From a virus, in the IMG/VR virus record IMGVR_UViG_3300034117_001582, positions 124,001 through 188,000 of that record: a DNA stretch of 64,000 nt; one strand, given 5' to 3'. Position numbers and translations under genes: made by a program. How positions within the stretch are numbered: position 1 is the first letter of the stretch; every line of letters starts with the position of its first letter. The notes beneath the pieces were generated by a model. That model saw only the letters and a program-made list of their open reading frames with translations. It was not told where the DNA came from and made no database searches. Shown here one piece after another: positions 1 to 64,000 of the stretch.

Positions 1-45
1 TTTGTATTTTGGATAATAATATGTATTTAAATTTTGAGTTGGCAT
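1..45 (-). CDS. 5' end of a minus-strand gene leaving the window
   Basis: An ATG at 45 on the minus strand opens a frame (MPTQNLNTYYYPKYK) that stays open to the left edge. A TATTTAT element lies 11 nt upstream, the arrangement seen at many late-type genes here. Only 15 codons are visible, so no function can be given. The first three residues match those of the small minus-strand protein at 39422-39610, which is weak evidence of relationship. Confidence 0.4.
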   Translation of the reverse strand, partial: MPTQNLNTYYYPKYK

Positions 46-56
46 TCTTTTTTTAG

Positions 57-63
57 ATAAATA
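57..63 (-). promoter_or_regulatory. TATTTAT late-type promoter motif
   Basis: TATTTAT on the minus strand, preceded by G, 11 nt before the ATG at 45. Confidence 0.45.
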
Positions 64-76
64 CTTTATATGAAGG

Positions 77-83
77 TATTTAT
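77..83 (+). promoter_or_regulatory. TATTTAT late-type promoter motif
   Basis: GGTATTTATAGG on the plus strand with the motif ending 13 nt before the ATG at 97. It lies inside the apparent N-terminal extension that begins at 70, which argues for 97 as the true start. Confidence 0.5.
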
Positions 84-96
84 AGGTAAAGCCTGC

Positions 97-846
97 ATGA
101 AAACATATAAATATTCAACAAAAGAAAGAGCGGAAAGGGTTTCTAAAACTTTGGGATGTTCGGGTTCTCACTATCACAATGAGGATGGCGATAGAAAATA
201 TATGCCATGTAAGTCTCACAACATATTCTTATCTAAAACTAAAAAAAATAAAAAAGGGGAAGAACAAGAAGTCACCGAACTTGTTGATGCGGATGGTACG
301 TGGTTATCATCGAATACCCCAATATTAGATCCGGCAAGTACGGGTGTGGGCACAAAAACTATGGACCAAATCATACCGGCAGCAAGAAATCCAAGAGACC
401 CGTTGATGAGAGGGTGGTACGGTTATTATGGTGAAGGTCGTGTTAAAGAAGAAGACATGTCTAAAGCATTTGGATATAAGAATACAAAAAATATGGACGC
501 TAAAGAAACTCTTGATTACTTCAAAGATGAATTAGAAATGGATGATGAATCCGCCGAACACAGAGTTGAGGATGAATTTGGTAAAAGTCCCGAAAGAGAT
601 AAAAAATCTAAATTTAAAAACAAAAAAGGATTTGTTGGAAGACCAATACTTAAAGAAAAAGAAAGTGAAGATATTGCCGAAGACGTATTAGTTGATAAAG
701 AAACAAACGACCAAGAAAATATTAAGAAAAGAGTATTAGATATTAATCCACTTTTAGTTAGAAATATTAAGTCAATTAAAAAAATGGCAAAAGAAAATGG
801 AATAACCGTTAGGGAATTAATAATGATGTTAAAAGATGAACAGTAA
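97..846 (+). CDS. Hypothetical late protein with N-terminal Cys/His motif
   Basis: 249 residues, function unknown. The first 45 residues contain C21, H25, H27, C38 and H41 in a basic context, which could bind zinc; the rest is charged and hydrophilic, with a Lys-rich stretch before a C-terminal helix. The upstream ATG at 70 is open in the same frame, but a late-type promoter motif lies between 70 and 97, so 97 is preferred. It overlaps the next gene by 11 nt and heads a run of small genes ending at a terminator near 2680. The context suggests a virion or assembly protein; this is inference only. Confidence 0.7.
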   Translation: MKTYKYSTKERAERVSKTLGCSGSHYHNEDGDRKYMPCKSHNIFLSKTKKNKKGEEQEVTELVDADGTWLSSNTPILDPASTGVGTKTMDQIIPAARNPRDPLMRGWYGYYGEGRVKEEDMSKAFGYKNTKNMDAKETLDYFKDELEMDDESAEHRVEDEFGKSPERDKKSKFKNKKGFVGRPILKEKESEDIAEDVLVDKETNDQENIKKRVLDINPLLVRNIKSIKKMAKENGITVRELIMMLKDEQ

Positions 847-1288
847 TCTATACGATAGAATTGCAATCATACCGGATTCATTGGTTAAACACTTAAATGA
901 TTGTTTTGGATCAACTGAAGGTGATAATAATGTTGAGGGTTATAAAAGAAACCAAGATTTAAGAAAATCAAGAAAGGCAACATACCAACAAATTAAAAGA
1001 ATTAAAAGTTGGTTTGATAGTTATGGTGGAAATAAAGAAGACGCTCCATTTATATTAAATGGTGGTGATAGAATGCAACAATGGTGTGATGAGGTTTTAA
1101 GGGTTTGGAGAGACAACGATTTAAGTGGAAAAAAATTAAAAATGGATACAGGAATGCAAAACCAATTTTTAGATTCACACGAAAAAAATAGTTTTAACTT
1201 AAACGATAAACACGGAACAACCGTAGATGATTTAAAAGTTAACGAGGATGTTAATAAAATTAATAAACTAATGAAAAAAATAATATAA
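836..1288 (+). CDS. Hypothetical phage protein
   Basis: 150 residues, unrecognised. The centre (about 40-100) is rich in Lys, Trp and Asp and looks globular (SWFDSYGGNK, then WCDEVLRVWRDND); the C terminus is a Lys/Asn-rich helix. It overlaps the preceding stop and is followed without a gap by the next gene, so the group is probably translated together. Confidence 0.75.
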   Translation: MNSNLYDRIAIIPDSLVKHLNDCFGSTEGDNNVEGYKRNQDLRKSRKATYQQIKRIKSWFDSYGGNKEDAPFILNGGDRMQQWCDEVLRVWRDNDLSGKKLKMDTGMQNQFLDSHEKNSFNLNDKHGTTVDDLKVNEDVNKINKLMKKII

Positions 1289-1582
1289 ATGGCAAATCAA
1301 TCAGACAAGTTAGATTTTTCACAACCTGATAATGCGTTATCACAAATTGCTGAAGAACAAAGAAAAAAACTTTTCCCAAGAAATGACTTTAAACCTACTG
1401 ACCCATATTCGTCTGTTCATCCTGATGCAATTGCAAATGGTGATAAGATTGGTAGAGGAACTGGTGGTGACTTAGATATTTATAACCAACAAGCGGGAAC
1501 ATCAACAGACATTACAGAAAGAAAAGACGATTTAAAAGTTAATAAATTCTCATCTAATAACCCATACTACACGGTAACATGA
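1289..1582 (+). CDS. Small hypothetical protein
   Basis: 97 residues, hydrophilic and Asp/Asn/Gly-rich, with no transmembrane segment and no family I recognise. It starts directly after the previous stop, and its own stop overlaps the next start by 4 nt (ATGA), as expected inside an operon. Confidence 0.7.
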   Translation: MANQSDKLDFSQPDNALSQIAEEQRKKLFPRNDFKPTDPYSSVHPDAIANGDKIGRGTGGDLDIYNQQAGTSTDITERKDDLKVNKFSSNNPYYTVT

Positions 1583-2013
1583 AACTAGTTAGGAGTTTAA
1601 GTAAAGTAATTACTGAAGTGGCAGCTTTAGATAATGTTCAAAGTAGCATTAAACAAAAGAATATTATCACGATTAATTATGATGGTGACGAGTACGGTAA
1701 AGGTTATCGTGACGTTGAGCCAGTTTGCTTAGGAATTAGTAAAGCCGGTAATATGGTTTTAAGGGCTTGGGAAAGACAAGGGTCTTCACACTCTAATAAG
1801 GTTGATGGTAACCCAATTCCAGGATGGAGACTTTTTAGATTAGATAAAATATTGACTTATGCTTTACAAGGTGATAGTTTTACAGAAGTTAGACCTAAAT
1901 ATAACCCTAACGGTGATAGGTCAATGGAAAGAGTTATTTTAAATGCCGTATTTGATTACACACCAAATACAGATGACATAGAAAATATCGATAATATAGA
2001 AAATATAACATAA
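1579..2013 (+). CDS. WYL-like small beta-domain protein
   Basis: 144 residues. Residues about 28-105 read like a WYL-type Sm-like beta barrel: INYDG near the start, a conserved Arg-Asp-Val-Glu-Pro step, GISKAGN, RAWE, and a WRLFRLDKI strand. WYL domains bind nucleic acids or ligands in bacterial regulators; in phages, stand-alone versions are of unknown role. The N terminus, MKLVRSLSKVITE followed by Val, fits the short cleavable leader pattern discussed in the findings. No helix-turn-helix is visible. Confidence 0.6.
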   Translation: MKLVRSLSKVITEVAALDNVQSSIKQKNIITINYDGDEYGKGYRDVEPVCLGISKAGNMVLRAWERQGSSHSNKVDGNPIPGWRLFRLDKILTYALQGDSFTEVRPKYNPNGDRSMERVILNAVFDYTPNTDDIENIDNIENIT

Positions 2014-2014
2014 C

Positions 2015-2635
2015 ATGGGAGCAGCAGAGGACTTAATGCAAAGATTGGCAGTATCCAAAAAAATAATGGAGAAAACAGAAGGAATACAAAGGGGGGCAAT
2101 AGATTCAAGACATATTAATTCACCTAGAGTTGAGGAGTTTCAACCCGTACAAGGAAATTACAACATACCACAAGAATACTTACAGGAAAATTCAACACCT
2201 AAATCGTCATACGACGCAACAAAACCACTTGAGTCAGATAGAATTAAAAATTCAAAGTTACCTGACGAAATTAAACAATTAATGATTGAAAGACCAATTA
2301 TTCAACCGTCTTCATCATCACCAACAATTTCAAATGACATTATAGAAGGGGCACAAAGACTAATGAATATGAATTCAAGTAATAATACACAACAAAAAAA
2401 ACCTATTACTGAAAATGTAAAAACAAATAACGTTAGTTCTAATATTAATATGAATGAAATGAAATCAATAATTCGTGACGTTGTAAGAGATACGGTAAGA
2501 GATGTGGTTAGAGAAGAATTAAAAGATGCTGGAATGTTAGTGGAATCAACCACAGACTCAAATGAGGTAATACAATTTAAAGTGGGAAAACATCTATTTG
2601 TTGGTAGAGTAACTAAAGTTAAAAAACTAGCATAA
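2015..2635 (+). CDS. Hypothetical, mostly disordered virion-type protein
   Basis: 206 residues. The middle (about 40-145) is low-complexity, rich in Ser, Asn, Pro and Gln. Residues about 150-170 form an amphipathic repeat (RDVVRDTVRDVVREELKD) likely to be helical or coiled coil. The last 30 residues look like beta strands. It is the last gene before the terminator at 2655-2685. No family recognised. Confidence 0.7.
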   Translation: MGAAEDLMQRLAVSKKIMEKTEGIQRGAIDSRHINSPRVEEFQPVQGNYNIPQEYLQENSTPKSSYDATKPLESDRIKNSKLPDEIKQLMIERPIIQPSSSSPTISNDIIEGAQRLMNMNSSNNTQQKKPITENVKTNNVSSNINMNEMKSIIRDVVRDTVRDVVREELKDAGMLVESTTDSNEVIQFKVGKHLFVGRVTKVKKLA

Positions 2636-2654
2636 TTAAAATAATATTATATTT

Positions 2655-2685
2655 AAAATCCATCCTAATAGGGGTGGATTTTTTG
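2655..2685 (+). terminator. Intrinsic terminator
   Basis: Ten-pair hairpin, AAATCCATCC paired with GGGTGGATTT (one G-U), 6-nt loop, followed by a T-rich run. It separates the small late genes on the left from the sugar/nucleotide operon on the right. Confidence 0.75.
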
Positions 2686-2722
2686 TTTTAATATGGTTAT
2701 GATTAATACAAATAGTTTTTAT

Positions 2723-3937
2723 ATGAGCAAAATTAGAGTATTAGTATTACCATCAGATAAGACGGGTGTTGGTAAGTTTAGAAGTATTGACCCACACGTA
2801 ATGTTACAAAATAACCACTCTGAAGATTTTCACGTGGATATTGATTATGAACCAAAAATTAACGATATAAACTATTGGAAACAATACGATATCGTACATT
2901 TCCATAGGACTATTGGTCAGGACTATGATAATTCAGTTAATCTAATCCAAAGACTTAATTCTTTAGGTCTCGTAACAATAATGGATTTGGATGATTATTG
3001 GTTACCAACAAAAGAACACCCTGTTCATCAAATGGTCTTACAAATGAAATTACATGAAAAAATCATGGCAAATTTAAAAGCCGCAAGTCATGTTACCACA
3101 ACAACATCGGTGTTTGCAACAGAAATTTCTAAGTTTAATAAAAATGTATATATTTTACCAAACGCAATTAATCCAAAAGAAGGACAATTTAATGTTAAAT
3201 CGGAAACTTCAGACAAATTAAGATTTGGTTGGTTAGGTGGTTCTTCTCACTTACACGATTTAAAGTTATTAGATGGGACTATTAGTAAATTGTCACAACA
3301 TAAAGATAAGTTTAGTATGTATCTTTGTGGTTTTGATATTAGAGGTACGGTAACTGAAATTAACCAACAAACAGGAGAACAAAAACAAAGAGATATTAAA
3401 CCTGAAGAAACGGTTTGGTCTCGATATGAAGAAATATTTACAGATAATTATAAAACGGTTGAACCTAAACATAAAGAATTTTTAATGTCATTTAAAGATG
3501 AGGAATATGTTTCGGATGTTTTACCATTCTATAATAGAATTTGGACTAAACCAGTAACAAGTTACGCAGCAAATTACAAATGGTTTGATGTGTCGTTAGC
3601 ACCAATTAAAAACCACATCTTTAATCGTGTTAAATCACAATTAAAAGTTATTGAGGCTGGTTTCCACAAAAAGGCGATTATCGCATCTAATGTTGGACCA
3701 TATACTATTGATTTAAAACACGGACTCAAAAATGGTGAATTTACTGACGGAAACGCACTATTAGTAGATGAAGCAAGAAACCATAGTGATTGGGCAAAAT
3801 ACATGAAAAAATTAATCGATAACCCTAATTGGGCATATGATTTAGGACAACGTTTGTATGAGACGGTAAAAGACACATACGACCTAAATAAAGTAACAAA
3901 AGACAGAGCTGAACTATATAAATCCTTAATAAAATGA
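2723..3937 (+). CDS. GT-B glycosyltransferase (GT4-like)
   Basis: About 404 residues. It begins with a strand-loop typical of GT-B enzymes (KIRVLVLPSDKTGVGKFR), has YDIVHFHR in the N-terminal Rossmann half, FGWLGGSSHLHD at the domain linker, and a C-terminal half with VIEAGFHKKAIIASNVGPY, the usual donor-binding region of GT4-type retaining transferases. The start at 2693 is also open, but 2723 places the first beta strand at the N terminus as is usual. It is the first gene after the terminator and overlaps the exonuclease gene by 4 nt. The sugar and acceptor cannot be told from sequence. Confidence 0.75.
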   Translation: MSKIRVLVLPSDKTGVGKFRSIDPHVMLQNNHSEDFHVDIDYEPKINDINYWKQYDIVHFHRTIGQDYDNSVNLIQRLNSLGLVTIMDLDDYWLPTKEHPVHQMVLQMKLHEKIMANLKAASHVTTTTSVFATEISKFNKNVYILPNAINPKEGQFNVKSETSDKLRFGWLGGSSHLHDLKLLDGTISKLSQHKDKFSMYLCGFDIRGTVTEINQQTGEQKQRDIKPEETVWSRYEEIFTDNYKTVEPKHKEFLMSFKDEEYVSDVLPFYNRIWTKPVTSYAANYKWFDVSLAPIKNHIFNRVKSQLKVIEAGFHKKAIIASNVGPYTIDLKHGLKNGEFTDGNALLVDEARNHSDWAKYMKKLIDNPNWAYDLGQRLYETVKDTYDLNKVTKDRAELYKSLIK

Positions 3938-4662
3938 TAAACATACCTATTAACAAAATCCTATTTTTAGACATTGAAACCGTTGGCTTGTGTCGTAATT
4001 GGGAAGGATGTAAAGAAAATCACCCAAATATTGCAGAACAATTTGTAAAATATTTTGATTGGTTTTTAAAGCGTTTCCCTGAAGATAACGTAGAAACAGA
4101 TGGATTAGAGGAAGAACTACAAAAGATGAACGACGTTTATGAAAAACGTTCCGCACTTGTTCCAGAATTTGCAAAGATTGTTTGTGTTTCAATGGCGTTT
4201 ATGACTAAAGATGGTATTAAACAACAAACCTTTTCTAACCACGACGAAAAACAACTATTAATGGATGTTAGAGATTTATTGGATCGTTGCCACAAATTAG
4301 ATTTTTATCTATGTGGACACAACCTTAAAAACTTTGATATTCCAATGTTAGCGAAACGAATGATTATTAATGGAATTATGCCATCAAAGATTCTTCCTTC
4401 ATACGATACCAAACCGTGGGAAGTAAAAGCGATAGATACAAAAGAAATTTGGCAATACGGAGCATACACATCTATTGGTTCGTTGGATTTAGTTTGTTCT
4501 ACTATGGGTATCGATACACCAAAGGATGGACCAATTCATGGGGGAAATATTCATGAAGTTTATTGGAATAACCAAAGTAGATTAGATGAAATTTCAGAAT
4601 ATTGTGAAAAGGATGTTAAAGTATTAGTTGATTTCATAACAAAATTAAAAGAATTAAAATAA
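3934..4662 (+). CDS. DEDDy 3'-5' exonuclease, PolB-exonuclease type
   Basis: 242 residues with all exonuclease motifs: DIET (D13, E15), HNLKNFD (H129, D135) and YCEKD (Y223, D227), the DEDDy set. The family (predicted PolB-like 3'-5' exonucleases) removes nucleotides from DNA 3' ends with two metal ions. There is no polymerase domain, so it is a stand-alone nuclease, perhaps for proofreading or host DNA turnover. It is coupled to dUTPase by a 1-nt stop/start overlap, which supports a DNA-metabolism role. Confidence 0.8.
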   Translation: MINIPINKILFLDIETVGLCRNWEGCKENHPNIAEQFVKYFDWFLKRFPEDNVETDGLEEELQKMNDVYEKRSALVPEFAKIVCVSMAFMTKDGIKQQTFSNHDEKQLLMDVRDLLDRCHKLDFYLCGHNLKNFDIPMLAKRMIINGIMPSKILPSYDTKPWEVKAIDTKEIWQYGAYTSIGSLDLVCSTMGIDTPKDGPIHGGNIHEVYWNNQSRLDEISEYCEKDVKVLVDFITKLKELK

Positions 4663-5273
4663 TGTTTAATAAAATTAAAGAAATAAAAAACCAAATGAAA
4701 ACGTTAAAGGACTTACAAGGTAAGTTTAATGATGTTGATATGTCAAACCCCCAAGCAATGTTAGAATCTATGGGGATTGATGTTGATGATTTACAAAAAC
4801 AATTTGACTCGGAATCACAAAGTATTGTTGATGCGAAAGTACCTTTACGGTTTATTAATGATAGTGAAAATGAAAATCCTGAATATGCGTATCAATCGGA
4901 TTCGGGATTTGATTTAAGATCGTCCGAAGTTATTTGGATACACCCTAATGATAGAAAATTAATATCTACTGGAATGAGATTTGATATTCCCGAAGGTTAT
5001 GAAATTCAAGTAAGATCCAAAAGTGGTTTAGCTTTAAATCAAGGTCTTATGGTTTTGAATTCACCGGGAACTGTGGATAGTGGTTATCAGGGGGAAATTA
5101 AAGTTATTATGTTTAATACCACAAACCAAAAGGTTAAAGTTGAAAAAGGTCAGAAAGTTGCTCAAGCGGTTCTTTGTCCTGTGGTTAGTGGTAAATGGGT
5201 AGATTTAATTAGAGTAGATAACATTAACAATAAAGACCGTAACTCAAATGGTTTCGGTAGTACAGGATTATGA
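4662..5273 (+). CDS. dut: dUTP diphosphatase with N-terminal extension
   Basis: Hydrolyses dUTP to dUMP and pyrophosphate, keeping uracil out of phage DNA and supplying the dTMP route. The five trimeric-dUTPase motifs are present in order: SDSGFDLRS, RSKSGLAL, GTVDSGYQGEI, KGQKVAQAVL and a C-terminal RNSNGFGSTG arm. At 203 residues it is longer than the usual 140-150 because of about 55 helical, charged residues at the N terminus that are not part of the fold. It sits between the exonuclease and a glycosyltransferase with overlapping ends. Confidence 0.92.
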   Translation: MFNKIKEIKNQMKTLKDLQGKFNDVDMSNPQAMLESMGIDVDDLQKQFDSESQSIVDAKVPLRFINDSENENPEYAYQSDSGFDLRSSEVIWIHPNDRKLISTGMRFDIPEGYEIQVRSKSGLALNQGLMVLNSPGTVDSGYQGEIKVIMFNTTNQKVKVEKGQKVAQAVLCPVVSGKWVDLIRVDNINNKDRNSNGFGSTGL

Positions 5274-6733
5274 TAACAATAGGATTTTCAACAAGGAAAA
5301 CTAATCCAGAATTTGTGGATTACGTAAAAAACACATGTCAAATAAAAGACGTAGAAGTTATTGAAAAAGTTAATAATGGTGAAAAAAGTCTTTCAGAAGT
5401 TTATAATGAAATATTAAAAGAATCAAAAAATGATATTGTAATTTTATGTCACGATGATATTGAATTTGATACTAAAGGTTGGGGAAAAAAAATATTAAAA
5501 CATTTCCAAAATTCAGACTTTGGGATATTGGGAGTTGCAGGAACTACGGAGATGCCAGAAAGTGGTATGTGGTGGGAAGACAGACGAAAAATGTTAGGAA
5601 TTGTAAATCATAAAGACCAAGGCAAAAAATGGGAATCAAAGTATTCTAAAAGTTGGGGCGATGAAATAACCCAATGTTGTTTGGTGGATGGTTTATTTAT
5701 TGCAATTAATAAAACCAAAATAAAGAAAAATTTTGATGAGTCCGTTAAAGGGTTTCACTTTTATGATGTGTATTTTAGCACCAATAATTTTTTAGAGGAT
5801 GTTAAAATTGGTGTAATTTATAATGTTAGAATCACCCATAAATCTATTGGTAAAACAAATGAGACTTGGGAAGAAAATAAATTATTATATAAAGAAACAT
5901 ATAAGTCTAACTTACCACTTAAATCTAAAATTAATTTGGATTACGATATAAAAGAATTTAAATTCTTAAAAAAATACAATATTAAAATTGTAATTAATTC
6001 CGGTGAGAATATTGAATGGGTTGATGAGGTATTAAAAAAGATAGATTCATTTAATTTACCTAACTACTCTGTGAATTTAATCTCACATGAAAAAATAAGT
6101 GATGATATTAAAAAATACGAATCAGAAATAATAAAAATTTATGATGGGTTTTTTGATGAGTTATCCAAAAATTTATCAATATTAAAGTGGGAGGATGATT
6201 TTGTGTCAGAAAAAGATGATTTAATATTCTTTATCGATAAAAATGTAAAACTAATAAATAATATTTTTTCTTCTATGTGTAGAATACATCATACCGAAAG
6301 ACCTAATTTTGGTTGTGCGTTTCCTACATCTTTATATGAGAATCTTAGTATTTTTTCAACAAAAATAGATTACATAAGAAATGCAGATAATAATATTAAC
6401 ATTATTTTAAATGATAATAATTCATATTATAACGTAATGAGTGGGTATATGGAAAAGAACACAGCAAACTTTTCAGATGTTTTTGTAACAACACTTACTA
6501 ATTTGAAAAATAATGATTGGTTTGATATACAGTATAATACCAACACATGTTTTAATGATTTTTCCTTAAAATGTTTTTTAAGTAATAAAAAAACATACAT
6601 AGACACAGATTCGTTAGCGACTCAAACTTCTTTTTTAGATTCAGAAAAAATAAACCAAGATATAAACAAACTTTTAGCTAAGATGGTTGAAAATAAAAAA
6701 AGTGAAACATTAATAGGTGAAATGCGTGGTTAA
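5270..6733 (+). CDS. Family 2-type glycosyltransferase, two-part
   Basis: 487 residues. The N-terminal 225 or so match GT-A transferases of the StrF-like group: an opening ITIGFSTRK strand, then IVILCHDDIEFD carrying the acidic metal site, a GVAGTTEMP loop, and FHFYDVYFS near the end of the domain. The C-terminal 250 residues are alpha/beta, rich in Asn, Lys and Ile, and are not assigned; they may recognise the acceptor. It overlaps the neighbouring genes at both ends. Confidence 0.7.
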   Translation: MITIGFSTRKTNPEFVDYVKNTCQIKDVEVIEKVNNGEKSLSEVYNEILKESKNDIVILCHDDIEFDTKGWGKKILKHFQNSDFGILGVAGTTEMPESGMWWEDRRKMLGIVNHKDQGKKWESKYSKSWGDEITQCCLVDGLFIAINKTKIKKNFDESVKGFHFYDVYFSTNNFLEDVKIGVIYNVRITHKSIGKTNETWEENKLLYKETYKSNLPLKSKINLDYDIKEFKFLKKYNIKIVINSGENIEWVDEVLKKIDSFNLPNYSVNLISHEKISDDIKKYESEIIKIYDGFFDELSKNLSILKWEDDFVSEKDDLIFFIDKNVKLINNIFSSMCRIHHTERPNFGCAFPTSLYENLSIFSTKIDYIRNADNNINIILNDNNSYYNVMSGYMEKNTANFSDVFVTTLTNLKNNDWFDIQYNTNTCFNDFSLKCFLSNKKTYIDTDSLATQTSFLDSEKINQDINKLLAKMVENKKSETLIGEMRG

Positions 6734-7514
6734 AATAGTTTCAGGTTATTCGGATAAGGGAGGGTCAACAACAGCATTTATAAACCTAACCAATTTTTTT
6801 AATGATAATGGTATTGATTGTACATTTTATGGTCCACACGATTGGCATTTAAATAAATGTAAATCAGATTTATTAAAAAATGTAAAATACGATTCAGATG
6901 ATATTGTTATATTTCATTTTTTAGATTTGAAAGAAAGACCTAATGTTAAAAGGGTAATATTATCCTGTCATGAAAAATGGTGGTTCCCTGTTGGAAAAAT
7001 TACAAAATATTGGGACACTGTGGTTTTTTTACATGACCAACATAGAGATTACCATAAAGAATATACTGGCAACTTTGTAATTATTCCTAACCTAAAAGAA
7101 GACTTAAACGTATCAGATAAAACTAATGTAAAAAATATTGCAGGAATTATCGGGACAATAGAAGATAGAAAACAAACTCACGTTTCAATACAAAGAGCAT
7201 TAAAAGATAAGTGTGAAAAAATTTATCTATTTGGTCACGTTGGTGATGATAATTACTTTAATAATTACGTTAAACCATTACTCTTACCTAAAGTGATACA
7301 ATATGGTCACACAACTAATAAACAAGAGATGTATGACATGATAGGTAAAGTATATCACTCATCTAAAGGTGAGGTTGCGTGTTTAGTAAAAGATGAATGT
7401 TATTTAACAAACACTGAATTTTATGGTAATGAAGAAACCAATAATGAGGTATCTAAATTAACAAATAATGAGGTATTAATATTATGGAAAAAACTTTTTA
7501 ATTATGGAAATTGA
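6717..7514 (+). CDS. GT-B-type glycosyltransferase
   Basis: 265 residues, short for GT-B. An early GGSTTAFINL loop resembles the acceptor-side glycine loop; ILSCHEKWW, VVFLHDQH and VIIPNLKED resemble the core strands, and IAGIIGTIEDRKQTHVSI the linker into the second domain. No ATG is available at the likely start; GTG at 6717 or 6726 is used, overlapping the previous gene by up to 17 nt. The usual Glu-rich C-terminal donor motif is shortened, so activity is uncertain. Confidence 0.6.
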   Translation: MKCVVKIVSGYSDKGGSTTAFINLTNFFNDNGIDCTFYGPHDWHLNKCKSDLLKNVKYDSDDIVIFHFLDLKERPNVKRVILSCHEKWWFPVGKITKYWDTVVFLHDQHRDYHKEYTGNFVIIPNLKEDLNVSDKTNVKNIAGIIGTIEDRKQTHVSIQRALKDKCEKIYLFGHVGDDNYFNNYVKPLLLPKVIQYGHTTNKQEMYDMIGKVYHSSKGEVACLVKDECYLTNTEFYGNEETNNEVSKLTNNEVLILWKKLFNYGN

Positions 7515-8076
7515 TAATTCAAACGGGTTTTGGCACCCAGATTTTGCCAAACAACATCACGTTCACAGTCAAAAAGTAAGTGACTGGGTTGTTAAATATT
7601 TATCTGAAGATAAAGAAACTACCGTATATGACTTTGGTTGTGGTATGGGTACATATTTAAATGATTTACACAAAAATGGTTTTAAAAACCTAATAGGTGT
7701 TGAAATGATTCCTCCAAAAAATGATTATCCGTTTGAGATTAAATCTCAAAATTTAGCGGAAAATTTTGATTTTGTGGTTAAGGGTAATGTCATTAGTTTA
7801 GAAGTTGGTGAACATTTACCACCACAACATATGGAGGTATATTTAAATAATATAACTTCACATTGTTCTAAATATCTAATCATTTCATGGGCTTTAAGAG
7901 GTCAAGGAGGTTATGGGCATTTTAATGAATTAAATAATGATGAAGTAATATCCCAAATTGAAAAATTTGGGTTTGAATACTTAAAAGAAGACTCTATGGA
8001 TGTTAGAAAAGATATTGAAGATGGGTATTGGTATTTTAGGAATTCAATAATGATTTTTAAAAAAATTAAATCATGA
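7504..8076 (+). CDS. Class I SAM-dependent methyltransferase
   Basis: 190 residues. VYDFGCGMGTYL at about 41-52 is the glycine-rich SAM-binding loop, with the acidic residue of motif II in LIGVEMIP and a later GNVISLEVGEHLPP stretch. In a block of glycosyltransferase genes the likely role is O-methylation of a sugar, but the substrate is not visible. It overlaps the flanking genes by 11 and 4 nt. Confidence 0.75.
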   Translation: MEIDNSNGFWHPDFAKQHHVHSQKVSDWVVKYLSEDKETTVYDFGCGMGTYLNDLHKNGFKNLIGVEMIPPKNDYPFEIKSQNLAENFDFVVKGNVISLEVGEHLPPQHMEVYLNNITSHCSKYLIISWALRGQGGYGHFNELNNDEVISQIEKFGFEYLKEDSMDVRKDIEDGYWYFRNSIMIFKKIKS

Positions 8077-8795
8077 GAATACACGCACACATATTATCAT
8101 GGAACGAAGAAAAAATACTTCCATTCACCCTCGATTATTATTCTTCATTTTGTGAGGAAATTTATATTCATGATAACATGTCAACCGATTCATCTGATGA
8201 GATATATAAAAAGTACCCAAAAGTAAAAGTATTAAAATGGAATAGTGACGAACAGATAAATGAAATGAACTACATAAACCTAAAAAATAACGAATATAAA
8301 AAACACAGTAGAGATAAAGGGGTTGATTGGGTTATTGTTTGTGATTGTGATGAATTATTATACCACCCTAATTTAATAGAAATTTTAGAAGAGTATAAAG
8401 AAACCGGTATTACGGTACCAAAAGTTTGTGGACATGATATGGTTAGTGAAATATTCCCCATTTATGACGGTGAGTTGATTACTAAAAAAATAAAAATAGG
8501 GTCAGATCGTTACCAACCCATGTGTAAAAATATTATATTTAATCCTAACGTTGATGTTAATTTTGGTGTGGGAGCACATAGTTTTTCATCATCAAATGGT
8601 ATTTTTTCTGAAAATGAAGATTTAAAATTACTACACTATAAATTTTTAGGCAAAGACTATGTAAAAAAACTTTATGTCGATAGAGCTAAAAGACTATCAG
8701 CATTTAATAAACAAAACAAGTTCGGAGAACATTACTTTAATTTACCTTTTAAATATATGGACGAGGTGTTAAGTAAAAACCAAGAAGTAATATGA
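8073..8795 (+). CDS. Family 2 (GT-A) glycosyltransferase
   Basis: 240 residues. HILSWNEEKILPFTLDYY at the N terminus and VIVCDCDELLY carrying the DXD-type metal site are typical of the Glyco_tranf_2_4 group, which often adds sugars to polysaccharide or surface glycans. No membrane segment is seen, so it would act in the cytoplasm. It overlaps its neighbours by 4 nt on both sides. Confidence 0.78.
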   Translation: MRIHAHILSWNEEKILPFTLDYYSSFCEEIYIHDNMSTDSSDEIYKKYPKVKVLKWNSDEQINEMNYINLKNNEYKKHSRDKGVDWVIVCDCDELLYHPNLIEILEEYKETGITVPKVCGHDMVSEIFPIYDGELITKKIKIGSDRYQPMCKNIIFNPNVDVNFGVGAHSFSSSNGIFSENEDLKLLHYKFLGKDYVKKLYVDRAKRLSAFNKQNKFGEHYFNLPFKYMDEVLSKNQEVI

Positions 8796-9619
8796 GAAAA
8801 ATTTTAGTTTCAGATTTTACAACAAAAGAAGTTCCTCATGGTGGATCAGAATGGGTAAATCAAGTTTTAATAGAACAATTAGGATTAGAGTTTGAATATT
8901 CACAAAACTTACAATCATTTGATTCAAATACTTTTTATATCATATCTAACATATCATTAATGAATCCTTCACTGGTTCGTCAAATACCTAATCTCAATTA
9001 TATTATAATTGAAAATGATTATAAAATTTGCCCGTCAAGACATCCTTGGCGTTACCCTGATAACATTATACCATTAAGTGATAGAATCAATTACGACTTA
9101 TATAGTAATGCGAAAGCGGTATTTGTTCAAACTACAGACCACATGAATGTTTATTTAAAAAATGATGTTAAGGCTAATTTTATAAATTTAGAATGTTCAA
9201 TATGGTCAGATTCGGATATCAAATTATTAAACGAGTTATCAGAAAAAAATAAAATAAAAAATGGTAAATATGGTGTCTATTATACAAATAACTGGATTAA
9301 AAACACACAAGGTAATTTAAAATATTGTAGTGAAAATAAATTACCATTCTCTATTATTAAAGAAAGTCACGATAGGGTTGAGTTTTTAGATAACCTATCT
9401 AAATGTGAGGGGTTAGTTTTCTACCCTTTAGCAAGAGAAACCTTTTGTAGATTGGTTGTTGAGGCTAAATGTATGGGACTTAAAGTCATTACCTCTAAGA
9501 ATTACGGAGCATCGTTAGAGACTTGGTTTGATGAGTTATCAGGTAAATCTTTAATTAGTTTTTTAGAGACAAAAACAAAAGAAAATATAAATAAAATAAA
9601 AAACTTTTTACAATTATGA
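8792..9619 (+). CDS. GT-B glycosyltransferase (GT4-like)
   Basis: 275 residues. It begins KILVSDFTTKEVPHGGSEW, with the glycine loop of the N-terminal domain; the C-terminal half has CEGLVFYPLARETFCRLVVE, MGLKVITSKNYGA, the EX7E-like donor site of GT4. It is shorter than typical GT4 enzymes (350 or more) because the central part is compact. Same operon, 4-nt overlaps. Confidence 0.75.
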   Translation: MRKILVSDFTTKEVPHGGSEWVNQVLIEQLGLEFEYSQNLQSFDSNTFYIISNISLMNPSLVRQIPNLNYIIIENDYKICPSRHPWRYPDNIIPLSDRINYDLYSNAKAVFVQTTDHMNVYLKNDVKANFINLECSIWSDSDIKLLNELSEKNKIKNGKYGVYYTNNWIKNTQGNLKYCSENKLPFSIIKESHDRVEFLDNLSKCEGLVFYPLARETFCRLVVEAKCMGLKVITSKNYGASLETWFDELSGKSLISFLETKTKENINKIKNFLQL

Positions 9620-10365
9620 AGGTAACCTTATTTACGGTTTTTTGGTTAAATGGTAATATTGAAAGAACCAGAAACGCCGCTTTTTCACAAATTAAACTTA
9701 AAAACCTTTGCAACTTTTTAAAAAAAAATGGAGTAGATGCCGATTTTTTTACGTTTGATTTTTCTATAAAAAAAACTATTGACTGTTCAGTCCACATGCC
9801 TTACAACCCATCCCAATACCATAGGTCAAAAAAAATGAACATGTCTATGAATCATATATTAAAAAAAAATAATTCAGACGTATTTTGCCAATTTGATTCT
9901 GATATTTTTTTAAATGAGGATAAGTATGTTGATTTTTTAAATCTTTTAAAAAATTTAAAAGATAATGAATTTTTTATTGCTCAAGTATTAGACATTTCTG
10001 AAAAATCTTTGGGTAATATAAACTTTGATTCGGTGGATGTTGATTTAAATGGTATTATAGTCACACCCAGAACCATTACAGGATTAGGTGCTGTGTTTAT
10101 AACACACACTAAAAACATAATTGAAGTTGGTGGGTTTGATGAAAGATTTGAAGTGTGGGGTGGTGAGGATGACGATTTAGCTGAGAGATTAATGAGACTA
10201 GGTAAATTAAGGAAGTTATGCCCATTCAATTACTATCACTTACCACATAAGTCTTTAGAGGCCGAATCTAAAAATAATATTAAATATCATGAACAGGTTA
10301 ACATAATAAGGTCTGACTCATCGAATATTAGACCTTCATTTATGAACAATTATAATATAAAATAA
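9616..10365 (+). CDS. GT-A glycosyltransferase with galactosyltransferase-type C terminus
   Basis: 249 residues. FCQFDSDIFL supplies the DXD metal site. GGFDERFEVWGGEDDD is the signature seen in the C-terminal domain of family 7/2 galactosyl- or N-acetylgalactosaminyl-transferases, where GGED residues contact acceptor and base. The region before it (ITGLGAVFI) fits the same fold. Probably cytoplasmic. Confidence 0.8.
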   Translation: MKVTLFTVFWLNGNIERTRNAAFSQIKLKNLCNFLKKNGVDADFFTFDFSIKKTIDCSVHMPYNPSQYHRSKKMNMSMNHILKKNNSDVFCQFDSDIFLNEDKYVDFLNLLKNLKDNEFFIAQVLDISEKSLGNINFDSVDVDLNGIIVTPRTITGLGAVFITHTKNIIEVGGFDERFEVWGGEDDDLAERLMRLGKLRKLCPFNYYHLPHKSLEAESKNNIKYHEQVNIIRSDSSNIRPSFMNNYNIK

Positions 10366-10367
10366 AT

Positions 10368-11627
10368 ATGAAAAAAATAATTAAATTTAATCCTTTATCA
10401 CTATTAACCCCCTTAAGGTTTGACATTAATGCTAAGATTTTTTACGCAAAACATAGAAATTTAAACTCCGAATACCCTAAAGAACTTTATTTAGAACATA
10501 TTCGCGTATGGAATGGATTTTTTGAGTCTTATCCTGAAAAAAATAAACCTGAAGATTTTATTAATTCATTTAATATCACTTTAGAGTCTATTTTAAGGTT
10601 TGGGTTTAAATCTCCTGAGAAAAATTATATACCGTTAAAAAACAATTCCCCATATAATGGGTCACATAGGGTGGCCGCCAGTATAGTTTCTGATGTTGAA
10701 ATTTATGGGATGGAGGATGATAGTAATGGACAACACATATGTGACTATAGATTTTTTAAACAAAAAGGACTTTCTGATGTTTATTTAGATGAAATGGCTT
10801 TAGAATATGTAAGAAATAAAAAAAACACATACACAATAAGTATTTTTTCGTCAGATAAAAAAGACCTATCATTAGCAGTAGAAACAATAAAAAAACATTC
10901 AAATATTGTTTACAACAAAGAAATAAACTTTACGGAGTTAGGTAAACATAATTACATAATAGAACTTTATAGGTTTGAAAAATGGATAGGTAATCACCAC
11001 TCAGAATACGGGGGAGCGAAACATAAAATGTCCAACTGTTTTAGAAATTCAAATAAAATACAACTATTTGTTGTGGAATGCGACAATATAGAAAAATTGT
11101 TATTATGTAAGAAAGAAATTAGAGATTACTACAAAGAAGAAAACCATTCTGTACATATTAACGATACTCAAGAAGAGACGTGGAGAATATGTTCAACGTT
11201 ATTAAATAAAAATTCTTTGTGGGTTATTAATAATGTAAAACAACCGAATTATGACAATTTTATTTCATTATTTAGTCAGTATCGGGACGAAATAAAAAAC
11301 CAAGATATTAATAAATTTTGTATTACGTCAAGTTCGGTCCTATCTCTTTTTTCAATTAGAGAATGTAACGACATTGATTTTATTACTACCGATGTTAGTT
11401 ATGTTGATAAGAAAGATGGTAATGTATCCAGTCACGAAAACCAATTAAAATATTACCCGTACCATAAAGACGATATAATTATAAACCCTAATTTACATTT
11501 TTATTTTATGGGTTATAAATTTACAACATTAGACGTATTAAAAAAAATGAAAGAGAGTAGAGGAGAACAAAAGGATAAAAATGACGTGTTATTAATAAAC
11601 GATTTTACAATAAAAAATAAAAAATAA
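10368..11627 (+). CDS. ParB/sulfiredoxin-like and nucleotidyltransferase-like protein
   Basis: 419 residues, not a known family to me. Around residue 95, SPYNGSHRVAAS resembles the nucleotide-binding core of ParB/sulfiredoxin-like domains (G-x-H-R). Near the C terminus, SSSVLSLFSIRECNDIDFI looks like a nucleotidyltransferase-type G/S...DxD site. Such two-part proteins occur in phage and bacterial sugar clusters, where a role in nucleotidyl or kinase-like chemistry is guessed. It lies between two glycosyltransferases with only 2-4 nt spacing. Confidence 0.5.
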   Translation: MKKIIKFNPLSLLTPLRFDINAKIFYAKHRNLNSEYPKELYLEHIRVWNGFFESYPEKNKPEDFINSFNITLESILRFGFKSPEKNYIPLKNNSPYNGSHRVAASIVSDVEIYGMEDDSNGQHICDYRFFKQKGLSDVYLDEMALEYVRNKKNTYTISIFSSDKKDLSLAVETIKKHSNIVYNKEINFTELGKHNYIIELYRFEKWIGNHHSEYGGAKHKMSNCFRNSNKIQLFVVECDNIEKLLLCKKEIRDYYKEENHSVHINDTQEETWRICSTLLNKNSLWVINNVKQPNYDNFISLFSQYRDEIKNQDINKFCITSSSVLSLFSIRECNDIDFITTDVSYVDKKDGNVSSHENQLKYYPYHKDDIIINPNLHFYFMGYKFTTLDVLKKMKESRGEQKDKNDVLLINDFTIKNKK

Positions 11628-11631
11628 AATA

Positions 11632-12486
11632 ATGAATAATAATAAAAAAATAAAAATAGGATTTACAGACTTTTGGGGTGGATTTAATCCAACAACAGAC
11701 CCCATATTTAGTTTATTACTAAACAAACATTACGATGTAATTTATGATAACATAAACCCTGATGTGTTATTTTTTAGTGTAGACGGGGACACACATAAAC
11801 AATATAATTGTAAAAAAATTCTATTCACTCCTGAAAATTTTTATTCTCATAGGTATCGACCTTTAGATTTTACATTAGGAGAGGATAACCTTTACAAATA
11901 TGCGGACTACAGTATAACAGGATTTGATACGGGTAATGAGAAAAATTTTAGATTACCTTGCTATATCAGAAGGTACGGCCATAATATTAAGGATACTATA
12001 AATGATAGAACGATACCTAAAAAATCTAAAAAGATTCTTTATCTACAAAGAAACTGCGTACAATTTAGAGACGAATTTGTTTTAAAATTACAAAAACACA
12101 TAGAAGTTGATTGTTTAGGTAATTGTATCAGAAATAAAAACATCGATGTAATCGATAAAATAGAATTTATGAAAGATTACAAATTTGTCATGTCTTTTGA
12201 GAACTCCTCCTACCCTGGATATAATACGGAAAAACTTGTCGATGGATTCATCTCTAAAACTATACCAATTTATTGGGGAGATACCAACGTAAATTCTGAC
12301 TATAACCCTAAATCTTTTTTAAGTTACCACGATTATAATAATCAAGACATATTAATTGAAAAAATATTAGAACTTGATAATGATGATTCTAAGTATAATC
12401 AAATGTTACTTGAGCAACCTATAATTAATTATAGCCTTTTTGATGAAAATAAATTGATTAATTTTTTAAACAAAATATTATTATGA
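11632..12486 (+). CDS. GT10 family fucosyltransferase-type enzyme
   Basis: 284 residues. The GT10 hallmark is clear: MSFENSSYPGYNTEKLVDGF, then IPIYWGDTNV, the GDP-fucose binding block of alpha-1,3/4-fucosyltransferases. Upstream, ILFTPENFY and YSITGFDT match the N-terminal half. The family moves fucose (or a similar deoxysugar) from the GDP donor. A GDP-mannose 4,6-dehydratase in the same operon could supply the donor pathway, though the epimerase/reductase for GDP-fucose is not in this window. No membrane anchor. Confidence 0.85.
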   Translation: MNNNKKIKIGFTDFWGGFNPTTDPIFSLLLNKHYDVIYDNINPDVLFFSVDGDTHKQYNCKKILFTPENFYSHRYRPLDFTLGEDNLYKYADYSITGFDTGNEKNFRLPCYIRRYGHNIKDTINDRTIPKKSKKILYLQRNCVQFRDEFVLKLQKHIEVDCLGNCIRNKNIDVIDKIEFMKDYKFVMSFENSSYPGYNTEKLVDGFISKTIPIYWGDTNVNSDYNPKSFLSYHDYNNQDILIEKILELDNDDSKYNQMLLEQPIINYSLFDENKLINFLNKILL

Positions 12487-12893
12487 TAAAAATATATTCA
12501 AAAGTAGACACAACAAAATTATTACATATTATAGTAAAAAAAGAAGATATGACACCAGGTAGACAAGATATTGTACCTGAAGAAAATTTTATACAGTGTT
12601 CTATATTAAATTTAGAAAAAGACAAAACATTTAGACCACATAAACACGTTTGGAAAAGAAGAGATATAGACGTAATTGCCCAAGAAAGTTGGGTTATTAT
12701 TCAAGGGAGTGTTAAATGTATTTTTTATGATTTAGACGATACAATTTTAGTCGAACATATATTAAACGTTGGTGATTCAAGTTTTACTTTAGAGGGCGGA
12801 CATAACTACTTGATTTTAGAAGAAAATACATTAATTTATGAATATAAAACAGGTCCTTATGAGGGCCAAATAAATGATAAAACTTTTATTTAA
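12483..12893 (+). CDS. Cupin-fold protein, WbuC-like
   Basis: 136 residues of beta-rich sequence with cupin features: FRPHKHVWKR supplies the His pair of motif 1, VIIQGSVKCIFYD the central strands, and FTLEGGHNYLILEE the second metal-site His. WbuC-type cupins sit in O-antigen clusters and are of uncertain function, perhaps sugar isomerisation or metal-dependent modification. It overlaps the fucosyltransferase by 4 nt. Confidence 0.65.
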   Translation: MIKIYSKVDTTKLLHIIVKKEDMTPGRQDIVPEENFIQCSILNLEKDKTFRPHKHVWKRRDIDVIAQESWVIIQGSVKCIFYDLDDTILVEHILNVGDSSFTLEGGHNYLILEENTLIYEYKTGPYEGQINDKTFI

Positions 12894-12894
12894 A

Positions 12895-13539
12895 ATGGAT
12901 AAAATTTTGATATATATAGGACTAAACAATGGTGTTGGGTTTTTAAATATAATAAAAAATGAAAATTTTGACAAATGTTATGGGTTTGAACCAATTCCTC
13001 ACTTATATGAAAAAGTAAAAAATGAACATATAAATAACCCAAAAGTTGAAATAATTAATGCCGCTGTAGTTGAGACAGAGGGCGAGTATGATTTTTATGT
13101 TAGTAAATTTAATGATATAATTGGGGACTCTTCTTCATTATTTCAAATAACAGAAGAATATAGAGAAATAACAGGTAATGACATACACACAGACAAAAAG
13201 ATAAAAGTTAAGGGTATAAATCTTAAAAAATTTTTGGAAGAAAAAAAAATAACTAATATTAAAAAATATGTTTCTGATGCCGAAGGAATGGATTATACAA
13301 TATTAAAAAGTATTAATAGTTTTCTTAATGAAAGAAGAATTGAATTTATACAAGTTGAGTCTATTTGTGATCACGTAATAAACGAAATTAGAGAAAATCA
13401 ACCGACTAACTACGAAAAAGATTTTGTTAATTTATTATCTAATAATTATGAATTATATAAAAAACAAGAAGGCAATTACAACCAAAAATCACCTAACCAT
13501 TGGGTGAACAGGGATTTATATTTTAAACTTAACCAATAA
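12895..13539 (+). CDS. FkbM-family methyltransferase
   Basis: About 214 residues. YGFEPIPHLYEKVKN is the FkbM signature where the acidic residue binds SAM ribose; VSDAEGMDYTILK is the second FkbM motif. The family O-methylates sugars and related small molecules. An in-frame ATG at 12874 overlaps the cupin gene, but the ATG at 12895, just after its stop, puts the first strand at the N terminus and is preferred. Confidence 0.85.
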   Translation: MDKILIYIGLNNGVGFLNIIKNENFDKCYGFEPIPHLYEKVKNEHINNPKVEIINAAVVETEGEYDFYVSKFNDIIGDSSSLFQITEEYREITGNDIHTDKKIKVKGINLKKFLEEKKITNIKKYVSDAEGMDYTILKSINSFLNERRIEFIQVESICDHVINEIRENQPTNYEKDFVNLLSNNYELYKKQEGNYNQKSPNHWVNRDLYFKLNQ

Positions 13540-13543
13540 AAAA

Positions 13544-14158
13544 ATGAACGTTAATTTTGAAGTAGTTCAAGAATTTGAAAATAAAATATCAAAATTTTTT
13601 GGATCACCTTATGCCGTTGCGGTAGATAGTTGTACACATGGTATTGAGTTATGTTTAAGGTACACCAAAGAAACAAAAATAAATGTCCCAAAAAGAACAT
13701 ATTTGTCCGTTCCTTTTTTATCTGATAAAATGGGGTTAGAACGAGAATGGAAAGACGAGGAATGGGAAGATTATTATACTTTAAATTATGGTAATAAAAG
13801 AATAATTGACGCAGCAGTTCTTTGGAGAAAAGATAGTTATTTACCAAATACATTTATGTGTGTTAGTTTTCAGTATCAAAAACATCTTTCATTGGGTCGT
13901 GGCGGTATTATTTTATTAGATAATGAAGAAGACTATATTAAGTTAAAAAAAATGTCTTACGATGGTAGATTACCTAACATACCATGGAGAGATCAAGACA
14001 TTGAAACGGTAGGTTATCATTATTACATGACGCCAGAAACAGCACAACTAGGATTAAATAAATTACAAGAAGCTATCAACACACAACCAAAAAAATGGGT
14101 AGTTACAGATTGGCCCGACTTAACAAAAATGAAAATATTTAAAAACTATGATTTATAA
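13544..14158 (+). CDS. Short DegT/DnrJ-type PLP protein
   Basis: 204 residues resembling sugar aminotransferases of the DegT/DnrJ/EryC1 group: SPYAVAVDSCTHGIELCLRY is the PLP-phosphate loop, RIIDAAVLW contains the PLP-contacting Asp, and SFQYQKHLSLGRGG has the position of the PLP-binding Lys. It is about half the usual 370-400 residues: the loop between motifs is short and most of the C-terminal domain is missing. It may be a minimal or non-catalytic derivative, or act with a partner. It overlaps the next gene by 11 nt. Confidence 0.7.
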   Translation: MNVNFEVVQEFENKISKFFGSPYAVAVDSCTHGIELCLRYTKETKINVPKRTYLSVPFLSDKMGLEREWKDEEWEDYYTLNYGNKRIIDAAVLWRKDSYLPNTFMCVSFQYQKHLSLGRGGIILLDNEEDYIKLKKMSYDGRLPNIPWRDQDIETVGYHYYMTPETAQLGLNKLQEAINTQPKKWVVTDWPDLTKMKIFKNYDL

Positions 14159-14408
14159 AATTTTTGATTCAGTATCATATGGACATATGGAACCATTAGT
14201 TCCCTTTACAAAAATTGCGGAATTTAATACACTTAATGAAGTAAGTGATTTTTTATCTAAATCTGATGAATCAATTAAATACTTTATTTGTGATAAAGAG
14301 AATAAAGTTTTATTTGAAAGTACTATGAAAATATTTGAGTCACCAGATAACGGTAAAACCATCTACGAAAGAGGGTATTTACAAAGAAATAAAAAACAAA
14401 TTAAATGA
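14148..14408 (+). CDS. Small hypothetical protein
   Basis: 86 residues, alpha/beta composition, no membrane segment or recognised motif. It fills the space between the DegT-type gene and gmd, overlapping both (11 and 4 nt), so it is part of the operon and possibly linked to sugar synthesis. Confidence 0.65.
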   Translation: MIYKIFDSVSYGHMEPLVPFTKIAEFNTLNEVSDFLSKSDESIKYFICDKENKVLFESTMKIFESPDNGKTIYERGYLQRNKKQIK

Positions 14409-15385
14409 AACAGAAAAAAGCATTTATAACAGGAATTAATGGTCAAGATGGTAGTTATCTTGCGGAATATTTATTGTCTTTAGGATATGAAGTACATGGG
14501 ATGGTTAGAAGACATTCTATGGCCGAAAACCAAGACTCAAGACTTTTACACTTAACAAATGAAGTGACTACACATTATGGTGATTTATTAGATGTAGGAT
14601 CAATAGACAACATATTACAAAAAGTAATGCCTGATGAAATTTATAATATTGGGGCACAAAGTCACGTTAGGATTAGTTTTGAAATACCTCAATTTACCGT
14701 ACAATCAAATGCTCTCGGTGTACTAAACATATTAGAATCATATAGAAGAATATGTCCTAATGCTAAATTCTATCAGGCAAGTTCATCTGAGATGTTTGGT
14801 AATTGTGTAGATGATGATGGATTCCAAAGAGAAACCACACCAATGCACCCTGTTAGCCCTTATGGGTGTTCTAAATTATTTGGATACTCTATAGTTAGAA
14901 ATTATCGCAATGCGTACGGATTACATGCAACTAATGGTATTTTATTTAATCATGAATCGCCAAGAAGAGGTTCTAATTTTGTTACAAATAAAGTTGTTAA
15001 AACAGCAGTTAGAATTAAATTAGGGTTAGAAACTAAACTAGAGTTGGGTAATTTGGATTCTTATAGGGATTGGGGCCACTCTAAAGACTACGTTAGGGCA
15101 ATGCACGCGATTATTAATCACGAAAAACCGGAAGATTTTGTGGTATCAACAATGGAAACACATTCAGTTAGAGATATGACAAAATACGTATTTGACCAAT
15201 TAGGTATGGACTATAAAGATTATGTTACCCAAAATAATCTTTTTATTAGACCTGAGGAGCTTAAATACCTAAAAGGTGACTCTACCAAGGCTAGAGAAAT
15301 ATTTAAATGGTCTCCGGAATATACCTTTGAATCAATGCTAGATGAAATGATTAATTATTGGTTAGATTTTTATAAAAAATTATAA
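14405..15385 (+). CDS. gmd: GDP-mannose 4,6-dehydratase
   Basis: Converts GDP-D-mannose to GDP-4-keto-6-deoxymannose, the entry point for GDP-fucose, GDP-rhamnose and GDP-perosamine. 326 residues, normal length. ITGINGQDGSYLAEYLL at the N terminus is the NADP-binding glycine loop with the family-specific GQDGSYL; SSSEMFG and YGCSK give the catalytic Ser/Thr region and Tyr-x3-Lys; FNHESPRRG is the GMD substrate loop. It lies beside a GT10 enzyme and a DegT-type protein. No GDP-fucose synthase was found nearby, so the final sugar is open. Confidence 0.95.
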   Translation: MKQKKAFITGINGQDGSYLAEYLLSLGYEVHGMVRRHSMAENQDSRLLHLTNEVTTHYGDLLDVGSIDNILQKVMPDEIYNIGAQSHVRISFEIPQFTVQSNALGVLNILESYRRICPNAKFYQASSSEMFGNCVDDDGFQRETTPMHPVSPYGCSKLFGYSIVRNYRNAYGLHATNGILFNHESPRRGSNFVTNKVVKTAVRIKLGLETKLELGNLDSYRDWGHSKDYVRAMHAIINHEKPEDFVVSTMETHSVRDMTKYVFDQLGMDYKDYVTQNNLFIRPEELKYLKGDSTKAREIFKWSPEYTFESMLDEMINYWLDFYKKL

Positions 15386-15386
15386 A

Positions 15387-15827
15387 ATGGATAAAAAAAT
15401 TGTTGGTATAACTTGTAGTACTTTTGACTTACTACACACAGGTCACATCATTATGTTAGAAGAATGTAAAAAACATTGTGATTATTTAATATGCGCATTA
15501 CAAAATGATCCAACAATAGATAGGCCTGAAAAAAATAAACCCGTACAATCTATCGTCGAAAGATATCTTCAATTAGATGCGGTTAAATATGTAGATAAGA
15601 TAATACCTTATAGCACGGAAGAAGAATTACAATCAATATTTGCATCCTTAGATTTGGATGTAAGAATTATTGGGGAAGAATATAAAGACACACAATTCAC
15701 GGCAAAAGACATTTGTCAAAAAAGGGGTATTAAATTGGTGTATAATAAAAGAGATCATGATTTCTCAACATCCAGTTTACGGCAAAGGATTTATAATCAA
15801 GAATCCACTAAACGATTTGTAAAATAA
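15387..15827 (+). CDS. Glycerol-3-phosphate-type cytidylyltransferase
   Basis: 146 residues. CSTFDLLHTGH is the HxGH nucleotide-binding motif and DFSTSSLRQRI the C-terminal STSSxR motif of the cytidylyltransferase family. Members make CDP-glycerol, CDP-ethanolamine or related donors from CTP and a phosphate; the exact substrate is not clear from motifs alone. Here it would supply an activated building block for the neighbouring transferases. Confidence 0.82.
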   Translation: MDKKIVGITCSTFDLLHTGHIIMLEECKKHCDYLICALQNDPTIDRPEKNKPVQSIVERYLQLDAVKYVDKIIPYSTEEELQSIFASLDLDVRIIGEEYKDTQFTAKDICQKRGIKLVYNKRDHDFSTSSLRQRIYNQESTKRFVK

Positions 15828-15830
15828 AAT

Positions 15831-16571
15831 ATGACGACAAGAAAAAAACCACAAACACAAACTGAAGATAATGAACAAAAACAAGTTTCTAAAAAAGATT
15901 TTATAAACTCAACAATTAAAAGAAAACAAAAAAGTAAATTTTTATCTGATAATCAAAAAGAATATTACGATTTACTGATTAATAATCAAATAACTATTTG
16001 TTCCGGACCTGCAGGTGTTGGTAAAAGTTATATTTCCATGAAGGCTGCCGTTGATTTATTAATGGACCCAAATAACTCATATGAAAAAATAATTATCGTT
16101 AGACCGGCAGTCGAAGCCGAAGAAAAATTAGGGTCATTACCTGGTAATTTAGAAGAAAAATTGGACCCGTATATTTTTCCTTCATATTATTTATTAAATA
16201 AGATTATAGGTAAGGAAGCAAGAGAAAAATTAAAAGAGGGTGAGGTTATTGAAGTATTTGCATTGGCCTACATGAGGGGTATGAATATAGACAACTCAAT
16301 TCTTATTTTTGAAGAGGCTCAAAATTCAACACCCAATCAAATGAAACTACTATTGACAAGAATAGGATTTAATAGTAAATTCTTTATATCAGGTGACTTG
16401 GAACAAACTGACAGGTATAAAGATAAAAAACAATCAGGACTTTATGACGCATTACAAAGGTTCAATAAAATACCAGATATTGGTATTTACGATTTTAAAA
16501 ATGCTAAAAACGTTAGAAATCCATTAATTAGTAAAATATTAGTCAAATACGATGAAGAAAATAGGGATTGA
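15831..16571 (+). CDS. phoH: PhoH-like ATPase
   Basis: 246 residues. GPAGVGKSYISMKAA is the Walker A loop, SILIFEEAQN the Walker B with the Glu-Ala-Gln typical of PhoH, and FFISGDLEQTD the sensor region. PhoH proteins are P-loop ATPases linked to RNA metabolism and are very common in T4-like phages. The first 40 residues are Lys/Gln-rich and probably disordered. The end overlaps the next gene by 20 nt. Confidence 0.9.
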   Translation: MTTRKKPQTQTEDNEQKQVSKKDFINSTIKRKQKSKFLSDNQKEYYDLLINNQITICSGPAGVGKSYISMKAAVDLLMDPNNSYEKIIIVRPAVEAEEKLGSLPGNLEEKLDPYIFPSYYLLNKIIGKEAREKLKEGEVIEVFALAYMRGMNIDNSILIFEEAQNSTPNQMKLLLTRIGFNSKFFISGDLEQTDRYKDKKQSGLYDALQRFNKIPDIGIYDFKNAKNVRNPLISKILVKYDEENRD

Positions 16572-17208
16572 AATTAACGGGGTTTTAAGAGATACTATAA
16601 GTAAGTTTATTCAGTTATATGAAAAAAATATGATTGAAGAAAATGAAACGGAAAACAATTTAAAATCTTTTGATGTTGATATGTCCGGCAATACTGATTT
16701 AGTAATTGAGGAAGAAAATTTTAAATACGAAATAAAAAATGAAGTAACCAGTTTAAATTTAATGAATCATTTTAGTTTTAGAAATGAGGACGAACTATAC
16801 TCTTTTACTTATGAAGACTTTGCAATGCAAATCTTTGGTCATGCTGGATCCTCAGAAACTTTTACGTTTAATGATTTAAATGAAATATATTTAAAATATA
16901 GAGATAATAATGAATTATTAATTGTTTCGGATGAGATGGGTAGATCAAAACCGGCATCATTATTTTTCCTATCTAAGTTTGGGTGTCAGTTAGAAAAGGT
17001 AAAATTTTACTCAAATACGACAATTAATTCTATGTGGGACGAGGTAGACGTTTTACTTACGTCCAATCCTAACTTAATATTAGAAAAACCAAAAGATAAA
17101 ATTGTTGTGAAATACATAACAAACTATAATAAAAATATCAAATCTGATTATGAAATTGAAAAATTAAAAGATTTTGATGAAGTATTACAAAAATTAAAAA
17201 TATGTTAA
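16552..17208 (+). CDS. HAD-like protein with altered catalytic residues
   Basis: 218 residues. It opens KIGIEINGVLRDT, the place of the HAD motif DxDGVLxDT, but with Glu and Asn in place of the two aspartates. LLIVSDEMGRSKPASLFFL resembles HAD motif II (Ser) plus the following Lys, and MWDEVDVLLTSNPNLI the motif IV region. The fold is likely HAD, the phosphatase activity doubtful. It overlaps PhoH by 20 nt and the next gene by 7 nt, suggesting a coupled role. Confidence 0.5.
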   Translation: MKKIGIEINGVLRDTISKFIQLYEKNMIEENETENNLKSFDVDMSGNTDLVIEEENFKYEIKNEVTSLNLMNHFSFRNEDELYSFTYEDFAMQIFGHAGSSETFTFNDLNEIYLKYRDNNELLIVSDEMGRSKPASLFFLSKFGCQLEKVKFYSNTTINSMWDEVDVLLTSNPNLILEKPKDKIVVKYITNYNKNIKSDYEIEKLKDFDEVLQKLKIC

Positions 17209-17492
17209 ATTTTTTAGGTGAAAATTACTATATAGATGTGAATGAATTAGAAGACCAAGTCAGTCTAATTAATTCTAAGTATTATACACCCCCACCTTCA
17301 GGAGAAACTGAAAATGAACAACAAATAAGTGTTACTAGATATGAAACTTTTAAAAGTTTAATTGAAGTCATACTTACCGAAAGAGAAGAATTAGATGAAA
17401 ATTTAGGTATACATGCTGCAAAAAATTTAACTATTCCCTTTAAGATTGCATTTAATACACTATTAATGAATAAAATAATAAAAACACTTTAA
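17202..17492 (+). CDS. Small hypothetical protein
   Basis: 96 residues. A Pro/Glu-rich linker near residues 28-42 separates a short N-terminal strand region from a helical C-terminal half (FKSLIEVILTEREELDENLG). No recognised family. Overlaps the HAD-like gene and precedes a glycosyltransferase by 1 nt. Confidence 0.65.
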   Translation: MLNFLGENYYIDVNELEDQVSLINSKYYTPPPSGETENEQQISVTRYETFKSLIEVILTEREELDENLGIHAAKNLTIPFKIAFNTLLMNKIIKTL

Positions 17493-17493
17493 A

Positions 17494-18561
17494 ATGGATT
17501 TAGAAAGAATACAAAAAATTGAAAAGTCTTTAGAAAAACTTAAAGATAAAACATCAAGAATTTATTTCTTGGTTCAAGACACTAAAGGAAACCCAATGGC
17601 GGGTATTAAGTATATTTACGATATGGCATTAACCCTAAAAAATAATGGGTACAATTGTATTATTATTCACGAAACAAAAGATTATCATGGTGTTTCTGAA
17701 TGGTTGGGTCAGGAATATATGGATATACCTCATCAAGAAATTGAAAGTCAGAACTTGGCATTATCCCCCGAAGATTTTGTGGTTATACCTGAAATTTACG
17801 GTCACGTAATGGAACAAATTAAAAATTTTCCGTGTGGTAAAATTGTATTATGTCAAGCGTATGATAATATGTTGGAAACTATGTCTCCTGGAGTTAATTG
17901 GTCTCAACATGGATTTTATAAATGTATTACTACCTCTGAAAGTCAGAAAAAAATGTTATCAGATATTATGAAAGGCACCTCTTTTGATATTCTTGAACCT
18001 TTTATTTATGAGAAATTCACTAAAAAAGAAAAACCTTCTAAACCAATTATCGCAATACACACAAGAGAACCAAGAAATACCGCAAAAATTATTAAAACAT
18101 TTTATTTAAAATATCCACAATATAGATGGATTACTTTTAGAGATATGAGAGGGATTAAACTTGATGATTTTGCTAAGTATTTAAAAGATTCTTATTTATC
18201 GGTTTGGGTTGATGATGAGTCATCATTTGGTACTTACCCATTAGAATGTATGGCAACAGGGACTCCAGTTGTTGGTAAAGTACCTAACATGAAACCTGAA
18301 TGGTTAACAGAAGAAAATGGTATTTGGACATATCAATTTAATGATATTGTAGAGATTATTGCAAACTATACCCAAAATTGGTTGGAAGATAATATTTCAG
18401 GTACTCTTTATGATAACATGGAATTAACCGCTAACATGTACAACCAAAAAAATAAATTTGAGACTGATGTTGTATCTATTTTTGATGAATATTTCTCAGT
18501 AAGGTCAAATTCATTTTCTGAACAATTAGAAAAAATAAACGTAACAGAAGAAAATAAGTAA
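17494..18561 (+). CDS. GT4-type glycosyltransferase
   Basis: 355 residues. A helical N terminus precedes IYFLVQDTKGNPMAGIKYI, the first strand and loop of GT-B; DFVVIPEIYG and GKIVLCQAYDNM continue the N-terminal domain, and SSFGTYPLECMATGTPVVG is the donor-binding block of the C-terminal domain. This gene and the next lie between PhoH and the late sigma factor, so transferase genes are woven into the core replication/transcription operon rather than kept in one cassette. Confidence 0.82.
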   Translation: MDLERIQKIEKSLEKLKDKTSRIYFLVQDTKGNPMAGIKYIYDMALTLKNNGYNCIIIHETKDYHGVSEWLGQEYMDIPHQEIESQNLALSPEDFVVIPEIYGHVMEQIKNFPCGKIVLCQAYDNMLETMSPGVNWSQHGFYKCITTSESQKKMLSDIMKGTSFDILEPFIYEKFTKKEKPSKPIIAIHTREPRNTAKIIKTFYLKYPQYRWITFRDMRGIKLDDFAKYLKDSYLSVWVDDESSFGTYPLECMATGTPVVGKVPNMKPEWLTEENGIWTYQFNDIVEIIANYTQNWLEDNISGTLYDNMELTANMYNQKNKFETDVVSIFDEYFSVRSNSFSEQLEKINVTEENK

Positions 18562-18563
18562 TT

Positions 18564-19373
18564 ATGGAAAAAGAAAAATTAGACGTATCGGTAATTTTAC
18601 CGATTAACTCATCAAAACAAAGAGATTTTGATATACTATTTGAAAGGGCCGTTAAATCATTACAAATACAATTAACAGACATTAATGAGTTGGTTATTGT
18701 TCATACAGATGAGGACGGTTTAAAGTCAAGATTAGAGGAATACGATTATAGTGGTATCACTGTTAATTTTATTGAAAATAAAGGTGATTTTGATTTTAGC
18801 TCACAAGTTAATTTAGGTGTTAAAAACGCAAAAAGTAAGTGGGTATCCATTTTAGAATTTGATGATGAATATTCAAGCATATGGTTTAAAAATGTTAATA
18901 GATTTATTAAGGCATATCCTGAAGTGGACGCATTTTTACCATTAGTAGTCGATACAGATGAAAAAGGTATGTTTGTTGGGTTCACAAATGAAGCAACATT
19001 TGCGGCAAGTTTAAATTCAGAAATCGGGTATCTAACAAATGATGTTTTAATGGCTTACCAAAATTTCCAATCAAGTGGTATGGTAATAAAAAAAGAAACA
19101 TATTTAGAAAACGGTGGGTTTAAATCTTCTATGAGATTAACATTTGTTTATGAATTCCTTTTACGATTAACTTACAACTCTGTAAATATTATGACCATTC
19201 CTAGAATTGGTTATAAACATATGAACTTAAGAGAAGGGTCAATTTTTTGGAATTATAAAAATGGTAACGAAAAGATTTCAGACAAAGAAGTTTCATTTTG
19301 GATTGAGTCGGCAAAAAAAGAACATTTCTTCACTTCAGATAGAAATATAAAGTTTGAACCTGAACAAGCTTAA
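18564..19373 (+). CDS. Family 2 (GT-A) glycosyltransferase
   Basis: 269 residues. VSVILPINSSKQRDFDILF is the first strand and loop, WVSILEFDDEYSS carries the acidic metal site, and the SSGMVIKKETYLENGGF stretch is the acceptor-side loop before the catalytic region. Stop and start with the next gene overlap by 1 nt. Acceptor unknown. Confidence 0.8.
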   Translation: MEKEKLDVSVILPINSSKQRDFDILFERAVKSLQIQLTDINELVIVHTDEDGLKSRLEEYDYSGITVNFIENKGDFDFSSQVNLGVKNAKSKWVSILEFDDEYSSIWFKNVNRFIKAYPEVDAFLPLVVDTDEKGMFVGFTNEATFAASLNSEIGYLTNDVLMAYQNFQSSGMVIKKETYLENGGFKSSMRLTFVYEFLLRLTYNSVNIMTIPRIGYKHMNLREGSIFWNYKNGNEKISDKEVSFWIESAKKEHFFTSDRNIKFEPEQA

Positions 19374-20128
19374 TGATTTTATCATCAGTAACAGAAAATG
19401 AAATAATTAACGAAACGCAAAAGACGGAAAAAAAACCAAAATTAACTACAAATTATTTTGATGTCCGTGAAGAAGAAGCGGTTAAAGCTTATTTAATAGC
19501 TGAAACCAAACAAGAAAAAGATTCAATATACAACGAGTTTCTTCGTAGTCCACTGGATAAAATGATAGAGTCAATTATTAGAAGATATAAGTTGTATAGA
19601 AAAGATATGACGTATATTGATATTCACGCAGATACACATTCTTTTTTAATGACAAAAGTTGATAAGTTTAAACCGGCAAAGAATAAAAAAGCATATTCTT
19701 ATTTTGGGACGATTTGTAAAAACTATTTGATGGGTCAAATATTGAAAGACCAAAAAGAAATGAATAGAAAAATATCTTATGAAGATATTTCTGCAACATT
19801 AGAAAATAGACCAGACATGGTTTATTATTTAGAGTTTGAAAAAATAGATGCTGAAAAAATTATAGATATATTTTTAGTTGATTTAAAAAATTATATTGAA
19901 AAAAACAATTTACCCGATAACGAAACAAAGATGGGTCACGCGTTAATTGATTTATTTGATGACTATGGTAATATTTTTATTGGTAACGATAATAATAAGT
20001 TTAATAAGAATATTGTTCTATTGACGTTAAGAGAAATGACAAATCTTAACACAAAAGAAATTAGAACATGTTTAAAAAAATATAAAACGGTTTATTTAGA
20101 TACGTTAAGAAGAATACATAATCAATAA
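19373..20128 (+). CDS. gp55: Late-transcription sigma factor, gp55-like
   Basis: 251 residues. The segment from about 57 to 130 (LRSPLDKMIESIIRRY, FLMTKVDKFKP, KAYSYFGTICKNYLMGQI) matches region 2 of small sigma-70-type factors, where the -10 element is bound; the aromatic/basic residues fit strand opening. T4 gp55 and relatives direct host RNA polymerase to late promoters. The C-terminal part (LLTLREMTNLNTKEIRTCLK) could be a helix-turn-helix-like region. It is the last gene before the first TATTTAT-led gene, consistent with its role. Confidence 0.75.
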   Translation: MILSSVTENEIINETQKTEKKPKLTTNYFDVREEEAVKAYLIAETKQEKDSIYNEFLRSPLDKMIESIIRRYKLYRKDMTYIDIHADTHSFLMTKVDKFKPAKNKKAYSYFGTICKNYLMGQILKDQKEMNRKISYEDISATLENRPDMVYYLEFEKIDAEKIIDIFLVDLKNYIEKNNLPDNETKMGHALIDLFDDYGNIFIGNDNNKFNKNIVLLTLREMTNLNTKEIRTCLKKYKTVYLDTLRRIHNQ

Positions 20129-20133
20129 ACAAA

Positions 20134-20140
20134 TATTTAT
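20134..20140 (+). promoter_or_regulatory. TATTTAT late-type promoter motif
   Basis: AAATATTTATTG only 4 nt before the ATG at 20145; one of five sites with this very short spacing. Confidence 0.5.
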
Positions 20141-20144
20141 TGTT

Positions 20145-20513
20145 ATGAGTAGAACAAGAAAAAAAGAAATATCCTTAAATAAGGATTCGGTTTTAGGGCT
20201 TATGCAAGAAATCTACAACGAACTTGTAGAGCAAAGAGCAACCGCAATTAGAATACAAAACAAAATGTTGGCACTGTTAAAAGACCCTGAAGATATGACA
20301 CTTATTGGTCCTGTCATTAAAGAACAACAAAAAATCATTAATGACACCATTGAAAAAAAGTTAACGTTATCTAAACTTCAGTCCACAATTTGGGAAAAAT
20401 CTAACAACACAAAAGAAGAAAGTTTCTCTTTGTCTGACATGGATGATGATTTACTACAAAATTTAATAAAGAAAGACGTAGACAATAGTCAAGGTCAAGG
20501 ATATAAAATGTAA
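20145..20513 (+). CDS. Small helical virion-type protein
   Basis: 122 residues, almost entirely helical, with a strongly charged amphipathic core (about 15-85) and an acidic tail. No family recognised. It opens the plus-strand tail/baseplate block directly after a late-type promoter motif and is followed 2 nt later by a large structural gene, so a tail-assembly or chaperone role is plausible but unproven. Confidence 0.7.
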   Translation: MSRTRKKEISLNKDSVLGLMQEIYNELVEQRATAIRIQNKMLALLKDPEDMTLIGPVIKEQQKIINDTIEKKLTLSKLQSTIWEKSNNTKEESFSLSDMDDDLLQNLIKKDVDNSQGQGYKM

Positions 20514-20515
20514 TT

Positions 20516-22504
20516 ATGGGTTTAGATTTAAATAACGACTATGATAAGGCAAAGACTAAAATTAGTGCTTATCAAACAACTGTTGAGAACAAAAAAAACG
20601 ACCTTCGTCAAAAAAAAGAAAAAGCAAAAACTTCGTTAGATAAGAAAAAAAGTGATGTTATAAAACAATTAAATGAGTTAGATAAAGGAACAAACAATCT
20701 TAAAAACCAAGTAAAAAATGAAATAAAAAATCAACTTGAACAATTATTAGATTTATTTAAACAAACTCTACCACCAAAAGGTGGGGGTTCCTTATCAACA
20801 ATTAGTGGTTTTTTTTTACAGGCGGCGGAAAAAACAAAAGAACAGGTTAAAGGGCTTTTAGTTGAAGAAATCATTTCAACTATTGGGTGTTCAGAAGAAC
20901 AATCATACGAAGACAAATTAAATCAACCAATTTATATTAAAGTAAGTCAAATCGATTTATTTAAAAGATTAAAATTTTCACCCGATGATGATGATGCTAA
21001 ATATTATTACGAAAACGAACCAACAACTCCGGGAGCAATACCTAGCAGTACTAACAGGATACTTTATGAACGATTACAAAATTTAGGTCAATCTTATCAA
21101 ACGCAATTTAGTTCAGGATATAAGGGGGCGTCAGGACAAGATTTATTTGATGTCGAATATGTTCAGTTTTATCCGGCGGTTAACCCCACAAATTTTGGCG
21201 ACTATTTAAAAATAACTTTAAAACCGCAATTAAATAGTGCAACATCTGTTTCTGATTTTTTAACAGATTACTATGGTAGTATTGATGTTTTACAATTTGA
21301 TGTTTTATCTGCAGAATTAATGAATGCACTTACAGGAGTATTTGATTTTAGTATGAAAATAAGTAGTGATGAGATGAGGGAACAAAAAAAGTTTGACTTA
21401 ATATTAAAAAGAATTATGGGGGTTTGTACAGACCCAACAAAAAAAATAGATGTAAGTGGAGCCGCAAAATTAAGTGACGAAGATAATATTGACGATTCGT
21501 TCTTTGAGGTTTCAAATCAAGATTTAAGGTCCATAGAAAATGATATAAATAACAGACTTGCTGGCGTTGTTGAATTTGAAGATTGTGGTAACTTACAACT
21601 ACCTGTAAATGTTTTAGGTACAAGGCAAATTTTAGATGAGGTAATTACAAAAAAAGGTGAGTCAGGTAAAGTTGATAGGGTTCAACAAGCAATAGACGAA
21701 ATTGCAAACGACCCAAATTGGAAAAACTTAGTCCCTAAATTAGGTATTGATTTAAATATAAAGGCGTCTTTGGATACCAGTTTAATCACCCAATTACCAA
21801 AAATTGTTTTTAAAACTATCTTATCTCCAAAAGTAATGTTAGGGTTTTTAGTTATGGTTAAAGGAATTAGTAGTCAATTTTCAACACAATTAGATTCACT
21901 ATTTGATGATTTAGAAAATTTTATGAAAACCTTTAGAAAGTTTACCGTTAATTTTATGAGAAAAATTATGGCGATTTATGTTAAAGAACTTTTTGATATT
22001 GTTAAGAAAAACGTAAAATTGTTGGTAGAAAAAATATTAACCGATATTATTAAGGAAGCAAAAAACAAACAACTACAAATGTATTCGTCTATAGTCTATG
22101 CCTTACTAATTTTAGGTCAAGCATTTGTTGATTATAGAAACTGTAAAAGTGTTATTGATGAAATTTTAAAATTATTAAACCTTGCACTATCAAAAGGGGG
22201 TAGTGGGTTACCATTATTTGCATTGGCCGGTTCAAAATTATTAGGTGGTGTTTCTGACACTAGATCATTTGCAAATGCTATCGAAGGAATTCAAGCTGCA
22301 GGATTACCAACAGGGGATGCCCCTGACGGAGGACCAAACATGATGAACATGGCATTTATGGCTATGATTAAAGGACAAAATAAAGAACAAGCGGAAAATG
22401 GTAAAACTGAAATATTTATACCACCATTAACGGTAATTGTCCCACCATTTGGTGCAGGACCAGGAATAACTAAAGTGGCAAAAGGATATGGAAAATCATA
22501 TTAA
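20516..22504 (+). CDS. Large virion protein with coiled coil and hydrophobic helices
   Basis: 662 residues, unrecognised. Residues about 5-85 are Lys/Glu-rich coiled coil. Residues about 430-460 (SPKVMLGFLVMVKGI) and 520-545 (YSSIVYALLILGQAFVDY) are hydrophobic helices that could enter a membrane. The C terminus is Gly/Pro-rich with IFIPPLTVIVPPFGAGPG. Its place before a gp5-like gene suggests a baseplate hub or tail-tip component, perhaps one that contacts the host membrane; that part is inference. Confidence 0.65.
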   Translation: MGLDLNNDYDKAKTKISAYQTTVENKKNDLRQKKEKAKTSLDKKKSDVIKQLNELDKGTNNLKNQVKNEIKNQLEQLLDLFKQTLPPKGGGSLSTISGFFLQAAEKTKEQVKGLLVEEIISTIGCSEEQSYEDKLNQPIYIKVSQIDLFKRLKFSPDDDDAKYYYENEPTTPGAIPSSTNRILYERLQNLGQSYQTQFSSGYKGASGQDLFDVEYVQFYPAVNPTNFGDYLKITLKPQLNSATSVSDFLTDYYGSIDVLQFDVLSAELMNALTGVFDFSMKISSDEMREQKKFDLILKRIMGVCTDPTKKIDVSGAAKLSDEDNIDDSFFEVSNQDLRSIENDINNRLAGVVEFEDCGNLQLPVNVLGTRQILDEVITKKGESGKVDRVQQAIDEIANDPNWKNLVPKLGIDLNIKASLDTSLITQLPKIVFKTILSPKVMLGFLVMVKGISSQFSTQLDSLFDDLENFMKTFRKFTVNFMRKIMAIYVKELFDIVKKNVKLLVEKILTDIIKEAKNKQLQMYSSIVYALLILGQAFVDYRNCKSVIDEILKLLNLALSKGGSGLPLFALAGSKLLGGVSDTRSFANAIEGIQAAGLPTGDAPDGGPNMMNMAFMAMIKGQNKEQAENGKTEIFIPPLTVIVPPFGAGPGITKVAKGYGKSY

Positions 22505-22505
22505 A

Positions 22506-22706
22506 ATGACTGATCAAGAAGTGTTAGACGTATTAAAAGCATATAAAAATAAATCCAATAAGGACCTTATGGGTGTTATGGATTTTTTACAAGGTGATTT
22601 TGAAAAAACTAAAGACTTGATTCTTAAGTTAACTTATCATTTAGATGAGACTGAAAAGTCATATAATAAAGTTTACGACGAATTTAAAAAAAGAATAAAT
22701 GGCTGA
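22506..22706 (+). CDS. Small helical protein
   Basis: 66 residues, helical and charged (EVLDVLKAYKNKSNKDLMG, then LKLTYHLDETEKSYNK). An in-frame ATG at 22488 lies inside the previous gene; the ATG at 22506, right after that gene's stop, is preferred. It overlaps the gp5-like gene by 8 nt. Possibly a small baseplate assembly factor. Confidence 0.6.
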   Translation: MTDQEVLDVLKAYKNKSNKDLMGVMDFLQGDFEKTKDLILKLTYHLDETEKSYNKVYDEFKKRING

Positions 22707-24270
22707 TAATTACCAAGATGGACAATTAATATTTTTTGGTACCTGTGTAGACGCTGAAGACCCGTCAATGCTTGGTAGAATTAGAGTTGAGCCGATTAAT
22801 CAAAACATTGAGGCAATAAATAATTCGGTTAAGGGGTTTGATGAAAACTCATCTGACCCGAATAAAAATGGTCCATGGTCACCATTAGACCCATATATTT
22901 ATTTACCACTATTACCTTACTTTGTTAACCAAGTACCAAAAAAAGGTGAGAATGTAATGTTGTTTTACTATAACAAAAATAGTCAAACAGATAAGAATAA
23001 ATTCTATATGTTGGGTACCTTTTCATCGCCAGCAACAATCAAACATGAAGATACCGCATCTTCTCAAACACGATTAATGGGTGGGTATTCTAACTCAACA
23101 AAAAGGTTACAACCAATTAAGAACCAAGATGGGACATACAAAGAAGAAAAATCTAAAGGAGTATTTGTTGAACCCGTAGATATCTCTTTGAATGGTAGGG
23201 ACTCTGCGGATCTTATTATAAAAGAAGATGAGGTTTTACTTAGGGCGGGTAAACACAAAAAATTTGCAACAGGTGAAATGCCAGTTGCAGATGATACAAG
23301 ATCATTTTTACAATTAAGTAAATATTATAGTAAAACCACATTTGGTGAGCCTGAAACCAAAACAAGACTAATTAAAAATGATATCCCAATTAAATATTTA
23401 ATTGAGTATGATGTGATTAATCCTGAAAATGGGTTTTCGGCGTTTACGTCAACAATTTATATATATTCTCTTAGAACTGACCAAAACGCATATCAAACGC
23501 TAAGCTCTAATTTTGATATTGATACGGATTTAGATTTAACCTCAACGACCGGAGGAACAAAACTTATTAGAGTTATAAACCTACCAATAGGTCTTAACCT
23601 AATAGAGCTAGCGTTACGAATTAATGAACAATTAAAAAGTATAATAACAAACCCATCGTCCGCACTATTAAGACCGGACATTAAATTAGGGGAACAATAT
23701 CCATTTTATTTTAGACCATCAAGAAGAATTCTTGATTTAGTTAGAAATTTCACGGGTTCAGGGGATTTAAATGCGTCGGCAAATATGGGATTATTAATGT
23801 TGTTAGTTAAACTTTCAGCAACTGACATAACACCAGGATATGGTTTAGTATTAGATGCTAAACTTTCACCTGAATTACCATTTAACATTAGAAAAGACAC
23901 CTTTGTACCATCAAAGTCAACATTAGAAAATAATAGTGTTGGTCTATTAGGTGCGTCACGATTATTTTTACTATCACACGATACCACAATACCAGGTAAG
24001 GATCCTGTAGATTTAAAAAATAGTGTCTATGGAATTGAATCCGAAACGATTGTTAACCAAATAGAACCTAATACCTCATCTATGGTTAGAGGTGAAGAAC
24101 TTTTGGAGTTAATGGAGTTAATCATTAGGTTCTGTGTTACTCACGTACATCCATATCCATTATTACCACCATCTTCAGTTACGTTAGACGGATTATCCAC
24201 AGATGATTTACTTGCTAAAATGCAAGGGGCATATCAAAAAGTTTTAAATAGCAATATTCGACTTAACTAA
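22699..24270 (+). CDS. gp5: Baseplate hub/central spike OB-fold protein, gp5-like
   Basis: 523 residues. The N-terminal 110 or so (IFFGTCVDAEDPSMLGRIRV, then LPYFVNQVPKKGENVMLFYY) is the OB fold found in gp5/VgrG-type spike proteins. The C terminus has SMVRGEELLELMELIIRF followed by VTHVHPYP, as in gp5 homologues of marine T4-like phages. No lysozyme domain is visible, so cell-wall cutting must come from elsewhere. Expected at the centre of the baseplate above the puncturing tip. Confidence 0.75.
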   Translation: MADNYQDGQLIFFGTCVDAEDPSMLGRIRVEPINQNIEAINNSVKGFDENSSDPNKNGPWSPLDPYIYLPLLPYFVNQVPKKGENVMLFYYNKNSQTDKNKFYMLGTFSSPATIKHEDTASSQTRLMGGYSNSTKRLQPIKNQDGTYKEEKSKGVFVEPVDISLNGRDSADLIIKEDEVLLRAGKHKKFATGEMPVADDTRSFLQLSKYYSKTTFGEPETKTRLIKNDIPIKYLIEYDVINPENGFSAFTSTIYIYSLRTDQNAYQTLSSNFDIDTDLDLTSTTGGTKLIRVINLPIGLNLIELALRINEQLKSIITNPSSALLRPDIKLGEQYPFYFRPSRRILDLVRNFTGSGDLNASANMGLLMLLVKLSATDITPGYGLVLDAKLSPELPFNIRKDTFVPSKSTLENNSVGLLGASRLFLLSHDTTIPGKDPVDLKNSVYGIESETIVNQIEPNTSSMVRGEELLELMELIIRFCVTHVHPYPLLPPSSVTLDGLSTDDLLAKMQGAYQKVLNSNIRLN

Positions 24271-24271
24271 G

Positions 24272-24278
24272 TATTTAT
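24272..24278 (+). promoter_or_regulatory. TATTTAT late-type promoter motif
   Basis: AGTATTTATAT, 14 nt before the ATG at 24293, in a gap between two structural genes. Confidence 0.55.
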
Positions 24279-24292
24279 ATAAAAAAGTTAAT

Positions 24293-25771
24293 ATGTCAAT
24301 TTATAAATCTTACTTAGATAAGTCTGATACGATAATTTACAACTCATATACAAATACAGGTAGAAACCCAATTGTAGAGTTATTCTATGGTCGTGCAAAC
24401 AACACATCGGCACCAATAGGGTTTAGTCGTCACCTTTTTAGTTTAGATTTAACAGGTCTAACACAAAACATTTCTCAAGGTATTATTTCAACTAATTGTG
24501 GAGGTTCTTTAACACACACATTAAGAATGACCAACACATCCTTTTTTGATAAGGATTTATTAAACGATACAACATCACAAGGTAGAAGAAGAGCAACATC
24601 ATTTGATTTAGTATTATTAAGGATTCCAAAATATTCAGGCACAACAGGTTCTATTCAAAGTTGGGATAGTGGTGTTGGTTATGATTATTATGATTTTGGT
24701 GTTACAAATTTAAATGATAGGTCATTTTCAACAAGACCAACAAATTGGTTTGAAAGAACAACAATTGACGATTGGTCGACACCAGGTATTTACGATAACA
24801 CAAACTCAATATCGGGATTAACAGGATTAAGATATAGTGCATTAACAGTTGTCGATACACAACATTTTGAATTTGGTAATGAAAATATTGAATTTGATAT
24901 GACAACGGAAATTAATAATATTCTAAGTGGAAGTTTAACCGGAGTTACTGGTTGGATTATTGCTTATTACCCCCAAGTTGAAAACTTGTCAGGAATGAGT
25001 GAAAATTACTCTGTGGGGTTCTTTTCCCCTCACACACAGACATTCTATGAGCCGTTCTTAGAAACGTCCTACAATGACTTAATTTTGGACAATAGAAACG
25101 ATTTCTATGCAGGAAACAATAACAATTTATATTTGTATGTATACGAAAATGGAAATGCAATTAATTTAGACTCTAACCCTACCGTCGATCTTTTAGATGG
25201 TAATGGTGCTGCAATTATTCCGTTTACCGGACTATCAACTTGTAAAGTAACCAAAGGAGTATATAAAGTATCAATAAATAATCTAACAGGTGTCACTACT
25301 CCTTGTTTATATTATGATTTGTGGAAAGGGTTATCGATTAATGGTGTTAGTATAACAAATGTTGAAAACGAAGTTGTTGTTTTAGCAAAAAACGGTAACT
25401 ACAAAATAGGTACAACGACTGAAACTCCTAAAATTTATGGTTTTAGTTTTGATGGAATTAAACAAAATGAAAAAATCTTAAATACCGATATTAGAAAAGT
25501 TAATCTAACGATTAAAAAGGCTTACACATCAAAAGAAATTTTAGATAATATTGAAGCATATTATAGAATATATGTTAGAGAAGGGGCAAATACAGAAGTT
25601 CAAGTTCAAGATTGGACAAGGGTTAATAAAACTACCGATAGTTATTACTTTATGTTTGATACAACGGATAAAATACCTAATGAATATTTTGTAGATATTA
25701 AAGTGATTTCAGACAGAAATACAGATACTTATAAAAGAGAACTACAGTTCCAAATTGTTAATAAAAAATAG
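24293..25771 (+). CDS. Virion structural protein, beta-rich
   Basis: 492 residues, rich in Thr, Ser, Asn, Gly and Tyr with alternating strands, as in tail or baseplate proteins. A region around 260-290 (FFSPHTQTFYEPFLETSY, then LILDNRNDFYAG) is followed by Ig-like strands and a C-terminal domain ending ELQFQIVNKK. No enzyme motif. Led by its own promoter motif and followed after 2 nt by a small gene. Likely baseplate wedge or tail accessory protein; unproven. Confidence 0.65.
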   Translation: MSIYKSYLDKSDTIIYNSYTNTGRNPIVELFYGRANNTSAPIGFSRHLFSLDLTGLTQNISQGIISTNCGGSLTHTLRMTNTSFFDKDLLNDTTSQGRRRATSFDLVLLRIPKYSGTTGSIQSWDSGVGYDYYDFGVTNLNDRSFSTRPTNWFERTTIDDWSTPGIYDNTNSISGLTGLRYSALTVVDTQHFEFGNENIEFDMTTEINNILSGSLTGVTGWIIAYYPQVENLSGMSENYSVGFFSPHTQTFYEPFLETSYNDLILDNRNDFYAGNNNNLYLYVYENGNAINLDSNPTVDLLDGNGAAIIPFTGLSTCKVTKGVYKVSINNLTGVTTPCLYYDLWKGLSINGVSITNVENEVVVLAKNGNYKIGTTTETPKIYGFSFDGIKQNEKILNTDIRKVNLTIKKAYTSKEILDNIEAYYRIYVREGANTEVQVQDWTRVNKTTDSYYFMFDTTDKIPNEYFVDIKVISDRNTDTYKRELQFQIVNKK

Positions 25772-25773
25772 TT

Positions 25774-26232
25774 ATGAAAAATTTAGACAGATTAATTAAA
25801 CAAGTTTTAAGAGAAGATAAAGAGTCCTCAAGATATATGTTCTTTTCTAATTTAGAACAAATGAAAAGACAATGTGAAATATTATTAGATATGGACCACA
25901 ATATGGTTGAGGATATTTTAGATCATGGTCACGATTGGGCTCAAGACCATATATCAGAAGCCAAAAACAATATGGACCAAGTTTTTGATTTTTTAATGAA
26001 TGAGACGGAAAGAGATGGTATGGAAATGTCTATGAATGTTGATGATAATATGATGATGTCTGAAGGAAGAAAAAAAACAGGAACACCTCTTTGTGCAAGA
26101 GGTAAGGCATCAGCAAAGGCAAAATATGACGTGTACCCAAGTGCTTATAGTAATGGCCATGCTGTCCAAGTATGTAAAGGTAAAATAAAAGGTCTTGATG
26201 GTAAAAGACATTGTTCAGGAGCTTATTGTTAA
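25774..26232 (+). CDS. Small protein with leader-like N terminus and Cys-rich C terminus
   Basis: 152 residues. It begins MKNLDRLIKQVLRE before Asp, closely resembling a capsid-targeting peptide with the (L)xE cut site. The middle is acidic and Met-rich. The C-terminal 50 residues contain PLCARGKASAKAKYDVYPSA, then VQVCKG and CSGAYC, a short Cys/Lys motif that I have seen in marine T4-like phage proteins, function unknown. Its stop overlaps that of the opposing gene by 4 nt. Confidence 0.65.
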   Translation: MKNLDRLIKQVLREDKESSRYMFFSNLEQMKRQCEILLDMDHNMVEDILDHGHDWAQDHISEAKNNMDQVFDFLMNETERDGMEMSMNVDDNMMMSEGRKKTGTPLCARGKASAKAKYDVYPSAYSNGHAVQVCKGKIKGLDGKRHCSGAYC

Positions 26233-26948
26233 AGACTACTTAAAACATTTTTAATCACAAATTCTAAGGACTCATTTTGGGTCCTTTTCTTTTTTGGTTT
26301 GTATGAAGTCATAACAGGTTTTTGTCCTTTACCTGTTTGAGTATCCTTTTTTTCTGCTTTTCTTTTTTGTGCACACGCAGCCTTTTTAGCAGAATCAGAC
26401 ATTTTACCAGCAACTCCAGCAGCTCTACATTTAGGGTATGATTTACTATCAGCATCTGGTCGTCCACAAGGGGGATGTTTACCGTCAACTTTACTACATA
26501 TATTAACCCAAGGACCTTTTGGTTGAGAGGACCCTTTAGGTTTTTTCTTTGTACCAAACCACACCGCCAAATCTTCAGTTAAAATATTATCTAATTCAAC
26601 CCACTCTTTAATTGGTACTATTTTGGTTTTTTTACCCGGGTATCGATTGATTGGGTTACCGTCACCATCACTTAAAGTTGCGTTAGGGTGATTTTTAATA
26701 TAATTATATATTTTATCGGCAACTCTTTCTTCTTTACCTATTTGTTTTTTATTTCTTTCCATTTTACCATCGTAAGAATCATACGCTAAATCAGGACTTT
26801 TGTATTTAGATACGTCAACATTGAACGGTGCTAATACATTAGGTTTGAAATACCTTTCACCCGGTAAAAGTGGTGCAACATAACTACCCCTACTACCACT
26901 TGTGGATGTTGCCTCCTTTAAAATATTTTTAATAGTCCTTTCAATCAT
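26229..26948 (-). CDS. Leader-bearing basic protein with Cys-rich domain
   Basis: 239 residues. It begins MIERTIKNILKE before Ala, an ideal (L)xE site. The C-terminal half is very basic; it contains PWVNICSKVDGKHPPCGRPD and later YPKCRAAGVAG and AACAQKRKAEKK, a Cys/Lys motif related in style to that of the convergent neighbour. A possible DNA-binding internal head protein. The frame extends upstream to 26984, but a promoter motif lies 4 nt before this ATG, so 26948 is chosen. Convergent with the plus-strand gene ending at 26232. Confidence 0.65.
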   Translation of the reverse strand: MIERTIKNILKEATSTSGSRGSYVAPLLPGERYFKPNVLAPFNVDVSKYKSPDLAYDSYDGKMERNKKQIGKEERVADKIYNYIKNHPNATLSDGDGNPINRYPGKKTKIVPIKEWVELDNILTEDLAVWFGTKKKPKGSSQPKGPWVNICSKVDGKHPPCGRPDADSKSYPKCRAAGVAGKMSDSAKKAACAQKRKAEKKDTQTGKGQKPVMTSYKPKKKRTQNESLEFVIKNVLSSL

Positions 26949-26952
26949 ATCT

Positions 26953-26959
26953 ATAAATA
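26953..26959 (-). promoter_or_regulatory. TATTTAT late-type promoter motif
   Basis: On the minus strand GGATATTTATAG, 4 nt before the ATG at 26948. It lies just downstream of the capsid-gene terminator. Confidence 0.5.
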
Positions 26960-26967
26960 TCCAACTA

Positions 26968-26998
26968 AACAAAAAAAGGGACAATAAATTGTCCCTTT
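26968..26998 (-). terminator. Intrinsic terminator of the capsid gene
   Basis: Perfect 10-bp hairpin, AAAGGGACAA / TTGTCCCTTT with a 4-nt loop; on the minus strand it is followed by a T run. It lies 24 nt after the major capsid stop. Confidence 0.85.
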
Positions 26999-27021
26999 AG
27001 TGTTATTCTTTAAGCTTTTGA

Positions 27022-28830
27022 TTATCTCAATTCTCTTAAATCGAATGTTCTAACACCATCTACGGTAATTCTTCCGTAAAAACGGTTGTTCACCATTTTT
27101 TTCGCGTATCTTGTCATTATTCCTTTAATCGGAGTAAAGTTGAACGGATTGTACATTGTAGGTGTTAATTGTAGAGGTACGTACGGTGCGTAAACATAAC
27201 CTGTATCAAGTAATGACGTTCCTTTGTGTCCTAACAATACTGTGTTTGCTGGGAAGTAAGGGTCACGGTATACTTGGTAACGTCCTGCTAATGTACCAAC
27301 TCTTTCAATACCCATGTTGTATTGGTCTTGTTCAGGAGCTGCGTTAGATACGTGGAAGTATTCTAAATCATCAAAGATTGCAGATATTTCAGAAGATACA
27401 ACGATCCAGTTAGCACCACCTCTCAAAGTAGATTTGTGGATTTGTGCTGAAATTTGGTTAATCGCAGTCAACAAAGTTTGGTTCCAATCTTTTTGAGTGT
27501 ATTGTGTTAATGGGTTAGCTGAAGTACCTCTTTTCCATCCGTTGTAATCCCAACGTAAGTTCCAAGCCGCACCTTTACGTAAGTCACGTAAAATTTCACG
27601 GTCAATTTCAGCCGCCACTTGTTCAGACAATAAAGCTGTTAATTCAGCTTCAGCATCGATGTTATGGAATGCAGAAACGTCTTGTGCTAATTCAGGAGAC
27701 CATTGTGCTCTTAGTTTTCTTTCAGTTACAGAAACCGTTACCGAATCTAAATCAAAAGAAACCTCACCGATTTGGTCTTCAAATTCCATTTCTTTGTAAA
27801 CTCTGTATTTAGCGGTAAATTGTGTGTTAACAGCCGTAGTACCTGTCACTAATGCCGGAATAGTATATCCAGAATATCCGTCCATAGAGTTAGATGTTAC
27901 TGAACAAGGAACTTGAGTATCAACTTCTATGTAGATAAGACCATCTTGAGAACAGATATCATCGTATGATCCACCATTACCTGTTCCAGGGAATGTTGTT
28001 GGTTGTTGTGTTCCGTATTGTATAATACCTTTACCATATTTTTGAGTAACAATTCTAAATAATAGGTTACCAGAACCTAAACCTGAGAATGCTCCACCTG
28101 CTGTAGTAACAGCATTAATTTTTAAGTCAGAAAGGAATGCTTCGTTATCCATCACTTGACCATCAGGACCGATTAATTTTCCAGCCCCACCGTTTGTAAA
28201 TCCAGATAAAACAACTAATACTTTTCTGTATTCAAGTCCTGTTCCGTATCCTGAAATCGATAAATTACCACCATTCCAAGCTACTGTTGTAGCACTTGCA
28301 GTTATTGCAGAGAAAGTACCTTTAGAGTAATCAAATAAACCTGGAGGGTCTAATGATGGCTCATTACCTTCGTAAAATCTGTCATAAAGATTTTTATCAG
28401 TTGCTGAATACCCATCACCGTAAGCTCCACCATTCACAGCACCAATAGGTCCGTAATGTGTACCACCTTCAGTTGGATCTTGTCCGTTTTGGTAATTTTG
28501 AATTTTAGGTACAAAGTAGAACAATTTACCAATTGGTAAGTTCATTGCTTGTACAGAAACTAAGTCGTTAGCCAATAATTTAGAGAATACTCGTCTTACG
28601 ATAGGAAATACTACCGTTTCGAATGAACCTGAACTATCTGTTGACGCCGCTTCGTTAATCAAATGTGACGCTTGATTTTCATACAATTGCGCCATATTTT
28701 CTTTAATGTGACCTTTAAGGCCATCTAGGAACCCTAATTTGTCCCATTTGTTAATTGTGTCTTCTTTGATAACTTTAAGGTGTTTTAACCCTATGTTACC
28801 AACTAGACCTGATTCTAATAATGCTCCCAT
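27022..28830 (-). CDS. gp23: Major capsid protein, gp23-like
   Basis: 602 residues, HK97-fold shell protein of T4-like heads. IVRRVFSKLLANDLVSVQAM and NLPIGKLFYFVP match the conserved start of the gp23 core, and the C terminus has the typical gp23 ending (VLLGHKGTSLLDTGYVYAPY, then RYAKKMVN). A 60-residue N-terminal delta region is helical and ends SHLINE before AAS, an (I)xE site for the gp21-type protease, close to T4's cut at 65. The central Gly/Tyr-rich insertion is larger than in T4. Followed by a strong terminator, as expected for a highly expressed late gene. Confidence 0.93.
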   Translation of the reverse strand: MGALLESGLVGNIGLKHLKVIKEDTINKWDKLGFLDGLKGHIKENMAQLYENQASHLINEAASTDSSGSFETVVFPIVRRVFSKLLANDLVSVQAMNLPIGKLFYFVPKIQNYQNGQDPTEGGTHYGPIGAVNGGAYGDGYSATDKNLYDRFYEGNEPSLDPPGLFDYSKGTFSAITASATTVAWNGGNLSISGYGTGLEYRKVLVVLSGFTNGGAGKLIGPDGQVMDNEAFLSDLKINAVTTAGGAFSGLGSGNLLFRIVTQKYGKGIIQYGTQQPTTFPGTGNGGSYDDICSQDGLIYIEVDTQVPCSVTSNSMDGYSGYTIPALVTGTTAVNTQFTAKYRVYKEMEFEDQIGEVSFDLDSVTVSVTERKLRAQWSPELAQDVSAFHNIDAEAELTALLSEQVAAEIDREILRDLRKGAAWNLRWDYNGWKRGTSANPLTQYTQKDWNQTLLTAINQISAQIHKSTLRGGANWIVVSSEISAIFDDLEYFHVSNAAPEQDQYNMGIERVGTLAGRYQVYRDPYFPANTVLLGHKGTSLLDTGYVYAPYVPLQLTPTMYNPFNFTPIKGIMTRYAKKMVNNRFYGRITVDGVRTFDLRELR

Positions 28831-28870
28831 TTTTATTTTTTTTTAAATTGAGTTTATTTTATTTTATTTA

Positions 28871-30421
28871 TTACATTTTTGACATCAAATCTCTCATTCT
28901 CATGAATTGAGGATTTTCGTACGTTTTACTTTCGATTAAATTTGAAGCGGAACCGTTAGATGGTGCTTTAGATACTTGTCTCTGAATAGATTCAGTTACA
29001 ATTTCATTAGACCCCTTACTTCCGTCCAATTCATTTTTAATTGTTTTGTAAAGTGATTTAGATTCTTTAATAGATTCTGCGTTATCGAATCTTCTAAGAA
29101 TATTTATTTTTTCTTGTTTTGTTGTTGAGTGTTCTGTGAACAATCTTGTTGAGTACGCCAAGTTTGAATTAAATACTGCCACTTCATTTAATTTGTTTCT
29201 AAAGAAATCTAAAGCTTTTTTGTATTCTTCATTTTTCTCTCTTAACAAATTCATTTCTTTGGAGACTCCTTCGTTAGTTGGTCTAACTTTCATTTTAGGT
29301 AATCCTCTTCCTGGATAATTTCTACTTCCGTTTCCTAATGTTCTTGAAGCTTCTGTAGTTTCACCTGGCATTTCGTCATATGTAGACATATCGTCTTCCA
29401 TATAATCACCTTCCTGCGTTTCATCATCAAACCCTTCGTAGAATTCTTCATCATCCTCATACATTGCTGTTTCAGTATACATTTCATCTTCGTATTCGTC
29501 TTCGTACATTTCAGATTCAGTAACTCCGTGTTTGATTTTACCAAAAGAAAATTTAGGACCTCTACCTGTTTTTTCAGATTTAGAACCACCTTTCATGTTG
29601 TCTTTAAATCCTTTGTTGTTAACAGATGATTTTTTAAATGCTGACTTCATGCTTCCAAAACCAATTCCTACCGGCTTCATTGATTCTTGAACTTCAAGTT
29701 CGTAAACAACTTCATCCTCGTCTTCGTCTTCATACATTTCATACATTTCGTCATCCTCTTCATACATTTCGTCATCCTCTTCATACATTTCGTCATCCTC
29801 TTCGTACATTTCGTCATCCTCTTCGTACATTTCAGAATTCTTTTCATCCTCTTCAAAGACTAATTCATAGATAACACTCTCGTTTGCTGTGTCCATTGGC
29901 ATCGCTTCTATATTATTTGATTCTCCACCTAAACTAATCATGTAGTCGTTGTTTGTGTTGGTATCGGTTAAATGAATATTATCACCATCTTTTTTAATAA
30001 TGATTCCATCTTCATCACCCATAGCCTTCCAAACCTTTAATACTTCTTCAGGAGATGATCCTGTCATGTCTAATGGTGGCATTTCGTCTTCGTTATCTGC
30101 AGGTCCTTCAGTTCCCATAGCGGAGAAATCAATTTCTTCTCCATCTACATCAACCTCAGCATCTACTTCTGTTTCCTCTGTACCGTCTTCTGTGTCTTCA
30201 ACGTCAATGTCACCCTCAGGTGCCATTTCGTCTCCTTGTTCTGGTTGTTCGTACAAAGATTTTTTTCTTGGGCCGTTTAAGGACTCCCTTACTAATTCAC
30301 TGATTTCTTGCTTCATGGTTGAAGCAAGTATTCCTTTTGCGTTTTCACTGATAGCTTCTTCAATCGACTTCATTTGTAATAAAGCCTCTTCTACTATCGA
30401 ATTGTTTTTGTTTAAACTCAT
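28871..30421 (-). CDS. gp22: Prohead core scaffold, gp22-like, highly acidic
   Basis: 516 residues, placed exactly where T4 has gene 22, between protease and capsid genes. Strongly acidic, with four perfect 7-residue repeats of the EEDDEMY type (about residues 197-224), and a helical C-terminal third (about 385-516) typical of scaffold cores. The start, NNSIVE then EALLQ, offers an IxE site. T4 gp22 is about 270 residues, so this version is nearly twice as long. Expected to fill the prohead and be cut to peptides by gp21. Confidence 0.7.
   Translation of the reverse strand: MSLNKNNSIVEEALLQMKSIEEAISENAKGILASTMKQEISELVRESLNGPRKKSLYEQPEQGDEMAPEGDIDVEDTEDGTEETEVDAEVDVDGEEIDFSAMGTEGPADNEDEMPPLDMTGSSPEEVLKVWKAMGDEDGIIIKKDGDNIHLTDTNTNNDYMISLGGESNNIEAMPMDTANESVIYELVFEEDEKNSEMYEEDDEMYEEDDEMYEEDDEMYEEDDEMYEMYEDEDEDEVVYELEVQESMKPVGIGFGSMKSAFKKSSVNNKGFKDNMKGGSKSEKTGRGPKFSFGKIKHGVTESEMYEDEYEDEMYTETAMYEDDEEFYEGFDDETQEGDYMEDDMSTYDEMPGETTEASRTLGNGSRNYPGRGLPKMKVRPTNEGVSKEMNLLREKNEEYKKALDFFRNKLNEVAVFNSNLAYSTRLFTEHSTTKQEKINILRRFDNAESIKESKSLYKTIKNELDGSKGSNEIVTESIQRQVSKAPSNGSASNLIESKTYENPQFMRMRDLMSKM
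29749..29832 (-). repeat. 21-bp tandem repeat in the scaffold gene
   Basis: Four consecutive 21-bp units (cgtcatcctcttcatacattt on the plus strand with one-base variants) encode the acidic heptapeptide. In-frame, so copy number can change without breaking the gene. Confidence 0.85.
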
Positions 30422-30455
30422 TTGTAAATTGCAATGCGTTATCGTTTATTTACAG

Positions 30456-30462
30456 ATAAATA
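30456..30462 (-). promoter_or_regulatory. TATTTAT late-type promoter motif
   Basis: GGTATATTTATCTG on the minus strand, 33 nt before the scaffold ATG at 30421 and after a terminator for the gene before it. Confidence 0.45.
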
Positions 30463-30523
30463 TACCGACATAGTAAAAAATTTACTATTTTACTCGATAT
30501 AAACAAAAAAAAATATTATGCAC

Positions 30524-30557
30524 AAAAAAAGGGACACGTAATTTGTATCCCTTTTTT
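30524..30557 (-). terminator. Intrinsic terminator
   Basis: AAAAAAGGGA paired with TCCCTTTTTT around a 13-nt loop that can pair further. It ends the protease/small-gene transcript before the scaffold gene; the A- and T-rich arms could make it work in both directions. Confidence 0.75.
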
Positions 30558-30574
30558 AATAATTTTTGATGATA

Positions 30575-30784
30575 TTACTCAATAACTTCATCAATTTTAC
30601 TTTCACTGATAGATGTAATTCGCCATGCCATAGAGTAGTTTTCGTAAACCTTTGTTACTTTTGCTTCAATGTCGGTTGGTGAATAACCTTTAACCAATTT
30701 TTCTTCTCTTTGTTTTTTAACCTTTCCGGTTTCAGTATCAACCATGTCTGTGGTGATCTTTGTTACAAAATACTTTTCGTCCAT
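30575..30784 (-). CDS. Small protein resembling DUF4494
   Basis: 69 residues: KYFVTKITTDMVDTETGKVK, then EEKLVKGYSPTDIEAKVTKV. The pattern (strand, charged turn with a Gly-Lys, strand, then a helix starting Ser/Thr-x-x-Glu-Ala) resembles the DUF4494 family common in Bacteroidota and their phages; this is from memory of the pattern and is not certain. Located between protease and scaffold genes with a 14-nt gap to the protease. Confidence 0.6.
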   Translation of the reverse strand: MDEKYFVTKITTDMVDTETGKVKKQREEKLVKGYSPTDIEAKVTKVYENYSMAWRITSISESKIDEVIE

Positions 30785-30798
30785 TTTTAATTGTTTTT

Positions 30799-31509
30799 TT
30801 ATTTACCTAAATAATCGGATAATCTTCTCATTAAGTCAACAGATTTATCCATACCTGAACCTAAAACTTCAATATTATTATTTTCTTCTAATTTTTCTTC
30901 ATACGTTGGTCTATCTTCTTTATTCAAATAAAGATAAGCTCCAGGTGTTGATGGTGATGACACTAAGTCAAAACAAATTAATTCAAAATCCCCCTGTACT
31001 TCATTTTGTTCTCCTTGTTTAACCAAAGAACCAACACCACGAGAAGAAACCCCCATTGTGACACCTTGTCTCATAAGGTTTGCTGCAACATCACCCTTAG
31101 ACGTTACAATCCCTCTTTCGTGGAAACCTGGACTTGTTAGTAATTTGACTTTACCCATTAGAACATTACCTTCCCACCACATGTCCGTGATAAGGTGTGC
31201 TACTCGATCTAAATCAATCAAGGAAGATTCAGGGTGATTTAATTCTGATATAGACATACCACGTTTAATAACTTCTTGGTATTTTTCAGCTTCTCTTTTT
31301 AATATTTTTTCAGGGTAAACTCTACCATTTCTATTTGGAACTCCATACTTCTGTAAGGTTGCATAAAATACAAACGGTTTAGAGTGTTCTAATTGTCCAT
31401 AAGATTCTTTAATAACATCTGAATTTCTTACTTCATTTGGGTTGATGATTCCAGCATCCCACTCAACTAATATTCCTTTACCAGTATCATTTGGTCCTAA
31501 TATTCTCAT
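30799..31509 (-). CDS. gp21: Prohead protease, gp21-like
   Basis: 236 residues. Serine protease of the T4 gp21 (S77) type, which cuts scaffold, capsid and internal proteins after (I/L)xE during head maturation. His92 in ISELNHPESS and the Ser in GVSSRGVGS (about 155) are the expected catalytic residues; YGVPNRNGRVYP is the usual N-terminal block. Gene order portal-protease-scaffold-capsid matches T4. A promoter motif lies 14 nt before the ATG. Confidence 0.9.
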   Translation of the reverse strand: MRILGPNDTGKGILVEWDAGIINPNEVRNSDVIKESYGQLEHSKPFVFYATLQKYGVPNRNGRVYPEKILKREAEKYQEVIKRGMSISELNHPESSLIDLDRVAHLITDMWWEGNVLMGKVKLLTSPGFHERGIVTSKGDVAANLMRQGVTMGVSSRGVGSLVKQGEQNEVQGDFELICFDLVSSPSTPGAYLYLNKEDRPTYEEKLEENNNIEVLGSGMDKSVDLMRRLSDYLGK

Positions 31510-31523
31510 AGTATATTTTTATG

Positions 31524-31530
31524 ATAAATA
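31524..31530 (-). promoter_or_regulatory. TATTTAT late-type promoter motif
   Basis: AATATTTATCAT on the minus strand, 14 nt before the protease ATG at 31509; it overlaps the end of the preceding gene. Confidence 0.5.
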
Positions 31531-31980
31531 TTAGTCATTTATGAATTCTTTTGTTTTTGTCTTACTTAATATAAAATACTTACTATTTTTTAAGTCATCT
31601 TTATATATTGAACCAAGAATTCTTTTAATTTTGTCCCTTAAAATTAATGATTTAAAATCCATTGTTTGGTTATGTACAAATAAAGTAATTTCAAGATTTA
31701 AAAAACTTTTTTTATTTTTTTGTATCCCACTTGTACGTAAGTCCAAATCGACAATTTGTTTTCTTTCAAAAGTTTGGTTATCAACAACCTCTAATAATGT
31801 ATGTTGTATTTGTCTTTTTATTTCCCCAATTAGTTTTGTCCAATTTTGGTCTTCTTGTATCGGCTCAATCCACGTTTGTAATATTATGTAAACTGATTTA
31901 AAATTTTTTGAGTCAACTGTTCCGTAGTAACATTTTGCATCATCAAATACATTTAGTTTTGATGTTTTTCCTTTTTTCAT
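31531..31980 (-). CDS. Hypothetical protein between portal and protease genes
   Basis: 149 residues, alpha/beta, basic at both ends, with no signal or membrane segment. Position between gp20- and gp21-like genes is where T4 carries the small prohead-core genes 67 and 68, but no sequence likeness to them is visible. It could equally be a neck or completion protein. Confidence 0.65.
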   Translation of the reverse strand: MKKGKTSKLNVFDDAKCYYGTVDSKNFKSVYIILQTWIEPIQEDQNWTKLIGEIKRQIQHTLLEVVDNQTFERKQIVDLDLRTSGIQKNKKSFLNLEITLFVHNQTMDFKSLILRDKIKRILGSIYKDDLKNSKYFILSKTKTKEFIND

Positions 31981-32059
31981 TCTTCATACCTTATCTGTTT
32001 ATTGTTTTTATAATGGTAAGTGAAAAAATAAGATTTGTCAAAATTCAAAAAAGTTTGTA

Positions 32060-32066
32060 TATTTAT
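32060..32066 (+). promoter_or_regulatory. TATTTAT late-type promoter motif before bS21
   Basis: GTATATTTATATATA on the plus strand, 21 nt before the bS21 ATG. It would allow the lone plus-strand gene to be transcribed late, against the flow of the head genes. Confidence 0.5.
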
Positions 32067-32087
32067 ATATAAAAACAAGAAAAATTT

Positions 32088-32282
32088 ATGATTATAGTTA
32101 AGGTAAAAAATGCGGGGTCAATTGAACAAGCGCTTAAGCAATATAAGTTTAAGATTAATAAAACAAAACAATTACAAAAATTAAGAGAACGTCAAGAATT
32201 TACCAAAAAATCAGTTAAAAAAAGAGGACAGAATAAAAAATCAATTTACCAACAAAAAAAGAAGTCTCAATTAGAATCTTGA
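32088..32282 (+). CDS. rpsU: Ribosomal protein bS21
   Basis: 64 residues, full bS21 length. It begins MIIVKVKNAGSIEQALKQYK, as bS21 does (strand, then helix with ALxxxK); the middle has LRERQEFTKKSVKKRGQNKK followed by SIYQQKKK, very like Bacteroidota bS21 (RQxFTKPSV...KR...YKQK). bS21 sits on the small subunit near the anti-Shine-Dalgarno end of 16S rRNA and takes part in initiation. Phage copies are thought to swap into host ribosomes. It is the only plus-strand gene in a 14-kb minus-strand head region, and its 3' end overlaps the opposing gene by 16 nt. Confidence 0.88.
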   Translation: MIIVKVKNAGSIEQALKQYKFKINKTKQLQKLRERQEFTKKSVKKRGQNKKSIYQQKKKSQLES

Positions 32283-32578
32283 TTATCTTCAGTTTTATCT
32301 TCAACGTTATCTAATTTTTTTTCCTTTTGTATTTGATGTAGGATATATCCTGAAATTCCAAACTCAATAGATGCCCACATAACAATATCAGTCATAGATA
32401 AGTCTGGGTATTTCTTTAAAAGAAAAAAAACCATTCCCCATTGTGCCACTATAAAGGCTATTCCTGATTCAAGCCTTTTTTTAGAAAAAAATGATGGTTT
32501 GTGTGAGTATATTCTTATAATTTCAGTAATACCCTTTTTTATGTTTCCCCAACCAAAAAAGAATTTCCTGTTACTCAT
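32267..32578 (-). CDS. Small two-helix membrane protein, possible holin
   Basis: 103 residues. Two hydrophobic stretches, about 40-57 (GIAFIVAQWGMVFFLL) and 66-84 (IVMWASIEFGISGYIL), are separated by a short polar turn, with a basic N terminus and an acidic, disordered tail. This layout fits a class II holin or another inner-membrane protein, but no lysis enzyme is next to it. It overlaps its upstream gene by 4 nt and the opposing bS21 gene by 16 nt. Confidence 0.55.
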   Translation of the reverse strand: MSNRKFFFGWGNIKKGITEIIRIYSHKPSFFSKKRLESGIAFIVAQWGMVFFLLKKYPDLSMTDIVMWASIEFGISGYILHQIQKEKKLDNVEDKTEDNQDSN

Positions 32579-33303
32579 AACCCTTGATTTAACTTTCTTA
32601 ACTGGTAAAGATTATATTTGTCGTATTTAGACTCACTGATTTTTTTGATAGTATTTTCAATAGTATCTTTTAAATCGTTTTCTTTTGATTCGTTTAAAGA
32701 TGTTTTCAAATTAGAAATAACATTTTCTTTTAATGTATCAATTTCTAATTTAATACTCTTATCACTTAAAGACGATAATTCAATTAATTCTTTTCTTTCG
32801 GATTCACTAATATTTGAAAGTTCTTTATTTAACCTATCATTGGCAACCCTTAACATAGTTTTAAGTGGTAGGTTAATAGATTCTTTAATTTTTAATTTAT
32901 CTTCAGAAATTATTGTATTAATAATTCTTTTTTTAGATTCTAAAACCGTTTCTAAATTTTTAATTGACTTATTATAGATTGTAACATCAATATCCTTGTA
33001 ATTGTTTACAGATTTTTTAACAATAGACGATATCCATTCGTCAACATTTTTTAAAGAACGTTCGTTATTTTCAATTAATATTTGTGAGTACTCAATAGAC
33101 TCATTAATATAGTCAGTAGCAATATCATTACTTAATCCCTTCTTTTTAGATAAATCATCATATATATAATACAATTCTGATAAGTCCTTATTTTCTAAAA
33201 CCATAGTTTTTAATTGTGACATATATGTTTTAAATTCAGGTTTACCGTATAACCCAATTGAGGCTTTCTCTATTTTTGTTTTAATTGTTCCGAACGTGTT
33301 CAT
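32575..33303 (-). CDS. Helical coiled-coil protein of the head module
   Basis: 242 residues, nearly all helix, rich in Lys, Glu, Ser, Asn and Ile with long heptad-like runs; no hydrophobic membrane segment. It follows the portal gene after 24 nt and has its own promoter motif. By position and composition it may be a prohead-core protein (the place of T4 gp67/gp68), which is inference. Confidence 0.6.
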   Translation of the reverse strand: MNTFGTIKTKIEKASIGLYGKPEFKTYMSQLKTMVLENKDLSELYYIYDDLSKKKGLSNDIATDYINESIEYSQILIENNERSLKNVDEWISSIVKKSVNNYKDIDVTIYNKSIKNLETVLESKKRIINTIISEDKLKIKESINLPLKTMLRVANDRLNKELSNISESERKELIELSSLSDKSIKLEIDTLKENVISNLKTSLNESKENDLKDTIENTIKKISESKYDKYNLYQLRKLNQGL

Positions 33304-33316
33304 AGTGTTTTTATTT

Positions 33317-33323
33317 ATAAATA
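33317..33323 (-). promoter_or_regulatory. TATTTAT late-type promoter motif
   Basis: AAATATTTATAAATA on the minus strand, 13 nt before the ATG at 33303. Confidence 0.5.
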
Positions 33324-33327
33324 TTTA

Positions 33328-35139
33328 CTAACTCAGTAAATCCTTCAACTTGTCGTTGATTTCTGTTAATGAGTTTCTTCCTTTCGCTAAATCCATATAA
33401 TCACTACCCCCAAATAAATGGTCTTCTAATAGCATATTTAAATCATTTTTATTAAACCCTTCAGGGGTTACTCCACCGCCAGGAGGGGCGTCAGGGGGAG
33501 GTGCTTCAGCTCCACCACCCATATCAGGCATTCCACCCATGTCACCACCAGCACCACCAGCATCAGCTCCAGCTTCACCCGCAGGCTCACTTTCTTTTTT
33601 ACCATATAGTTTATCTATATTATCAAATAGACCTGTTTTAGTGATAACTTCAGCAGTTTTACCTAATTCTGCAGACACCGCTCTCTCAACTCTTTGTTGT
33701 TGTAAATCCAATCTGATTTCTTCATCTGAGAACCCTAAGATATGTTTCTTAGCCCAAGATGCAGATACAGGTGCTACCGTGTTTGGAATTTCAGCAACCG
33801 CATCTTTATATAATGTTATCTTTTCTTTCCATAATTCAATACCCAATAAGTCGGATTGTTTTGATGGGTTATGTAATCCTAACGTAAAGTTTGTTAATTC
33901 ATCCTCAAACCCTAATAGAAAAAGGTGAATGATTGCTATTTTATTTAATTCGGCAATCATACACTTTTGAATTCTGTTGATTGTTCTTGCAAAACGAATA
34001 TCTAATAATGATAAGTTTTTACCATCACCAACAGCCTCTTCAAATCCTAAATATGCTTTAGGAATTCTTAATGCCGTAACTAATTTCTTTTGAATATACT
34101 CAATATCCGCAATCTCCGCCAAGTTTGTTCCACCAGGTAACGTTTCAATTGGGTTGGTTGCTGCTGCATCCCTAACAGGGATAAAATAATCTTGATCTAC
34201 CGCCAATTGGTTATATCTCATATCAACATTACCTGTTTGGGGGTCTGAAATTTGGTCTCTTTTAAATTTACTTGCAACTCTTTGTACGTATGGGTCGACA
34301 TCTTTATCGTCCATGTTTCCAACAAATACTTTAAACACTCTTCTTTCAGGTGCTCTTGATACACGATAAATTAACATCGCATCTTCTGATAATAAAAGTT
34401 GTTTCCAAATACGACGTGATTTTTCTAACATAGAGGTACCATATGGAAGTTTTCTGTCGTCACCTAAAATTCTAAAGTGAGCAACCTCCCATGTGTTAAA
34501 TTCCATATTCTTTTCTTTCCAAGTAAATTTCAAAGCATCATTCTCCATTTCTTGTGAATACTTGTCAGGTTGGAATCTCATACCCTTTTCCAATCTTTCT
34601 ATTTGAATGTTAGGTAATTGTTGACAACCAACGATTCCTTTTTCTGGATCCAATTTTAAATAAACAAAGTTATCACCAAACTTACATGTGTTTCTTGTCC
34701 ACATTGGTAGGTTTGTGCTAATATCTAATTTATTATTAAACAAATCGGCCAATACTGATTTTATTCTTTTTGACTCTGAATAAATTTGTAATATATGTCC
34801 GTCTTTATCTGGTGTTGTAGATTCTTCACCGTAGATATCTAACGCCGCTGAAATTTCAGGAGTATATTCCATACTTTCGTAGTCATAATATGAGGCCAAC
34901 CTTGTTGGTTCATAATAAACCGCTTGTTGGTATAAATTGCCCTCAACCTTTTGCCATTGTTTACCAATGTACATTGTTTGCTGTGATTGTAGTTTTTCCC
35001 TTTCAAACTCAGCCTTATCTGTTGTTTTTAATAGTTCTTTTTTGTCGAACTTAAAGACAGGTGATTGTTGGTCCAAAGTGGCATTAGGTCCAAAAACCTT
35101 ACCTAACCTTTGCCATACCGTCATTTTATCTTGTGCCAT
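33328..35139 (-). CDS. gp20: Portal protein, gp20-like
   Basis: 603 residues. Forms the 12-fold ring through which DNA enters and leaves the head and on which the T4 prohead assembles. Conserved gp20 stretches: YESMEYTPEISAALDIYGEE, DNFVYLKLDPEKGIV, FRILGDDRKLPYGTSMLE, RRIWKQLLLSEDAMLIYR, and RIPKAYLGFE. The C-terminal 100 residues include a Gly/Ala/Pro-rich linker (about 530-560) before a helical tail. Next to the terminase gene, without the sheath and tube genes that lie between them in T4. Confidence 0.92.
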   Translation of the reverse strand: MAQDKMTVWQRLGKVFGPNATLDQQSPVFKFDKKELLKTTDKAEFEREKLQSQQTMYIGKQWQKVEGNLYQQAVYYEPTRLASYYDYESMEYTPEISAALDIYGEESTTPDKDGHILQIYSESKRIKSVLADLFNNKLDISTNLPMWTRNTCKFGDNFVYLKLDPEKGIVGCQQLPNIQIERLEKGMRFQPDKYSQEMENDALKFTWKEKNMEFNTWEVAHFRILGDDRKLPYGTSMLEKSRRIWKQLLLSEDAMLIYRVSRAPERRVFKVFVGNMDDKDVDPYVQRVASKFKRDQISDPQTGNVDMRYNQLAVDQDYFIPVRDAAATNPIETLPGGTNLAEIADIEYIQKKLVTALRIPKAYLGFEEAVGDGKNLSLLDIRFARTINRIQKCMIAELNKIAIIHLFLLGFEDELTNFTLGLHNPSKQSDLLGIELWKEKITLYKDAVAEIPNTVAPVSASWAKKHILGFSDEEIRLDLQQQRVERAVSAELGKTAEVITKTGLFDNIDKLYGKKESEPAGEAGADAGGAGGDMGGMPDMGGGAEAPPPDAPPGGGVTPEGFNKNDLNMLLEDHLFGGSDYMDLAKGRNSLTEINDKLKDLLS

Positions 35140-35179
35140 AATCTTTTTTTACTTAAATAATAGTGTTAGTTGTAGTAAA

Positions 35180-36958
35180 TTAAACTCTTCCTCCACCGAA
35201 TAACCATAAATACTTTTCATAATCGCTTTTGGATGCTTCTTGTCTACCATAATTCATGTTATTATAGGTGTTGGCGGGTAATCCAGGATTGAAATTTTGA
35301 GAACTATCTTTAAATGTATTTTTTTCGGTAGTCCAAGATTCCAACATCGCCTTTGTTTGTTCTGTTGCCTTTTCTAATTGTGCAAAAGAAGTTTCACCAA
35401 CAAACACAGCCATAGCAAATGCCATGATTAAGTCATCGTGTTGTCCTTTTTGGTGGTCGGGTCTACCATTTACATAAACAAACGTATTCAGTTCGTTAAA
35501 TAGTCTTTGTGACCTTAACGCAAAATCAAATCTTAATGCCTCTTCAAACGCTTGAATTATTAAAATACGTTTTGAATTAAAGTTAATCCCCGGTATTTTG
35601 TCTTGCGATTTTGGATCCCATTTCCATTTATCCGCAGGGTTAACACCATCTATGTATAGATTTTTATATCCTAATTCTTGTAATTTTCTTGAGGTGGATA
35701 CTCCCATACCACCAGTAATATCAGTAACAATAAATGAGTTATACATTGTCGCCCATTTAAACGCAATTTCCGCCAATACATCCGGTGGGACTTTTCCTAT
35801 ATATTCTAATACTTGTTCTCTAGCATCAAAATCAATAATAGATATGGTACTAAAATCTTCACTATCCCCTCTTGAAACGTCAACACCCATTATATATCGA
35901 TGTCCTTCTACTGGTTCTTTCCATTGCCAAATCGATCCACCCATAAATTTGTTTTCAGGCTCCTTAATATGGTTTTCTTTAATTTTTTTCATGGTTTCGG
36001 AAGGAATAACACTATCCCCCGAACCTAAAAAGTTACATTCAAGTTCTTGTGAAATTTTTCTTTTATCGAACTTTAATTTTTTAGCCATTGACTCAAACCA
36101 AGAACTATAAGGTTTATACCCCTCGTTTTCAACTTTTAATTTAATCTCTTTAAAATCCCTGTCACCTACTTTAATGTCTGAATAATCTAATATGATTTCA
36201 CTATCATTATAATCGCCTCTATTTAACATGTAATGAACAATATCATTACATTTAATAAGTTTTAAATCTTTAGAATAACGTGGGTCACGAAACCAATACA
36301 TTTCAGTAATCCTAAAGTCATTCATACCTTTAATGGCCTGACTAAATATTGAATAGTAGATTGGGTCAAACCCGTTTGGAGTTGAAATAACAATTACCTT
36401 ACCACCTGTAGATAGAGACGCCATACAAGCAGACCAAAAGTCTTCATCGGCGTTAATGTATGCTGCCTCATCAAATATTAATATTGTTGGTGTATAACCA
36501 CGCAAAGCATCCTTTGATGTTGCAACTGCCTTAACCTCACATCCATTTGTTAATTTAAAATGTCTTTGTGAGTTCTTTTCGGTAGAAAAGGTAACACCTA
36601 ACCAAGATGGCCATTGGTCAACAAACGCTCTAACCTTATTTCCCATTTCTTGGGCGGTGTCCATTTTGTTTGCAATAATTAGAATTTTTTCTGGTTTTGA
36701 TTTTTTAGCAAACACTAATCTTTTTGATGCCCAAGCAGACGTTACGGTAGATACTCCAGCCTGACGATACTTTAATGCGATATTTTCCTCACAAGTATCG
36801 TAATCCTTAACCAACGTAACTTGGTCATTAAATAATTCTAATGGTACGTATTTAGATTGTGTGTTATCGTAAGTTTGTAGATAGGTTTTAAGTGCGTACG
36901 GAGTATCGTTTATACACTTAGCATACTCTAATAATATTTGTTCTTTTGATAAAGACAT
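35180..36958 (-). CDS. gp17: Terminase large subunit, gp17-like
   Basis: 592 residues. Packaging motor and headful nuclease. ATPase: ALKYRQAGVST (61-71) is the gp17-type Walker A, TILIFDEAAYI (D163, E164) the Walker B and catalytic Glu, and VISTPNG the coupling motif. Nuclease: MGVDVSRGDSEDFS (D360) and QHDDLIMAFAMA (D508, D509) supply metal-binding acids of the RNase H-like fold. Slightly shorter than T4 gp17 (610). 40 nt upstream of the portal gene. Confidence 0.95.
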   Translation of the reverse strand: MSLSKEQILLEYAKCINDTPYALKTYLQTYDNTQSKYVPLELFNDQVTLVKDYDTCEENIALKYRQAGVSTVTSAWASKRLVFAKKSKPEKILIIANKMDTAQEMGNKVRAFVDQWPSWLGVTFSTEKNSQRHFKLTNGCEVKAVATSKDALRGYTPTILIFDEAAYINADEDFWSACMASLSTGGKVIVISTPNGFDPIYYSIFSQAIKGMNDFRITEMYWFRDPRYSKDLKLIKCNDIVHYMLNRGDYNDSEIILDYSDIKVGDRDFKEIKLKVENEGYKPYSSWFESMAKKLKFDKRKISQELECNFLGSGDSVIPSETMKKIKENHIKEPENKFMGGSIWQWKEPVEGHRYIMGVDVSRGDSEDFSTISIIDFDAREQVLEYIGKVPPDVLAEIAFKWATMYNSFIVTDITGGMGVSTSRKLQELGYKNLYIDGVNPADKWKWDPKSQDKIPGINFNSKRILIIQAFEEALRFDFALRSQRLFNELNTFVYVNGRPDHQKGQHDDLIMAFAMAVFVGETSFAQLEKATEQTKAMLESWTTEKNTFKDSSQNFNPGLPANTYNNMNYGRQEASKSDYEKYLWLFGGGRV

Positions 36959-36961
36959 TCA

Positions 36962-37633
36962 TTATCCTTTTCTTTTATTCAACGACTTTAATAATTCACC
37001 TTTCGTCGTGTGTGCAGGTAAATGGTTTTGAATAAGTAACATAATACTTTCTTCTATTTTTTTAACATCGTCTTTCTTTTCCGTTTTTTTAGGTAATCCT
37101 TTGTGTTTTGTTGATGCAAAATCTTTTAAATCTTTTTTAGACATTTCTTTTGACATGTCTTGAACTTTTTTAGAAACCTTAGATTTTGGTGTATCACCCC
37201 TTTTAACTGAAAGGGCTAAGCCCATAATTTTTTGTTGTTGTTTAGAAACTGCCTTTTCATTTACCTCTCCTTCATCCATACCATCAGGTCCTTGTTTTTG
37301 GATTGGGTCTTCATCATCTTCACCTTTAGTCACATCAGACACATCCTCTTCTTCAGATTCTTTAAATTCATTTTCTGTTTGTGTAATAACGGTTTTACCA
37401 CCTTCATTTGATACGGTAGCATTCCCAACAGGCATTTTAGCACCAGAAGGTAATTCAGTAACTTTTGACGTTACGGTTTTTTCAATTGGTTTTGGTTGCT
37501 CTTCAATCTCAACTTTAGATTTTTTTACTTTTTCATATAAAACTCCAATTTGTTTTGAAGTTAATTTTTCAATCGTAGTAATCGAAAACCCTTCATTTAA
37601 AAGTCTCGCTAATTTAGGATTCATATGTTTCAT
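36962..37633 (-). CDS. Hypothetical protein with DUF3008-like motif
   Basis: 223 residues. A disordered acidic middle (about 85-125) is followed by VSKQQQKIMGLALSVKRGD and then SKKDLKDFASTKHKGLPKK, a pattern (QQxxMGxAxxVKxG...FASTKHKGLP) widely seen in T4-like phage proteins and similar to DUF3008; function unknown. The N-terminal 40 residues are helical. It ends 3 nt before the terminase gene and overlaps the gene upstream by 20 nt. Confidence 0.65.
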   Translation of the reverse strand: MKHMNPKLARLLNEGFSITTIEKLTSKQIGVLYEKVKKSKVEIEEQPKPIEKTVTSKVTELPSGAKMPVGNATVSNEGGKTVITQTENEFKESEEEDVSDVTKGEDDEDPIQKQGPDGMDEGEVNEKAVSKQQQKIMGLALSVKRGDTPKSKVSKKVQDMSKEMSKKDLKDFASTKHKGLPKKTEKKDDVKKIEESIMLLIQNHLPAHTTKGELLKSLNKRKG

Positions 37634-38018
37634 CTTGTACTAAATTTTTTTCCCATTTTAATACGATATCTTTCTCGTATAACTTATTTTCAACAGATTC
37701 AATACTTTCTCCGTATTGAAACACTAATCTTTTTCCTTCGTAATTTTCAGGTTTTTCCCAACCTAACGCAATTACACCATCAACCGAGTCATACATTCCA
37801 AAAAAATCAGAATTTTGTATTAAGTCTAATTCTATTTCAGAATTTTTTAAAACCCCAACCCTTTTAATAAATTCAACCTTTGGTGGTGTTGGTTTACCAT
37901 TTGCTGGTTCACTATCCCATTCTTCACCATAAACATCATCAACATCAGAAAATATAAACTCATATATATTATCACCCTTAAAATTAGGGCCTAACTCGTT
38001 TATAAATACTAATATCAT
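37614..38018 (-). CDS. Hypothetical protein
   Basis: 134 residues, acidic, beta-rich (EFIFSDVDDVYGEEWDSEP, then VDGVIALGWEK), no membrane or enzyme motif. Overlaps both neighbours (20 and 4 nt). Seems part of the late minus-strand transcript leading to the terminase gene. Confidence 0.65.
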   Translation of the reverse strand: MILVFINELGPNFKGDNIYEFIFSDVDDVYGEEWDSEPANGKPTPPKVEFIKRVGVLKNSEIELDLIQNSDFFGMYDSVDGVIALGWEKPENYEGKRLVFQYGESIESVENKLYEKDIVLKWEKNLVQDETYES

Positions 38019-39409
38019 ATAGTTCTTCCGTTTGGTGTAACTTTAACTTCTTTACCGTTAACAATTAAAACTAAATTCTGTTTATTTGTTTTTCCAATAA
38101 ATCTTGTATTTGCATATCCTTCAAAAAGACTTAACGCCTTTTGTTCTTGTGCAGTAGTAACTGAAAAATTAACTAAATCTTTTTTTTGTTCAATTTTTTG
38201 TAGTTTTTTACCCAAATAGTCCATTTTAGTTTTATGTTCTATAATTGGTTTTTCTTCTGTTTTAATGTTAAAATAATTGGATAATAGTCTATCTATTTTT
38301 GATTCGGAAAAAATTGAATCCATAACGTTTTGGTATCCTTCTTTTGGTTCTTCGATTTCGGCTCCCATACCACCTTCATCACCCATTTCAGGTTCAATTT
38401 CCGGTCCCATATCACCCATATCACCCATATCACCCATATCTTCACCAGATAAATCTAGTTCACCTTCACCTTCGGTTCCATATTCGTCGTCAAACCCTTC
38501 AATTTTATCTACAATTTCTTCTCTATCATCATCATCTAAATTTTTCATATCAATTGCAGATATGATTGAATTAATAACATATTTAATATCTTGAGAATCC
38601 ATTCCCTTATCTTTATCTAATGAACGAATTTTTTGACTTAATTTTCCGGTTAGTTTTTGAATCATTTTTAAACTCATTGGACCAACCTCTTCATCTGAAT
38701 CAATACCTTCTTCGTCACCCATTGGTGGCATTCCCATATCCGGTGCCGGTGGCATTCCCATATCCGGTGCCGGTGGCATTCCTTCTCCTTCAGGTGCCGG
38801 TGGCATTCCTTCTCCTTCAGGTGCCGGTGGCATTCCTTCTCCTTCAGGTGCCGGTGGCATTCCTTCTCCTTCAGGTGCCGGTGGCATTCCCATATCAGGT
38901 GCCGGTGGCATTCCCATATCAGGTGCCGGTGGCATTCCCATATCCGGTGCCGGTGGCATTCCCATATCCGGTGCCGGTGGGGGTAAATCATCACCAGGAA
39001 CAGATTCAGGTGCCGCAGGGGCTTTAGGTGTTTTTAATATGAATTTTTTTTTTGATTGTTCCCCTATTAACGGAACTTCAAAAACATTACCTTCGTTTCT
39101 ATTAACTTCAGAAACAACTAAATTAAGTTTTTTCATTGCGTCAGCATAAGAACGATAGTGTTTTCTACTTCTCATCGGTTCTGAATAATCCAAATTGGAC
39201 TCATTCAACCCCTTTTTAATGATATATCCTGTTTTTTCTTTTACTATACCATAAAGGTTTCCATCAGCAAGACGGATAGTATAATTTGTAGTAGACAAAT
39301 CATTTATTTCTTGTCTAGGAACTTCTTTGTATTTGGCAATTTCCATAATACGTCTTAATTTATCCATTCCTTCTAATTTCTCACTACCTATTGGTTTGAT
39401 ATCTCCCAT
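38015..39409 (-). CDS. Virion-type protein with Met-Pro-Pro-Ala-Pro repeats
   Basis: 464 residues, unrecognised. The N-terminal 130 residues are globular (LSTTNYTIRLADGNLYGIVK). Residues about 145-230 are repeats MPPAPDMG and MPPAPEGEG; then an acidic helical part with GDMGDMGDMG, and a C-terminal domain ending VLIVNGKEVKVTPNGRTI. Repeats and acidity resemble scaffold or head-decoration proteins. Followed 4 nt into the next gene. Confidence 0.6.
   Translation of the reverse strand: MGDIKPIGSEKLEGMDKLRRIMEIAKYKEVPRQEINDLSTTNYTIRLADGNLYGIVKEKTGYIIKKGLNESNLDYSEPMRSRKHYRSYADAMKKLNLVVSEVNRNEGNVFEVPLIGEQSKKKFILKTPKAPAAPESVPGDDLPPPAPDMGMPPAPDMGMPPAPDMGMPPAPDMGMPPAPEGEGMPPAPEGEGMPPAPEGEGMPPAPEGEGMPPAPDMGMPPAPDMGMPPMGDEEGIDSDEEVGPMSLKMIQKLTGKLSQKIRSLDKDKGMDSQDIKYVINSIISAIDMKNLDDDDREEIVDKIEGFDDEYGTEGEGELDLSGEDMGDMGDMGDMGPEIEPEMGDEGGMGAEIEEPKEGYQNVMDSIFSESKIDRLLSNYFNIKTEEKPIIEHKTKMDYLGKKLQKIEQKKDLVNFSVTTAQEQKALSLFEGYANTRFIGKTNKQNLVLIVNGKEVKVTPNGRTI
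38725..38980 (-). repeat. 24/27-bp tandem repeats coding for MPPAP units
   Basis: About ten in-frame units: a 24-bp type (MPPAPDMG) on both flanks and a 27-bp type (MPPAPEGEG) in the centre. The units are nearly identical at DNA level, suggesting recent expansion. Confidence 0.85.
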
Positions 39410-39421
39410 TTTATATTAATT

Positions 39422-39610
39422 TTAATTGTTTAATCCATTAAATCCACCAATAGCAACCGCGTTACATTGTAAATTAGTTGTATTTGTTACACTTCCATAA
39501 TCGGGTTTAGGGGCTGTAAATGTAACTACATTTCCTGCGGATGTACCAGAACCTGGTAAAAACCCAACTATTGTTGTGGTGTAATAAGATGTACAAGCTG
39601 TTGTTGGCAT
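39422..39610 (-). CDS. Small Thr/Gly-rich protein
   Basis: 62 residues (starts MPTTACTSYYTTT), beta-prone, with two Cys and many Thr, Gly and Asn. Own promoter motif 13 nt upstream. Possibly a small capsid or fibre decoration protein; no family known to me. Confidence 0.55.
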   Translation of the reverse strand: MPTTACTSYYTTTIVGFLPGSGTSAGNVVTFTAPKPDYGSVTNTTNLQCNAVAIGGFNGLNN

Positions 39611-39623
39611 AATATTTTTTTAT

Positions 39624-39630
39624 ATAAATA
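39624..39630 (-). promoter_or_regulatory. TATTTAT late-type promoter motif
   Basis: GTATATTTATAT on the minus strand, 13 nt before the ATG at 39610. Confidence 0.5.
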
Positions 39631-39654
39631 TACGGATAATTTGTATTTTTATTT

Positions 39655-40404
39655 TTATTTTAAATTTTCTTGCTCTAAAGATAATTTTTTATCTGCAATT
39701 TTATTTTTAAAGTCCTCAAGTTTAGAAATATACCCGTTTCTTCTTAGATATTTAAACACTAAATTCTCATAAGAAAACTCTCCTTCTTTTTTAAGACCAC
39801 AAGCTCTATACTTTCTTAATTTTTCCTTATACTTCTTAACGAGTTTAATTGCCTCCCCTAAATCTTCATCTTTAGCGTTCTCTAAAACCCCATCAATAAT
39901 ATCCATCCATTGTTGTGATTTATCTTTTAATTTTTTTTCGTCAATTGTGAAGTTTTCTTTTTCAGGTACTCTAACCCATTTATTGTTTAAAATTGAGTAT
40001 GATCCGGCACTTTCTTCCGATTCATTAATGTCTTGAGCGAATAACTCAGTTTCAAACCCTTTGATTCTTATATCGTGGGCGGCATTGAATACCGTTTTTT
40101 TAAGTCTAAACAGTTCTTTATGTAGTTCAACATCCCCACCAAATTCTTTTGGGTCATATAAAATATGAATATCAAAATCTGAAAACTCACTCCAATTATA
40201 TCCGGCTAATGATCCAATAAAAATTATATCGTGTACAAAAAAATCATAATCCAAATAATCTATGAATAATTGTGCAACCTTAAGTAATCGTTTTCTTATT
40301 TCAGGTTTTAGTTTGTAATCACCTTCATTAGGTTCGTCCCATATATCAGGATTTAATTCGTCTTGTAAGTAAAAACTATTAATGATTTTTTTATCGTTCA
40401 TCAT
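39655..40404 (-). CDS. Nucleotidyltransferase-fold protein
   Basis: 249 residues. FIGSLAGYNWSEFSDFDIHI holds the G-S...D-x-D signature of the pol-beta nucleotidyltransferase fold (DFDI are the metal acids). The C-terminal half is helical and Lys-rich. Members add NMP to RNA, proteins or small molecules; the target here is unknown. ATGs at 40404 and 40401 are both possible. A promoter motif lies 4 nt upstream. Confidence 0.7.
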   Translation of the reverse strand: MMNDKKIINSFYLQDELNPDIWDEPNEGDYKLKPEIRKRLLKVAQLFIDYLDYDFFVHDIIFIGSLAGYNWSEFSDFDIHILYDPKEFGGDVELHKELFRLKKTVFNAAHDIRIKGFETELFAQDINESEESAGSYSILNNKWVRVPEKENFTIDEKKLKDKSQQWMDIIDGVLENAKDEDLGEAIKLVKKYKEKLRKYRACGLKKEGEFSYENLVFKYLRRNGYISKLEDFKNKIADKKLSLEQENLK

Positions 40405-40408
40405 ACAT

Positions 40409-40415
40409 ATAAATA
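40409..40415 (-). promoter_or_regulatory. TATTTAT late-type promoter motif
   Basis: GGTATTTATATG on the minus strand, 4 nt before the ATG at 40404. Confidence 0.5.
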
Positions 40416-40421
40416 CCTATG

Positions 40422-40676
40422 TTATTCTGTTTCTTCTATTTTTTTGTACTTGTACTGTTTTGCAATATCAGTATTAAAGTATTTTCCTTGTGATTCTGCC
40501 AATCTAAATTGTGCATATGTTTTGTGTGGAACATCTTCATATTCGTATATAATTCCGTTTTTGAATGTTGCCATTAATTTATTAGTTTCGCTATCGTATT
40601 CAGTTTTAACTAAATTTGAAGATTCGATTTCACAAATTATTTTTGTTCCGTCTATTGTTGTTCTTTTAATCGCCAT
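40422..40676 (-). CDS. KTSC-domain protein
   Basis: 84 residues. The pattern of two strands (IESSNLVKTEYDSETNKL, MATFKNGIIYEYEDVP), then YAQFRLAESQGKYFNTDI, fits the KTSC domain (named for a Lys-tRNA synthetase C-terminal segment), common in phages and small bacterial proteins. Function unknown, maybe nucleic-acid binding. Overlaps the gene upstream by 11 nt. Confidence 0.75.
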   Translation of the reverse strand: MAIKRTTIDGTKIICEIESSNLVKTEYDSETNKLMATFKNGIIYEYEDVPHKTYAQFRLAESQGKYFNTDIAKQYKYKKIEETE

Positions 40677-40977
40677 TTGGGTTTGGTTTTCTTAATGGGG
40701 TTATGTCATCTATATGACGAAGTTTATCCATAACATAATAATGAACTTTAGTTCCGTCAACATCAAAACCGTAATCTTTAATTGTTTGGTCTATTTCTCT
40801 AACCAATGGTGGTAATTCAGAATGTAAAAACATTAAATCTTGCGGATAATATGGTGGTTTTTCAATATCCTTTTCTGTCCACCCTTCTTTTTGAAAAATT
40901 TTTCTCATTTTAAAGTAAATTTCCTCTAAATTTTTTGTTAGCTGCAAAGCATCTGCAAATTTTTCCCATGACTCCAT
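40666..40977 (-). CDS. Hypothetical protein
   Basis: 103 residues, helical, with WTEKDIEKPPYYPQDLMFLH at the centre; no known family. First gene of the minus-strand block; a promoter motif lies 4 nt before its ATG. Diverges from the ClpC-like gene across a 112-bp gap. Confidence 0.6.
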   Translation of the reverse strand: MESWEKFADALQLTKNLEEIYFKMRKIFQKEGWTEKDIEKPPYYPQDLMFLHSELPPLVREIDQTIKDYGFDVDGTKVHYYVMDKLRHIDDITPLRKPNPNGD

Positions 40978-40981
40978 AACT

Positions 40982-40988
40982 ATAAATA
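40982..40988 (-). promoter_or_regulatory. TATTTAT late-type promoter motif
   Basis: TATATTTATAG on the minus strand, 4 nt before the ATG at 40977. Confidence 0.5.
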
Positions 40989-41089
40989 TAACTAAAAAAA
41001 AAACTAAAGAATATTGGGGTATGGTTAAAACAATTAAAAGATTGATTATTTAACTACTTATGTTTAATATTTTCTAAAAACAATTTGAT

Positions 41090-43135
41090 ATGATAGATTC
41101 GGCGGACGGAACAGAAAAACCAAAAAACAAAAACCAAGACGGTTCAGGAAAAACACCAGTTTTAGATAACTTTTCAAGGGATTTAATTAAATTGGCGGAA
41201 GAAGGGAAATTAGATCCGGTTATTGGTCGTGAGGATGAAATAAATAGAATAGCTCAAATACTTTCAAGACGCAAGAAAAATAACCCAATTATTTTAGGTG
41301 AACCTGGTTGTGGTAAAACTGCAATTGTGGAAGGGTTGGCTAAGAAGATTTTTGAAGGTGATTGCCCACAAAATTTAGCAAATAAAAGAATTGTTTCTTT
41401 GGATATGACCTCAATTGTTGCGGGGACAAAATATCGCGGTCAATTTGAGGAAAGAATGAAAGTAATAATTGAAGAATTATACGCAAACCCTGATATCATT
41501 ATTTTCATAGATGAAATCCATACAATGATTGGTGCAGGTAATTCATCAGGATCTATGGATGCGTCAAACATATTCAAACCAGCACTTTCTCGTGGTGAAT
41601 TACAATGTATTGGAGCGACAACATTAGAAGAATATAGAAAGAACATTGAAAAGGACGGAGCATTAGAAAGACGTTTCCAAAAAGTGATTGTGGACCCATC
41701 AACAAAAGAAGAAACATTAATAATATTACAAAACTCAAAAGATAGGTACGAAAAACACCACAAAGTATCCTACAGTGATGATATTTTAAAACTATGTGTT
41801 GAGTTGGCGGATAGATATATTACCGATCGCGAATTCCCTGATAAAGCATTTGATATTATTGATGAGGTTGGTGCTCGTTCGCAGGTGGAAATTAAACTAC
41901 CTGAAATTATTGAGGATTTAAAAAAACAAGCACAACTAATTAAAGAAGAAAAGTTGGATGTGATTAACAAACAAAAATATGAGGAGGCTGCAAATCTTCG
42001 TGACAAAGAAAGAAAAATATTAGCCTATTTGGCAAAAGAAAAAGAAAACTTTGAAAATAATAGAGACCAAAATAAAAGGGTAGTAACCGAAGATGTTGTT
42101 TATGATGTTGTTTCGTTAATGACAAAAATACCAATTAACAAAATTACAAGCGATGAAACACAACAATTAATCACATTAAAAGAAACTTTATCGACTAAAG
42201 TTATTGGTCAAGAGGACGCGGTAGCAAAAATATCAAGATCTATCCAAAGAAATAAAGTAGGATTAAGTGACCCTAAAAAACCAATTTTTAGTGGTTTATT
42301 AATTGGTAATTCAGGTGTTGGTAAAACGGAATTAGCAAAACAATTGGCAAAACATATGTTTAATAGTGAAGATGCACTTATCAGATTAGATATGAGTGAA
42401 TTTTCAGATAAAATTGCGACATCAAAATTAACAGGTACCTCACCAGGTTATGTTGGATATGAAGATGGTTCACCATTCTTAAACAAAATTAAAAATAAAC
42501 CTTATTCAGTTATTCTTTTAGATGAGATTGAAAAGGCTCACCCTGAAATCTTTAACGTATTTTTACAAATGTTAGATGAAGGGTTTTTAACTGATGGTCA
42601 CGGAAGAAAAATCAACTTTAAAAATTGTATTATATTAATGACTTCTAATGTTGGTACTAGAGTCGTACAAGATTTTGGTACTGGCGTTGGTTTTACCACA
42701 AGTACAAAAATTGAAAGACGTGAGGATGAAATAAAATCAGTTTTAGAAAAAGAATTATTTAAAAAGTTTGCACCTGAATTTATAAATAGGTTTGATGACA
42801 TTGTATATTTCAAAGACTTAAACGAAGAAGACTTATTAAAAATTGTTGATTTGGAACTTAACAAATTCTATGAGAGAATTGGTCAATTAGAGTTTCAAGT
42901 TGAGGTTGACGATACTTTGAAAAAACACTTAACTGAAGTTGGTACTGACACTAGATTTGGGTCTCGTATTCTAAAACGTACCGTTCAAAAGTGGGTGGAT
43001 GATGCAATTACGGAAAAGATTTTAACTGATAATCCAGAAAAGGGATCAACTTTTATTCTAACATACAATGAAAAGGATAAAAAGACTGACGTTAAAATAA
43101 AAAAACCAACAAAAAGAAAAACAAAATCACAATAA
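41090..43135 (+). CDS. clpC: ClpC-like double AAA+ unfoldase lacking the N domain
   Basis: 681 residues. First AAA+ module: Walker A GEPGCGKT (70-77), Walker B IIIFIDE (D141, E142), GATTLEEY sensor. A short middle domain (about 265-325: KYEEAANLRDKERKI) is of the ClpC type, not the long ClpB type. Second module: GNSGVGKT (406-413), VILLDEIEKAHP, NRFDD. A VGF loop at 533-535 corresponds to the ClpP-docking loop of ClpA/ClpC. The roughly 140-residue adaptor-binding N domain is replaced by a 25-residue polar tail. Likely unfolds proteins for host ClpP, with altered substrate choice. It lies just before a peptidase gene and 2.3 kb from the tmRNA. Confidence 0.9.
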   Translation: MIDSADGTEKPKNKNQDGSGKTPVLDNFSRDLIKLAEEGKLDPVIGREDEINRIAQILSRRKKNNPIILGEPGCGKTAIVEGLAKKIFEGDCPQNLANKRIVSLDMTSIVAGTKYRGQFEERMKVIIEELYANPDIIIFIDEIHTMIGAGNSSGSMDASNIFKPALSRGELQCIGATTLEEYRKNIEKDGALERRFQKVIVDPSTKEETLIILQNSKDRYEKHHKVSYSDDILKLCVELADRYITDREFPDKAFDIIDEVGARSQVEIKLPEIIEDLKKQAQLIKEEKLDVINKQKYEEAANLRDKERKILAYLAKEKENFENNRDQNKRVVTEDVVYDVVSLMTKIPINKITSDETQQLITLKETLSTKVIGQEDAVAKISRSIQRNKVGLSDPKKPIFSGLLIGNSGVGKTELAKQLAKHMFNSEDALIRLDMSEFSDKIATSKLTGTSPGYVGYEDGSPFLNKIKNKPYSVILLDEIEKAHPEIFNVFLQMLDEGFLTDGHGRKINFKNCIILMTSNVGTRVVQDFGTGVGFTTSTKIERREDEIKSVLEKELFKKFAPEFINRFDDIVYFKDLNEEDLLKIVDLELNKFYERIGQLEFQVEVDDTLKKHLTEVGTDTRFGSRILKRTVQKWVDDAITEKILTDNPEKGSTFILTYNEKDKKTDVKIKKPTKRKTKSQ

Positions 43136-43161
43136 AATTTTTTAATTGTTAAAAAGTTTCT

Positions 43162-43169
43162 TATCTTTG
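43162..43169 (+). promoter_or_regulatory. Host-type -7 element (TAnnTTTG)
   Basis: TATCTTTG, a full match to the Bacteroidota housekeeping -7 consensus, 15 nt before the peptidase ATG at 43185. No well-placed -33 TTTG is obvious. Confidence 0.55.
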
Positions 43170-43184
43170 TAGAAATATTATAAA

Positions 43185-44219
43185 ATGAATATAGATAAAT
43201 TTAAGGAACTTCTTTCAGTGCCGTCAAAGACATATCAAGAAGAAGATATGGTTGAGCACATCTGCAACGAGTTAGACTCGATTGAGGGTGTTATGTATTA
43301 TCGAGACGAGATGATGAATGTCTACGCAACTAAAGGTGTGTTAGAGGAAGGTGAATACTACCCTATGTTCATTGCACATACAGATACCGTACACACAAAG
43401 ATTGATAAAATTGTTGTTAAAGAAGAAAAACTTAAACGACCAAATACCTTTGGAAAAACTTTTGATGATACCTTAGTTGATGTTTTAAAGGCATATGATG
43501 AAGAAGGGAACCCAACAGGTATTGGTGGTGACGATAAATGTGGGATTTTTATTTGTTTAGAATTACTTAAACAATTAGACAAAGTAAAAGTTGGTTTGTT
43601 TGTGTCTGAAGAAACGGGTTGTCACGGATCATCAAAATGTGATGAGAGTTTTTTAACAGATGTTGGTTATATTACCCAGTATGACGCCCCTGGTAATCAC
43701 CTAATTTCCGAGATTTGCTCGGGAGTTCGTTTGTTTGAAAGAGATAGTGAATTCTTTGAAAAAAGTATTTCAGTAATCGAAGCAGCATTTGGAAATGAAA
43801 TGTTAGTTCAATCACACCCATATACTGATGTATCACAATTAAAGAAAAAGATTGACGTTTCTTGCATCAACATGTCTTGTGGTTACTACAACATGCACAC
43901 AAAAGAAGAATTCATTTCAATTGATGATGTTGAACGTGCAATTGAGGCAGGAAAAAATATGGTTTTTATCTTGGGATTAAATAAACACCAATACGAATAC
44001 AAACCAATTGTTTATACTAATAAAACAATTATGAATTCTTTAGTGGAGGAAGATTTTGATGAGGATATTATCCATCAGTTAGAAACTATCGATGTTGAGG
44101 AAAATAAAGATGGTATCACCATTATTGATCCGTTTGATGGGAATGCTATGTTTATCAATGATGATGATTTGGTTTACTTATATGATATCATTAAAGAAAG
44201 ATTACTTAAAAAATATTAA
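43185..44219 (+). CDS. M20/M28-type zinc aminopeptidase
   Basis: 344 residues. Metal ligands of the di-zinc peptidase clan are visible: AHTDTV (H65, D67), GGDDKCG (D116 or D117), SEETGCHG (E142 catalytic, E143) and NMHTKEEFI with the late His. Closest in feel to peptidase T or M42-type enzymes that trim short peptides. It has its own host-type promoter element, so may be expressed early. In context it could recycle peptides made by the ClpC-like/ClpP route. Stop overlaps that of the opposing gene by 4 nt. Confidence 0.8.
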   Translation: MNIDKFKELLSVPSKTYQEEDMVEHICNELDSIEGVMYYRDEMMNVYATKGVLEEGEYYPMFIAHTDTVHTKIDKIVVKEEKLKRPNTFGKTFDDTLVDVLKAYDEEGNPTGIGGDDKCGIFICLELLKQLDKVKVGLFVSEETGCHGSSKCDESFLTDVGYITQYDAPGNHLISEICSGVRLFERDSEFFEKSISVIEAAFGNEMLVQSHPYTDVSQLKKKIDVSCINMSCGYYNMHTKEEFISIDDVERAIEAGKNMVFILGLNKHQYEYKPIVYTNKTIMNSLVEEDFDEDIIHQLETIDVEENKDGITIIDPFDGNAMFINDDDLVYLYDIIKERLLKKY

Positions 44220-45364
44220 TCCGTTCTATAATCCATTGGGTCAAATAGACTCTCGTTGTATACCATATTTAGAATATCATCAATATACGATTCACCATAT
44301 TTTACGTTGTACGTTTTTGAGTCCCTAAGTGCATATTTGACTTTAAGCGTTTCTTTATCAACGGATTTAATCAATAATGTGACGTTACTATTTGGGACTT
44401 TAACGTATTTATCAAAACCAACCGTTGTGTTAATCTTATCAATTACTGAAAAATACTTTTCTAATGTTCCTTCATTATAGTCCTCAAGTACCCTATCTTT
44501 AAAACTTTCTAAATCGTTATCTACATTGTGGTCAAACGATCCATGAAATGCTTCATCGTCCCAAACATTATATTGTATTTCATAATATTCAGGTAAGTGT
44601 GATATCCGTTCTTTTGATATTGCCAAAAATAATAAATCAAGAAGACTATCACCTTCAGTACCAAAACGTGGATATAACATAATGGCATCTCCCCAATGTA
44701 ATTTATATTTCCAAAAACAATGTCTTTCAGAATAATTTTCAATACCAACAGGAGACAAACAATTACAATATGCGTCTTCAATGTATTTTTCAATACCACC
44801 CTCAACCGCAGCCACTTCAGCATCTACATACGACATTGTTATATCATCAGATATTCTAGTATCTACTTGGTCTAAAAATGAGCCTACCCTATCCACACCG
44901 TCACCACCAAACACCTGTAATTTACCATCCGGGCGCTTATTAAAAGCAGTTAAAAGTCCTGGTTGAACTATTTTTGCAACATCATAAATAATTTGTAAAT
45001 GATCCGATGTTAATGCTTCAACAATAACACCCTCTCTCCAATCATCGTAGGATCTATCATCAAAATCCCAAGTCCAACTTCTTCTATACATAGAATCATA
45101 ATATCCGGCCTCGTAATAAGAATCACTACCTTCTTCACCATACTCTTCAGGAAAAAAGAATCTCAAATATTCTTCTAACCCATCAAACGTAAACATTAAA
45201 CCGTCTTGTTCTACAGTAATAACGTCACTAAAATCATTACCTTCAGAATTAAAAAACTCTACGTCGTAAGGACTGATTTTTTTTTTATTAAGTGCAAGAA
45301 TTTTTTGAAAGTCATTTAACTCTTCTTCTTCCTCTTGTTCAAAAATCCTTAAAATTTTTTTCAT
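44216..45364 (-). CDS. Large acidic hypothetical protein with leader-like start
   Basis: 382 residues. It starts MKKILRIFE before Gln, giving an (I)xE-like site, then an acidic Glu run. The body is acidic, rich in Asp, Tyr and Trp (YYDSMYRRSWTWDFDDRSYD), with no family I know. The frame is open to 45469, but that extension would run into the tmRNA 5' region and passes a promoter motif, so 45364 is chosen. Convergent with the peptidase gene. Confidence 0.65.
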   Translation of the reverse strand: MKKILRIFEQEEEEELNDFQKILALNKKKISPYDVEFFNSEGNDFSDVITVEQDGLMFTFDGLEEYLRFFFPEEYGEEGSDSYYEAGYYDSMYRRSWTWDFDDRSYDDWREGVIVEALTSDHLQIIYDVAKIVQPGLLTAFNKRPDGKLQVFGGDGVDRVGSFLDQVDTRISDDITMSYVDAEVAAVEGGIEKYIEDAYCNCLSPVGIENYSERHCFWKYKLHWGDAIMLYPRFGTEGDSLLDLLFLAISKERISHLPEYYEIQYNVWDDEAFHGSFDHNVDNDLESFKDRVLEDYNEGTLEKYFSVIDKINTTVGFDKYVKVPNSNVTLLIKSVDKETLKVKYALRDSKTYNVKYGESYIDDILNMVYNESLFDPMDYRTD

Positions 45365-45370
45365 ATATTT

Positions 45371-45377
45371 ATAAATA
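45371..45377 (-). promoter_or_regulatory. TATTTAT late-type promoter motif
   Basis: ATATATTTATAAATATATG on the minus strand, 6 nt before the ATG at 45364. Confidence 0.5.
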
Positions 45378-45429
45378 TATTGTTTAATAGAAAGAATTAT
45401 CTTATCTTTACAATAGTTCTTTGATATAT

Positions 45430-45849
45430 GGGGGTGTTTTTGGATTTGACAGGTATTGGCTGAAGACAAAGGGCACGTGGGGACTGAATTAATCTCCTTA
45501 AAAACTGATTCATTTTTACAGACGGCAACGTTTTGAACAACCTTGAGACTTTGGGACTTATCTCAACTCAAGAAGTTACTGTAGCTTAATTTAAGCACGG
45601 TAACGGGGGGTCGGTCAGACATATAACCTAGCAACAGAAGTCGTTGACGAGTTGGTTTTCACTCTAAAAGAAAACAGCGGTCTCGTTCAGAGGTCTACCG
45701 TAATAAAAGTGAACTCGACACAGTTATTGGTGACAATGTCAAAATAGGAACCAAATATTTCGGAAGGTATGACAAACCTTGACCTAAACGTGTAGTCCTT
45801 ATCTGACAGGATAGACTGGACCGGAGTTCGAAACTCCGCACCTCCACCA
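45430..45849 (+). ncRNA. ssrA: Transfer-messenger RNA (tmRNA)
   Basis: 420 nt. Rescues stalled ribosomes by acting as tRNA-Ala and then as message for a tag. 5' GGGGGUG pairs with 3' CACCUCC (one G-U), followed by A and an encoded CCA; the T arm is CGGAG-UUCGAAA-CUCCG; the 5' UUUUUGGAUUUGACAGG matches the tmRNA D-loop region. The tag frame most likely starts at GGC 45524 and ends with UAA 45587-45589: 21 codons beginning GNVLNN and ending QEVTVA, against about 9 in the host phylum (GENNYALAA type). The stop lies in a long hairpin (GUUAC...GUAAC, about 45575-45604), as in helix 5 of other tmRNAs. It fills the gap between 45364 and 45964. Confidence 0.92.
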
Positions 45850-45853
45850 TTTA

Positions 45854-45880
45854 AACCTCATCTTAGGATGGGGTTTTTTT
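45854..45880 (+). terminator. Intrinsic terminator of the tmRNA
   Basis: AACCTCATC / GATGGGGTT hairpin with TTAG loop, then seven T, starting 5 nt after the CCA end. Confidence 0.85.
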
Positions 45881-45881
45881 A

Positions 45882-45930
45882 TGCACTATAATTATATTTT
45901 AGTGTTGTGTGAATATTATATTTTAGTGCA
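45882..45930. repeat. Inverted and direct repeat pair after the tmRNA
   Basis: TGCACTA at 45882-45888 is inverted as TAGTGCA at 45924-45930; inside, ATTATATTTTAGTG occurs at 45891-45904 and again at 45915-45928. AT-rich; role unknown. Confidence 0.6.
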
Positions 45931-45931
45931 C

Positions 45932-45956
45932 AAAAAAACCCACCAAAAGGTAGGTT
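45932..45956 (-). terminator. Terminator of the minus-strand gene at 45964
   Basis: AACCCACC / GGTAGGTT hairpin with one mismatch and an AAAA loop; on the minus strand it is followed by a run of seven T. Confidence 0.65.
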
Positions 45957-45963
45957 TTGTTTT

Positions 45964-46812
45964 TTAAAGATTTCTTGTATTTTTTCGTATCGACTCTTGA
46001 ATCAATTTATCTAATTTGTGATTATTATATTCTTCAATCTTTAATGACTTTAAAACCGCTTCACCACCAGCACCAACAGCCTTTTCAACTGTGCTTGACA
46101 TCATTTTAACAACGGCAGGAGCTAAAAACTTATAAGATGCTGATAAGAATTTTTTAAAGTTTGAACCAACATTATCAAACTTTGATTTTTCATCCGGAGT
46201 CACCTTTGGGCCATAAAGTTTATGACAATATCTAAAAACTTTATTTTCATCTTTAGACATGACCCTTGCAATATCCTTTTGTGCTTTAAGGTCCTTATCT
46301 TTCATTTGGGATTGGTAACCCTTAAGTCTTACCTCAAAACTTTTCCATATTTCACCACAATTTTGTTTAATTTTTTCTGTTAGGCCTTCAGGTGTCGGTG
46401 TGGTGGTTGTAGTTCCGGTCGGAGGTGTCGCACCAGTCGGAGTTGTAGTTCCGGTTGGTGGTGTAGTTCCGGTTGGTGGTGTAGTTCCTGTTGGTGTTGG
46501 TGTAGTTCCTGTTGGTGTTGGTGTGGTTCCTGTTGGTGTTGGTTGACCTTCTGCCGTTGCAGGAGCTGCAGTCGATTTGGTAAATAATTTATTTATTGCT
46601 TCTATACCCTTTGGATTTGTTTGTGTTTTCCAATTATTGGTACCTTTAGTTGCGTACTCAACTTTATCTCCGGTTTTTCTATATTGGTAAGAGTCTCCAT
46701 TACCACCTTGTACAACTTCTTGCTCTACTAAATACAACCTTTTAGTTGCATTTTCATGCAAATTAATAATTCTATTTTTTTCCTCTTGGGATAATTCAAA
46801 TAAATTTTTCAT
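45964..46812 (-). CDS. Virion-candidate protein with Pro/Thr-Gly linker
   Basis: 282 residues. The N terminus (MKNLFELSQEEKNRIINLHE, ending YLVE before Gln31) fits the helical leader with an (L)xE-like site seen in other genes here. Residues about 85-145 are TPTGTTP-type repeats, a flexible linker. The C-terminal 140 residues are helical and basic with two Cys, including a hydrophobic stretch (FLSASYKFLAPAVVKMM). No enzyme motif. Its promoter motif is 13 nt upstream; a terminator follows. Confidence 0.65.
   Translation of the reverse strand: MKNLFELSQEEKNRIINLHENATKRLYLVEQEVVQGGNGDSYQYRKTGDKVEYATKGTNNWKTQTNPKGIEAINKLFTKSTAAPATAEGQPTPTGTTPTPTGTTPTPTGTTPPTGTTPPTGTTTPTGATPPTGTTTTTPTPEGLTEKIKQNCGEIWKSFEVRLKGYQSQMKDKDLKAQKDIARVMSKDENKVFRYCHKLYGPKVTPDEKSKFDNVGSNFKKFLSASYKFLAPAVVKMMSSTVEKAVGAGGEAVLKSLKIEEYNNHKLDKLIQESIRKNTRNL
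46392..46548 (-). repeat. Short in-frame Pro/Thr/Gly-coding repeats
   Basis: Successive near-identical 15-, 18- and 24-bp units encode TPTGTTP and PPTGTT. Likely unstable in copy number, and prone to assembly error. Confidence 0.75.
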
Positions 46813-46819
46813 GCGTTTT

Positions 46820-47974
46820 TTAATAATAAATACTTTTATATTTTAATTTTTTCTTTGTTGTGTAAAAATAGTTTTCATTTGTTGTTTGCCCTGTGGTCGT
46901 AACTTGTGTTTCAGTTTGCCCTGTGGTCGTAACTTGTGTTTCAGATTGACTAATTGCCTCAAGTTCTGTTTGTGCTTGTTGAATCGCATCTTTACCTTTT
47001 GACATATCTGCTTTTAATTTTTTCTTTGCCCAAGAATCCCCTTGAGAAATTAATTTGTTAACGTTTGCAAATTTTTCAATCGCTTTTGGTAAAAACTTTT
47101 TTACGATATCGTATATTTTTGGCATTTTTTTAATTGATTCTACTGCCTGTGAAATTCCAGACGACATAATGTTTTTAAGCGGTTGTAAAAATTTCGTAAG
47201 ATAACCATTAGATAATAACGCAAAAATATCAATCAATAACAACATCCAACTACCCTTTCCACTTATGGCCATATAAGCATCATATATGGTTAAAGCTCCC
47301 CACGCTACCGTAGTGGCAATTGCTCCTATACCTGTAAAACTTAAAAATTTTTGTACAAGGGCACCCATAGGACTATTTAATGCGTTTCTTAAACCTGCAA
47401 AAAACTTATCAAACCCCGTTTTTTTTATTTTTTCGGCAACTTGGTCATCAGATAAAGTTTGTTGTGTTACTGACTGTCCACCATTAAATGGTATTTTTTT
47501 TTCAATCTCTTTAGATAGTTCACCTTCAGCACCGTACCATTGTTCAGTATTTTTTAATCTCCACGCATATTTTTTTTCTCCACTTTCAAAATATAATTTA
47601 AAGTCGTATTGTGGATTTGTTTTTATATCAATTTGTTCTGTTTTTTGGGTTTCTGATTGTTCTAAAATAAAATTTTTAAAATTTTTAAATTGTGAGTCGG
47701 TAAATATTTTGATATTTTCTTCATTTTCTAAAATGAGGTTATTTAAGTTTTTTTTACTATACTCCAAAATCTTTTTCTTTGGGTATCCAATAGATTTTAA
47801 ATTATCCTCTATTAGTTTTTGAACGTATTTTTTTTGTTCGTATTTACCTTTTATAAAACAACCAAAAGTTGCATCACAAATTCTTTTTTGAAATTCTAAC
47901 GACTCATTTATTGATGAAGTATTTAATTTTTTTGATAACTCTTTTAATTGGTTGTCCGTTAAAATAATTTTCAT
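46820..47974 (-). CDS. Virion-candidate protein with central hydrophobic region
   Basis: 384 residues. The N-terminal 110 residues are helical and basic, with possible (L/I)xE sites early on (LKE at 10-12, INE at 22-24). Residues about 205-260 are hydrophobic (FTGIGAIATTVAWGALTIYD, then WMLLLIDIFALLSNGYL) and could be two membrane helices. A C-terminal ETQVTTTGQT unit is repeated by an exact 30-bp DNA duplication. Possibly an ejected or membrane-active internal protein. A promoter motif lies 19 nt upstream. Confidence 0.6.
   Translation of the reverse strand: MKIILTDNQLKELSKKLNTSSINESLEFQKRICDATFGCFIKGKYEQKKYVQKLIEDNLKSIGYPKKKILEYSKKNLNNLILENEENIKIFTDSQFKNFKNFILEQSETQKTEQIDIKTNPQYDFKLYFESGEKKYAWRLKNTEQWYGAEGELSKEIEKKIPFNGGQSVTQQTLSDDQVAEKIKKTGFDKFFAGLRNALNSPMGALVQKFLSFTGIGAIATTVAWGALTIYDAYMAISGKGSWMLLLIDIFALLSNGYLTKFLQPLKNIMSSGISQAVESIKKMPKIYDIVKKFLPKAIEKFANVNKLISQGDSWAKKKLKADMSKGKDAIQQAQTELEAISQSETQVTTTGQTETQVTTTGQTTNENYFYTTKKKLKYKSIYY
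46826..46832 (-). promoter_or_regulatory. TATTTAT late-type promoter motif
   Basis: AGTATTTATTA on the minus strand, 13 nt before the ATG at 46812, overlapping the end of the upstream gene. Confidence 0.5.
46884..46943 (-). repeat. Exact 30-bp tandem duplication
   Basis: Two identical adjacent 30-bp units (46884-46913 and 46914-46943), in frame near the C terminus of the gene at 46820-47974. Exact identity implies a recent event. Confidence 0.9.
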
Positions 47975-47993
47975 TAATTTTTTTTTTATTTAT

Positions 47994-48000
47994 ATAAATA
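47994..48000 (-). promoter_or_regulatory. TATTTAT late-type promoter motif
   Basis: GGATATTTATAT on the minus strand, 19 nt before the ATG at 47974, abutting the pseudogene. Confidence 0.5.
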
Positions 48001-48002
48001 TC

Positions 48003-48106
48003 CGTATATTTGTAATTATACAAACATTCCTTCCATATTCAGATTTTAGAAAATCTTGATAACAAACGATTAGGTAAAAAACTTGTTGATGATTATAAGA
48101 TATTTT
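48003..48106 (+). pseudogene. Truncated copy of the 48597 glycosylase-like gene with its promoter
   Basis: From CGTATATTTGTAATTATaC through CAAACATTCCTTCCATATTC to AACAAACGATTAGGTAAAaAAC this matches the promoter and first about 30 codons of the gene at 48597. The start ATG is changed to ATA, 11 bp are missing after GAAAATCT (frameshift), and homology stops near 48103 at the junction with a tmRNA tail copy. It cannot make the protein. Confidence 0.8.
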
Positions 48107-48189
48107 GGAAGGTATGACAAGCCTTGACCTAAACGTGTAGTCCTTATCTGACAGGCTGGACAGGATCGGAGTTCAAATCTCCACCATTT
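48100..48189 (+). pseudogene. Partial copy of the tmRNA 3' end
   Basis: From ATATTTtGGAAGGTATGACAA to CTCCACCATTTA this copies the tmRNA from about 45757 to 45852, with substitutions. CTCCGCACCTCC of the tmRNA is reduced to CTCC, an 8-bp loss between direct repeats, which removes the 3' acceptor strand. The T arm remains (GGAG-TTCAAAT-CTCC). With no 5' half it is not a tmRNA gene. Confidence 0.85.
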
Positions 48190-48197
48190 AAAAACAA

Positions 48198-48220
48198 AAA
48201 CCCCTCTTTTGGAGGGGTTT
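48198..48220. terminator. Bidirectional intrinsic terminator
   Basis: AAACCCCTC / GAGGGGTTT with a 5-nt loop, flanked by A-rich and T-rich runs. It serves the minus-strand gene ending at 48227 and anything transcribed through the pseudogene. Confidence 0.8.
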
Positions 48221-48226
48221 GTTTTA

Positions 48227-48514
48227 TTACCATTTAGGGCATTGCAATAATTTGGATTTAAATATAGGGCTTTTTGCACTATGTTTTTGTAACATTCTTT
48301 TTAATTTACGTAAATTTCTACCTTTAAATTTACGGATGTTATCACCAAGTTTGTCGATTAATCTTTTTAAACCGTTTGCATCATTTTCATCCACATCATC
48401 AAGTTCATCGTCTACTTCCATTTCAATGTCCCCTGAAATTTCTTCTTGTTCTCTAATCACTCGTCTAACGATGCGAGATAAATCAGACTCTGTTAATCTT
48501 ACAATTCTGTTCAT
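48227..48514 (-). CDS. Small basic/acidic protein with leader-like start
   Basis: 95 residues. The first 22 residues form a basic amphipathic helix (MNRIVRLTESDLSRIVRRV, then IRE before Gln), a start I associate with several proteins of Bacteroidota T4-like phages and here matching the (I)xE cut pattern. Residues 25-48 are acidic; the rest is basic (LRKLKRMLQKHSAKSP). A DNA-associated internal head protein would fit. Promoter motif 38 nt upstream; terminator downstream. Confidence 0.65.
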   Translation of the reverse strand: MNRIVRLTESDLSRIVRRVIREQEEISGDIEMEVDDELDDVDENDANGLKRLIDKLGDNIRKFKGRNLRKLKRMLQKHSAKSPIFKSKLLQCPKW

Positions 48515-48552
48515 AATTTTTTTTTAATTTTTTTTATTTATTATCTTTCCAT

Positions 48553-48559
48553 ATAAATA
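48553..48559 (-). promoter_or_regulatory. TATTTAT late-type promoter motif
   Basis: ATATATTTATATGG on the minus strand, 38 nt before the ATG at 48514; the longest spacing in the set. Confidence 0.4.
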
Positions 48560-48583
48560 TATCGTACTTTAAAAAAAGATTCG

Positions 48584-48591
48584 TATATTTG
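48584..48591 (+). promoter_or_regulatory. Host-type -7 element (TAnnTTTG)
   Basis: TATATTTG, 5 nt before the ATG at 48597, so the transcript would be almost or fully leaderless. The same element is kept in the pseudogene at 48005-48012. Confidence 0.55.
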
Positions 48592-48596
48592 TAATT

Positions 48597-49103
48597 ATGC
48601 AAACATTTCTTCCATACTCAGATTTTAGAAAATCTTTAGAATCTCTTGATAACAAACGATTAGGTAAACAACGCGTTGAGGCTTATCAGATAATTTCAGC
48701 AATTACGGGTCGACCAAAAAAGAACGGACAACCTTATAAAGGGTGGATATCTCACCCATGTTCGGTAATGTGGAAAGACTATGTGAATGCGCTTAAACTA
48801 TACTACAACGATTGTATTGATGTGTGGGTGTCTCGTGGTTTTAAAAACACAATGCAACATGAACACATTGAAGGTGAGTTTGTTTTACCTCATTGGTTGG
48901 GTGATGAAGAGTTTCATTCATCACATAGATCTAATCTATTACGTAAGGATTTTGATTATTATACAAAACACGGGTGGTTAGATAACCCTGACGACCCATA
49001 CGTGTGGATGGATAATCAAGGATTGTGGTACAAACAAATTGCTGGTACTAAAGAAAGGATTTATTATAAACCAAATATTATATTAGAATCCGTTGGTTGT
49101 TGA
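48597..49103 (+). CDS. Pyrimidine dimer DNA glycosylase-like protein (MSMEG_6728 type)
   Basis: 168 residues. MQTFLPYSDFRKSLESLDNK and RLGKQRVEAYQIISAITG are the family start; WISHPCSVMWKDY, DEEFHSSHRSNLLRKD and PDDPYVW continue the conserved blocks. Databases often label this family pyrimidine dimer glycosylase/endonuclease V, after distant likeness to T4 DenV; the activity of the family is not well proven. It has a host-type promoter, unlike the late genes around it. Its 3' end overlaps the opposing adhesin gene by 21 nt. Confidence 0.8.
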   Translation: MQTFLPYSDFRKSLESLDNKRLGKQRVEAYQIISAITGRPKKNGQPYKGWISHPCSVMWKDYVNALKLYYNDCIDVWVSRGFKNTMQHEHIEGEFVLPHWLGDEEFHSSHRSNLLRKDFDYYTKHGWLDNPDDPYVWMDNQGLWYKQIAGTKERIYYKPNIILESVGC

Positions 49104-49928
49104 ATTATAGAAAACCAATCCTGTTACGTTAGTTGTTTTTGAGATAGTTGGGGTTGAGTAATTAAATGTCATTACATCACCTCCACCCTGTTCTCCAAAT
49201 TGTATTCTGATTGGATAATAAGTCTCCGCGGTTAATGATGCAGTTCCTGACCGTTCTTGATTTGCGTGTAAACCCCCATTTTTTACTGTCGCATTTAAAG
49301 TAGTAAACCCTGTTATCGCAATATCACCGATCCACATATATGAAGCATCATCCGATGACGTAAAGAATGCGTAGGTTTCCGTTGTTGTTGGTTTGAAATA
49401 ACCTAACCATTGACAACTAAAATTAGATCCATCATCTTGGGCTGGTTCAAATATAGAAGTGGTTTGTACTGATGTTGCCGGATTTCCACCTACCGATGCC
49501 GGAGTTGCAGTTGCAAAGAAACTAACGTTATCGGCAAAATATCCAGAGTAGGTTGTTTTAAATACACCAGCAGTATAAGGTAAAACCCAAGAAGTCCAAT
49601 ACCCATTTGTAGTTAAATACGATGAACACTGAGTAGTTCCGGTAAATGTTTGATTAAATACAGAATTAACTAAATTAATAAATGATTGGTCTGTTTTTAA
49701 TTTTGACCTTGAAAATCTAATATAAGCTGGCACATTGTCAGGGTTAGGTTGATTTCCACTAGTGTTTGGTCTACAAATAACATATCCTAAATCTTCATCG
49801 GGACCATTCCACCATCTAGGGTTTCCAGTAAATCCTGATGATGGCGTACCAACGGCCAATGAACCAATTTGTGTTGTTCCTGATATCGTTGAACCTGTGT
49901 TATATGCGAAAGGTCTTGCAGTTGCCAT
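49083..49928 (-). CDS. PA14-like adhesin or fibre protein
   Basis: 281 residues, beta-rich and Thr/Gly-rich. Residues about 165-281 fit the PA14/GLEYA fold: CQWLGYFKPTTTETYAFFTS, then SDDASYMWIGD (the DD calcium/sugar site), YYPIRIQFGEQGGGDVMTFN. Such domains bind glycans, so a receptor-binding role at the fibre or baseplate is likely. The N-terminal half is unassigned. A promoter motif is 15 nt upstream. Confidence 0.7.
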   Translation of the reverse strand: MATARPFAYNTGSTISGTTQIGSLAVGTPSSGFTGNPRWWNGPDEDLGYVICRPNTSGNQPNPDNVPAYIRFSRSKLKTDQSFINLVNSVFNQTFTGTTQCSSYLTTNGYWTSWVLPYTAGVFKTTYSGYFADNVSFFATATPASVGGNPATSVQTTSIFEPAQDDGSNFSCQWLGYFKPTTTETYAFFTSSDDASYMWIGDIAITGFTTLNATVKNGGLHANQERSGTASLTAETYYPIRIQFGEQGGGDVMTFNYSTPTISKTTNVTGLVFYNSTTNGF

Positions 49929-49943
49929 TATTGTTGTTTAACA

Positions 49944-49950
49944 ATAAATA
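49944..49950 (-). promoter_or_regulatory. TATTTAT late-type promoter motif
   Basis: GGTATTTATTG on the minus strand, 15 nt before the ATG at 49928. Confidence 0.5.
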
Positions 49951-49957
49951 CCAGTAA

Positions 49958-50884
49958 CTAAACTATTTCCAATACCTTATTATAAACGGCAAAGATTGTT
50001 GGGTGACACTCAAATGTTTCTTTTCTTTCTAAACAATTAACAAGTGAAGGTATACCTTGTATTGATTGCCATTCTCTAACTCCGTATTTAATATCTGAAG
50101 CACAATGTAAACCACAACCACCAAGAACATAATGGTATTTATAACCTTGATTATTTTTTCTATATGGTGCTCTAAATTGAGGGTGTATTGAACTTCCAAG
50201 TTGAATAATTTCTGAGTCTGTTGTTCCTGCTAAATGAAGTAATCCTGAATCCATAGTAATGAAACACATTGCACCATTAATTAACCACCATGTTTGAGAT
50301 AAGGTTGTTTGGTTCATTAAATTCAAACCAATATCAATATTAAAATTAAAAACGGGTTTATCCACATTTGAACCACCAAGTTCTGATGAATCTTTTCCAA
50401 CAGAAATAACGGCAATACCTCTTTCATTTAATAGTTTTGTTAACATTTGCCATTTTTTTGCATCCCAAGTTCTTGAATTCCAATTTTGAACAGGGTGAAT
50501 TAAAACATATTTTTCAGGTAATCCTTCAATTGATTCTACCTCATCAGGAAAATAGTCCATTGACATTTCATCTTTGGTCAACATAAAACCTAAATTAACC
50601 GCATGAAATTGTCTAATATCCATTGCATTATGTTTATAACAAACACCGTTTGGGTGATACCCAATATTAAAGGATTGAAATACTTCATAATCATTTTTAA
50701 TGTCGTCTGTAATTTCATTAAAAATATTATCTACATAAGGATTGTTTTTAAAAATTTCTGGTTGGTTTGTTGCTACTGATATTTTTTTACCGTAAGAATT
50801 ATAAAGTTTTCTTAAAGTGGGTGTTACCGCTAAGGTATCACCTAACGCTCTACATCCTAACACATCAACACAAACATCTTTCAT
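49958..50884 (-). CDS. GT9-type (heptosyltransferase-like) glycosyltransferase
   Basis: 308 residues. LGCRALGDTLAVTPTLRKLY is the GT9 glycine loop, YVLIHPVQNWNSRTWDAKKW the second-domain start with the Lys/Trp pattern of ADP-heptose transferases, and FITMDSGLLHLAGTTD the donor-site block. It shares this fold with a module of the large protein encoded divergently 52 bp away. The gene lies between an adhesin and the fibre region, so a virion protein may be the acceptor. Confidence 0.85.
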   Translation of the reverse strand: MKDVCVDVLGCRALGDTLAVTPTLRKLYNSYGKKISVATNQPEIFKNNPYVDNIFNEITDDIKNDYEVFQSFNIGYHPNGVCYKHNAMDIRQFHAVNLGFMLTKDEMSMDYFPDEVESIEGLPEKYVLIHPVQNWNSRTWDAKKWQMLTKLLNERGIAVISVGKDSSELGGSNVDKPVFNFNIDIGLNLMNQTTLSQTWWLINGAMCFITMDSGLLHLAGTTDSEIIQLGSSIHPQFRAPYRKNNQGYKYHYVLGGCGLHCASDIKYGVREWQSIQGIPSLVNCLERKETFECHPTIFAVYNKVLEIV

Positions 50885-50935
50885 TCTATAATAATATGAA
50901 CTTCACAAATAAACTAAATGTTTTATTTTTATGTT

Positions 50936-53900
50936 ATGGAAAAAACTAAAATAGTCCTCATAAGTTCGTATTGTGATACCGAAGAAAAAATTGACGTTCT
51001 AATAAATACCATCAAAACCATTAAGAGTTACAATTTAGATGTAATGGTAAATAGTCCTTTACCTTTACCTTCAGATGTAATAAATATGTGTGATTTTTAT
51101 GTGCAAACAAAAGAAAACCCATTACTTAATTGGCCCGAAAAATCTGTTATGTCTTGGGCAAGATACATTGGAAAGGATAGGGAAATTGTAGTTAAAAGAT
51201 CGGTAATTGATTATGGGTGGGCAGCACTTTACCAAACTAAAAAATTATCTGAATATGCGTTAACATATGACTATGACAGATATTATCATATTATATATGA
51301 TACGGAAATTGATGATACGGTGGTTTCTACTTTTTTATCGGATAAAAAATGTAACTTTTTTCCATTTCACGAACACAAAGTTAGTTTACATTTAATTGCG
51401 TTAGATAGAGAAAACCTATTGAAATTTTCAAATCTAATAACTTTTGATAGTTACCTTAAATTTAATTGTATTGTTGAGAACTGGCTTTACAACACTCTAA
51501 TTAATAGTGATATGAATTATAAAATTGAATTAGAAAAAATTGATGATTTAATATTATTCCATAAAGACGAAAATTTATTTGACTACTCCGACATTAATGG
51601 TTTAGTTTTTTTCATAGTTAAAGATGTTGTAAATAATGATGAGGTTTGTTTATATTTTTACAATAATAAAGAAAAAATAAATGTTTTAATTACCGTAGAT
51701 GGTGTCGAGTCCTCTTATGATATATCCAATAGGGATATCATTAATTTAGGGTTTAAACCATACAATATAAAAAATGTTTTAATATCTTATGATGGAATAT
51801 CATCGGATATAACAGAAAAAATAAAAAATATTATCCACAATGTTATTGAAATTATTATGAATAAATCAAAAATTAAACTATTATATCTTACACCACACCT
51901 ATCAACAGGTGGAATGCCTCAATTTGTATTAAAAAGAATTCAAGAACTCCAAAAATACAAAGACCAAATTGAAATATTTTTGGTTGAGTATTCTCAGTTT
52001 AGTAACACATACGTTGTCCAACGAGATAAAATAATTAATCTATTAGGTGAAGGTCATTTTTTTAGTTTAGGTGATACAACCGATACAAAAAGAAAATATG
52101 AGCTAATTGATATTATTAAAAACAATAATATTGATATTGTTCATTCAGAAGAAATGTTAGAAGGATTTGAAAGTTTTAATAAAATTCCACTACCATTGTT
52201 AAATCAACTTTATTCAAATGATAGGACTTGGAAAATGGTTGAGACTTGTCATAATGTTTGGTTTAACCCACAAACACATAAAAAGTTCAATCCTGAAGCG
52301 TATTGTTTTGTTACCCCTTATCATTTAAAGGAAACGTTTTTAAATGAAACACCAATTAAGTTTTTATCTCTATACCCAATTGAGAATAAGGTAACTAAAA
52401 TTTTAGAGGAGAATGAAATCTATGGTGATTTTAATCAAGTACCACTTATTGAAAAAATTAAAGTAAGAAATGAACTTGGTTTGGATATGTTTAAAACTCA
52501 CGTACTTAATGTTGGGTTATGGACAAGTGGTAAAAATCAAGGTGAAGGTGTTGAGGTTGCAAGAGAATTAATTGACTCAAACCCAGATATTGAATTCCAT
52601 TTTATTGGGAACCAAGCTCCAAACTTTGAGGACTATTGGGGTCCAATAATGAATAATTTACCATCAAACGTAAAAGTATGGGGTGAGCGTAATGACGTTG
52701 AAAAATTCATGGCGGCTTGTGATGTTTTAATGTTTAACTCAACTTGGGAATGTAATCCGTTGGTTGTTAGAGAATCAATCAACTATGGAATGAAAATACT
52801 TGCAAGAGATTTACCACAATACATGGGTATGTTTGATGGATATATAACACCAATAGAAGGTGATGTTAAAAACATATCAAAACAATTGGTTGGACTTATC
52901 AAAAATAAGGACGTTTATAAAATATTACCTGATGATACATTTGGTGAAGATTTATTAAATTTTTATAACGCAGTTACAAATATAAAAATTACCCAAAACA
53001 AACCATTAACCAAAGATTATACTTTTGTTAGACATTATGTTAATCAACCTTATTTTGAGGTACAAGGAACCACAGAAAACAAATTGAACATTAAATATTA
53101 TGATGATAACAATAATGTTAATTATCAGAACGAATTATCAATTAATAGTTGGGTTAAATTAAATAAAGAATACTTTATTAAATGGAGAACAACGGTTGAA
53201 GAAAATGGTGAAATTATTTACGATGAGACTTTAAATTTAAAAGATAAACGAGTATATATTTCTTTTGGATCAAAATCATTAGGAGATACAATGGCTTGGA
53301 TTCCTTATTGTGAGGTATTTAGAAAAAAACATGGTTGTCAACTTATAGTATCAACATTCCTTAATAGTTTGTTTAAAGACCAATATCCTGAGATTGAATT
53401 TGTTGAACCTGGTGATTTGGTAACTAATATACACGCACAATATAGATTAGGTTGGCATTATACAAGTGAAGGGGTTTACGATAATAACAAACACCCATTT
53501 GATTTTAAGAAAATGCCATTACAAAAAACGGCAACTGACATCTTAGGTTTAGATTATGAAGAAGTTAGACCACTATTAAAATTACCTAACACACCTAAAA
53601 AGAAAAAAGTTGGTATTGGGTTTCACTCAACCGCACAATCAAAATATTGGAACAACCCTGACGGATGGCAAGCAGTTGTTGACCACCTTAATACTTTAGG
53701 TTATGAATGTATGATCTACTCTAAAGAAGGTGACGGATACATGAATAACCATTACCCTAAAGGTGTAACCATTTTTAAAGGAGGTAACTTACAAGAAGTA
53801 ATTGACGACCTATCAGAATGTGAGTTCTTTATTGGTCTCGGATCAGGATTATCTTGGTTAGCTTGGGCTTGTAAATTACCTGTCGTTTTGATTTCAGGAT

Positions 53901-55411
53901 TTAGTGAAAAATGGGCGGAAACAACATTAGACACATATAGAGTTATTAATGAAAGTGTTTGTCACGGATGTTTTAACTCAGATAGATTAGATGCCGGTGA
54001 TTGGAATTGGTGTCCACTACATAAGAACACAGATCGGATGTTTGAATGTACAAAAGAAATAAGTTCCGGTATGGTTATTAAAGAAATAAATAAAATAATT
54101 AACAAAGAATCTAATAGTGATTTAGTTACTATTATATTGTCCCACGCAAACACAAAAGAAAAAAGAAAAATTTTAATAGAACATTTAAAAACAATTAATA
54201 CAAAAATACTACTATCAACAAATTACCCAATTGATGATGAAATTAAAGTTTTATGTGATTACGTCATATATGATGAGGATAACCCAATATTATTGAAGGA
54301 GGATTTTAATAAGTATAACGTGTCTTTTTATTTTTATAGTGTCAGAAAAGGGGTTGAGGTAAGGGAATCCTTTGATTATGAACACGGGTACGCTGTTTAT
54401 AAATTAATACAAAACGGATTAACTGAATCAAAAAAATTAGGATTTAAATATTCTCATATTATAAATTACGATTATTTAATAAACAAAAACACATTACAAG
54501 ATAACTATAAATTATTAGAAAATTACGATTCCGTATTTTATAGATATAAAAATAAATCATATACGCAAGACTCATACTGTACTGGATTTTTTACAGGAAA
54601 AATAGATAAGTTAATTAAACCATTTACCCACTATAACACAAAAGACGAATATTATAATTATGACGGGTATAATAAAATATTAGAAATAATAACAAAAGAT
54701 GCGGTAAAAAAACAAAACTTAAAAGTTAAAGAACTTTTTTATGAAGACTTAAAGGAAACATCAATTGTTAATAGAGTAGACGATAACCACAAAAATAACA
54801 AAGAAGTAATGGAAGAAAACGAATTCAAAAAAATAAGTGATTATTATAATTGCGATAAAACATCCACACACACATACCATAACGTCTATTCAAAAATATT
54901 TGAAGGGATAAGAGATGAGGTATTTTCGTTATTAGAAATCGGAATTCATGAGGGAGCATCTTTAAATGTTTGGAGAGACTATTTGAAGAATGCTAATATA
55001 TATGGTTTAGATATCAATAGGGAATTTTCACATGATAGGGGTCATATTTTTAAAGGAGACCAAAATAACTTATTTGATTTAGAAAAAATCACATCAGAAA
55101 TAAAAAGTTGTAAAGTCATAATTGATGATGCTTCCCATAATCCACAACATCAAATTAAAACCTTTAATTATCTTTTTGAGAATTTATTAGAAGATGGTGG
55201 GTACTATATTATTGAAGACGTTGAAACGTCGTATTGGGATCCATTATCTGAATTATATGGGTATGAAATTGGTTATTTAAATGTTGTTGATTATTTTAGT
55301 AAATTAACACATAATGTTAATTACAAATACAATGGATTTAATAATACTTTAAAAATTGAAAGCATTTTATTTACATCAAATTGTATTGTGATAAAAAAAT
55401 TAATGAAATAA
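50936..55411 (+). CDS. Giant multi-domain glycosyltransferase/methyltransferase
   Basis: About 1,491 residues from the ATG at 50936 (50918 is also in frame). Modules: 1-300, an unassigned alpha/beta domain; 310-685, GT4 (LLYLTPHLSTGGMPQFVLKR; CDVLMFNSTWECNPLVVRES); 715-1055, a GT9-fold module very like autotransporter O-heptosyltransferases (VYISFGSKSLGDTMAWIPYC; GLGSGLSWLAWA; CHGCFNSDRLDAGDWNWCP); 1060-1255, a second copy of the first domain's fold (TIILSHANTKEKRK); 1290-1485, a SAM methyltransferase (LLEIGIHEGASLNVWRDYL; VIIDDASHNPQHQ). Likely cytoplasmic; probably glycosylates and methylates one acceptor in steps. A 7-A run near the 3' end may hide 33 more codons (see findings). Confidence 0.85.
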   Translation: MEKTKIVLISSYCDTEEKIDVLINTIKTIKSYNLDVMVNSPLPLPSDVINMCDFYVQTKENPLLNWPEKSVMSWARYIGKDREIVVKRSVIDYGWAALYQTKKLSEYALTYDYDRYYHIIYDTEIDDTVVSTFLSDKKCNFFPFHEHKVSLHLIALDRENLLKFSNLITFDSYLKFNCIVENWLYNTLINSDMNYKIELEKIDDLILFHKDENLFDYSDINGLVFFIVKDVVNNDEVCLYFYNNKEKINVLITVDGVESSYDISNRDIINLGFKPYNIKNVLISYDGISSDITEKIKNIIHNVIEIIMNKSKIKLLYLTPHLSTGGMPQFVLKRIQELQKYKDQIEIFLVEYSQFSNTYVVQRDKIINLLGEGHFFSLGDTTDTKRKYELIDIIKNNNIDIVHSEEMLEGFESFNKIPLPLLNQLYSNDRTWKMVETCHNVWFNPQTHKKFNPEAYCFVTPYHLKETFLNETPIKFLSLYPIENKVTKILEENEIYGDFNQVPLIEKIKVRNELGLDMFKTHVLNVGLWTSGKNQGEGVEVARELIDSNPDIEFHFIGNQAPNFEDYWGPIMNNLPSNVKVWGERNDVEKFMAACDVLMFNSTWECNPLVVRESINYGMKILARDLPQYMGMFDGYITPIEGDVKNISKQLVGLIKNKDVYKILPDDTFGEDLLNFYNAVTNIKITQNKPLTKDYTFVRHYVNQPYFEVQGTTENKLNIKYYDDNNNVNYQNELSINSWVKLNKEYFIKWRTTVEENGEIIYDETLNLKDKRVYISFGSKSLGDTMAWIPYCEVFRKKHGCQLIVSTFLNSLFKDQYPEIEFVEPGDLVTNIHAQYRLGWHYTSEGVYDNNKHPFDFKKMPLQKTATDILGLDYEEVRPLLKLPNTPKKKKVGIGFHSTAQSKYWNNPDGWQAVVDHLNTLGYECMIYSKEGDGYMNNHYPKGVTIFKGGNLQEVIDDLSECEFFIGLGSGLSWLAWACKLPVVLISGFSEKWAETTLDTYRVINESVCHGCFNSDRLDAGDWNWCPLHKNTDRMFECTKEISSGMVIKEINKIINKESNSDLVTIILSHANTKEKRKILIEHLKTINTKILLSTNYPIDDEIKVLCDYVIYDEDNPILLKEDFNKYNVSFYFYSVRKGVEVRESFDYEHGYAVYKLIQNGLTESKKLGFKYSHIINYDYLINKNTLQDNYKLLENYDSVFYRYKNKSYTQDSYCTGFFTGKIDKLIKPFTHYNTKDEYYNYDGYNKILEIITKDAVKKQNLKVKELFYEDLKETSIVNRVDDNHKNNKEVMEENEFKKISDYYNCDKTSTHTYHNVYSKIFEGIRDEVFSLLEIGIHEGASLNVWRDYLKNANIYGLDINREFSHDRGHIFKGDQNNLFDLEKITSEIKSCKVIIDDASHNPQHQIKTFNYLFENLLEDGGYYIIEDVETSYWDPLSELYGYEIGYLNVVDYFSKLTHNVNYKYNGFNNTLKIESILFTSNCIVIKKLMK

Positions 55412-55502
55412 TAGATGGTGTTGATATTAAGTGGGATATATGGAATGACCATTTTATTGAATACTATAGTGAAGTGATTGTTTATATGGATAACAGATAA
55501 AT

Positions 55503-56018
55503 TTATCCATTAGCGGCCTTTATCCACTCACAAGTTAAAAAATCGGAAGTACTAACAACAGAACCTGCCACAATTAAATATTGATTAACCGTCCAATTTA
55601 TTGATAAAGTAGAAAATCCTGTTGTATAGTTAGCAACACCAATATCATCTCTCGCACCAATAGTTGAATTAATCGCTATTGTTGCATTTCCTGTTCCTGC
55701 GGCAACATTTATTGCCAATCTTCTATATAACTGAGCCGCTCTTGTGGCAGTAGCAACTGATGTATTTGTGGCAACTAAAGTCGCACCAACAAGTGTTGCG
55801 GATGTGTTAACATAAAAATAAAAACTAAATGCGTTGTTAGCCGCACTTTTTGTAACGCAAGTTTCTATTGTAACAATATCATCAGCAACAAATGTGTTCG
55901 CCGGTATTAAAATAGAATGAATTAAAGTTATAGATGTGGAGTTTACACTTCCTGTTTGTGTGGTAGATGTAACTACCGCGTATTTTTTTCCCACATTAAA
56001 TCCGTCTATTTTAGCCAT
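55503..56018 (-). CDS. Small fibre-associated protein, paralogue 1
   Basis: 171 residues, beta-rich. Shares with the genes at 56011 and 56797 the start MAKIDGFNVGKKY, an IPANTF motif near residue 37, an YRRLAINVAAGTGN strand and INWTVNQYLIVAG near the C terminus. The three are tandem paralogues downstream of the giant fibre gene, so they may cap or decorate the fibre. No enzyme motif. 8-nt overlap with the next. Confidence 0.7.
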   Translation of the reverse strand: MAKIDGFNVGKKYAVVTSTTQTGSVNSTSITLIHSILIPANTFVADDIVTIETCVTKSAANNAFSFYFYVNTSATLVGATLVATNTSVATATRAAQLYRRLAINVAAGTGNATIAINSTIGARDDIGVANYTTGFSTLSINWTVNQYLIVAGSVVSTSDFLTCEWIKAANG

Positions 56019-56529
56019 TTGTAATTCTTATCCATTGACAGTTTATGTTATCGGCTGCGTTGTCAACATCACCCGCCAATATAATATAACTATCTACAGT
56101 CCAATTTATTGCTAAAGAACTTGGGATTGTGGTTAAAGCAGCATTATATATATAATCTTGATTAACATCTACAGTATTCAACAATACATTAGTCCCATTT
56201 CCTGACCCATCTGACACCATAATACTAAGCCTTCTTACAAAAAGTATTGCAGTTATGGTTGCAGTAACTCCTATGTTTTCGGCAATTTGAACCGGAGTTG
56301 TTAAATCGTCAGTATTGTTCCAATATAATCTTACATTTGAAACCGCATTAGTTCCTGTTTTTTTTACAAAAGATTCAAGTTTAACGACATCAAAAGTTTT
56401 AAATGTATTTGCTGGAACAAAAATAGAACCTAACTTAACTTCCGTTAACGAGGATGTAGTTGATTGAGGTGTTGTCAAACTTATTGTCTGAAACGGACTA
56501 TACATGTTGAACCCATTAATTTTTGCCAT
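56011..56529 (-). CDS. Small fibre-associated protein, paralogue 2
   Basis: 172 residues. MAKINGFNMYSPF, FVPANTFKTFDVV, LYWNNTDDLTTPVQI, RRLSIMVSDGSGNG and NWTVDSYIILAGD mark it as the sister of the proteins at 55503 and 56797. Its end overlaps the ATG of the 55503 gene, and its start shares one base with the stop of the small gene upstream. Confidence 0.7.
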   Translation of the reverse strand: MAKINGFNMYSPFQTISLTTPQSTTSSLTEVKLGSIFVPANTFKTFDVVKLESFVKKTGTNAVSNVRLYWNNTDDLTTPVQIAENIGVTATITAILFVRRLSIMVSDGSGNGTNVLLNTVDVNQDYIYNAALTTIPSSLAINWTVDSYIILAGDVDNAADNINCQWIRITNG

Positions 56530-56792
56530 TACAAGTCGTATACATAATTTATAAAGTCTTGAGAAACCAAAAATGAAATATTGTCAATAGTTACATCTCT
56601 AACTTTGAAAAAAATAATGTTTCCGTCAAGTTCAATTGAAACGTCTTCATCATTATTTGTAAAATATCCTTTTTGACCATTTTCATCTTCAATTAAAAAT
56701 GTTAAAGTTCTTGGGATATCTAAAAAAGAAGACCCCTCTTCTGAATCAATTTTTTTAACCAACGTGTTTCTTTTTTTTTCTAACTGTATCAT
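56529..56792 (-). CDS. Small acidic protein between paralogues
   Basis: 87 residues, beta-rich and acidic, with no likeness to its neighbours; it contains FLIEDENGQKGYFTNNDEDV and ends VSQDFINYVYDL. No family recognised. Possibly a fibre chaperone or connector, by place only. Confidence 0.6.
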   Translation of the reverse strand: MIQLEKKRNTLVKKIDSEEGSSFLDIPRTLTFLIEDENGQKGYFTNNDEDVSIELDGNIIFFKVRDVTIDNISFLVSQDFINYVYDL

Positions 56793-56796
56793 ATCT

Positions 56797-57303
56797 TTAA
56801 TTACTTACTTTTAAAAATTCTGTTCTAACACCTGTCCCTGTTCCACAAAATCCGGCCAATATAATGTATGAATCCACTGTCCAATTTAGTGCGACGGTAG
56901 ATAAAGCAAAACTTGCAGCCGTAAAATCAGAATCATGCGCGGTTCCTGTTCCATAAATTTTAGAACCATTTCCTGTCCCATTTGCAACAATTACTGACAA
57001 CCTTCTATTTTGACCATAAAATATACTTGTGTTCAAAAGACTTCTTACGGTTAATTGTATTGGTGTTGTTAAATCGTCAGTTTCATTCCAATATAAAGTT
57101 GTTGAATAATTTCCTGACGTTAAACCTGTTAATTTGGTTTGCCATTCTATATGTAAAATATCACCAGCAGCAAAAGTATTTGCAGGAACATAAACAGATG
57201 TAATTTTAGTTGTTGACGCCGCATTAACATAATTACTTGGTGTGCCATTAGTTGAAACAACTTGTTTATTATTATAAAAATCAAATCCGTTAAATTTACT
57301 CAT
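56797..57303 (-). CDS. Small fibre-associated protein, paralogue 3
   Basis: 168 residues. MSKFNGFDFYNNK, YVPANTFAAGDIL, LYWNETDDLTTPIQL, RRLSVIVANGTGNG and NWTVDSYIILAGF show it is the nearest relative of the protein at 56011. It follows the fibre gene after 4 nt and is probably translated with it. Confidence 0.7.
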   Translation of the reverse strand: MSKFNGFDFYNNKQVVSTNGTPSNYVNAASTTKITSVYVPANTFAAGDILHIEWQTKLTGLTSGNYSTTLYWNETDDLTTPIQLTVRSLLNTSIFYGQNRRLSVIVANGTGNGSKIYGTGTAHDSDFTAASFALSTVALNWTVDSYIILAGFCGTGTGVRTEFLKVSN

Positions 57304-57307
57304 ATAA

Positions 57308-60300
57308 TTAAATTTCTACCCAACTATTATCAGGATTAAAATAAATTGTTTCATTAGTCCCATCCAAACTATAACCAATTATTCTTATTATATCACCACT
57401 TCCTGAAGGTGCCGTTGTTGTTATACCTCCTGCGGTTGTTGAAACATATAAAATATCACCTGTGGTTGTTGTGAATCCTGAATTTCTAATATATCCGTTT
57501 ATTAACATACCACTCGTCGTTCCCGTACCTAACGCAAATGCTAACATTCCTGTGGAGCCTGATGCAAAATCCGCATCTGCCGCAACCCAAGCCCCTGAAC
57601 TATTATAGTAATATAGATTACCCGCAGTTAATGACCCCGTACCAAAAGTCACAATATCACCATAACCTGAAACTGAAGATGTTAATCCTGTTACGGGGTT
57701 ATGTATGAATTGGTAATCACCTCTAACATCTATTTTTCTTGATGGAGATGCGGTACCAATACCAACATTTGTTCCATCATCAAAAATAGTACTTGTGCTT
57801 GATAATGTTGATGTTGTTTGCCATTTAACGGCATAATTGGCTGTTCCTGATCCTACAAAAGAAGTTCCAGAAGTACCGTTAGTTCCGCTTGTACCATTTG
57901 TACCGTTGGTTCCTGATGTTCCATTCGTACCATTTGTACCTGACGTGCCATTTGTTCCTGAAGTTCCATTGGTTCCCGATGTTCCGTTTAATCCATTGTA
58001 AACCCACGATATTGTATAGGTCTGAGCCGAAAAAGAACCATTTCCAACAACATTGGTTAAATCAAATTGGTATACAGATCCCGAAACTGAAATACCGTTT
58101 ACAGCCCAAATACCAATAATATTATTACTACCAACTTTAGTCACTTGTAAATAAACAGTATTTCCTGATGATTGTATTGAATCAATTGCCGAAAACCAAG
58201 CCGAGTAATTAACACTGTTAATGTCGGTGGTATTAATGTAAATAATGGTTGTTGCTGATATTGTTGCGGAATCACTATTAAACTTTGTTTCGATAGGGCC
58301 ACCACCTAGTTTCCAGAAATCCCATCTACCTGAGTTTGACCCGTCATTACCATAAATCCCACTAGTTCCGTTAGTTCCATTCGTACCACTTGTTCCTCTT
58401 GTGCCTGAAGTGCCGTTGGTCCCTGAAGACCCATTAGTTCCTGATGTACCATTAGTTCCTGAAGTACCATTAGTTCCTGATGTACCATTAGTTCCTGAAG
58501 TACCATTAGTACCATTTAGTCCATTAAAGACCCACGAAACAGTATACGTAGCCTGATCGGTTAAAGCCCCTGAACCAGTGACAAAACTAAGCCCTATATC
58601 CCAATATGTGGTATTATCCGTCATACCTGTTATATCATAGATTCCAATTACACTATTATTACCTAATTCTGTTATTTGTAGATAACCTTTATTACCCGCC
58701 GATTTTAAAACGGCACAGGCATCAAACCAATCGTAATAATCTATTGTATTAATATCTACAACATTAATAGAAATATATGAAATTGTTGATATTATTTGTG
58801 TGTCAGGAACAAAGTATGTCGAAACAGGACTTCCAGGTACAGTTCCTTCATTATACCATCTTCCACTATTTGAACCATCATTACCCACTTTTCCAGTATT
58901 TCCATTATTTCCTGAAGTTCCATCAGTTCCTGAAGTTCCATCAGTTCCTGAAGTTCCTGCCTGTGCCATTAATGCCCAATTACCACTAAATGGAGGAGTT
59001 GGTATCCCCGTATTACCATTTATTAATGAAATATAAGAACTACCGGCAAATTGAACGACATCATTTATATTGTAAGTGGACATTAAGTTCCATGAACCTT
59101 GCCAATTAAATGAAATGCCACTAGTTCCGTTAGTACCTGATGTTCCGTTAGTACCTGATGTTCCATTTGTTCCATTAGTACCGTTAGTTCCTGAAGTACC
59201 ATTAGTCCCCGAAGTTCCATTTGTACCATTAGTACCATTAGTACCTGAGGTTCCATTTGTACCATTAGTACCTGAAGTTCCATTCGTTCCGCTTGTACCA
59301 TTAGTTCCATTCGTTCCGCTTGTACCATTAGTTCCATTCGTTCCAGATGTTCCTGAAGTTCCATTTGTCCCACTTGATCCATTAGTTCCATTCGTACCTG
59401 AAGTTCCATTTGTACCCGAAGTTCCATTTGTACCATTTGTTCCCGAAGTCCCGTTTGTTCCTGATGTTCCGTTTGTACCATTCGTTCCTGAAGTACCTGA
59501 TGTTCCATTGGTCCCTGAAGTTCCGTTTGTACCAGAAGTCCCATTTGTACCGTTCATTCCTGAAGTCCCATTAGTACCATTGGTTCCTGAAGTACCATTT
59601 GTTCCGCTAGTGCCATTTGTCCCTGAGGTACCATTCGTTCCACTAGTTCCGTTTGTCCCGTTCGTTCCACTTGTTCCGTTAGTTCCAGATGTCCCATTTG
59701 TTCCGTTAGTTCCACTAGTGCCGTTGGTACCATTTGTACCATTAGTTCCTGAAGTCCCATTAGTACCGCTAGTTCCATTTGTACCATTTGTTCCTGATGT
59801 TCCATTTGTGCCGTTAGTTCCGCTCGTACCATTTGTCCCACTTGTACCGTTGGTACCATTCGTTCCTGAAGTTCCATTTGTTCCGCTAGTCCCGTTTGTT
59901 CCCGATGTTCCATTTGTACCGTTAGTTCCTGAAGTACCATTTGTTCCGCTCGTACCATTAGTCCCTGAAGTACCGTTGGTTCCATTTGTGCCGTTTGTCC
60001 CTGAAGTCCCGTTAGTACCGTTCGTTCCCGAAGTTCCATTTGTTCCATTAGTTCCTGATGTGCCGTTTGTTCCTGAAGTTCCATTAGTCCCTGATGTTCC
60101 ATTAGTACCGTTAGTTCCGTTAGTACCAGATGTTCCATTCGTTCCTGAGGTTCCATTTGTTCCATTAGTACCATTCGTTCCTGAAGTTCCATTAGTACCA
60201 TTCGTACCGCTAGTGCCATTTGTGCCGCTAGTTCCATTAGTCCCCGACGTACCATTTGTTCCATTGGTACCTGATGTTCCATTGGTACCGCTAGTTCCAT

Positions 60301-63300
60301 TCGTGCCGTTTGTTCCCGACGTTCCATTAGTACCGTTCGTCCCTGAAGTTCCGTTTGTACCATTCGTTCCTGAAGTTCCGTTGGTACCTGAAGTTCCATT
60401 CGTACCGTTGGTACCACTTGAACCATTTGTTCCCGAAGTTCCATTAGTCCCGTTAGTCCCATTAGTACCTGAAGTTCCGTTTGTACCTGAAGTTCCGTTT
60501 GTACCATTAGTACCCGATGTTCCATTTGTTCCTGAAGTTCCATTTGTACCTGAAGTCCCGTTAGTACCTGAGGTTCCATTGGTGCCTGATGTTCCGTTAG
60601 TACCTGAAGTCCCATTTGTTCCATTTGTACCTGAGGTGCCGTTTGTTCCTGAAGTCCCGTTTGTTCCGTTAGTTCCACTTGTACCATTCGTACCTGAAGT
60701 CCCATTAGTTCCTGAAGTTCCGTTTGTACCATTAGTACCTGATGTACCATTAGTTCCTGAAGTTCCGTTTGTACCACTAGTACCTGATGTACCATTAGTT
60801 CCAGATGTTCCGTTCGTACCATTTGTACCTGATGTTCCGTTAGTACCTGACGTACCATTAGTACCTGAAGTTCCGTTTGTACCTGATGTACCATCAGTCC
60901 CATCAACACCAGAAAGTCCACTAGATCCATTCGTACCATTCGTTCCAGATGTGCCATTTGTACCCGAAGTTCCATTTGTACCATTTGTTCCCGAAGTCCC
61001 GTTTGTTCCTGAAGTTCCGTTGGTACCATTAGTCCCGTTTGTTCCCGATGTACCATTTGTGCCGCTAGTACCGTTTGTTCCATTTGTGCCGCTAGTACCA
61101 TTCGTACCGTTGGTTCCATTTGTCCCTGATGTACCATTTGCTCCACTTGTACCATTTGTACCTGAAGTTCCATTTGTTCCATTTGTGCCTGACGTTCCGT
61201 TTGTACCGTTTGTCCCCGAAGTTCCATTTGCTCCGCTAGTTCCATTAGTCCCGTTGGTACCACTTGAACCATTTGTACCTGAAGTTCCATTTGTTCCGTT
61301 AGTCCCTGATGTGCCATTTGTTCCCGAAGTTCCATTAGTACCGTTGGTTCCATTCGTCCCATTTGTTCCTGATGTTCCATTTGTTCCGTTTGTACCTGAA
61401 GTACCATTTGTACCTGAAGTTCCATTTGTACCTGAAGTTCCGGCAGATGTTAATAAATTTGTACCGACACCCGCAGCACATGCGGTTATGTCAAGAAACG
61501 CACCTCTTGCAGTACCACCTTGTTCAAAAAACCTAATTCTATCTTGCCATATGTCAAAAGTGACCCCTGTACCTGAAATGGTAGTGTTAGTTACAGGTTT
61601 GTTTAATAGGATTTCCCCACCTTCATCACCAGCCTGATACAATACACTTAATTTTGTACCATCAAATGTTAAAAGAGATTCGGCAACTATTCCTCCTGAT
61701 CCGTTTGACGTTAAAACTTGATTATCTGAACCTGGTACTGCAGGTGATGATCCACTTGTTCCGTTTGTTCCGCTCGTACCATTAGTGCCTGAAGTTCCAT
61801 TTGTTCCGTTTGTACCTGAAGTTCCATTAGTTCCTGACGATCCATTTGTACCATTTGTTCCTGAAGTTCCGTTGGTCCCGCTCGTACCATTTGTACCATT
61901 TGTACCTGAAGTTCCATTAGTTCCGTTAGTTCCGCTAGTACCATTAGTACCGCTAGTACCATTCGTACCTGATGTTCCGTTTGTCCCATTTGTTCCCGAA
62001 GTTCCATTTGTACCTGAAGTCCCGTTCGTACCATTTGTTCCTGATGTTCCATTAGTCCCTGATGTTCCGTTTGTTCCATTAGTCCCTGAAGTTCCATTCG
62101 TTCCATTAGTTCCGCTAGTCCCATTTGTACCTGAAGTCCCGTTGGTTCCATTAGTACCATTCGTCCCTGAAGTGCCATTTGTGCCGCTAGATCCATTAGT
62201 CCCAGAAGTTCCGCTAGTACCGTTAGTGCCTGAAGTACCATCTGTACCTGATGTTCCCGCAATAAATGGTGATAATGAAGTGGTTACCTGAGCAATTGTT
62301 GCATCTTCAAAATAACAAGTCATTGTTTTTGCACCTAATGAGGTTGCATAGAACTTAACGACTATTCTATCACTAATATTTACCGTTGTTGCGGGTACAG
62401 GTACAGAAAATAAATAAAGCTCCACAAGCGTACCGTCGCTAATGGGGTGGGGTGCCGCACTATTTGATCCAATTAAAGTTTCAGTACCACCTGTTGTTCT
62501 AATATATATATCAGCATATAATTTTGGAGTACCACCATTGGAGCTCATACTAACGTAATTCTCAAAGTTCCAGTTTCCTGCGGGTATTGTGGTTATTCCT
62601 GGATCACCAATAATTGTTGAAAATGAACCTATTAGTTGTGTTCCAGCACCTGTTGCCGTTAATGTTGTTCCGGCACCTATCACTATGTTTCTATCCATTA
62701 CATAGTAAGTTGGAATTGTAGATGCGGATGAAGGGTTAAAATAATAAACTAAACCTGTTGAAAATCCATTCACCCCTGAAGTTCCATTAGTACCGCTGGT
62801 TCCGTTCGTTCCATTTGTACCTGATGTTCCATTGGTCCCTGATGTTCCATTCGTCCCGTTTGTTCCCGATGTACCATTCGTTCCGTTAGTACCTGAGGTT
62901 CCATTCGTTCCGCTAGTTCCATTTGTTCCTGAAGTCCCATTTGTACCATTTGTTCCGTTTGTTCCACTAGTCCCATCTGTTCCGTTAGTCCCCGATGTTC
63001 CGTTGGTTCCATTAGTCCCGCTAGTACCATTGGTACCTGATGTTCCTGAAGTTCCATTTGTACCTGACGTTCCATTTGCACCATTTGTTCCCGAAGTCCC
63101 ATTTGTACCATTAGTCCCATTTGTACCATTAGTTCCTGATGTTCCATTAGTCCCCGATGTGCCATTTGTTCCATTAGTTCCTGATGTACCATTAGTACCG
63201 TTAGTTCCTGAAGTCCCGTTAGTTCCTGAAGTCCCGTTTGTGCCATTTGTTCCTGACGTTCCGTTAGTTCCACTTGTACCATTGGTACCTGATGTTCCGT

Positions 63301-64000
63301 TAGTTCCATTAGTACCATTAGTACCATTAGTTCCTGAAGTACCATTTGTACCTGATGTACCATTCGTACCATTTGTTCCACTAGTACCATTTGTTCCCGA
63401 AGTTCCATTAGTTCCATTCGTACCTGAAGTACCTGATGTTCCATTGGTCCCTGAAGTTCCGTTTGTACCAGAAGTCCCTGAAGTACCATTTGTACCGTTA
63501 GTTCCACTTGTACCATTTGTTCCGTTAGTGCCCGATGTTCCATTAGTACCTGAAGTACCGTTTGTTCCGTTAGTTCCTGAGGTACCATTCGTTCCCGAAG
63601 TTCCATTTGTACCATTGGTTCCGCTAGTTCCGTTTGTTCCATTAGTACCTGAAGTTCCATTAGTTCCTGACGTACCATTTGTACCGTTTGTTCCCGAAGT
63701 ACCGTTTGTTCCCGAAGTACCATTTGTTCCTGATGTTCCATTAACCCCCGATATGCCACTTGTACCATTTGTTCCTGATGTTCCATTTGTACCATTTGTT
63801 CCGCTAGTACCATTCGTACCTGAAGTTCCGTTCGTTCCATTTGTACCTGAAGTGCCGTTTGTTCCATTAGTTCCTGATGTCCCATTTGTACCATTCGTTC
63901 CATTTGCTCCGCTAGTACCATTTGTACCCGAAGTTCCATCAGTACCATTAGTTCCGTTAGCACCTGAAGTACCATTTGTTCCGCTAGTACCATCCGTTCC
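57308..64000 (-). CDS. Giant collagen-like fibre protein, 5' end beyond the window
   Basis: At least 2,230 residues; the frame is open to the right edge, and the first in-frame start codon visible (GTG at 62773) is internal. Most is Gly-Thr-Asn/Gly-Thr-Ser triplets, a collagen-like triple helix without Pro. Inserts from the left of the protein: 62773-62257, a beta domain; about 61750-61440, a fibre domain; 59118-58963, a CBM5/12-like sugar-binding unit (WQGSWNLMSTYNINDVVQF); two related 125-residue domains at about 58900-58510 and 58350-57975, each starting GNDGSNSGRW; and a C-terminal tip (NVGIGTASPSRKIDVRGDY) typical of tail fibres. Likely a long adhesion fibre; Thr/Ser are possible glycan sites. 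Confidence 0.88.
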   Translation of the reverse strand, partial: GTDGTSGTNGTSGANGTNGTDGTSGTNGTSGANGTNGTNGTSGTNGTNGTSGTNGTNGTSGTNGTSGTNGTNGTSGTNGTSGISGVNGTSGTNGTSGTNGTSGTNGTNGTSGTNGTSGTNGTNGTSGTNGTNGTSGTNGTSGTNGTNGTSGTNGTSGTNGTNGTSGTNGTNGTSGTSGTNGTSGTNGTSGTSGTNGTNGTSGTNGTSGTNGTNGTSGTNGTSGTNGTNGTNGTNGTSGTNGTSGTNGTSGTNGTNGTSGTNGTSGTNGTNGTSGTNGTNGTSGTNGTSGTNGTNGTNGTNGTSGTNGANGTSGTNGTSGTSGTNGTSGTNGTNGTSGTNGTDGTSGTNGTNGTNGTSGTNGTSGTNGTSGTNGTNGTSGTNGTNGTSGTNGTSGTNGTNGTSGTNGTSGVNGFSTGLVYYFNPSSASTIPTYYVMDRNIVIGAGTTLTATGAGTQLIGSFSTIIGDPGITTIPAGNWNFENYVSMSSNGGTPKLYADIYIRTTGGTETLIGSNSAAPHPISDGTLVELYLFSVPVPATTVNISDRIVVKFYATSLGAKTMTCYFEDATIAQVTTSLSPFIAGTSGTDGTSGTNGTSGTSGTNGSSGTNGTSGTNGTNGTNGTSGTNGTSGTNGTNGTSGTNGTNGTSGTNGTSGTNGTNGTSGTNGTSGTNGTNGTSGTNGTSGTNGTSGTNGTNGTSGTNGTNGTSGTNGTSGTNGTNGSSGTNGTSGTNGTNGTSGTNGTSGTNGTSGSSPAVPGSDNQVLTSNGSGGIVAESLLTFDGTKLSVLYQAGDEGGEILLNKPVTNTTISGTGVTFDIWQDRIRFFEQGGTARGAFLDITACAAGVGTNLLTSAGTSGTNGTSGTNGTSGTNGTNGTSGTNGTNGTNGTNGTSGTNGTSGTNGTNGTSGTNGSSGTNGTNGTSGANGTSGTNGTNGTSGTNGTNGTSGTNGTSGANGTSGTNGTNGTNGTSGTNGTNGTSGTNGTSGTNGTNGTNGTSGTNGTSGTNGTNGTSGTNGTSGTNGTNGSSGLSGVDGTDGTSGTNGTSGTNGTSGTNGTSGTNGTNGTSGTNGTSGTSGTNGTSGTNGTSGTNGTNGTSGTNGTSGTNGTSGTNGTNGTSGTNGTSGTNGTNGTSGTNGTSGTNGTSGTNGTSGTNGTSGTNGTSGTNGTNGTSGTNGTSGTNGTNGTNGTSGTNGSSGTNGTNGTSGTNGTSGTNGTNGTSGTNGTNGTSGTNGTNGTSGTNGTSGTNGTNGTSGTNGTSGTNGTSGTNGTNGTSGTNGTNGTNGTSGTNGTSGTNGTNGTNGTSGTNGTSGTNGTSGTNGTNGTSGTNGTNGTSGTNGTNGTNGTSGTNGTSGTNGTSGTNGTNGTSGTNGTSGTNGTSGTNGTNGTSGTNGTSGTNGTNGTSGTNGTNGTSGTNGTSGTNGTNGTNGTSGTNGTNGTSGTNGTSGTNGTNGTSGTNGTSGTNGTSGTNGTSGTNGTNGTSGMNGTNGTSGTNGTSGTNGTSGTSGTNGTNGTSGTNGTSGTNGTNGTSGTNGTSGTNGTNGSSGTNGTSGTSGTNGTNGTSGTNGTNGTSGTNGTSGTNGTNGTSGTNGTNGTNGTSGTNGTSGTNGTNGTNGTSGTNGTSGTNGTSGISFNWQGSWNLMSTYNINDVVQFAGSSYISLINGNTGIPTPPFSGNWALMAQAGTSGTDGTSGTDGTSGNNGNTGKVGNDGSNSGRWYNEGTVPGSPVSTYFVPDTQIISTISYISINVVDINTIDYYDWFDACAVLKSAGNKGYLQITELGNNSVIGIYDITGMTDNTTYWDIGLSFVTGSGALTDQATYTVSWVFNGLNGTNGTSGTNGTSGTNGTSGTNGTSGTNGSSGTNGTSGTRGTSGTNGTNGTSGIYGNDGSNSGRWDFWKLGGGPIETKFNSDSATISATTIIYINTTDINSVNYSAWFSAIDSIQSSGNTVYLQVTKVGSNNIIGIWAVNGISVSGSVYQFDLTNVVGNGSFSAQTYTISWVYNGLNGTSGTNGTSGTNGTSGTNGTNGTSGTNGTNGTSGTNGTSGTSFVGSGTANYAVKWQTTSTLSSTSTIFDDGTNVGIGTASPSRKIDVRGDYQFIHNPVTGLTSSVSGYGDIVTFGTGSLTAGNLYYYNSSGAWVAADADFASGSTGMLAFALGTGTTSGMLINGYIRNSGFTTTTGDILYVSTTAGGITTTAPSGSGDIIRIIGYSLDGTNETIYFNPDNSWVEI
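59118..61440 (-). repeat. Main collagen-like repeat tract
   Basis: About 2.3 kb of 9- and 18-bp units coding GTN and GTS triplets almost without interruption. Codons for Thr, Gly and Asn vary between units, so the tract is conserved in protein more than in DNA. Further tracts lie at 61760-62255 and 62775-64000. Confidence 0.9.

Follow-up and report, generated by a model that had tools for sequence, protein, structure and literature searches.

What becomes of proteins tagged by a phage tmRNA whose tag does not end as host tags do? The question is raised by a gene at positions 45430-45849 of a 64,000-nucleotide stretch of viral DNA (hereafter the window), which a first-pass annotation had read as a tmRNA with an atypical tag. 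The window belongs to the 291,867-base record of a giant freshwater virus that encodes a T4-type head protein, a portal and a terminase, and the phage genome carries 8 tRNA genes. The host is likely a member of the Bacteroidota, because named-isolate relatives of the head protein include a Flavobacterium phage and the bacterial ClpC copies closest to the phage ClpC described below are those of Bacteroidota. A blastn search of INPHARED with the tmRNA gave no match, so no isolate relative was found. The features of the tmRNA region are as follows, all on the plus strand.

45430-45849, plus strand: one-piece tmRNA gene (ssrA) with encoded CCA, from a full-length RF00023 match of 95 bits and a G3:U70 pair
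45518-45523, plus strand: putative upstream frame-setting element ACAGAC (purine at -6, pyrimidine at -5, A at -4), with A at -4 across the family
45524-45589, plus strand: tag frame GNVLNNLETLGLISTQEVTVA with stop TAA, opening at resume codon GGC at 45524 and kept in at least 139 viral loci
45575-45604, plus strand: helix P5, in which the tag's final codons and its stop lie, from a fold of 45562-45602 with outer pairs added by eye
45853-45876, plus strand: intrinsic terminator-like hairpin followed by a T run

The gene is almost certainly a genuine tmRNA with a 21-residue tag. The RF00023 match spans exactly 45430-45849 (gathering score 47, E 9.4e-36) and covers model positions 1-374 of 374, comprising the tRNA-like and mRNA-like domains. 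The comparison with the Rfam tmRNA model had been set beforehand as a check, and the feared absence of any match did not materialize; the acceptor stem of 7 pairs, the encoded CCA and the terminator-like site likewise agree with the annotated completeness of the RNA at both ends. ARAGORN called no gene in the window, so the covariance model was needed to find it; the tmRNAs of relatives score between 45 and 136 bits against RF00023. None of the 110 complete copies tabulated departs from G3:U70, the alanine identity pair, and other pairs of the stem covary, as would be expected for a charged and translated tmRNA. No SmpB gene was found in the phage genome itself, so that of the host must serve.

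The reading frame can be placed with similar assurance. Resume codon GGC occupies 45524-45526, preceded by A at -4 (45520) and C at -5 (45519), the former present in every family tag listed; in E. coli tmRNA the frame is set by U85 and A86, the equivalents of these -5 and -4 bases (PMC2481249). ARAGORN, applied to the relative L216, independently picked the same resume codon, with tag GNVINKLSAVGLIRAEEAVVA. These observations uphold the annotated GGC and its 21-codon frame, and the outcome that would have spoken against them, a resume codon elsewhere with a normal ALAA-type tag, did not arise. The stop TAA at 45587-45589 lies inside helix P5 (fold of 45562-45602: -9 kcal/mol, z -2.0).

Our principal new result is that this tag is not a single case; it defines a family. 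Searching IMG/VR for a pattern of the RNA's 5'-terminal 23 bases, a query independent of the tag, gave at least 119 stretches, and a search for ClpC added 80 further loci. Tags of this kind occur in at least 139 IMG/VR loci, although many of these are close relatives or overlap on one contig, so that independent cases number fewer than 139. The tags have 21 residues, a few 22, with consensus G[ND]V[LI]xK[ML]xxxGL...EV[TS]VA; the tag as read in L124 runs one residue beyond the usual tail. Across 42 distinct 63-base frames, G1, G11 and V20 are invariant, and V3, L12, V18 and A21 nearly so. For the same 42 frames pN/pS is 0.58 in frame and rises to 0.86 and 2.06 when the frame is shifted; the +1 frame of the tag region is always interrupted by stops. 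By itself this ratio would lend modest support to selection on the peptide, because substitutions at the variable positions mostly stay within a residue class; the constant number of codons, and the exchange of codons where the residue is conserved, argue for it more strongly. Moreover, the tag is retained even where the 5' end of the tmRNA has diverged: those found by way of ClpC differ at the 5' end (e.g. GGGGATGAATGGAATCGATTGGC) but encode GNVLDKMALLGLVKQDELVSVA. Taken as sequence evidence, these patterns make selection on the tag peptide highly probable.

They also bear on another account of the tag, in which ribosome release alone matters and the peptide is inherited baggage, owing its persistence to the structure of the RNA and to recent shared ancestry. 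Phage plaques on E. coli need ribosome release and neither the correct frame nor destruction of the peptide (PMC2481249), the last tag codons do lie inside P5, and many loci are closely related. We nonetheless regard this account as very improbable, since codon length is fixed, codons are swapped synonymously, the segment outside P5 is conserved as well, and the tag survives the divergence of the 5' end. As to the origin of the tag, one tag resembled a segment of HPr in the PDB (E 0.47), but a profile of 21 sequences matched nothing and the similarity was dismissed as chance; nothing convincing emerged for a tag copied from a protein of the same phage or for tag-like C termini among its proteins.

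If the peptide matters, a reader of it may be sought among the neighbouring genes, three of which lie upstream of the tmRNA.

41090-43135, plus strand: ClpC-type AAA+ unfoldase with no N-domain and a VGF ClpP-docking loop, from Pfam, alignment to S. aureus ClpC and a survey of the loop
43185-44219, plus strand: M42/M20-type aminopeptidase, from Pfam PF05343 at 27.5 bits
44216-45364, minus strand: 382-aa protein divergent from the tmRNA, with an opposite-strand ORF of at least 300 aa in 105 of 105 loci

The ClpC-like unfoldase had been annotated 2.3 kb away, and its gene does end about 2.3 kb upstream of the tmRNA. The protein aligns to residues 145-816 of S. aureus ClpC and has two AAA+ modules with Walker and pore-loop motifs, a minority of relatives deviating from the simple patterns used; by such pattern matching the Walker motifs are found in most phage copies, and the pore loops are kept. 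All 105 phage ClpC copies have a ClpP-docking loop of the form [VIM]GF (VGF, IGF or MGF). Bacterial ClpC (S. aureus 6em8 and that of Bacteroidota) is alike in its two AAA+ rings, pore loops and ClpP-docking loop, but the phage protein is missing the N-domain: its alignment begins at S. aureus residue 145, no Clp_N is among the matches listed, and only about 44 residues precede the IGR motif, as compared to about 210 in bacterial ClpC. ClpP is absent from the phage genome itself and present in 3 of 36 records (three relatives), so this phage and most of its relatives must use host ClpP. It would be reasonable for such an enzyme to read a tag directly, since mycobacterial ClpC1 from which the N-domain has been deleted still unfolds an ssrA-tagged protein (PMC6274998). 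In two relatives (G012:C1:54529-58253 and G018:C1:31850-35529) about 1.7 kb of DNA separates the two parts of the ClpC gene, the break falling near residues 64-74, at the first Walker A motif. At the ClpC split site in L180 there is no Rfam intron match; a group I intron match of 92.7 bits lies at L180:10531-10783, downstream of the ClpC and tmRNA region.

ClpC lies 1.9-5.6 kb upstream of the tmRNA on the same strand in 105 of 105 loci with enough upstream DNA; the 34 loci without it each extend no more than about 3 kb upstream. When whole records were searched, ClpC was present in 34 of 36, including every one with the window tag family; the exceptions, G017 and G026, bear other tags. The aminopeptidase is likewise present in 104 of 104 relatives compared, on the opposite strand in the distant ones. 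The other gene between ClpC and the tmRNA encodes a fast-evolving protein (382 aa in the window), whose AlphaFold model (pLDDT 89) has no fold match in the PDB or BFVD and which is a candidate Clp adaptor. We considered this synteny as proof of a functional module and set it aside, because in distant relatives the genes upstream of ClpC are equally syntenic (36/37, 34/34 and 29/30) and because the aminopeptidase switches strand; position alone thus does not prove a shared pathway. Genes downstream of the tmRNA vary among relatives. Nor do the sequences suggest tight coevolution, in that near-identical tags co-occur with ClpC proteins only about 60% alike. In five relatives (L034, L084, L075, L095 and L207) the giant structured RNA GOLLD is found about 0.4-1.6 kb from the tmRNA (312-332 bits); the Rfam scan found none in the 64-kb window.

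With the RNA, its frame, its peptide-level conservation, the anatomy of ClpC and the gene neighbourhood as observed, we infer a link between tag and unfoldase from position and anatomy. Our tentative preference, at somewhat less than an even chance, is for a degron whose main reader is the phage ClpC, acting on ClpP. The host would charge the phage tmRNA with alanine through G3:U70, and with host SmpB the RNA would enter stalled ribosomes during infection and add the 21-residue tag, either beside the host ssrA or in its place. The tag may then serve as a two-part, phage-specific degron, made of the conserved inner GNVLxKMxxLGL and a degenerate ssrA-like tail, EVTVA. Its most probable reader would be the phage ClpC, which has no adaptor-binding N-domain and keeps its pore and ClpP-docking loops; this enzyme would thread tagged chains into host ClpP, and the adjoining aminopeptidase could take the resulting peptides down to amino acids. 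Recognition by ClpC is supported by its adjoining the tmRNA, by its ClpP loop, by the behaviour of truncated ClpC1 (PMC6274998) and by the ClpP genes of three relatives.

The tail of the tag is relevant to two other fates. In E. coli at 37 °C, LacI decays with a half-life of about 13 min when it ends in LVA and of about 8 min when it ends in LAA (PMC3511798); since the tag ends in Val-Ala and LVA is still a degron there, the VA end appears compatible with degradation, and survival of tagged proteins seems the less likely fate. Of the two fates that the first-pass annotation had drawn from the different tail, survival thus loses ground, and handling by ClpC gains it from the conservation of the tag and the anatomy of the enzyme. 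The same half-life would suit an ordinary degron, recognized through its Val-Ala end by host ClpXP (or Lon or FtsH) and supplementing host trans-translation, with the phage ClpC otherwise employed, e.g. in disaggregation. The tag of Bacillus phage G (AKLNITNNELQVA) also ends in VA, the tags of a second phage family described next mostly end in [LVM]AA, and ClpC is syntenic with the tmRNA only in a general way. Yet such a degron leaves the conservation of about 15 residues upstream of the tail unexplained, and we consider it unlikely.

Long tags with conserved inner motifs exist in at least two phage groups. The tags of G017 and L076 contain EDMMSIPTSITR or EDIMSIPTSLTR, and a pattern for the motif EDMMSIPTS[IL]T (also EDIMSIPTS) retrieved 23 viral loci. 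The motif is seen in L069, L076, L459-L479 and L451, the last being the 735-kb huge phage LR756501, in which the motif falls within a weak tmRNA match. Tags of this second family that can be read whole have about 26-35 residues and usually end in [LVM]AA, sometimes in ELV. Both families are long, phage-borne and built around a conserved inner motif, yet they have no residues in common, and the tail of the window family is EVTVA, adjoined by ClpC. No ClpC of the window type was found in the 8 second-family records, by a search that had no internal positive control; LR756501 does encode a Clp-type ATPase. That the group without an LAA tail is the group beside ClpC is suggestive and no proof, being in effect a comparison of two clades. 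Other long candidate tags are GVNNADYESAGFTAEDFAQMDGESLYHGSERKPAAV, DNVNSFEQSILNELFAPVEMAVAA and AEAVANCNSDSRIYKTGTVVETEAFELVA, in L443 (LR756508), L445 (LR756504) and L027.

Two tag families with long inner motifs unlike any host tag also invite a different reading, in which the tag is an address label and no degron: rescued chains would be sent to a phage receptor or compartment, or protected, e.g. through the 382-aa neighbour or another factor. A protein without a fold match does lie beside the tmRNA in every informative locus. We think this rather improbable, as the tail still resembles a functional degron end, an unfoldase with a ClpP loop adjoins, and the tag has no similarity to proteins of its own phage or to solved structures.

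Returning to the preferred ClpC-read degron, the virus may steer rescued proteins to a virus-encoded handler. Phage tmRNA tags have received little attention in the literature that we found, and a peptide-conserved tag family, together with an adjoining unfoldase that keeps its ClpP-docking loop and has no adaptor domain, offers a testable case for viral replacement of a host quality-control label. It is possible, if doubtful, that trans-translation has been rewired in large phages on more than one occasion, with GNVLxKMxxLGL and EDMMSIPTS[IL]T as address labels for phage-controlled receptors that bring the proteins of stalled ribosomes to a viral destination. If the virus does put its own label in place of that of the host, an address code would be added to trans-translation, the tmRNAs of huge phages would gain a function beyond ribosome rescue, and an orthogonal degron/unfoldase pair could be put to use in bacteria.

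Phage tmRNAs are already known (PMC4131195, PMC7162821, PMC9004378), and recycling of amino acids through phage tagging has been proposed (PMC9004378); conserved long tags specific to phages were not described in the open-access literature that we searched, subscription journals and the tmRNA Website being outside that scope. ARAGORN, the tmRNA annotation tool of the huge-phage (PMC7162821) and Melnitz (PMC9004378) papers, misses or mis-tags several of the RNAs described here, which may be why such tags had gone unreported. The tmRNAs of those phages and of mycobacteriophages (PMC4131195) are likewise phage-borne, with tags of other sequence; that of Melnitz is two-piece (PMC9004378), as compared to the one-piece tmRNA of the window. 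In the huge phages LR756508 (L449) and LR756511 (L450), which also have a full tmRNA, tmRNA-model matches of 112 and 137 bases resemble the tRNA-like domain alone (cf. DS6A in PMC4131195). A second, weaker tmRNA copy (49 bits) was seen in a Bacteroidota genome (L414, G166:C1:772761-773172), with a normal GENNYALAA tag and degraded-looking 5' and 3' ends.

Bacteroidota chromosomal tmRNA (RF00023; tags such as GENNYALAA, GNYDYALAA and GESNYAMAA) is alike in being one-piece, with A at -4, a stop in P5 and a Gly resume codon, often followed by Asn; the phage tags share the Gly start of many sampled Bacteroidota tags and sometimes the Asn at position 2. Those Bacteroidota tags that could be read have 9-10 residues and end in ALAA, AMAA or RLAA, which bears out the annotated contrast with host tags of about nine residues ending in ALAA: the phage tag departs from the canonical form (9-10 residues, [LM]AA end) in its 21 residues, its new inner segment and its EVTVA end. 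The tag of Bacillus phage G is closer in kind, being also phage-borne, longer, non-LAA and VA-ending, with a different sequence.
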